This document shows positions 1 to 23,769 of a stretch of 23,769 nt of DNA, piece by piece. Source of the stretch: a virus; IMG/VR virus record IMGVR_UViG_3300014496_000006, positions 1 through 23,769 of that record, one strand, 5' to 3'. Each line of letters starts with the position of its first letter. Positions within the stretch are counted from its first letter, which is position 1. Both the position numbers and the translations under genes were made by a program. Under the pieces are notes generated by a model that saw nothing but the letters and a program-made list of their open reading frames with translations, had not been told where the DNA came from and searched no databases.

Positions 1-239
1 CTCCGGAGGGCTATGCGCCAAGCGACTTTGACGATGTGGATAAGGCGATTGCGGCGGGAGTTTTTGCGCTCAACAATCTGCTGCGCGAGCACAAGCCTAC
101 GACGTTGGCGCAGATTGCCGCTTGCTACAACGATGGCCATGTGCCGAGTGGGATTTGGCCTGTAGGAGTTCGCAACTACGCGAACGAGCTGATTACCAAC
201 TATGCCGAGCCGATGCCAGACGCGGCGTTGCAGGGGTGA
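1..239 (+). CDS. 3' end of probable lytic transglycosylase / endolysin (partial)
   Basis: The reading frame is open from the left edge of the window (first full codon at base 3) to a TGA at 237-239, so only about 78 C-terminal residues are visible. The segment AACYNDGHVPSG followed by VRNYANELITNY resembles the end of SLT-type lytic transglycosylases, where an A-A-Y-N-x-G stretch is followed by a tyrosine helix of the form R-x-Y-x-x-x-[IV]-x-x-x-Y. A phage enzyme of this kind would cut the host glycan strand at lysis or at entry. The catalytic glutamate would lie upstream of the window and cannot be checked. The next gene begins within 10 bases, so the two are probably co-transcribed. The family call rests on a short tail and is moderate at best. 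Confidence 0.45.
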   Translation, partial: PEGYAPSDFDDVDKAIAAGVFALNNLLREHKPTTLAQIAACYNDGHVPSGIWPVGVRNYANELITNYAEPMPDAALQG

Positions 240-244
240 TGCAA

Positions 245-793
245 ATGAGGTTTGAGCTAAATCCGCTGCGGTGGTTTCGTCGCACGAAGGCGATACCGAG
301 TTACGACCATGCGCAACAGAGTGCGTGGTTGTCGGAGTTGATCGAACGCAACAAAAAACTTGCAGAAAACGAGGAAAAAGAAATGGCAAACAAGTTTGTT
401 GGAATATTGGAAGCGATTGGCAAGGGATTTGAGAAGGGCCTTGCCTGGGCGGTAAAGTATGCGGTCCCGGTAGAGAAGATCGTTGCGTTGATCTTTCCTC
501 CGGCAGCGGCGGCTGCAACCGAGGTTGCCGATGCGACGACGTTGATCCAGAACGCCGTGTTGCTGGTCGAGCAAAAGTACGCTGCAAGCGGCGCGCAAAC
601 CGGAACCGGTGCACAGAAGCTGGCAGAGGTTTTGACGCTGGTAGAGAGCGCGGTGACGTCGCTGCTGAAGTCGGCGGGGATTGCGGCCAGCACGGCGTAC
701 GTGTCGAACCTTGTGTCGGCTGTGGTGGCGATCCTCAACGTGCAGGATGGTACGACTGCAACGACCACGACAACCGCAACGGCAACGGCCTAG
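245..793 (+). CDS. Phage protein of unknown function with two possible starts
   Basis: From ATG 245 the product is 182 aa. An AGGGG at 232-236 gives good spacing to this start; an ATG at 239 overlaps the upstream stop but sits too close to that site. A second in-frame ATG at 383 has its own AGGA at 372-375 with 7-base spacing and would give 136 aa beginning MANKFVGILE. The first 46 residues are charged and basic (RWFRRTK), while the rest is alanine-rich and helical, with two moderately hydrophobic stretches (around VEKIVALIFPPAAAAA and SNLVSAVVAILNV) and a Thr/Ala low-complexity C-terminus. I do not recognise the family. Its place beside a lysis-type gene allows a lysis-accessory role, but neither hydrophobic stretch is a convincing transmembrane helix. 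Confidence 0.6.
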   Translation: MRFELNPLRWFRRTKAIPSYDHAQQSAWLSELIERNKKLAENEEKEMANKFVGILEAIGKGFEKGLAWAVKYAVPVEKIVALIFPPAAAAATEVADATTLIQNAVLLVEQKYAASGAQTGTGAQKLAEVLTLVESAVTSLLKSAGIAASTAYVSNLVSAVVAILNVQDGTTATTTTTATATA

Positions 794-832
794 ATATACC
801 ACGCAGGTTAGGTGTTCAGTCCATAAACATCA

Positions 833-851
833 GGGCCGTGAGACTCGGCCC
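833..851 (+). promoter_or_regulatory. GC-rich hairpin before the HNH gene
   Basis: GGGCCG (833-838) and CGGCCC (846-851) form a perfect 6-bp stem around a 7-base loop in the 80-base gap between the dual-start gene and the HNH gene. No T-run follows, so it is not a standard intrinsic terminator. It may act on mRNA stability or be incidental. Confidence 0.4.
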
Positions 852-873
852 GTAAGTTTGATGGGGTCGCGAG

Positions 874-1242
874 ATGCCGAAGCAAGTCTGCGCGAACAAG
901 CCGACTTGTCCTAACCTTGTGGATCGGGGCTACTGTTCGGGATGCTTGGCAAAGGGATGCGGCAAGGAAACGCGGCCTACTGCTGCGAAGCGTGGATATG
1001 GATCTAAATGGCAGGCTACAAGCAAGGCGTTCCTGCGTGGCAAATTGTGTGTAGGGCATCCAGCAGGAACGCACGGCATTGTGCGCGTTCCTGCGCAGCA
1101 TACGGATCACATCGTCCCTCATCGCGGAGATATGAAGCTGTTCTGGGATCGTAATAATTGGCAGCCATTATGCGCATCCTGCCACGCAACCAAGACTGCG
1201 CTGGAAGATGGTGGATTCGGTCGCTATCGCACAAGTGATTGA
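874..1242 (+). CDS. HNH endonuclease (phage packaging-associated)
   Basis: This 122-aa protein has the standard layout of phage HNH nucleases encoded just upstream of terminase. A cysteine-rich N-terminus (C6, C12, C21, C24, C29) suggests a small zinc site. It is followed by the conserved RGYGSKWQ stretch (40-47), the HNH core TDHIVPHRGD (D78, H79), an asparagine in RNNWQPLC (N94/N95) and the zinc-binding C100-x-x-C103-H104 with KTALED. In cos phages such as HK97 these proteins work with the large terminase to cut concatemeric DNA at cos. The usual Cys pair before the DH motif is only partly present (C59). The start is the ATG at 874; the ribosome site is weak. The protein is followed by a candidate cos region and terS, as expected for this role. 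Confidence 0.88.
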   Translation: MPKQVCANKPTCPNLVDRGYCSGCLAKGCGKETRPTAAKRGYGSKWQATSKAFLRGKLCVGHPAGTHGIVRVPAQHTDHIVPHRGDMKLFWDRNNWQPLCASCHATKTALEDGGFGRYRTSD

Positions 1243-1545
1243 TTATTAGCGCGTTGGGGTTGAGAAAAGAATGCATGAACGAATCGTGCTGTGTTTGCTG
1301 GCCGTGCCGGGTGGCATGGTAGGCCGGGGCGGGGTCAAATCTCTAGGGGATTGGGTCGCCAGACCGTTGGGTAGACACGTACGCGTATCCACAAAATGAA
1401 GTTTTTTCAGAATTGAAAAAAGAAAAAGTTCACAGATTCGATTGCGCGGAAAGATGGCACTCCGGCAGCCGTTGAAGGCTGCTAGATGCGCGTTCGGCGT
1501 TGTGTTTGAGCATAAAGTTACCCCGAACACGTTATAGGCGAAATT
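1243..1545 (+). other. Non-coding region between HNH and terS, candidate cos site
   Basis: About 300 bases without a credible gene. A G-rich block GGCCGGGGCGGGGTCAAAT (1322-1340) followed by CTCTAGGGG resembles, from memory, motifs found between HNH and terminase genes in other phages, where cos is expected. Downstream lie the palindrome TACGCGTA (1380-1387), an A/T-rich perfect inverted repeat TTTTTTCA/TGAAAAAA (1402-1409 and 1414-1421) in an otherwise GC-rich area, and a GCAGCC/GGCTGC hairpin (1465-1470 and 1477-1482). Such bendable and structured elements would suit terminase small-subunit binding. I see no clear promoter. The cos assignment is inference from position and composition. Confidence 0.4.
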
Positions 1546-1983
1546 ATGGCAGGACGTCCTCGACTTCCCAATTCGATTCATGAGATCACCGGCGCGAAGG
1601 CGAAGAATCCCGGTCGCTTTGTTGATCGTGAAGAGCCGGAGACGAAGGGTCCGATAGGCGATCCACCGCCCGAATTTCTCTCTCCGCACGGTGACGGTCC
1701 AAAGCTCCTCGCGCGCTGGAATAAGTTGATCGAAGAAGCGCCCATCGGCATCCTGACGGCCTCTGATTCCGAGTATCTAGCGGCTGTTTGTCGGATGGGT
1801 ATTGAAGCCAGCCGGACCGGCTCGAAGGGATTCCGCCAAGCCCTGAAAGAGTACGGTCTCATGCTGAAGGGCCTTGGCATGACACCCGAAGGACGCGCTA
1901 TTCGCGGCATTGGTGGCAAGGCTCCAACGAAGGTAGCGAATCCCTTGGATGAGTTCACGAGATCGCGCAGGCGAGTGAGTTGA
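1546..1983 (+). CDS. terS: Terminase small subunit (P27 family)
   Basis: This 145-aa protein begins MAGRPRLP and contains a K-NPGR-F segment (residues 20-25) followed by a proline/acid-rich stretch. This matches the N-terminus of P27-type small terminases, which read G-R-[KR]-P...GNPGKR...EP.P. The rest is helical, with the typical pattern W-N-K-L...G-[IL]-L-T-x-x-D around residues 60-75. The small subunit binds the packaging site and delivers DNA to the large subunit. It is encoded directly before terL with an 8-base gap. The ribosome site before ATG 1546 is weak (AGGCGA). Length and gene order both fit the family. Confidence 0.85.
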   Translation: MAGRPRLPNSIHEITGAKAKNPGRFVDREEPETKGPIGDPPPEFLSPHGDGPKLLARWNKLIEEAPIGILTASDSEYLAAVCRMGIEASRTGSKGFRQALKEYGLMLKGLGMTPEGRAIRGIGGKAPTKVANPLDEFTRSRRRVS

Positions 1984-1991
1984 GATGAGAG

Positions 1992-3689
1992 ATGGCGAAG
2001 CGCCTATCGATAGCAGAGAGGTACATCCGCGATGTACTTTCCGGTCGCATCCTCACGTCAAAGCTCGTGCGTCTACAGATCGAGCGGCACGTCAAGGATC
2101 TAGAAGATGGTCACAAGCGCGGGCTAGTATTCGACCGCGCCGCCGCGCAGCACGTAATTGATTTCTTCCCCAAGTTCCTCTGCCACGTCGAGGGAGCGCT
2201 AGACGGCCAGACCTTCGTACTTGAGCCGTTCCAGCAGGCCAAGCTCTGGATACTCTACGGCTGGCGTTGGAAGGACACAGGCTTTCGCCGCTTCAAATTT
2301 GCGTACAACGAGATTGGACGCGGCAACTGCAAATCGACCGAGGCATCCGGCCTCTGTCTCTACGAGCTGCTGGGCATAGGAGAGCCCGGCGCGCACGTCT
2401 ACAGCGCCGCCACTGACAAGGACACGGCGCGCATCGTCTTCGATACAGCGCAACTCATGTGCCGCCGCTCGCCGTTCCTCAACGAGCGTGTCACCTGCTA
2501 CTCGGACAACATGCACATCTCCGGCACGGCCTCGAAGTTTGAGCCCGTAGCCTCCGGCGCAGAGCTTCTCCTCGGCCTGCGACCATCTTTCATTTGCTTC
2601 GATGAGCTGCATGAATCGCCGAACTCGAAGTTGTGGGATGTCTTCGTCTCAGCCATGGGCAAGCGCGATAGCCCCATGATGTTCGCCTGCACTAACAGTG
2701 GTTATGACCGCCACTCAGTCTGCTGGCGCCAGCGCGAGTACAGCGTCAAGGTCCTCACCGGAGTCTTTCAAGACGATACCTGGTTCGCGTGGATCTGCGG
2801 TCTTGATCGCAAAGACGATGGACTTGTCGACAAGGATGACGATTGGGAGGATGAGCGTAACTGGATCAAAGCGAACCCTGGCCTCGGCGTCATGGTCAAG
2901 ATCAAAGAGCTGCGCGAGGTCGCGGCCAAGGCGAAGAACGATCCCAGCTCGCTGAACAGCTTTCTGCGCTTCCGCATGTCGATCTGGACGACTTCCAACG
3001 TAGCGTGGATGCCGCCGCACATCTGGGATGGATGCAAGGTCGCGGTAGATCGCATAGCACTTCGCGGTCGCACCTGCTTTGGAGGTCTCGATCTTTCGAC
3101 GACGACGGATATTTCCGCCTTCGTCCTTCTCTTCCCGCCGATTTATGGCGACGACAACTGGTACGTAGTTCCCGAATTTTTCCTGCCCCGCGAGAGCATC
3201 GAAGAGCGCGTCAAGCGTGACCGCGTTCCCTACGATGAGTGGGAGCGAGAGGGCTTGTTCAACCTCACAGAGAACGGTCGCATCATCGACTATAAGGCGA
3301 TTCAAGCGAAGATTAGAGAATGCGCCGAGATGTACAAGATCAAAGAAATTATGTTTGACCGATGGAACTCTAACTCCCTCGTGACTGATCTTGAGACGGA
3401 CGGATTCACCATGGTCAAGTGGGGACAGGGATTCAACGATATGCACGCGCCAGTAAAGCGGCTGATGGAGATCGTGTTAGAAGGTAAGCTCGCGCATGGC
3501 GGTCACAAGGTACTTCGCTGGATGGCCTTCAACGTCGTCATCTACATGGATCCCGCGGGCAACATGAAGATGGACAAGAGTAAGTCGAAAGAGAAGATCG
3601 ACGGCATGGTCGCGCTGGCCATGGCCCTTGGCCGCGCCATGCAGGTAGCGCCTGCTCTACCAGTTCGGCCACGAGTGAGGGTATGTTGA
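1992..3689 (+). CDS. terL: Terminase large subunit (ATPase-nuclease)
   Basis: This 565-aa protein is the packaging motor. It pumps DNA into the prohead by ATP hydrolysis and cuts concatemers with its C-terminal RNase H-like nuclease. The Walker A region is at about 107-115 (EIGRGNCKS, a variant of the HK97-like RKNGKS/T loop). Walker B is FICFDELHE at 200-208, with the catalytic glutamate following the aspartate. Motif III-like FACTNSG is at 231-237. Nuclease acidic residues are likely D367 (GGLDLS), D456 (MFDRWNS) and D537 (KEKIDGMVALAMA). The length is normal for the P27/HK97 terminase group. ATG 1992 lies 8 bases after terS, and the 3' end overlaps the next gene by 7 bases, so the genes are translationally coupled. 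Confidence 0.95.
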   Translation: MAKRLSIAERYIRDVLSGRILTSKLVRLQIERHVKDLEDGHKRGLVFDRAAAQHVIDFFPKFLCHVEGALDGQTFVLEPFQQAKLWILYGWRWKDTGFRRFKFAYNEIGRGNCKSTEASGLCLYELLGIGEPGAHVYSAATDKDTARIVFDTAQLMCRRSPFLNERVTCYSDNMHISGTASKFEPVASGAELLLGLRPSFICFDELHESPNSKLWDVFVSAMGKRDSPMMFACTNSGYDRHSVCWRQREYSVKVLTGVFQDDTWFAWICGLDRKDDGLVDKDDDWEDERNWIKANPGLGVMVKIKELREVAAKAKNDPSSLNSFLRFRMSIWTTSNVAWMPPHIWDGCKVAVDRIALRGRTCFGGLDLSTTTDISAFVLLFPPIYGDDNWYVVPEFFLPRESIEERVKRDRVPYDEWEREGLFNLTENGRIIDYKAIQAKIRECAEMYKIKEIMFDRWNSNSLVTDLETDGFTMVKWGQGFNDMHAPVKRLMEIVLEGKLAHGGHKVLRWMAFNVVIYMDPAGNMKMDKSKSKEKIDGMVALAMALGRAMQVAPALPVRPRVRVC

Positions 3690-3868
3690 ACAGAAAACTT
3701 GTCAGTTCTTGCCTGTGGAACCTGCTGTTTTTGATCGGTGCGGCGTTCGTTGCTTTCGGTCTATGGCTGGCATGGCATCCGCTCGGCTTCATCGCAGCGG
3801 GCATAGTGTTGGCGATTCTTGGCTACGGCGGCGGCTTCGAACAAGCCAGAAAGGCGCAACGTCGATGA
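3683..3868 (+). CDS. Small two-helix membrane protein between terL and portal
   Basis: A 61-aa protein whose ATG lies inside the end of terL and whose stop overlaps the portal start (ATGA). It has two hydrophobic segments separated by a short turn: CLWNLLFLIGAAFVAFGLWLA (about 10-30) and GFIAAGIVLAILGYGGG (about 35-51). The C-terminus is basic (EQARKAQRR). This topology fits a small inner-membrane protein. Overlap at both ends suggests it is a genuine translated link in the head operon. Its function is unknown. A holin-like role is conceivable from size and topology, but holins usually lie with the lysis genes, which here are upstream of terminase. Confidence 0.75.
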   Translation: MLNRKLVSSCLWNLLFLIGAAFVAFGLWLAWHPLGFIAAGIVLAILGYGGGFEQARKAQRR

Positions 3869-5304
3869 GTATTCTCAGCGCCTTTACCAGCGGCATCATG
3901 GCGGCCGCCGGCACAACCGAATCTGCTGCTGGAATTGCCGGTCTCAGTGATCGGTACTTTGACAACCATTACTACGGAAACTCAGCCGGAGGAATGCACG
4001 TTACTCCACACGCCGCCAAGCGTCTGCCAGTCTTCTTTGCCTGCGTAGCCAAGCGCGCAACCTCACTGGCGATGCTTCCCTGCAAGATCATGCAGGATGA
4101 TGGCAGCGGAGGTCGCAAGCCCGCGCCTAACCATCCGCTCTACGACGTGCTCTACTCGCGTCCGAACCACATCCAATCGGCCTTCGAGTTTTGGTTCATG
4201 ATGGAGGCGCATCTCTGCATGAGGGGCAACAGCTACGCCGAGATCATCCCCGGCCCGCGCGGCGCTGTAGACGAGCTGATGCCCATGCACCCCGACCGCG
4301 TCCGCGTCGAGCGGCTCATGGGGTCCGGGCGTCTGCGCTATCGCTACAGCGATCCGCTGACCAATACGGTTCGCATCCTCATGCAGGATGAGGTATTTCA
4401 CCGCCGCGAGAACGTCGACGACGTCGGTGTCGGGCAGTCCCGCATTGAGGTTGGATGTGATGCCATCGGCCTCGGCCTTCAACGGCAAGACTACACGGCG
4501 CGCTTCATGCGCAACGATGCCACTCCCGGCGCGGTGTTCACAAACAGCCCATTCAAGACTGCTGAGGAGGAGGATGATTTTGTCGAGAGCGTAAAGAAGG
4601 CGCGCACCGGCCAGAATGCCGGTCGCCCCTATCTACTGCCACCCAGCATGGACATGAAGTCTCTGGGCTTCACCCCAGTGCAGGCGCAACTCATCGAAGC
4701 GGGCAAGCTCTCCGACCAGCAGATCTGCTCGCTCATGGGTGTGCTTCCTCACACGGTCGGCGTCGACGCGGGCAAGGCCGCAACCTTCGCCAGCACAGAG
4801 CAGTTCAACCTCATGGATGTACAGCAGCGCGTTCTTCCGCAGTGCATCGCGGCGGAGCAGGACATCTCCCGCTCGCTCATCACCAACACGGCTCGGTTCT
4901 TCGCAAAATTCTCCGTCGCATCTCTCATGCGCGGCGATGCCGAGACGCGCGGAGCGTTCTACCAGGCGCTCGCAGGCATCGGGTGGATGTGCGCCGACGA
5001 AGGCCGCGAGCTGGAGGACATGGGACCAATCCCCGGTGGCGCGGGCAAGCGTTTCTGGAATCCGCTCAACTGGGGTCTGATTGATCGTCAACCCGCAACC
5101 ACGCCACCCACGTCGACCAGTGTCGGCCTTCCAGCGCCGGAAGATGAGGACGAGGATGCGCCAGCCGATCCCACGCAGGGCGGTGACGACGACAACGAAG
5201 ACATCGCCGACGCCGATGGGGAGCAGGCCGCCGCAGTAACTCCGCAGCTCATCAAGGCTCTCGTAACCCACAACCGAACCGATCCACGCATGGAGGCAGC
5301 ATGA
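3865..5304 (+). CDS. Portal protein (HK97 family)
   Basis: From ATG 3865 the product is 479 aa; the open frame extends further upstream but would run through the preceding gene. The portal forms the dodecameric ring at the head vertex through which DNA enters and leaves. Family features are VFFACVAKRATSLAMLPCKI (about 52-71), HPLYDVLYSRPN, the L-x-x-x-G-N-S-Y-A-E-I strand (LCMRGNSYAEI), ELMPMHPDRVRV, the EVFHRR motif followed by GVGQSRIE, and F-M-R-N-D-A-T-P-G-A-V-F. The last 60 residues contain a highly acidic low-complexity stretch (EDEDEDAPADPTQGGDDDNED), likely disordered. The gene is coupled to both neighbours through 4-base overlaps. Confidence 0.94.
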   Translation: MSILSAFTSGIMAAAGTTESAAGIAGLSDRYFDNHYYGNSAGGMHVTPHAAKRLPVFFACVAKRATSLAMLPCKIMQDDGSGGRKPAPNHPLYDVLYSRPNHIQSAFEFWFMMEAHLCMRGNSYAEIIPGPRGAVDELMPMHPDRVRVERLMGSGRLRYRYSDPLTNTVRILMQDEVFHRRENVDDVGVGQSRIEVGCDAIGLGLQRQDYTARFMRNDATPGAVFTNSPFKTAEEEDDFVESVKKARTGQNAGRPYLLPPSMDMKSLGFTPVQAQLIEAGKLSDQQICSLMGVLPHTVGVDAGKAATFASTEQFNLMDVQQRVLPQCIAAEQDISRSLITNTARFFAKFSVASLMRGDAETRGAFYQALAGIGWMCADEGRELEDMGPIPGGAGKRFWNPLNWGLIDRQPATTPPTSTSVGLPAPEDEDEDAPADPTQGGDDDNEDIADADGEQAAAVTPQLIKALVTHNRTDPRMEAA

Positions 5305-6455
5305 GTAAGTCGTACAGTCACATCATCGGGGCCGTCGCCTCGGAGGTTTGGGCGATTCAGCCGGAAAAGCTGATGGCAATCGTCGGGTTCCTGCAACTCA
5401 AAGCGCAGGGGCTTGAGCCTGAGATCGATGTAGTCAGCAAGATCAAGGCTGCATCGATCGAAGCCGCAGACCGTTCGCAGAACGTCTCGGCATCCTCTGG
5501 TGGCGCGGTCGCCGTGCTGCCACTCTTCGGCCTCATCATGCAGCGCGGCAACATGATGGGAGACGTCAGTGGTCCGCGTGGCACTTCGGTCGATCAGTTT
5601 ACCCAGAGCTTTCGCCAAGCCCTCAACGACCCCAGTGTATCGGCCATTGTCATCGACGTTGACTCGCCCGGTGGGGCGGTCTCTGGAGTGCCAGAGTTGG
5701 CCAGCGAGATTCTTTCGGCGCGTAAGACGAGCGGTAAAAAAATCATCGCCGTCTCTGATTGCCAATGTGCATCGGCGGCCTATTGGATCGCATCGGCTTG
5801 TTCGGAGATCGTTGTCAGTCCGTCATCGCTCACTGGCTCGATTGGCGTCTACATGGTTCACAAGGACATTTCAAAACAGCTTGAGCAGCAGGGAGTCTCC
5901 ACCACGCTAATCTCTTATGGAGCCAACAAAACGCAAGGCAACAACCTGGGTCCGCTCGATGACGACGCACGCGCCGAGTTACAGAATCTTGTTGACACTA
6001 TGGGTGCCAGCTTCGATAAGGCCGTAGCGCAGGGCCGCAGAATGAAGGTCTCCGAAGTAGCAGCAAAGCTCGGCCAAGGCAAGCTCTTCAACGCTCAGAA
6101 GGCGGTATCAAGCGGCATGGCGGATAGCATTGGCACGCTGGATGGCGTACTGGCGCGCTTCGGAGTCAGCCGGACACCCTCCGCATCCTTGCAGGCTCGC
6201 GGCGGCACTGTGCAGCCGCAGGCGGAAGCTATCATGCCCGGCATTCATGCCGCATCGGACGAAGGTTGCCAGTGTGGCTGCCAACCCTGCACTGACGGTG
6301 ATTGCGGCGGATGCCTAACCGACGACTGCGATTTTGCCGGGTGCGATTGCTCTTCGGCCAGCTATAAACGCACCGGACATGCAAAGGCCTTGCTATCCGC
6401 CGAGACGGCCTTTGCCCGCAGGGAGCGCGAGTTGCAACTCGCCCAAACCTTCTAA
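5301..6455 (+). CDS. Head maturation protease, S49/SppA-like, with Cys-rich C-terminal tail
   Basis: This 384-aa serine peptidase probably trims capsid proteins during head maturation. The core has the S49 fold signature: VIDVDSPGGAVSG (117-129), the nucleophile S158 in CASAAYWIAS, SLTGSIGVY (176-184), and K210 in GANKTQG as the likely catalytic lysine. The core ends near 290. Beyond it comes a short linker and an unusual segment with nine cysteines between 323 and 350 (CQCGC..C..DC..C..DC...C.C), which looks like a metal-binding knuckle or disulfide-rich patch, then a basic/helical end. The start overlaps the portal stop by 4 bases. The protease fold is certain; the role of the Cys-rich tail is unknown. 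Confidence 0.92.
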   Translation: MSKSYSHIIGAVASEVWAIQPEKLMAIVGFLQLKAQGLEPEIDVVSKIKAASIEAADRSQNVSASSGGAVAVLPLFGLIMQRGNMMGDVSGPRGTSVDQFTQSFRQALNDPSVSAIVIDVDSPGGAVSGVPELASEILSARKTSGKKIIAVSDCQCASAAYWIASACSEIVVSPSSLTGSIGVYMVHKDISKQLEQQGVSTTLISYGANKTQGNNLGPLDDDARAELQNLVDTMGASFDKAVAQGRRMKVSEVAAKLGQGKLFNAQKAVSSGMADSIGTLDGVLARFGVSRTPSASLQARGGTVQPQAEAIMPGIHAASDEGCQCGCQPCTDGDCGGCLTDDCDFAGCDCSSASYKRTGHAKALLSAETAFARRERELQLAQTF

Positions 6456-6462
6456 CCATCAC

Positions 6463-6492
6463 TTTTTTGTCATTCCCGCAGGGAATCTGCTT
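6463..6492 (+). repeat. REP-like hairpin repeat, copy 1
   Basis: T-run, then GTCATTCCCGCAGGGAATC and CTGCTT-type tail. ATTCCC and GGGAAT pair around a 3-base loop. It starts eight bases after the protease stop codon. Confidence 0.9.
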
Positions 6493-6497
6493 ACCTG

Positions 6498-6525
6498 TTT
6501 TGTCATTCCCGCAGGGAATCTGCTT
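6498..6525 (+). repeat. REP-like hairpin repeat, copy 2
   Basis: Second copy in the same gap and orientation, again with GCA in the loop. Read in frame with the capsid gene, copies 1 and 2 would encode SFPQGIC twice, an artefact of extending the capsid frame upstream. Confidence 0.9.
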
Positions 6526-6539
6526 CTTTCCTCAAATTT

Positions 6540-6559
6540 CCAGCAGTAACCACTGCTGG
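6540..6559 (+). promoter_or_regulatory. Perfect hairpin in the capsid gene leader
   Basis: CCAGCAGT and ACTGCTGG form a perfect 8-bp stem with an AACC tetraloop, 100 bases before the capsid start. There is no T-run, so termination is unlikely. An mRNA-stabilising or processing role for the highly expressed capsid message is plausible but unproven. Confidence 0.5.
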
Positions 6560-6658
6560 CCCGCTGGCGGCTTACAAAGCTGCGCGCTCAATCGCGTGTC
6601 TCCTGCCGTAACGTCCCAGTCAACCTCAACCCATTCAACCCCCACAAAAGGAGAAACC

Positions 6659-7939
6659 GTGGACATCAAGAAGTTGCGGCAGGATCGTGCAGATGCTCTC
6701 AATGCAGCCAAGGCGCTTCATGCGGCTGCCGGAATCAACCCCATGACGGCGGAGGCGGGCGCTCAGTATGACGCGCACATGGCCAACGTCGCCTCACTCG
6801 ACGCAAATATCATCCGCGCTCAGCAGATGCTGGACGCCGAACGCACCGCACCCGCCATACAGGTAGAGGTATCCGCACCGGAAGCCTCCAAGCAGAAGTT
6901 CTCTGGCCTTGGAGAGCAGCTCCTTGCCGTCAAGAACTTCGCCATGTCTGGTGGGCGCAATCGCGACGAACGGTTGTTCGCCTCCGCACCGGGCCAGAAC
7001 GAAACTATCGACACGGAAGGCGGTTTTCTGGTCAGTGCTGAGGTCGCACCCGATCTGCTCAGCCGCACCTTCGCCGCTGGCGTCATCTCAAGCCGTTGCC
7101 GGACTCGTCCCATGAGTTCATCGCGCCTGGTGCTCAACGGCATCGACGATGCGAATCGCGTGGGTGGTCCGGCTGGCGCGGGCATTCTCGTTGTGCGAGC
7201 TGCGGAGGCCGCTGGAATCAACTTTAGCAAGTTGAAGCTGCGCCGCACGGAACTGAACGCCAATAAGTTGCTCGGCTTCTACATGGCCTCGGATGAGGTT
7301 CTGGAAGATGCTCCCGCGTTGCAGTCGGAGATCAACGATTTTTTCCCAGACGCGTTCTCGTGGGCACACGACAACGAGATCCTCAACGGAACCGGCGCGA
7401 GCCAGTTTCTCGGGGTGCTCAACTCGGGCGCTTGCGTGGTTGTGCCCAAGGACAATGGCCAGACTCTTGCCGGTAATCCCATCACCACCTCCAACATCCT
7501 CAACATGCGCACCCGCCTCTGGATTCGCTCCCGTCCCAACGCCGCATTCTTCGTCGGGCCGGATGCCGAGGCGGTTCTCTCCACACTCACTATTCCCGGC
7601 GCGGCGGGCACAGCGGTTGCGCTCTACACGCCTCCCGGCGTCGGCAGCAATAACACCAAGTACGGCCAGATGCTCGGCTTCCCGGTGATTCCGACAGAGC
7701 AGACCGCCCCGCTCGGAACGCAGGGAGACATCCTCCTCGCCGACTTCAACGAGTACATCATCGGCGAGCGCAACAGTGTGCAGTTTGCCAGTTCCATCCA
7801 TGTGCAGTTTCTCACCGATCAGCAAGTCTTCCGCTGGACTCTGCGCAACGATGGTGCGCCGCTGTGGGACAAGCCCGTCACCCAAAACAACTCGGTGAAC
7901 AAGGTTAGTCCCTTCGTCGTCCTGGCCGCCCGCACCTAG
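6659..7939 (+). CDS. Major capsid protein (HK97 fold)
   Basis: I place the start at GTG 6659, preceded by AAGGAG at 6647-6652, giving 426 aa. The frame is open further upstream only because it reads through repeat DNA. Residues 1 to about 75 are a charged helical region (KKLRQDRADALNAAKALHAA) of the kind that acts as a cleavable scaffold (delta domain). A linker follows, then the HK97-fold body: TEGGFLVSAEVAPDLL, SSRCRTRPM, the E-loop/spine region KLRRTELNANKLLGFYMASDEVLEDAPALQSEINDF.., NEILNGTGASQFLGVL, and a C-terminus with ADFNEYIIGER and FRWTLRNDGAPLWDKPV. The S49 protease immediately upstream is the likely maturation enzyme. The long leader with its own ribosome site suggests separate, high expression. 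Confidence 0.93.
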   Translation: MDIKKLRQDRADALNAAKALHAAAGINPMTAEAGAQYDAHMANVASLDANIIRAQQMLDAERTAPAIQVEVSAPEASKQKFSGLGEQLLAVKNFAMSGGRNRDERLFASAPGQNETIDTEGGFLVSAEVAPDLLSRTFAAGVISSRCRTRPMSSSRLVLNGIDDANRVGGPAGAGILVVRAAEAAGINFSKLKLRRTELNANKLLGFYMASDEVLEDAPALQSEINDFFPDAFSWAHDNEILNGTGASQFLGVLNSGACVVVPKDNGQTLAGNPITTSNILNMRTRLWIRSRPNAAFFVGPDAEAVLSTLTIPGAAGTAVALYTPPGVGSNNTKYGQMLGFPVIPTEQTAPLGTQGDILLADFNEYIIGERNSVQFASSIHVQFLTDQQVFRWTLRNDGAPLWDKPVTQNNSVNKVSPFVVLAART

Positions 7940-7950
7940 GTGCTTCGCAC

Positions 7951-7987
7951 GGTTCTCGGCACTTCGTGCGGTTCTTGTTTGTCATTC
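7951..7987 (+). repeat. 37-bp direct repeat, copy 1
   Basis: This 37-base stretch is identical to 8651-8687. It contains GCACTTCGTGC, a small self-complementary element, and runs into the start of a REP-like repeat (TTTGTCATTC), which is cut short here. The two copies follow the stop codons of adjacent genes and bracket the 8158-8640 gene. Confidence 0.9.
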
Positions 7988-8000
7988 AGCAGCCTTTTTG

Positions 8001-8029
8001 TTTGTCATTCCCGTAGGGAATCTGCTTTT
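8001..8029 (+). repeat. REP-like hairpin repeat, copy 3
   Basis: Full copy with GTA in the loop and TCTGCTTTT after the stem, in the 218-base gap between the capsid gene and the next gene. It has the same orientation as all other copies. Confidence 0.9.
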
Positions 8030-8157
8030 GCTCGTCGGGTGACTCTGTGCCCCATTCATCGCGTCTTTGTTTCCTGCGATGAGTGGGTGCTACGACAAAT
8101 TCACGCTCATCAATCTCAATCTCAACTCACTCCGGTCCAACCGGGAAAGGAATCATT

Positions 8158-8640
8158 ATGAGTGCTCGTGGTTTCAATATTGCGGAAGAGGGGCATGTTG
8201 TTCCTCTCTTCAATCCTGCCAGCATCACTGGCGGCATCTCGGGGCAGGTCTTCAGCCTGCGCGATGCCTCCAAGGCGAACATCATCATCCACTACGGAGC
8301 GCTGGCCGCTGCGCCCGGCACGGTAACGCTGTCGGCCTGCACAGACATCAATGGCGACAACACAACGCCCATCGCCTTCGACCTGTATCAGCAGGCCGCT
8401 GCGGGCGCGGGTAACGATGTTCTCGGCGGTCGTCAGTCCATCCCAGCCACTGGCTACGCCCCGAACGATGTGGCCGGAACCGTCGACGTGCTGCATGTCC
8501 AGGCGGATGAACTTCCGCCCGGTTACCCCTACCTCAAACTCTCCATTGCAGATGGCACCAACGCCGATTTTGTCTCGGCTGTGGCTGTCCTCACTGGCGT
8601 TCGTTTCCAAGGCGTGTCCACCCAATCCGCAACGGTCTAG
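8158..8640 (+). CDS. Putative head decoration or minor head protein
   Basis: The start at ATG 8158 is preceded by GGAAAGGAATC, giving 160 aa. The longer open frame upstream reads through non-coding leader. The protein is poor in charged residues and predicted mostly beta (GTVTLSACTDINGD, TVDVLHVQADELPPGYPYLKLSIADG, DFVSAVAVLTGVRFQG). The pattern of alternating strands, ending in a strand pair after an ELPPGYPYL-type turn, resembles small beta-sandwich proteins encoded just after the capsid gene in many siphoviruses, which often decorate the head. No family is recognised with confidence. The gene sits alone between two repeat-rich gaps. Confidence 0.6.
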   Translation: MSARGFNIAEEGHVVPLFNPASITGGISGQVFSLRDASKANIIIHYGALAAAPGTVTLSACTDINGDNTTPIAFDLYQQAAAGAGNDVLGGRQSIPATGYAPNDVAGTVDVLHVQADELPPGYPYLKLSIADGTNADFVSAVAVLTGVRFQGVSTQSATV

Positions 8641-8650
8641 CACTTCGTGC

Positions 8651-8687
8651 GGTTCTCGGCACTTCGTGCGGTTCTTGTTTGTCATTC
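8651..8687 (+). repeat. 37-bp direct repeat, copy 2
   Basis: Identical to 7951-7987 and located just after the stop of the 8158-8640 gene. Within it and just before it, CACTTCGTGCGGTTCT occurs twice in tandem with a 19-base period (8641 and 8660). It continues into a complete REP-like copy. Confidence 0.9.
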
Positions 8688-8705
8688 CCGTAGGGAATCT
8701 GCTTT
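8678..8705 (+). repeat. REP-like hairpin repeat, copy 4
   Basis: Full copy with GTA loop, overlapping the end of the 37-bp direct repeat and lying 36 bases before an intrinsic terminator. Confidence 0.9.
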
Positions 8706-8740
8706 CGCTTGCGGCATGACAGTCGGCACTATTACCAACA

Positions 8741-8773
8741 GGGGCGGCCATTACGGGCCGCCCCGCAGTTTTT
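8741..8773 (+). terminator. Intrinsic terminator between capsid and connector genes
   Basis: GGGGCGGCC (8741-8749) and GGCCGCCCC (8756-8764) form a perfect 9-bp stem with a 6-base loop, followed by GCAG and five T. It lies 12 bases before the next start codon, with that gene's AAGG ribosome site (8775-8778) right behind the T-run. It probably reduces read-through from abundant capsid transcripts into the connector genes. Confidence 0.75.
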
Positions 8774-8784
8774 CAAGGCCAGCC

Positions 8785-9039
8785 ATGGAAATCCTAATGA
8801 TGATCGGACGCTATGCCGGTGAGATTCGCGACGTACGCCCGCACCACGCTCACGGCCTGATAGAGCGCGGCGAGGCTATCGACCCGAACTCGCCCATCCA
8901 TACCGGGGGCATCATTCCCGCCGGCGAGCCCGCAATAGTTGGTGCGAATCCTCACGACGGCTTCGTTCCCCGCGCGGTCGCGGCCCGCTTTGAATCCGAG
9001 CTCGCAAACGTAGCCAGCAAGAAAAAGGCCAAGCGCTAA
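8785..9039 (+). CDS. Small phage head-region protein, unknown function
   Basis: From ATG 8785, with AAGG at 8775-8778, the product is 84 aa. An ATG at 8797 is an alternative start. The segment IGRYAGEIRDVRPHHAHGLIERGEAI (about 7-32) resembles the small SH3-like proteins often found after capsid genes, with the pattern of a short strand pair, a helix and 'G-x-A'. The C-terminus is strongly basic (ASKKKAKR). Its stop overlaps the next start (TAATG), so translation is coupled to the connector gene. A structural or head-completion role is likely from position only. Confidence 0.65.
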   Translation: MEILMMIGRYAGEIRDVRPHHAHGLIERGEAIDPNSPIHTGGIIPAGEPAIVGANPHDGFVPRAVAARFESELANVASKKKAKR

Positions 9040-9728
9040 TGCCAATCAACCTCATCTCCGGGCCAACCAGCGAGCCGGTCACCCTGCACGATCTCAAGTT
9101 GCAGTGCGGCCTCTCGCCGGTCGAGGACACCGACCATGTCAAAGAGCAGATGAATGCGCAGCAGCTCCGCCGATACATTCGCGGCGCGCGCGTCTGGTGC
9201 GAAAACTACACTCGCCGATGCTTCCTCACTCAGACGTGGGCGCTCTCGCTCGACCACTGGCCGCGCATCGGCGAGCTGTACGCCCATCACCGGCGCGACC
9301 GCATCATCGTGTTGCCCAAGCCGCCGTTTCAGTCGCTGCTTTCGTTCACCTACACCGATCTCGGAAAGAATCTGCAAAACATCATCGCTCCGGTACTCAC
9401 GGCGGGTTCCACGCAACCCGGTAGCGACATTGCAACCAACTTCACAGCCTCACCTTGGGGTTTGCAACTCAGTCCGGGCAGCGAGACCCAGCCCGCGCGC
9501 TTAGAGGCACCTTGGGCGCTCTTCTGGCCGCCCAACCTCCCCTTGCTCGATAGCATCGTCATCACCTTCAAATGCGGCTATGGCGATGCGGGAAGTAGTG
9601 TTCCCCAGCCGATCCTCGACGCAATCCTGCTGCTCGCTCAGTTCTACCGCGATGGCTTCCCGATGGAGAAAAAGTCTCCGCCCATCATCGCCGACATGCT
9701 TGGCGCATACCTGCACCGCACCTCGTAG
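9039..9728 (+). CDS. Head-tail connector protein, phiE125 gp8 / gp6-like
   Basis: This 229-aa protein starts with a TAATG overlap on the preceding stop. The N-terminal pattern EPVTLHDLKLQCGL..(V/D)EDTD (12-32), then YIRGARVWCENYTRRCFLTQTW (about 46-67), then LDHWPRI and IVLPKPPFQSLLSFTYTD, is the hallmark of phiE125 gp8-type connectors: helical adaptor residues, 'E-x-x-T-x-R-x-x-x-T-Q-T-W', then a beta region with 'I-x-L-P-x-x-P'. The end shows the expected helix after a KCGYG.....VPQPILDAILLLAQFYRDG segment. Proteins of this family form the ring joining portal to tail. Confidence 0.85.
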   Translation: MPINLISGPTSEPVTLHDLKLQCGLSPVEDTDHVKEQMNAQQLRRYIRGARVWCENYTRRCFLTQTWALSLDHWPRIGELYAHHRRDRIIVLPKPPFQSLLSFTYTDLGKNLQNIIAPVLTAGSTQPGSDIATNFTASPWGLQLSPGSETQPARLEAPWALFWPPNLPLLDSIVITFKCGYGDAGSSVPQPILDAILLLAQFYRDGFPMEKKSPPIIADMLGAYLHRTS

Positions 9729-9773
9729 CCTCTCTCGCTTGTCATTCTGAGCGTAGCGAAGAATCCCCGTATT
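9729..9773 (+). repeat. GCGAAGAATCCCC-type interspersed repeat, copy A
   Basis: This 45-base element (CTCTCTCGCTTGTCATTCTG, then AGCG-T-AGCGAAGAATCCCCG, then TATT) matches 12618-12662 with a single difference. It starts at the base after the connector gene's stop. From memory this type of sequence is scattered through Acidobacteriaceae chromosomes. Confidence 0.85.
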
Positions 9774-9820
9774 CCGCTGTTGCTTTTGTTTGTCCTTCCT
9801 TTTTGTTTGTCATTCCCTTT

Positions 9821-9850
9821 TTTGTCATTCCCGTAGGGAATCTGCTTTTT
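9821..9850 (+). repeat. REP-like hairpin repeat, copy 5
   Basis: Full copy with GTA loop. A truncated copy (TTTGTCATTCCC, 9806-9817) lies directly upstream, so this gap holds one complete copy, one partial copy and one element of the other repeat family. Confidence 0.9.
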
Positions 9851-9879
9851 CGCGCCCGCACCGCACACTTGGAGCCGAC

Positions 9880-10533
9880 ATGCCCGATCTCACCACACTC
9901 GACGATGTAAAGTCCTGGCTCGCCATCGGTGCCAGCAACGGCTCAGACAGCATCCTCAAAGAGCTGATTACGTCGACCAGCGCCGACTTCCTGCGCGCTA
10001 TTGGCCGCACCGACTTCCTCACCGCCCAATACACCGAGGTGCGCGAAGGTGATGGCAACAGCCGCATCGCCACGCGCCACTGGCCGATCACGGCCATCAC
10101 CACCATCACGATCTCCGGCACCGGCCTTGCGCCCTCGCCAGACCGCGTAGCCGCTGGCTACTACTTCGAGGCCGAGCTGGATCCCGAGCGCGTGAATAAC
10201 ATCTATCTCGCCGGAGGCGAAGTCTTCACCGATCTGGCTCCCATCGCCATCGCATATACGGCGGGCTACACCGCGCCGCCTGATGATGTGGCACAGGCAG
10301 TCGTCGATTGGGTCTGCGACCGCTATAAGGGCCGTCCCAGCACGGGCGTCAACAGCCAGCGCGAGGCCGGTGGCGAGCATGTCACCTACGAAAAAGAGAC
10401 GGCCATGCCGGATTCAACCGCCCGCGTCGTCACCAAGTACAAGCGCGAATGGCCCTCGCTCGATAAGCGCACCGACGACCGAGACTACCGTGTCACCCGC
10501 ATCAACCGCACCTACACCGAGGCCATCAAATGA
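9880..10533 (+). CDS. Second gp6-like head-tail connector protein
   Basis: The start at ATG 9880 follows GGAG (9871-9874) and gives 217 aa; the longer frame upstream translates repeat DNA. The N-terminus LTTLDDVKSWLAIG..SNGSDSILKELITSTSADFLRAIGRTDF (4-47) is the adaptor helix pair seen in gp6-like connectors: a short domain, 'D-x-x-I-x-x-L-I-x-x-x-S', then 'I-x-R'. A beta region with RHWPITAITTITISG follows, then a late helix PDDVAQAVVDWVCDRYKGR. It overlaps the next gene by 4 bases. Having two connector-type genes nearly side by side suggests a stacked neck or a division of labour between adaptor and stopper. Confidence 0.75.
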   Translation: MPDLTTLDDVKSWLAIGASNGSDSILKELITSTSADFLRAIGRTDFLTAQYTEVREGDGNSRIATRHWPITAITTITISGTGLAPSPDRVAAGYYFEAELDPERVNNIYLAGGEVFTDLAPIAIAYTAGYTAPPDDVAQAVVDWVCDRYKGRPSTGVNSQREAGGEHVTYEKETAMPDSTARVVTKYKREWPSLDKRTDDRDYRVTRINRTYTEAIK

Positions 10534-11057
10534 GCGCGCCGATGGACTTCCGTATGGAGGGTGTCCAGCAACAGGCAGACTACATCGAACAGGTCCGCCA
10601 GAACATCCTCAACGCCATCCGCATCGGAATGCGCGAGGGCATTGCATCGCTCGATAGCGATATTGTTGCCAAGCTCGATTCGGTTACCACGCCGGGAACT
10701 GGCAAAAAAGAGGATGGAAGACTGGATGTCGCAATCGCCGAAGGCCAGAAAGTCTTCGAGAAAAAAGATGCATACATCGGCGGCGAGGTAAAGGCAACGC
10801 CGACCGGCAGTAAAATCCGAAATCTTCCCCTCTGGCTGGAGTTAGGCACCAAGCCACCCACCAAGGGCAAGGGTCTATCGAAGTATCCCAAGCAGTTCCT
10901 CGCAGGCTCGAACCCAGAGAGCCGCGCCGTTCATGGTCACGGCGCGTTTCGTATCGAGCCACATCCATTCTTCAACTCAACCTTTCAGGCTGACTACCCA
11001 ACCATTCTAGACACCATCAACCAGCGAATCGCGGAGGCATGTGATGCAGGCGTATAA
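10530..11057 (+). CDS. HK97 gp10-like neck / tail-completion protein
   Basis: This 175-aa protein overlaps its upstream neighbour through ATGA. Characteristic elements are the long N-terminal helix (MEGVQQQADYIEQVRQNILNAIRIGMREGI), a beta-hairpin with LPLWLELGTKPP, and a C-terminal 'I-x-P-H-P-F-F-N-S-T' strand followed by a helix. The patterns W-L-E-L-G-T and P-H-P-F are typical of HK97 gp10 family proteins, which lie at the head-tail joining region and are needed for tail completion. Position between connector and tail terminator genes supports this. Confidence 0.82.
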   Translation: MSAPMDFRMEGVQQQADYIEQVRQNILNAIRIGMREGIASLDSDIVAKLDSVTTPGTGKKEDGRLDVAIAEGQKVFEKKDAYIGGEVKATPTGSKIRNLPLWLELGTKPPTKGKGLSKYPKQFLAGSNPESRAVHGHGAFRIEPHPFFNSTFQADYPTILDTINQRIAEACDAGV

Positions 11058-11520
11058 CCCGACAGACCGCGAACCCATCTGGGCAGCGCTGCTTGCGCTC
11101 CTACAGTCGATTCCATCGGGAACTTTCAAGGTCGTCAGCCGACAGCATATCCAGCCTCCCACGCTCGCTGCGGAGCTACAGCCCGCACTCTTCATCGTGC
11201 AGACGCGCGAGACGCGTACCCCGCGCCCCGCGGGGCTCCCCGTCAAGCTCACGCTCAACGGATTCCTGATCGTCTACTTCCAGTCTCCACCGCCGCTGAT
11301 CGACGACATCGGGCAGGAAACCATCGTCGGTGCAACTCAGCTCAACCAGCTACTCGCCGCCATCGACGCGGCGTTGGTTCCCGACGATCCATTCACCGGC
11401 AAGCTCACTCTCAGCGGCCTGGTCGAACACTGCTGGATCGAGGGCGATGTCGACATGGACACCGGGATCTACGGCCAGCAAGGCGCAGCAATCATCCCGC
11501 TCAAGATGCTTGTTCCATAG
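11044..11520 (+). CDS. Probable tail terminator protein
   Basis: I choose ATG 11044 because GGAGG at 11033-11037 is 6 bases away; GTG 11041 is too close. The product is 158 aa and overlaps the gp10-like gene by 14 bases. It has an alpha/beta pattern: an N-terminal helix (REPIWAALLALLQSI), a strand-rich centre (AALFIVQ-type strand ALFIVQTRETRT, LTLNGFLIVYFQSPP), then a helix (GATQLNQLLAAIDAAL) and a final beta pair. Gene order (gp10-like, this, major tail protein) and length match the tail terminator, which caps the tail tube and joins it to the head. Sequence families here diverge quickly, so position carries much of the weight. Confidence 0.65.
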   Translation: MQAYNPTDREPIWAALLALLQSIPSGTFKVVSRQHIQPPTLAAELQPALFIVQTRETRTPRPAGLPVKLTLNGFLIVYFQSPPPLIDDIGQETIVGATQLNQLLAAIDAALVPDDPFTGKLTLSGLVEHCWIEGDVDMDTGIYGQQGAAIIPLKMLVP

Positions 11521-11528
11521 GAGGATGC

Positions 11529-11756
11529 ATGGCTCTATCTGCTTTGGATTTTTCTTCAGGTGTTGGTACTTCGAAGGGATATGCATTCGGCGTCAGTTCG
11601 GAGTCGTCTGTTTCCGCTCTGCGAAGTCTGGCCGATTCGATTGAGCGGAAAGAAGTCCTTATCCAGTCGGTTCGAGTTACTGGTCTGGCTGCAACAGAAG
11701 ACTTCACCCTCACCGGAATTCGGCTTGTTTTAGCTGAAAAGATCACGGTTCCATAG
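11529..11756 (+). CDS. Small protein of unknown function before the tail tube gene
   Basis: A 75-aa protein with a strong ribosome site (AGGAGG at 11519-11524, 4 bases before ATG 11529) placed across the upstream stop codon. The first 25 residues are Ser/Gly-rich and the middle is a short charged helix (ALRSLADSIERKEVLIQSV). I do not recognise a family. Its coupling to the tail terminator gene and its place just before the tail tube gene suggest a minor structural or assembly role. Confidence 0.6.
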   Translation: MALSALDFSSGVGTSKGYAFGVSSESSVSALRSLADSIERKEVLIQSVRVTGLAATEDFTLTGIRLVLAEKITVP

Positions 11757-11758
11757 GT

Positions 11759-11809
11759 CAGTTGTGGGGTTGTACTTACTCACAACTAAAAACTCACAAC
11801 TCACAACTG
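11759..11809 (+). repeat. CACAACT repeat cluster with inverted ends
   Basis: CACAACT occurs three times (11781, 11795, 11802). CAGTTGTG at 11759-11766 is the reverse complement of CACAACTG at 11802-11809, so the region can fold. It sits in the leader of the tail tube gene, ahead of its AAGGAG site. Confidence 0.6.
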
Positions 11810-11828
11810 TTCTAAGGAGATAAATCCA

Positions 11829-12596
11829 ATGCAGACTCAACAGAATATCCAGTTTGGCTCGGGGGGATTTGTTGCCACCCCCAACGCAGGCAATCTGGCC
11901 GCAAATCCCACCCCCATCCTGCTCAAAGTCATGCAGGAAGCCTCGCTGGAAGTCAAAGGCGACCTCAAAAAGCTCTTCGGACAAAACCAGTTCGCCGTCG
12001 CCACCGCGCGCGGCAAGATCGACATCACAGGCAAGGCTAAGGTTGGATGCCTCGACCTGAACGACCTCAACCAGATCTACTGGGGCCAGTCGGTCACCAC
12101 GGGCGGAAACATGCCCTATAACGAGACCCACGTCACTGCGGCAACCATCACGCCAACGCAGGGAGCTGGTCTTACCGTCACCACCGACCAGGGCGTCATT
12201 AGCGGAACCACCGGATTGTCGATGCTGAAGGTCGGAACTGCGCCCGCCGTTGGCCAGTACACCTTTACGCCAGCGACTACCGGCGCATCGCCCACCCCAG
12301 CCGAGTATGGATTCAACGCTGCGGAGACGGCAGCTTCGGTCCTCATCACCTTCACTGTGGCGTCCACTACCGGCAGCTCGCTCACCATCACTAATCAGGC
12401 GATGGGGTACGCTCCGGTCTGCTCTGGAATGCTATACAACAAGTTCCGTGGTGAGGCCGACATTGTCTACCTCAATGCCATCACCTTCGGCACCTTCAGC
12501 AAGCCCACCAAGCAGGAAGACTTCTGGGTCTCCGATCTGGACTTTAGCGCCAACGCCGACGCCACCGGAACCATCGCCACCTTCTACAACAGCTAG
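11829..12596 (+). CDS. Major tail protein (tail tube)
   Basis: This 255-aa protein has an AAGGAG-type site just upstream (about 11814-11819). The body contains repeated short beta strands and the tube-protein signature LKVMQEASLEVKGDLKKLFGQNQFAVATARGKIDITGKAKVG.., a loop and strand pair often written as 'F...Y....A.ARGK..I.GK'. A large insertion (about 95-190) is Thr/Ala/Gly-rich with strand-like stretches (TPTQGAGLTVTTDQGVISGT, GSSLTITNQAMGYAP) and may be an extra surface domain. The C-terminal strand EDFWVSDLDFSANAD closes the fold. Position before the chaperone and tape-measure genes confirms the role. Confidence 0.85.
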   Translation: MQTQQNIQFGSGGFVATPNAGNLAANPTPILLKVMQEASLEVKGDLKKLFGQNQFAVATARGKIDITGKAKVGCLDLNDLNQIYWGQSVTTGGNMPYNETHVTAATITPTQGAGLTVTTDQGVISGTTGLSMLKVGTAPAVGQYTFTPATTGASPTPAEYGFNAAETAASVLITFTVASTTGSSLTITNQAMGYAPVCSGMLYNKFRGEADIVYLNAITFGTFSKPTKQEDFWVSDLDFSANADATGTIATFYNS

Positions 12597-12617
12597 GAAT
12601 TGTCACTCTGAGCGCTT

Positions 12618-12676
12618 CCTCTCTCGCTTGTCATTCTGAGCGCAGCGAAGAATCCCCGTATTTTCTTCGCTGCGCT
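12618..12676 (+). repeat. GCGAAGAATCCCC-type interspersed repeat, copy B, with a 14-bp hairpin
   Basis: Bases 12618-12662 match copy A at 9729-9773 with one difference. Unlike copy A, this copy is followed by TTCTTCGCTGCGCT (12663-12676), the exact reverse complement of AGCGCAGCGAAGAA (12639-12652), making a perfect 14-bp stem around a 10-base loop. It lies in the gap before the tail chaperone gene. Confidence 0.9.
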
Positions 12677-12720
12677 ACGGACTTACCCGTTACGGAAACA
12701 CAAAAATCTAAGGAGCTTTT

Positions 12721-13026
12721 ATGTCTGAATCTATCCCCGCTTTCAAAGGCACCCCCATCTTCCTCAATGGCAAGGAATATATCTTGCCTTCGGTCTCTTT
12801 GCTTCAGTTGCAGCAGAACTTCGACCTGCTCACAAGTCCCGGCACCGGGAGCATTGTCGATCTTGGCAACCGATTTATCCCGCTTATCGGGTCTGCGCTG
12901 CGCCGCAACTACCCCGATGTCACCGATGAGCAGCTCTGGGAGTGGCTTGATCTGAACACCTTCCCTGAGGCCATCAAAGCACTACAGGCTTCGTCTGGGC
13001 TCAAGGCTGTAGCTCCGGGGGAATAG
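12721..13026 (+). CDS. Tail assembly chaperone (gpG-like)
   Basis: A 101-aa acidic helical protein with AAGGAG just upstream (12711-12716). It begins with a beta-hairpin (FKGTPIFLNGKEYILPSVSLLQLQ) and continues with helices, including DEQLWEWLDLNTFPEAIKALQASSGL. Size, fold pattern and position between the tail tube gene and the tape measure gene match the first tail assembly chaperone of lambda-type tails. This chaperone binds the tape measure and recruits tube subunits but is not in the virion. The ORF ends at CCG GGG GAA TAG, where a run of five G precedes the stop and a second ORF continues in the -1 frame. Confidence 0.78.
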   Translation: MSESIPAFKGTPIFLNGKEYILPSVSLLQLQQNFDLLTSPGTGSIVDLGNRFIPLIGSALRRNYPDVTDEQLWEWLDLNTFPEAIKALQASSGLKAVAPGE

Positions 13027-13067
13027 ACGCCGGTGAGATGGATTGGGGGTGGGTCTACGCCACCCTC
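13016..13067 (+). promoter_or_regulatory. Candidate -1 ribosomal frameshift signal
   Basis: GGGGG at 13017-13021 lies directly before the GAA TAG end of the first chaperone ORF. A tRNA-Gly on GGG (13018-13020) can re-pair perfectly with GGG one base back, leading into a -1 frame that is open through to 13337. Downstream, GGGTGG (13047-13052) and CCACCC (13060-13065) form a stem extendable by a G-T and a G-C pair. Shifting would give a protein of about 205 aa. Only P-site re-pairing is perfect; the A-site would mismatch. Confidence 0.55.
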
Positions 13068-13337
13068 ATTCGTAACACCGGCTGGACTTTCGCGCAGTGC
13101 TGGGAGCAACCAGCATTCGAGGTATTCGAGTTCCTCGAACATCTCAACCAATACCCCAGTGCCGATGTAGTTCTGCGCGCCGTCTACTGCGGCAAGCCAA
13201 AGTCTCGCCCATCGCAGAAACAATCAGAATCGGATCGGCAAGAGCTCGGCTCGATCTTGGGCCCTCCGCAACCGTTACCCGAAAACCTGCGCGGCCTATT
13301 CGACTGGATCGAACAGCAAGACGCACCAAAGAAGTGA
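13038..13337 (+). CDS. Tail assembly chaperone, T-like extension (probably read by -1 frameshift)
   Basis: A 99-aa ORF in the -1 frame relative to the preceding chaperone gene and open upstream into it. Its own ATG at 13038 has no properly spaced ribosome site (GGTGAG directly abuts it), which favours expression as a fusion with the upstream ORF. The N-terminal part is helical and aromatic (WGWVYATLIRNTGWTFAQCWEQPAFEVFEFLEHLNQY), as in T-type extensions and GTA TAC proteins. The C-terminal part is polar and proline-containing. The extension would tether the chaperone to tail tube subunits. Independent start at 13038 is not excluded. Confidence 0.7.
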   Translation: MDWGWVYATLIRNTGWTFAQCWEQPAFEVFEFLEHLNQYPSADVVLRAVYCGKPKSRPSQKQSESDRQELGSILGPPQPLPENLRGLFDWIEQQDAPKK

Positions 13338-13347
13338 CCTCTTTTTG

Positions 13348-13373
13348 TTTGTCATTCCCGTAGGGAATCTGCT
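13348..13373 (+). repeat. REP-like hairpin repeat, copy 6
   Basis: Full stem with GTA loop in the gap before the tape measure gene. The tail differs from other copies (GCTGTTGCT instead of GCTTTT) and is shared with copy 7, suggesting local duplication. Confidence 0.9.
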
Positions 13374-13384
13374 GTTGCTCTTTG

Positions 13385-13407
13385 TTTGTCATCCCGTAGG
13401 GATCTGC
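13385..13407 (+). repeat. REP-like hairpin repeat, copy 7, shortened symmetrically
   Basis: This copy reads GTCATCCCGTAGGGATCTGC: relative to the others it lacks one T in the left arm and one A in the right arm, so ATCCC still pairs with GGGAT. It is a matched change on both sides of the loop. Confidence 0.9.
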
Positions 13408-13452
13408 TGTTGCTTTCCTTCCAACATCTTCACCCTCTAATTGGAGTCTCCC

Positions 13453-16341
13453 ATGGCCGCTGAATCGTCAGTAAAAACAACTGTAGTCTATGACGTCTCC
13501 CAGATGAAGGAGGGCTCGGCGGAGACCGTCGAAGCCCTTCAAAAGGTGGCGGCTGAAGCGACCGTTACCTCCGAGGGAATGCAATCTGCTTCGATGGCCA
13601 TGGCCAAGGCCGCAGAGGAAGCCGCAGAACGGCAAAAGGCCGCTTCGAAGGGCATTGCCTCCGCAACCATCGAGGACATGGCTGCAAAAAAAGAGCTGCG
13701 CGCGGTGATGACGCAGGTCAAGCAGGGCACCGGCGATCTGGAATCGCAAACGATTCTGCTCTCGGAGGCCCAGCAAAAACAGAGCTTGACTGCGCGCAAT
13801 CTGGCTGCGGCACAGAAGATTGCCGCCGATGAGCAGGCCACCACGGCGGCAAAGGCCGCTGCGGCGGCGGAGATTGCTAACCTTGCGGCGGCTGGCTGGA
13901 CGGCATCGTTTGCGCGCATCGCTCTCTCGGCCAAGGAATCGCTCGGTTCGGTGCAGAAAAAGCTAGTCGAGACGGCGGAGACGGCCAAGCTGACAAGCGC
14001 TGGAATTGGTTCTGGCTTCGCCGCGTTAGGCGGTTTGATGGGGACGGGAATCGCTGTTGGATTTCTCAGCCATTTTGCCGACGAGATGGCTCGGGTCAAT
14101 GTCGAACTCGGGCATCTGGAAGCCAAGACAGGCATCGCAGGATCGTCCCTCGCCGGATTGCAGTTGATCGCAAAAGAATCCGGTGTAGACTTCGAAAAGA
14201 TTGCGACTGGAATAACTAAATTTGAAAAGTCTATGGACGCCGCCTCCAACGACTCCAAGCCGATGATTGAAGCCTTTGCCAAGATTGGTATCACTCAGGC
14301 GGACATCGCCAAAAGCGGGCATGACACCGAAGCGATGCTGGAGCTGGTTTCTACCGGCTTCGCCCATCACACCAATCAGGCCATCCAGACGGCGGTAGCA
14401 CAGGCGCTGTTTAGCAAAGGTGGAGCTGCGCTGGTGCCCATCCTGCAAAAGCAGGGGGAAGCTCTCGATGCGAACATGAAAAAAATGGGTGCATCGACTG
14501 GCGTCACAGAGCAGTCGATTGCAGCTTCGGAGCGCTGGGTCAAGAACATGGCTCTGGTCTCCATGGAGATACAAAAGATCGGCAACGTTGCCATCGAGAA
14601 CATGCACTATCTGGGCGGCGTATGCGAAGGCGTCTATGCCTCCATGCTCACGATCTGCGAGGGAATAACAGCGGTTATTTTGTCCACCGCGAATGGCCTT
14701 GGGTCGCTCGGCCATCTGCTGCGCGACGCCATGACTATGAACTTCGCAGCAATCGAATCCGACGCTAAAAATGTCGCAACATCATTCGCGCAGCCATGGA
14801 AGGTTGCATTCAAGGACGTTGGTGATTCTTGGAAGAGCGTTGCCGCCGACTTCAAATCCCCCACGTCTGCTCCATCGTCGAACGATACCTCCGGCGATCC
14901 CGATGATGATACAGGCAGGCCGCCCAAGAAGGGCCGCTCCGCTTCTGAATCCAGCGCAGAGAACAAGGCCGCCGAGGCTCGCCTGCGCGCGATGGAAGAG
15001 GAGCGCGCACAGCTAGAGCAGCAAGGCCAGCTCACTGCGAAGGCCGATCACGACTTCTGGGCTGCGCGCATCGACGCCTTCGCGGTTGGCTCGTCAGAAT
15101 ATCACCAGATCCAAGAGAGGATCACCCGTGACGACATCGAAGGCGCAAACAAGGCGCATGAATCCCTAGCCCAGTTCAAGCAAGATCAGAAAAAAGACGC
15201 GGAGGACGTTGCCCCAACCCTGAAGGCTGGCGAGGGCATGGATAAGATGCTCCGCGAGCAGGGCGAGGACGCACGTCGCTCTGGCGAGCGTTGGGACGCC
15301 TACTATGCCGCCATAGCTAAGGGCCAAGAGCAGGCCGCGATGCAAGCGGCTACGATGGAGGAACAAAAGGTCCATGCAGAGGAATCGGCGGGAACCATCT
15401 CCCAGCTCGGCGCGGCGCAACAGCTCGCTGCGATCCATGCCAAGGCACATCAGATCGAGTTGCAGGCGCTGCTGGATGAGCTGGCGCGACTGCAAAAGAT
15501 GGCCGATTCTGCGCCAAAGGATGGTCTCGGACGCTCCATCGTAGACCCTAAGCTGGCAACGCAGATACAGAATCTACAGAATCAGATTGGGCAGCAAAAA
15601 GGCAGCGCCGCAGCGCAGAAAGGGCAGGATCAAAAGGCCACCGCAGACGCTATGGCCAAGCCCTACCTAGCGTCCTTCAATGCCATCAACAGCGGATGGC
15701 TCAAGGTACAGAATGACCTCATCGCGGGCAATAAGCGTATTGGCCAGTCCGTCAGGCAAATCGCGTTGCAGATGACGCAGGACTTGGCTAAGCATGAAGA
15801 GGAACGGCTGGCCGACTACCTGCGTAAAGAGATCAGGAAAATTGCGGCTCACCGCGCAACGGTTGTAGCGAACAACACTACGGATGCAACAGGTGCTGCA
15901 ACTTCTAGTGCGATAGCTGCGGCAGCAGATTCTAAAGAGGGCCAGTCTGCCGCTAAGAAGGCATTCAAAAATACGTATGCTGTGGTTTCAGGCTGGCCGG
16001 TAGTTGGACCAATCTTAGCTCCTGTGCTTGGAGCGGCAGCGTTCGCCGCAGTGGCAGCATTTGAGAAGGGTGGAATCGTTGACGGTGTGCAGGGTGTGGG
16101 CGTCCCGATCCTCGCTCACGCTGGCGAGCGCGTCCTGACGACCACGCAGACCAACAACTTTGAGCGCATGGTAAACAATAGCTCTACTGGCGGCGGTACA
16201 ATCCATAATCACTTTGGGAGGAACAGCTATTCCGCATCTGGGAGCGACTTCAAATCGCAATGGGCACAACACGAAAAACATATCGTAACGAGCCTAAAAC
16301 GACTGCATCGCGAAGGAAAGTTGAATTTTCCTTCGCATTGA
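13453..16341 (+). CDS. Tail tape measure protein
   Basis: I start at ATG 13453, preceded by GGAG (13443-13446), giving 962 aa. The tape measure fixes tail length and is ejected into the host envelope ahead of DNA. The first 180 residues are an Ala/Glu/Lys-rich coiled coil. Hydrophobic segments follow at about 184-209 (GSGFAALGGLMGTGIAVGFL) and around 395-420 (GVYASMLTICEGITAVIL). A long second coiled-coil region (about 490-760) follows. The C-terminal part has WPVVGPILAPVLGAAAFAAVAAFEKGGIVDG, then VPILAHAGERVLT, the end typical of these proteins ('A-x-G-G-I-V...P-x-L-x-H-x-G-E-x-V-L'). At about 0.15 nm per residue the tail would be near 140 nm. Codon choice is somewhat AT-richer in the last 170 codons. 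Confidence 0.92.
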   Translation: MAAESSVKTTVVYDVSQMKEGSAETVEALQKVAAEATVTSEGMQSASMAMAKAAEEAAERQKAASKGIASATIEDMAAKKELRAVMTQVKQGTGDLESQTILLSEAQQKQSLTARNLAAAQKIAADEQATTAAKAAAAAEIANLAAAGWTASFARIALSAKESLGSVQKKLVETAETAKLTSAGIGSGFAALGGLMGTGIAVGFLSHFADEMARVNVELGHLEAKTGIAGSSLAGLQLIAKESGVDFEKIATGITKFEKSMDAASNDSKPMIEAFAKIGITQADIAKSGHDTEAMLELVSTGFAHHTNQAIQTAVAQALFSKGGAALVPILQKQGEALDANMKKMGASTGVTEQSIAASERWVKNMALVSMEIQKIGNVAIENMHYLGGVCEGVYASMLTICEGITAVILSTANGLGSLGHLLRDAMTMNFAAIESDAKNVATSFAQPWKVAFKDVGDSWKSVAADFKSPTSAPSSNDTSGDPDDDTGRPPKKGRSASESSAENKAAEARLRAMEEERAQLEQQGQLTAKADHDFWAARIDAFAVGSSEYHQIQERITRDDIEGANKAHESLAQFKQDQKKDAEDVAPTLKAGEGMDKMLREQGEDARRSGERWDAYYAAIAKGQEQAAMQAATMEEQKVHAEESAGTISQLGAAQQLAAIHAKAHQIELQALLDELARLQKMADSAPKDGLGRSIVDPKLATQIQNLQNQIGQQKGSAAAQKGQDQKATADAMAKPYLASFNAINSGWLKVQNDLIAGNKRIGQSVRQIALQMTQDLAKHEEERLADYLRKEIRKIAAHRATVVANNTTDATGAATSSAIAAAADSKEGQSAAKKAFKNTYAVVSGWPVVGPILAPVLGAAAFAAVAAFEKGGIVDGVQGVGVPILAHAGERVLTTTQTNNFERMVNNSSTGGGTIHNHFGRNSYSASGSDFKSQWAQHEKHIVTSLKRLHREGKLNFPSH

Positions 16342-16372
16342 CGTGGTAACATTCACGGCGAGAGGTTTTCTT

Positions 16373-17149
16373 GTGAAATCTATATCTCTGATCGTTGCTC
16401 TCGTCCTTGGATTGTCGTGCGCATCCGCAGTTGGTCAGTCGGGGCGCCCCACTAAATGCGAAGCCAACATCAACGGGTTCAAAATTCACACGATTTACAT
16501 CGTGGGTGACCAATACAACGGTGTAGTGTGGGCCTACAAGCATATTGCCGAAGAAACCTGTCTTATCCCGACCACTGACCTTTCGAAGGCAGATGCGATT
16601 CTCGATGTTCGCCCAATTATGGCATCTGGATCGCCAACTGTTACTGACGATACAACTCCGGTGTCTGTGTCTTGTTCTTCGACCGCCTCATCCAGTCATT
16701 GCTCGGATTCAACCGGGAATGTGATGGAGGTGGATTGCTCTGGCGGAAACTGTTCGTCATATTATGGTCCAGACCCGGCTAGTTCACTTGCTGGAGCGTT
16801 CAAAGCTTGGTTGTATTCCAGATGGTGGGACTCTGACGCGAGCATATACACTGTCGACCACAAATTGTTATGGAAAAGTGAAAATCAGAAGGGAGATTGG
16901 CTCGGCGCAGGTTGGATTGACATGGTGCGTTTGGGTACAAATTCTCCGGTCTGCAAAGTGGGGTATACCCAGCGCTCAAAGTATAAAAATTACCGCCATT
17001 GGGCAAGCACTCATTGTGGAGTGGAGTTCGATCCTTTAGTGAGTATTGATCTGAACTTGCGCGACCACAAGAGCGCAAAGCAGGCATCCCAAGACGAAAA
17101 AGCGGCGATGATTCAGAACGCCAAAGATGCCGCTGCAAAGCAGCCATAA
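16373..17149 (+). CDS. Secreted cysteine-containing protein of unknown function (accessory gene)
   Basis: The frame is open from GTG 16343, but GTG 16373 is a better start: GAGAGG (16360-16365 region) is well spaced and the product begins with a clean signal peptide, MKSISLIVALVLGLSCASAVGQ, with cleavage likely near ASA or GQ. The mature part of about 236 residues has eight cysteines, an even number that suits periplasmic disulfides. It contains IHTIYIVGDQ, then TTDLSKADAILDV, a Ser/Cys-rich centre and a Trp-rich stretch (AFKAWLYSRWWDSDASIYTVDHKLLW). I do not recognise a virion role; the 'KADAILDV' pattern recalls acidobacterial secreted proteins. Placed directly after the tape measure gene and followed by its own terminator, it looks like a moron gene acting in the lysogen envelope. 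Confidence 0.7.
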   Translation: MKSISLIVALVLGLSCASAVGQSGRPTKCEANINGFKIHTIYIVGDQYNGVVWAYKHIAEETCLIPTTDLSKADAILDVRPIMASGSPTVTDDTTPVSVSCSSTASSSHCSDSTGNVMEVDCSGGNCSSYYGPDPASSLAGAFKAWLYSRWWDSDASIYTVDHKLLWKSENQKGDWLGAGWIDMVRLGTNSPVCKVGYTQRSKYKNYRHWASTHCGVEFDPLVSIDLNLRDHKSAKQASQDEKAAMIQNAKDAAAKQP

Positions 17150-17179
17150 TAGTCTTATTCAGGATTCTCAAATCTTACC

Positions 17180-17203
17180 AGCCGTCCTTCGGGGCGGCTT
17201 TTT
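17180..17203 (+). terminator. Intrinsic terminator after the secreted-protein gene
   Basis: AGCCGTCC (17180-17187) and GGGCGGCT (17192-17199) pair (one G-T) around a TTCG loop, a very stable tetraloop, followed by five T. A 28-base stretch including it (17175-17202) is identical to 18726-18753. Confidence 0.88.
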
Positions 17204-17229
17204 GTTTCCCGAAAATAAGGATGGTAGCC

Positions 17230-17640
17230 ATGATTGATCTCTCGCCACAGATTGAAGGGTGTAACTTGGTTTGGTCAAAAGAGCAGTTGGAGGTCATGAA
17301 ACCGGCATTTTCGATCTCCCCGCTGTTTGATCTCTGCGTTGAACTGATTACTCCTCATACGATGGCTCAGATTTATAAGCGATTTGGTGACATGTTGTGC
17401 AATCAGCCGACGTATGCATCCGTTCTGGCATTGATCCAGTTGCGAATGATATGGGTTCCTCAGTCGTCAATTCTTCCGCCAGATCGGCTGGCGTATCGTC
17501 TTACTGTGGTCGGGGCGGATTTTGTGATTCGCAACACGGAAAGCGCATGGATTCGGATGCAAGCGCAGGACGCGAAAGACCCGGAAGGTGAAATGGCAGA
17601 GTGTAAACGCTACGCTGAATTGCTCTGTGTATCGAACTGA
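17230..17640 (+). CDS. Accessory protein of unknown function
   Basis: ATG 17230 is preceded by AAGGAT at 17217-17222 with 7-base spacing, giving 136 aa; the ATG at 17221 overlaps this site. The protein is mixed alpha/beta with three cysteines and no signal peptide or clear membrane segment. A segment PLFDLCVELITPHTMAQIYKRFGDML is helical, and PDRLAYRLTVVGADFVIRNTESAWIRMQ looks like a beta pair. No family recognised. It lies between two identical terminators together with the tandem-HIRAN gene, 20 bases ahead of it, so both are probably expressed as one small unit. Base composition is lower in GC than the virion genes. Confidence 0.6.
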   Translation: MIDLSPQIEGCNLVWSKEQLEVMKPAFSISPLFDLCVELITPHTMAQIYKRFGDMLCNQPTYASVLALIQLRMIWVPQSSILPPDRLAYRLTVVGADFVIRNTESAWIRMQAQDAKDPEGEMAECKRYAELLCVSN

Positions 17641-17659
17641 TGTGGTAGTATTTCCTCCC

Positions 17660-18706
17660 ATGGATTCTTCTACGGTACGGATCGTTGTTGGAGCCGCAGT
17701 TGCGGTTTTGTTCTTTTTCTTTTGGTCTAGAAAAAGGAAAAAGGAACGTAGCATTCCCCTCTCTTCAAATCCTCAAAGGGAATTGCCTCTATCGTTACTG
17801 ACGAAACCGGATAAAGCGCCCGTTCGGATGGCAATTCCGAGTGACGATGAAATCTTCGAACTTCCGGTGCGTAAGTTCTTTGCGAAGCGGGGAATATCGA
17901 GACTGTTCTATACCCATCTTGCCGGTGTTAGCTTTCGTAATGCTGATGGAAGCGAGCGGGGCCCCTTGATTTGCCAACTTGAGGAGGCTTATCAACTTGA
18001 TTTGGACCCTGATGACACCTTACCAAAATTCCCAAACGCGATAGCTGTAAATTGGAAAGGGAAACAGATTGGCTACTTGCCTGACAAGTTAGCGGGGGAA
18101 ATCCGAAGAGATGCAAAAGCTAACGGACCAAATTGGACTTGTCTTTTTCGGAGACATACGCGCCATAATAATACGAGTATGGGTCCCGGTGCCCTCCTTT
18201 GCGTGATTCGCCTCAATCCTGAACCTGAAACGGTTGTTTCTTCATCTACTGTAACGAATGCTTCCGAATCCAAACCACACATCGCAAACCGTATCGATTC
18301 CTTGGATTCCGGTTATGTGAAGACGGAGGATGATATTGCATTCGAGAAAAAATTGACAGGAAGATTTGATCGTGCAATCGAAAAAATTATTTACGATCAG
18401 GTTGCAGCGATTATGTGGAATAACGATGACGGAACCAATCGACTTTCTGTGATTCGTAAATGTAAAGTCGGTGAGTTTCTTTTGCTAGAATCTTTCGGTT
18501 CGATTTCTAGCGATGTAGATGTGGTGGGTGTCCTTCGCGAAGATGGTTCACGGTTGGGATATGTAGAAGCTAAACTTGCAGGTGAACTGAGGCGCGATGG
18601 TCTACACAAGTGGGCTTGCGTGTTTCGACGAAAAATTTTCAGAACAGATGTAAAGAGTTCTTCTGGCGCTATTCTCTGTTTAGTGCGTTTGAAGGAAAAA
18701 GACTGA
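17660..18706 (+). CDS. Membrane-anchored protein with two HIRAN domains
   Basis: From ATG 17660 the product is 348 aa; the frame is open back to GTG 17588, inside the previous gene, but without good ribosome spacing. Residues 5-22 (TVRIVVGAAVAVLFFFFW) form a transmembrane helix followed by RKRKKER, so the rest should face the cytoplasm. The first HIRAN domain (about 83-185) has LAGVSFRNADGSERG, FPNAIAVNWKGKQIGYLP and KLAGEIRRDA. The second (about 260-344) has NRLSVIRKCKVGEFLLLES, VVGVLREDGSRLGYVEAKLAGELRRDG. Both end alike: GALLCVIRL and GAILCLVRL. HIRAN domains, known from Rad5/HLTF, bind DNA 3' ends and stalled forks. This region is AT-rich (21 of 60 bases G/C in 18361-18420). An anti-defence or exclusion role is only inference. 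Confidence 0.75.
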   Translation: MDSSTVRIVVGAAVAVLFFFFWSRKRKKERSIPLSSNPQRELPLSLLTKPDKAPVRMAIPSDDEIFELPVRKFFAKRGISRLFYTHLAGVSFRNADGSERGPLICQLEEAYQLDLDPDDTLPKFPNAIAVNWKGKQIGYLPDKLAGEIRRDAKANGPNWTCLFRRHTRHNNTSMGPGALLCVIRLNPEPETVVSSSTVTNASESKPHIANRIDSLDSGYVKTEDDIAFEKKLTGRFDRAIEKIIYDQVAAIMWNNDDGTNRLSVIRKCKVGEFLLLESFGSISSDVDVVGVLREDGSRLGYVEAKLAGELRRDGLHKWACVFRRKIFRTDVKSSSGAILCLVRLKEKD

Positions 18707-18730
18707 TTCCGATTTTCGTTCTTATTTACC

Positions 18731-18753
18731 AGCCGTCCTTCGGGGCGGCTTTT
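18731..18753 (+). terminator. Intrinsic terminator after the HIRAN gene
   Basis: Same stem and TTCG loop as at 17180-17203, with four T. It closes the moron cassette 25 bases after the HIRAN stop codon and is part of the 28-base direct repeat 18726-18753. Confidence 0.88.
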
Positions 18754-18841
18754 CTATTGCCTTCACGCCAAACGTCCTAAGCGCCACGAAGTAGTGGCCT
18801 TTACGCGAAGCGTCAAATACACCACGAAGTGGGCGAAGCAC

Positions 18842-19483
18842 ATGAGCGATTGCGTATTTCCTAAGCTGCCGGGGTTGACGTTCGAAATCAAGCCGGTGCC
18901 GACCTGGTCGAACATCGTGCAGAAATCGAAGAACCGCGCGCGCACGGTCATCATGAACGATCCGTACCCGCAATGGACCTTCGAGTTGACCTATGAGTTC
19001 CTACGCGACTCCGCGCCCGCGCTTCCCGGTTCCGCGTCCAACCCAGAGAACTTCTCTGAACTAGAACAGATTGTCGGCTTCTACAACGCGCGCGGCGGCA
19101 GCTTCGATAGCTTCCTGCTCGATCCCGTCCTGCTGACTGGCCGCCCGACTGATTCCACCGTGACCGCCGCGCCGGTGGGCACGGGCGATGGCATCACCAC
19201 CACCTTCTACCTGCATCGCAACTGCGGTGGCTTTCTGGACGAAGTGCAGTCGCCCACCACCGTCTATATCAGCGTCAATGGCGTGGTGCAGGGCTCTGGC
19301 TGGCGTCAAGGCGCGGCGGGGCAGATTATCTTCCCCGTTGCCCCAGCCGCTGGCGCTGTCATCACCTGGGATGGTAGCTGGCAATGGCGCGTCTGCTTCG
19401 CCGAGGACTCGCTCGGCCTTGAGCAGTTCATGTACGAGCTCTACGAGCTGCAATCCCTCAAGTTGGAGCAGGTGAAACTGTAG
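18842..19483 (+). CDS. Distal tail protein, DUF2460-like (GTA orf12-type)
   Basis: From ATG 18842 the product is 213 aa. The frame is open to GTG 18794 upstream, but that stretch holds small repeats (GCCACGAAGTAGTGGC hairpin) and no ribosome site; the site for 18842 is also weak. The start MSDCVFPKLPGLTFEIKPVPTWSN and the DPYPQWTFELTYEFLRD strand, then LEQIVGFYNARGGSFDSFLLDP, match the layout of DUF2460 tail proteins: short N-terminal strand, 'W-x-F-x-L-x-Y', helix, then 'G-x-x-x-x-F-L-x-x-D-P'. The rest is a beta domain with GDGITTTFYLHR and YISVNGVVQGSGW. These proteins form the distal tail ring. The two genes downstream complete the same module. Confidence 0.72.
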   Translation: MSDCVFPKLPGLTFEIKPVPTWSNIVQKSKNRARTVIMNDPYPQWTFELTYEFLRDSAPALPGSASNPENFSELEQIVGFYNARGGSFDSFLLDPVLLTGRPTDSTVTAAPVGTGDGITTTFYLHRNCGGFLDEVQSPTTVYISVNGVVQGSGWRQGAAGQIIFPVAPAAGAVITWDGSWQWRVCFAEDSLGLEQFMYELYELQSLKLEQVKL

Positions 19484-19496
19484 AGCCGTTTTTTGG

Positions 19497-19525
19497 TTTG
19501 TCATTCCCGCAGGGAATCTGCTTTT
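19497..19525 (+). repeat. REP-like hairpin repeat, copy 8
   Basis: Full copy with GCA loop and CTTTT tail in the 103-base gap between the DUF2460-like and DUF2163-like genes. It resumes the repeat pattern on the far side of the moron cassette. Confidence 0.9.
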
Positions 19526-19586
19526 GCTCGCACCATAATGGTCAACACCCTTACTAAAAGCTAACCGCTTCTGACTGGATTCTACT

Positions 19587-20447
19587 ATGATGACGGCACC
19601 CACAGACGTGCAAGACCTGCTGGCCAGCCAACCAGAAAAGGCCATCATCGCCAACCTCTTCACCTTCAACCTGATTTCGGGGCCGGTGTATCACTTCACC
19701 GACTGGCGGCGTCCGCTCACGATTGGCGGCGTGGTGTTCTCCCCCGGGCCGCCGCGCCTGGTGCGCGGCACAATCTCGGTCGAGCGCGGCATGAACGTCT
19801 CGACCCAGAAGGTGACGGTGCAGGAGGCTAATGGCGAAATCATTGCCCTGCTGGCTCAGGGATTCTTCAATCGGGCGCTCTACTCCATGCAGCGAGTCTT
19901 TGCGGCGGATACCAGCTTGCAGTGGACTTCGCCAATGACGCGCTTTGCGGGCCGGGTCAACAACGTCGATGCCATCACCAGCACCTCGGCGGAGCTGACG
20001 ATCAAGTCCATGCTGGACGATCTGGATCAAGACTACCCACTCGATGTCATCCAGATGGACTGCAACCGCGTGCTGGGCGATATAGGCTGTGGGGTCAACC
20101 TTGAGCCACTCACCGTCGCGGGCGTCGTCGCTATCGGGAGTACGCGCAACAGGCTGCTCTCGGCGTTAGCCAACCCGGACGCGTACTTCACTCAGGGCGT
20201 CGTCACCTTTACCTCGGGCGCGAACGTGGGGCTTAGCTACATGGTCAAGAGCTATACCGGCGGCGTGGTTGCGCCTGCCCAGCCGTTCTTCGCCGCGCCC
20301 GCCGTGGGCGATACCTTCACTATCACTCCGGGCTGCGATAAGACGCTCGCAACCTGCATCATGAAGTTTGGCTACGACCCCAGTTCAGACACTGCGCCGA
20401 ACTTTCGCGGAATGCCGCACGTTCCCGATCCCACTGTCACCTACTGA
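19587..20447 (+). CDS. Tail hub protein, DUF2163 / BR0599-like (GTA orf13-type)
   Basis: This 286-aa protein starts at ATG 19587 or 19590; no clear ribosome site is visible for either. Family marks are FTFNLISGPVYHFTDW, then VVFSPGPPRLVRGTISVERG, the middle IKSMLDDLDQDYPLDVIQMDCNRVLGDIGCGVN with paired cysteines, then GVVTFTSGANVGLSYMVKSYT, and the C-terminal PGCDKTLATCIMKFGYD....NFRGMPHVPD. The last, 'G-C-D-K-T-x-x-x-C-x-x-K-F...N-F-R-G-x-P-x-x-P', is diagnostic for the BR0599/DUF2163 group. These proteins form the hub beneath the distal tail ring. The stop is 8 bases before the NlpC/P60 gene. Confidence 0.85.
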   Translation: MMTAPTDVQDLLASQPEKAIIANLFTFNLISGPVYHFTDWRRPLTIGGVVFSPGPPRLVRGTISVERGMNVSTQKVTVQEANGEIIALLAQGFFNRALYSMQRVFAADTSLQWTSPMTRFAGRVNNVDAITSTSAELTIKSMLDDLDQDYPLDVIQMDCNRVLGDIGCGVNLEPLTVAGVVAIGSTRNRLLSALANPDAYFTQGVVTFTSGANVGLSYMVKSYTGGVVAPAQPFFAAPAVGDTFTITPGCDKTLATCIMKFGYDPSSDTAPNFRGMPHVPDPTVTY

Positions 20448-20455
20448 GGCTCACT

Positions 20456-20893
20456 ATGACACCTGAACAACGCACGGCGGTCATCGCCGAAGCAGAGTCG
20501 TGGCTGCGCACACCCTACCATGATCACGGATGCGTCAAGGGCGCGGGAGCCGATTGCGCGCTCTTCCCCCGCAACGTCTACGAGCGCGTCTTGGGGATGC
20601 AGTTCCCCGTCGTGCCGCCGTATGTGCAGCAATTCAACCTGCATCGCGCCGAAGAGGTCTACCTCGAAAGTGTCCGTGCGACGGGCGCGATCGAGATTGT
20701 AGAAGCCGACGTGCAACCCGGCGACTTCGTACTCTTCCGCATCGGACGCTGCTACTCGCACGGAGCCATCATCACCGCGTGGCCCAAGGTCATCCACGCC
20801 ATCAACCCACGCGGAGTCATTCGCGACGACATTCTGCGCGATCCCTGCCTCAGCCGCTTCGGCGTAACCAAGCCAATCTTCTTCACCTACTAG
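20456..20893 (+). CDS. NlpC/P60 cell-wall peptidase of the tail tip
   Basis: This 145-aa enzyme has the papain-like NlpC/P60 triad: C34 in GADCALFPRNVY, H102 in CYSHGAIIT and H114 in VIHAIN. The ADV-Q-P-GDFVLF strand before the histidine is also standard. It probably cleaves a peptide bond in host peptidoglycan so that the tail tube can pass. GAGG (20446-20449) spaces well to ATG 20456. Phages and GTAs with a DUF2460/DUF2163 pair typically encode this peptidase next, followed by the large tip protein, exactly as here. Length is normal for the stand-alone tail form. Confidence 0.9.
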   Translation: MTPEQRTAVIAEAESWLRTPYHDHGCVKGAGADCALFPRNVYERVLGMQFPVVPPYVQQFNLHRAEEVYLESVRATGAIEIVEADVQPGDFVLFRIGRCYSHGAIITAWPKVIHAINPRGVIRDDILRDPCLSRFGVTKPIFFTY

Positions 20894-20913
20894 ATCAATT
20901 TGTTTGTCATTCC

Positions 20914-20955
20914 GTAGCGAAGCCTGTTTGTTGTTCTGTAGCGAAGCCTGTTTGT
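20914..20955 (+). repeat. Tandem pair of GTAGCGAAGCCTGTTTGT units
   Basis: An identical 18-base unit occurs at 20914-20931 and 20938-20955, 24 bases apart. Each is preceded by a degenerate start of the REP-like repeat (TTTGTCATTCC or TTGTTCT), so this looks like a decayed or alternative form of the same element. Confidence 0.8.
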
Positions 20956-20969
20956 CATTCCGCTTTTCG

Positions 20970-20999
20970 TTTGTCATTCCCGTAGGGAATCTGCTTTTT
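20970..20999 (+). repeat. REP-like hairpin repeat, copy 9
   Basis: Full copy with GTA loop and five-T tail in the 160-base gap before the tail-tip gene, downstream of partial copies at 20903 and 20951. Confidence 0.9.
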
Positions 21000-21053
21000 C
21001 TCTCTTCGTGATGATGTAAACCATTATCGAAATGTTCTATTCGGAAAGCCGCC

Positions 21054-23654
21054 ATGTCACTCTTTGGACTCGGAAATCGTTCGCAGCAACCCAATCTGCT
21101 TGGCTCTATCCAGATTGGAACCAGTGAATACGGGGTTGCTCGGCCTATCGGCTGGGGACGGTTCAAAGCCCCCATCAAGCTGCTCGACTATCAGGATTTC
21201 ACTGGCGTGGGGCAGAGTAGTGGCGGCGGCAAGGGCGGCGGCGGCATCACTAGCTACGAATACTATGCCGCCGTCGACATGCTGGTCTGCGCAGGCCCAG
21301 TCGGCGGATATGGGAATCTCTACGACTCGGGAGGCGGCGGCACACTACAGGTCGCGACCGACACTTATACGATTCCGGCTGGCGGCGGTAGTTTTCAGGT
21401 CGAGCAAGGTGTCGCCGCGTTTTATTACGACGAGGGAGTCACCTACGATGTCGACTACAGCCTAGCGGCCAACGACTTCGGCTCTGACGGTGACGTCACA
21501 CTCTCCGGCACACAGCCCGCGCCGTTCGAGCGCATCACTTCGGGCGCAATTGGACTGCATGAGTACACGGTTGGGACTACAGGGCGCTATACCTTCGGCG
21601 CTGCCGATGCTGGGAAGACCATATCAATCACCTACACCTACACCACTGCGGATACATCCAACGGCGCAATCTCTGTCGGGAATGATCCGAGAGCGCCGCT
21701 GCTCAAGTGGAATATCGCAAGCATCTTGGGCACCACGCCACAATCGCCGTGGGACTACATGCTCACCAAGCATCCGGCGAATGCTCTGCGGTACGACGGG
21801 CTCGCGCGAATCGTCTGCTCATCGCTCGATCTGGGCAGCAATGCCAGTGTGCCCAGCCTCTCGGTCGAAGTTATCAACGGACGCCTCCGTGCCTTCGGTA
21901 ATGGTGTGTCGGACTGCGATCCATCGGCCATCATCACCGATCTGCTCACGGATGCAGTTGCCGGTTGCAACTGGCCCTATCTCGGCGATCTGACCAACTA
22001 CTCGAATTTCTGCGTTGCCAACAATCTTTTCATGAGTCTGTTTATCGACTCCACCCGCAAGGTGACCGAGATTGTGCAGGAGATCTGCGACCTCACCAAC
22101 TCCGCGCCGGTGTGGAGCGGAAACGCGCTCAAGATTATTCCCTACGGCGATACCAGCGCCGTGGGTAATGGCCGCACCTACACGCCGCAGACCGAGCCGA
22201 TCTACCAGATCGACGAGGATGAGCTGCTCAGCGGCGATGGCGAGGAAGCGGTAAAAATCGCTTGGAGAGACCTCGCCGACAACTACAACCGCGTACAGTA
22301 CGAGTACGTCAGCCGCAATGACAACTACAACACGGCGCTGATCCATGAGCAGGACGAGGCCAGCATCCTTGCCAACGGCCTGCTGCCCATGAAGACGGTC
22401 TCGGCGCATCACTTCTGTGTGCAACTCTATGCTGCAATCTCGATGAACATGACGCTACGCCGCAACTCCACGGCGCTGCGTGAATATGAGTTCACACTGC
22501 CTTGGTACTATCAGCTCCTCGAACCGATGGACATTGTCCAGCTAAATTTGACCCTGGCGGCGCTTGGCCTGAAGGCAATCCGGCTGGTCAGCATTGAAGA
22601 GCAAGAGGACTACTCGCTGAAAGTGGTCGCAGAGGACTTCCTGTGGGGCGTAGCGCAAGGCGTCGTCTACCCCAAGGGGACCAGTGTTGGCAGTGTACCT
22701 GGCGCACATAATGAGCCCGGAGACACGATCCTGCTGAGTGCGTACCAGCCGGGCATCCGTTGCACGGGAGGAGGCGCAGAGCTATGGCTTGCGCTGAATG
22801 GTGGAACAAATTGGGGCGGTTGCAATATCCACATGTCGCTCGACGGATCCACCTACTCGCTAATCGGAACGCAGTACGGCGGAGCTCGTGGCGGAACGAT
22901 CACCTCGAATCTCCCTGCAACGGCTGACCCGGACACAACCGACACGCTCGCTGTCACCGTGACGGGCGATCTTTCGACCGTCACGGCGGTGCAGGCCAAT
23001 GCGTTTGCTACGCTCTCGCTCGTCGGCAACGAGCTTATCGCATACGAGACGGCGGCCATCACGGCCAGCACGGCTACCACCAACTCTTACGCGCTTACCA
23101 TGCTACGTCGTGGCGTCTTCAATACGGCGATAGCGGCCCATGCAGCAGGAGAGCAGTTCGTCCGGTTGGATGGTCAGGTCTTCAAGTACGTCCTCGATCC
23201 GACGCTATTCGATAAGACGATCTGGCTCAAGTTCACCTCATTCAATTTGGTCGATCAGGAGGAACAGTTGATTACCGGGGTCAATGCGACCTCGGTCTAT
23301 CTGGACGTTGTCACCTATCCGCCGCCGCCGGTGGTCACCGTCACTCAGAGCGCGACCAATCCCGGTGGCAGCGGATCGAGCGCGACGGCCAGCGCGGGGG
23401 TCACGGTGACCAGTACTGGGGCGACGGTGGCGGGGATCGTATGGCTCACCATCGCTTGGACTTGGCCGAGCGGCTATCCGGCGTCGACTGGCTTCGAGGT
23501 TGTCGCCTTTGCGGCCTCCGATCCAACCGTGACCGCGAACTACCTGTTTCCGATCACCACGGTCCCGGCGACAACACGGACCTACACCGTCGCTGTGACG
23601 CCCACTAGCAATATGGCAACCGTAAACGCAGCCGTGAGGGCCATCTATGCCTGA
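21054..23654 (+). CDS. Large tail-tip / host-specificity protein (GTA orf15-like)
   Basis: This 866-aa protein starts at ATG 21054 (weak GAAAG upstream). The N-terminus has GSIQIGTSEYGVARPIGWGRFK, then a Gly-rich linker (SSGGGKGGGG, about 55-64) and SYEYYAAVDMLVCAGPVGGYGNLY. This is the usual start of tail-tip proteins, where a 'Y-x-Y-x-x-x-x-x-x-x-x-C-x-G-P-I/V' strand defines the fold. The middle (about 290-540) contains the VTEIVQEICDLTNSAPVWSGNALKIIPYGD segment and Phage-tail_3-like strands. The last ~110 residues (PPPPVVTVTQSATNPGG to the end) look like one fibronectin type III-like domain, often used in receptor or carbohydrate contact. It probably forms the central tip that contacts the host. 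The stop overlaps the next gene's start. Confidence 0.85.
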   Translation: MSLFGLGNRSQQPNLLGSIQIGTSEYGVARPIGWGRFKAPIKLLDYQDFTGVGQSSGGGKGGGGITSYEYYAAVDMLVCAGPVGGYGNLYDSGGGGTLQVATDTYTIPAGGGSFQVEQGVAAFYYDEGVTYDVDYSLAANDFGSDGDVTLSGTQPAPFERITSGAIGLHEYTVGTTGRYTFGAADAGKTISITYTYTTADTSNGAISVGNDPRAPLLKWNIASILGTTPQSPWDYMLTKHPANALRYDGLARIVCSSLDLGSNASVPSLSVEVINGRLRAFGNGVSDCDPSAIITDLLTDAVAGCNWPYLGDLTNYSNFCVANNLFMSLFIDSTRKVTEIVQEICDLTNSAPVWSGNALKIIPYGDTSAVGNGRTYTPQTEPIYQIDEDELLSGDGEEAVKIAWRDLADNYNRVQYEYVSRNDNYNTALIHEQDEASILANGLLPMKTVSAHHFCVQLYAAISMNMTLRRNSTALREYEFTLPWYYQLLEPMDIVQLNLTLAALGLKAIRLVSIEEQEDYSLKVVAEDFLWGVAQGVVYPKGTSVGSVPGAHNEPGDTILLSAYQPGIRCTGGGAELWLALNGGTNWGGCNIHMSLDGSTYSLIGTQYGGARGGTITSNLPATADPDTTDTLAVTVTGDLSTVTAVQANAFATLSLVGNELIAYETAAITASTATTNSYALTMLRRGVFNTAIAAHAAGEQFVRLDGQVFKYVLDPTLFDKTIWLKFTSFNLVDQEEQLITGVNATSVYLDVVTYPPPPVVTVTQSATNPGGSGSSATASAGVTVTSTGATVAGIVWLTIAWTWPSGYPASTGFEVVAFAASDPTVTANYLFPITTVPATTRTYTVAVTPTSNMATVNAAVRAIYA

Positions 23655-23769
23655 TTCAAATTGGACAGAATCCGGGAGCTCCATCAGTCTGACTCCCACA
23701 ACGTCGACGCTCGCGGGCGGCTCAAGCCCTGCGGACGTGAACTATCTGACGAACGCCTACAAAATCACC
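23647..23769 (+). CDS. Start of a tail-associated gene (partial, runs off window)
   Basis: ATG 23647 lies 8 bases inside the end of the tail-tip gene in another frame, and the frame is open to the window edge. The 41 visible residues (MPDSNWTESGSSISLTPTTS.., then SPADVNYLTNAYKIT) are Ser/Thr-rich. Overlap with the tip gene suggests another tail tip or fibre component. No family can be named from this fragment. Confidence 0.6.
   Translation, partial: MPDSNWTESGSSISLTPTTSTLAGGSSPADVNYLTNAYKIT

Follow-up and report, generated by a model that had tools for sequence, protein, structure and literature searches.

HIRAN domains are known mainly as the fork- and 3′-end-binding module of eukaryotic helicases. 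The locus described here raises the question of what two such domains do when they are encoded by a phage, behind a predicted membrane anchor and next to the tape measure protein (TMP) gene. The window, which is the whole stretch of DNA analysed, is the complete linear 23,769-bp IMG/VR record IMGVR_UViG_3300014496_000006. It contains the structural half of a siphophage, with terminase, portal, S49 protease, capsid, connector and tail genes; the tail part also holds the TMP, DUF2460, Gp84-type hub and tip proteins. The most similar prophage found is L006 of Bryocella elongata, whose tip protein is 60% identical to that of the window, and phage L154 is related as well (major tail protein 48% and tail chaperone 49% identical). 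The window fragment carries no integrase, and a temperate lifestyle is inferred from the relatives.

The tandem HIRAN protein

The gene at positions 17660..18706 (+ strand) encodes a membrane-anchored tandem-HIRAN protein of 348 aa. The ATG at 17660 has no clear Shine-Dalgarno sequence, and translation could instead begin at an in-frame GTG further upstream (17588). The first-pass annotation of this DNA, made from the letters alone, had described an N-terminal transmembrane (TM) helix, a basic stretch and two related HIRAN domains with no enzymatic domain, and these features are all borne out. From hydropathy and a charge count, a single TM helix is predicted at residues 5–21 (17672..17722, + strand; mean KD 2.37 over these 17 residues), followed by the basic sequence RKRKKER and then a linker. 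No K or R is found ahead of the segment, thus an N-out/C-in topology is expected. All TM calls, for this protein and for its relatives, were made by hydropathy only.

The Pfam HIRAN profile PF08797, proposed in that annotation as a check, matches the whole protein with E = 6.9e-8 and 32.7 bits, above the gathering score of 24.7. On single domains the profile gives 22.7 bits for the first and 13.2 for the second, each under the gathering score. A family HMM was made from 16 Acidobacteriaceae HIRAN proteins only, with the window sequence left out; it matches residues 8–206, the TM segment being inside the alignment, with E = 5.4e-23 and residues 224–346 with E = 1.9e-16, and the best of 1000 shuffled controls gives E = 0.15. 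The first HIRAN domain, with an N-terminal helical extension, is situated at 17831..18226 (+ strand) and the second, also with an N-terminal extension, at 18314..18703 (+ strand). Pfam detects no domain besides HIRAN, and no nuclease or other effector domain is present. A PADLOC hint to PDC-M03B (E = 1e-4) covers the HIRAN part only and is rejected as evidence. AlphaFold2 models built on two-row alignments, meant to show the six-stranded barrel of the HIRAN fold, have low mean pLDDT values of 40 and 47.

The two domains share 30% identity (BLASTP E = 7e-19) and are sisters in the HIRAN tree (UFBoot 95; FastTree 0.949). Intragenic tandem duplication is therefore their most likely origin, as judged from the sequences.

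The cassette and its insertion site

The HIRAN gene is the third and last gene of a three-gene cassette that lies between the TMP gene (13441..16341, + strand; phrog_2854 tape measure, E = 3.7e-11) and the DUF2460 distal-tail gene (18842..19483, + strand; PF09343, E = 2e-22), which form the left and right boundaries of the insertion. The first cassette gene (16343..17149, + strand; likely start GTG 16373) encodes a 268 aa protein with a signal peptide. Its homologues (L100–L104) are Acidobacteriaceae secreted proteins found in a few genomes, some copies being chromosomal; this soil siphophage thus likely infects acidobacteria. The L102, L103 and L104 homologues adjoin fabD on the chromosome. 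A look-alike gene near L060 proved unrelated. The second gene (17221..17640, + strand; 136–139 aa) has no relatives found, and an AMP-binding Pfam hint for it is under the cut-off and rejected as evidence.

Cassette genes have a GC content of 0.45–0.50 vs about 0.57–0.61 in most neighbouring genes, and third-position GC of the HIRAN gene is down to 0.40. The last two cassette genes are enclosed by identical intrinsic terminators on the + strand, copies of an exact 28-bp repeat (TTACCAGCCGTCCTTCGGGGCGGCTTTT) at 17175..17202 and 18726..18753 that are 1551 bp apart, the second ending the cassette. The repeat may delimit a mobile cassette or have arisen by duplication of a terminator; the exact 28-bp sequence was not found in other viral contigs. 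The two enclosed genes probably form one transcription unit. Cassette genes run co-directional with the late tail operon, and a promoter search upstream of both transcription units gave none that stands out: the best pair of hexamers matches at 9/12, no better than in shuffled sequences. An imperfect 38-bp tandem repeat (18759–18830) is located just past the cassette terminator, ahead of the DUF2460 gene.

In prophage L006 the junction between TMP and DUF2460 is closed, with the TMP gene ending at 7520 and DUF2460 starting at 7525 (5 bp), and it is near-closed in L007 (133 bp) and in phage L154 (57 bp). The cassette is therefore an insertion, as in classic morons. Together with the low GC and the cassette's own terminators, this agrees with the earlier placement of the gene in a phage accessory cassette: the HIRAN gene is an accessory, moron-type gene of a siphophage. 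In L006 itself a small reverse-strand gene (4317–4670) is found just upstream of TMP; it has a look-alike near the cassette-gene homologue in L100 and is likely another moron at the TMP flank.

Degenerate DNA-end pockets

A search of solved structures with the family profile matches the HIRAN domain of human HLTF (PDB 4XZF, 5BNH; E = 2.5e-11), which places the window protein and HLTF in the same domain family. Searches of solved structures with the single window sequence gave chance matches only. The family profile aligns to HLTF through RDPNNPYDKNAI, the family reading EPxNxxDPNAI where HLTF, a human DNA translocase, has NPYDKNAI. We take HLTF D94 to be a pocket residue with a role in the 3′-end binding region NPY93-D94-KNAI. 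Y72 and Y93 are also pocket residues, and Y93 stacks on the bound dinucleotide (PMC4666394).

The pattern P-x-[NDHEC]-x-x-[DS] is kept in 16/16 Acidobacteriaceae relatives and in both L154 domains. The window domains do not keep the HLTF pocket. At the motif (DDTLPKFPNAI in the protein) domain 1 reads DPDDTLPKFPNAIAV, where PNAI and perhaps the aromatic residue are kept, and domain 2 (FGSISSDVDVV) reads ESFGSISSDVDVVGV, where one acidic residue is kept. Most residues of the HLTF-type ssDNA 3′-end pocket are lost in both. The degeneracy leaves the protein inside the HIRAN domain family. However, it weakens the proposal of the first-pass annotation that the protein is a DNA-end sensor: with both pockets degenerate, recognition of free 3′ ends appears doubtful from the sequence, and protein contact or a non-canonical, sequence-independent mode of DNA binding, perhaps through another surface, would be expected instead.

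Relatives and their placement

Searches of viral contigs and of genome contigs with back-translated 8-mers found no direct relative of the full 348-aa protein, nor was one found among INPHARED phages. Across 398 Acidobacteriaceae genomes, PF08797 matches at 18 places that are spread over 16 genomes, and 11 of the 16 HIRAN proteins examined there display a strong hydrophobic helix. An IMG/VR scan for the motif GV[ST]xxNxDGxSRQ gave 51 contigs, 51/51 of them HIRAN, which fall into 33 clusters at 70% identity; a TM helix is found in 20 of the 33 clusters, a fraction that applies to the one HIRAN subfamily picked by the motif and not to HIRANs overall. Genes in the related loci were called by a simple codon-score script. 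The pattern match in L005 is a tail protein and not a HIRAN protein.

Phage L154 encodes a TM protein with two HIRAN domains between the tail chaperone gene and TMP, directly upstream of the latter. Thus the same rare architecture is present in two related phages on opposite sides of TMP, downstream in the window and upstream in L154. The two tandems do not group together in the tree, where support for L154 is weak, so from these sequences the duplication may have occurred twice. A tandem HIRAN protein without TM is found among the head-tail genes of another phage (L145:1598–2503); its pocket motif is kept in domain 1 and not in domain 2. The literature search found no paper on a membrane-anchored tandem-HIRAN phage system, and to this extent the view that the layout is undescribed stands. 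It is not unique, however, since L154 is a second example and temperate phages commonly encode HIRANs with a membrane anchor.

Prophages with TM-HIRAN proteins are found in the Bryocella, G394 and G480 genomes. The Bryocella gene belongs to the prophage that also holds L006 and lies 1.3 kb away from its integrase end. In G394 and G480 single-HIRAN TM proteins are encoded between the tail-chaperone gene and TMP; for G394 the TMP and a tail protein are confirmed by PHROGs, and for G480 only position, length and neighbours point to the chaperone and TMP genes. Each of these HIRAN genes has a 4-bp overlap with a downstream gene for a second small TM protein that precedes TMP (L065:13629–14297; L111:8276–8848), and the two partner proteins show no similarity to each other.

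Other TM-HIRAN genes adjoin lysogeny or lysis genes. The L119 gene adjoins a CI-type repressor, an IrrE-type peptidase and an integrase; the L148 gene has an amidase on one side and an integrase on the other; and L137 and L161 adjoin a repressor-like gene. CI/Cro-like regulators adjoin the HIRAN genes of L119, L151, L130, L137 and L161, and the L134 gene adjoins a recombinase. Anchored HIRANs are also found on the chromosome without evident phage genes, beside rpoC (L056) and near ruvA (L089). Homologues are not limited to housekeeping contexts, a pattern that the first-pass annotation had set against its own reading; many lie in prophages and some are chromosomal. Overall, more than 60 relatives were found, and the window protein falls in a group of HIRAN proteins of temperate phages that are tethered to the membrane, widespread and unstudied.

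A family of soluble HIRAN proteins of about 149–276 aa is conserved in acidobacterial-type phages, where its genes close the late tail/lysis block (L061, L098, L069:8416–9057, L112, L129:261–710, L139, L160, L165:5375–5821 and others), adjoining an integrase wherever one is in view. G480 holds both a soluble and a TM-HIRAN protein. A HIRAN gene adjoins a DnaQ/exonuclease-like gene in L106 (G526, a mobile element) and in L081 from Escherichia phage 899 (record PV533660), in the latter case between replication and portal genes; an exonuclease-HIRAN pair is possible at these two places.

Possible functions

The explanation we favour, tentatively and at somewhat less than an even chance, is by analogy: the protein may be an inner-membrane superinfection-exclusion or entry-interference factor acting at the site of DNA entry. 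It would sit in the inner membrane, N-out, with both HIRAN domains in the cytoplasm, where siphophage DNA and TMP emerge. There it would stall the injection of related phages by binding a component of the entry process: TMP, a channel protein of the host or the DNA itself. Binding would be by protein contact or by a non-canonical, sequence-independent mode on DNA, not at free 3′-OH ends. The reading draws on the anchor, the expected N-out topology, the TMP-adjacent insertion and the recurrence of relatives in lysogeny modules, and the position of the cassette is compatible with action at the entry site, as had been suggested from the sequence. Several points count against it: no promoter stands out, so that expression from a prophage is only presumed, and the genes are co-directional with the late tail operon; the fragment has no integrase; the protein has no effector domain; no relatives are known for the 139-aa partner; and some anchored HIRANs, such as those of L056 and L089, are chromosomal.

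Two known systems bear on this. HK97 gp15 excludes superinfecting phages and is predicted to reside in the inner membrane; hybrids of HK97 that have the tail-tube and TMP genes of HK022 escape it (PMC10883804). The gp15 gene is a TM moron with a terminator, found between chaperone and TMP. Like gp15, the window protein has an N-terminal TM segment and is encoded in a terminator-bounded moron beside TMP, and the HIRAN genes of L154, G394 and G480 occupy the gp15 site itself. Unlike the window protein, gp15 has 62 aa and no HIRAN, and BLASTP gives no alignment between the two; the window insertion is downstream of TMP and shows no evident promoter. SNIPE, an N-out single-pass protein with a cytoplasmic DNA-binding part, acts at the injection site and contacts TMP (PMC13190303). 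The window protein shares the single N-terminal TM, the expected N-out topology, a DNA-binding-type cytoplasmic domain and, presumably, action at the entry site. However, SNIPE consists of DUF4041 and a GIY-YIG nuclease, neither of which Pfam finds in the window protein, and is a bacterial defence gene whereas the window protein is phage-encoded.

The closest alternative, though an unlikely one, is a late-expressed, tail-associated protein. Produced along with the tail operon and bound to TMP, it might be ejected into the next host's inner membrane, where it would guide or protect the incoming genome. Its gene is beside TMP, on either side, in related phages, lies on the same strand as the tail genes without a clear separate promoter, and encodes a nucleic-acid-binding fold. 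However, two terminators set the unit apart from the tail operon, the gene is missing from related, functional-looking tail modules, and relatives also adjoin integrase, repressor or lysis genes.

A counter-defence role appears rather improbable. Here the anchored HIRANs would shield or mask incoming or replicating phage DNA from membrane-associated host nucleases or end-processing complexes. Predicted host defence proteins use HIRAN (HipN/HipL and diDNase clusters; PMC8262856, PMC11706625), a phage copy could compete with these, and the 3′-end motif is kept in some phage relatives. The window pockets, however, are both degenerate, and many relatives occupy positions typical of lysogeny genes and not of early lytic modules. 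HIRAN is a proposed sensor of phage DNA ends in HipN/HipL (PMC8262856), but these carry HipS-like domains and/or a kinase of HipA-type toxin-antitoxin systems, neither of which is found in the HIRAN protein, the cassette or the neighbouring genes scanned.

It is more improbable again that the gene is a passenger of host origin without a phage-related function, that is, lysogenic conversion for another trait. The family of the neighbouring secreted protein has chromosomal copies and so do membrane-anchored HIRANs, but placement near TMP, repressor or integrase recurs in independent phages.

The least probable explanation is a repair or replication tether, which would keep DNA ends or forks of the phage or the host at the membrane while DNA is replicated. 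In its favour, HLTF HIRAN binds DNA and acts in replication-fork remodelling (PMC4666394), and other phages have stand-alone HIRANs among their replication and repair genes (PMC6469090, PMC9206674). Against it, the window gene belongs to an optional cassette of the tail module and not to a replication module, and neither domain keeps the pocket residues Y93/D94 as a pair. The HIRAN proteins of the Pamexvirus-type phages (DLP4 gp19, AXL1 gp56 and PaMx28; PMC6469090, PMC9206674), which share the domain with the window protein, are small, have a single HIRAN and are listed under DNA replication/repair, with no anchor or tandem reported there.

Implications for phage HIRAN proteins

The exclusion reading may extend beyond this phage, although we put this forward more hesitantly. 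Membrane-anchored HIRANs may form an unrecognised, widespread class of prophage exclusion factors whose targets at the inner membrane are phage DNA or TMP, with the tandem forms shifted from DNA-end to entry-machinery binding. Prokaryotic HIRANs were termed uncharacterised in a 2024 paper (PMC11090510). The recurrence of a membrane-tethered HIRAN by TMP or in the lysogeny module, sites used by phages for genes that exclude competitors, offers a concrete hypothesis for the function of HIRAN in phages. Membrane-tethered HIRANs would thus be a new candidate family of entry-exclusion proteins, open to standard plaque and injection assays.
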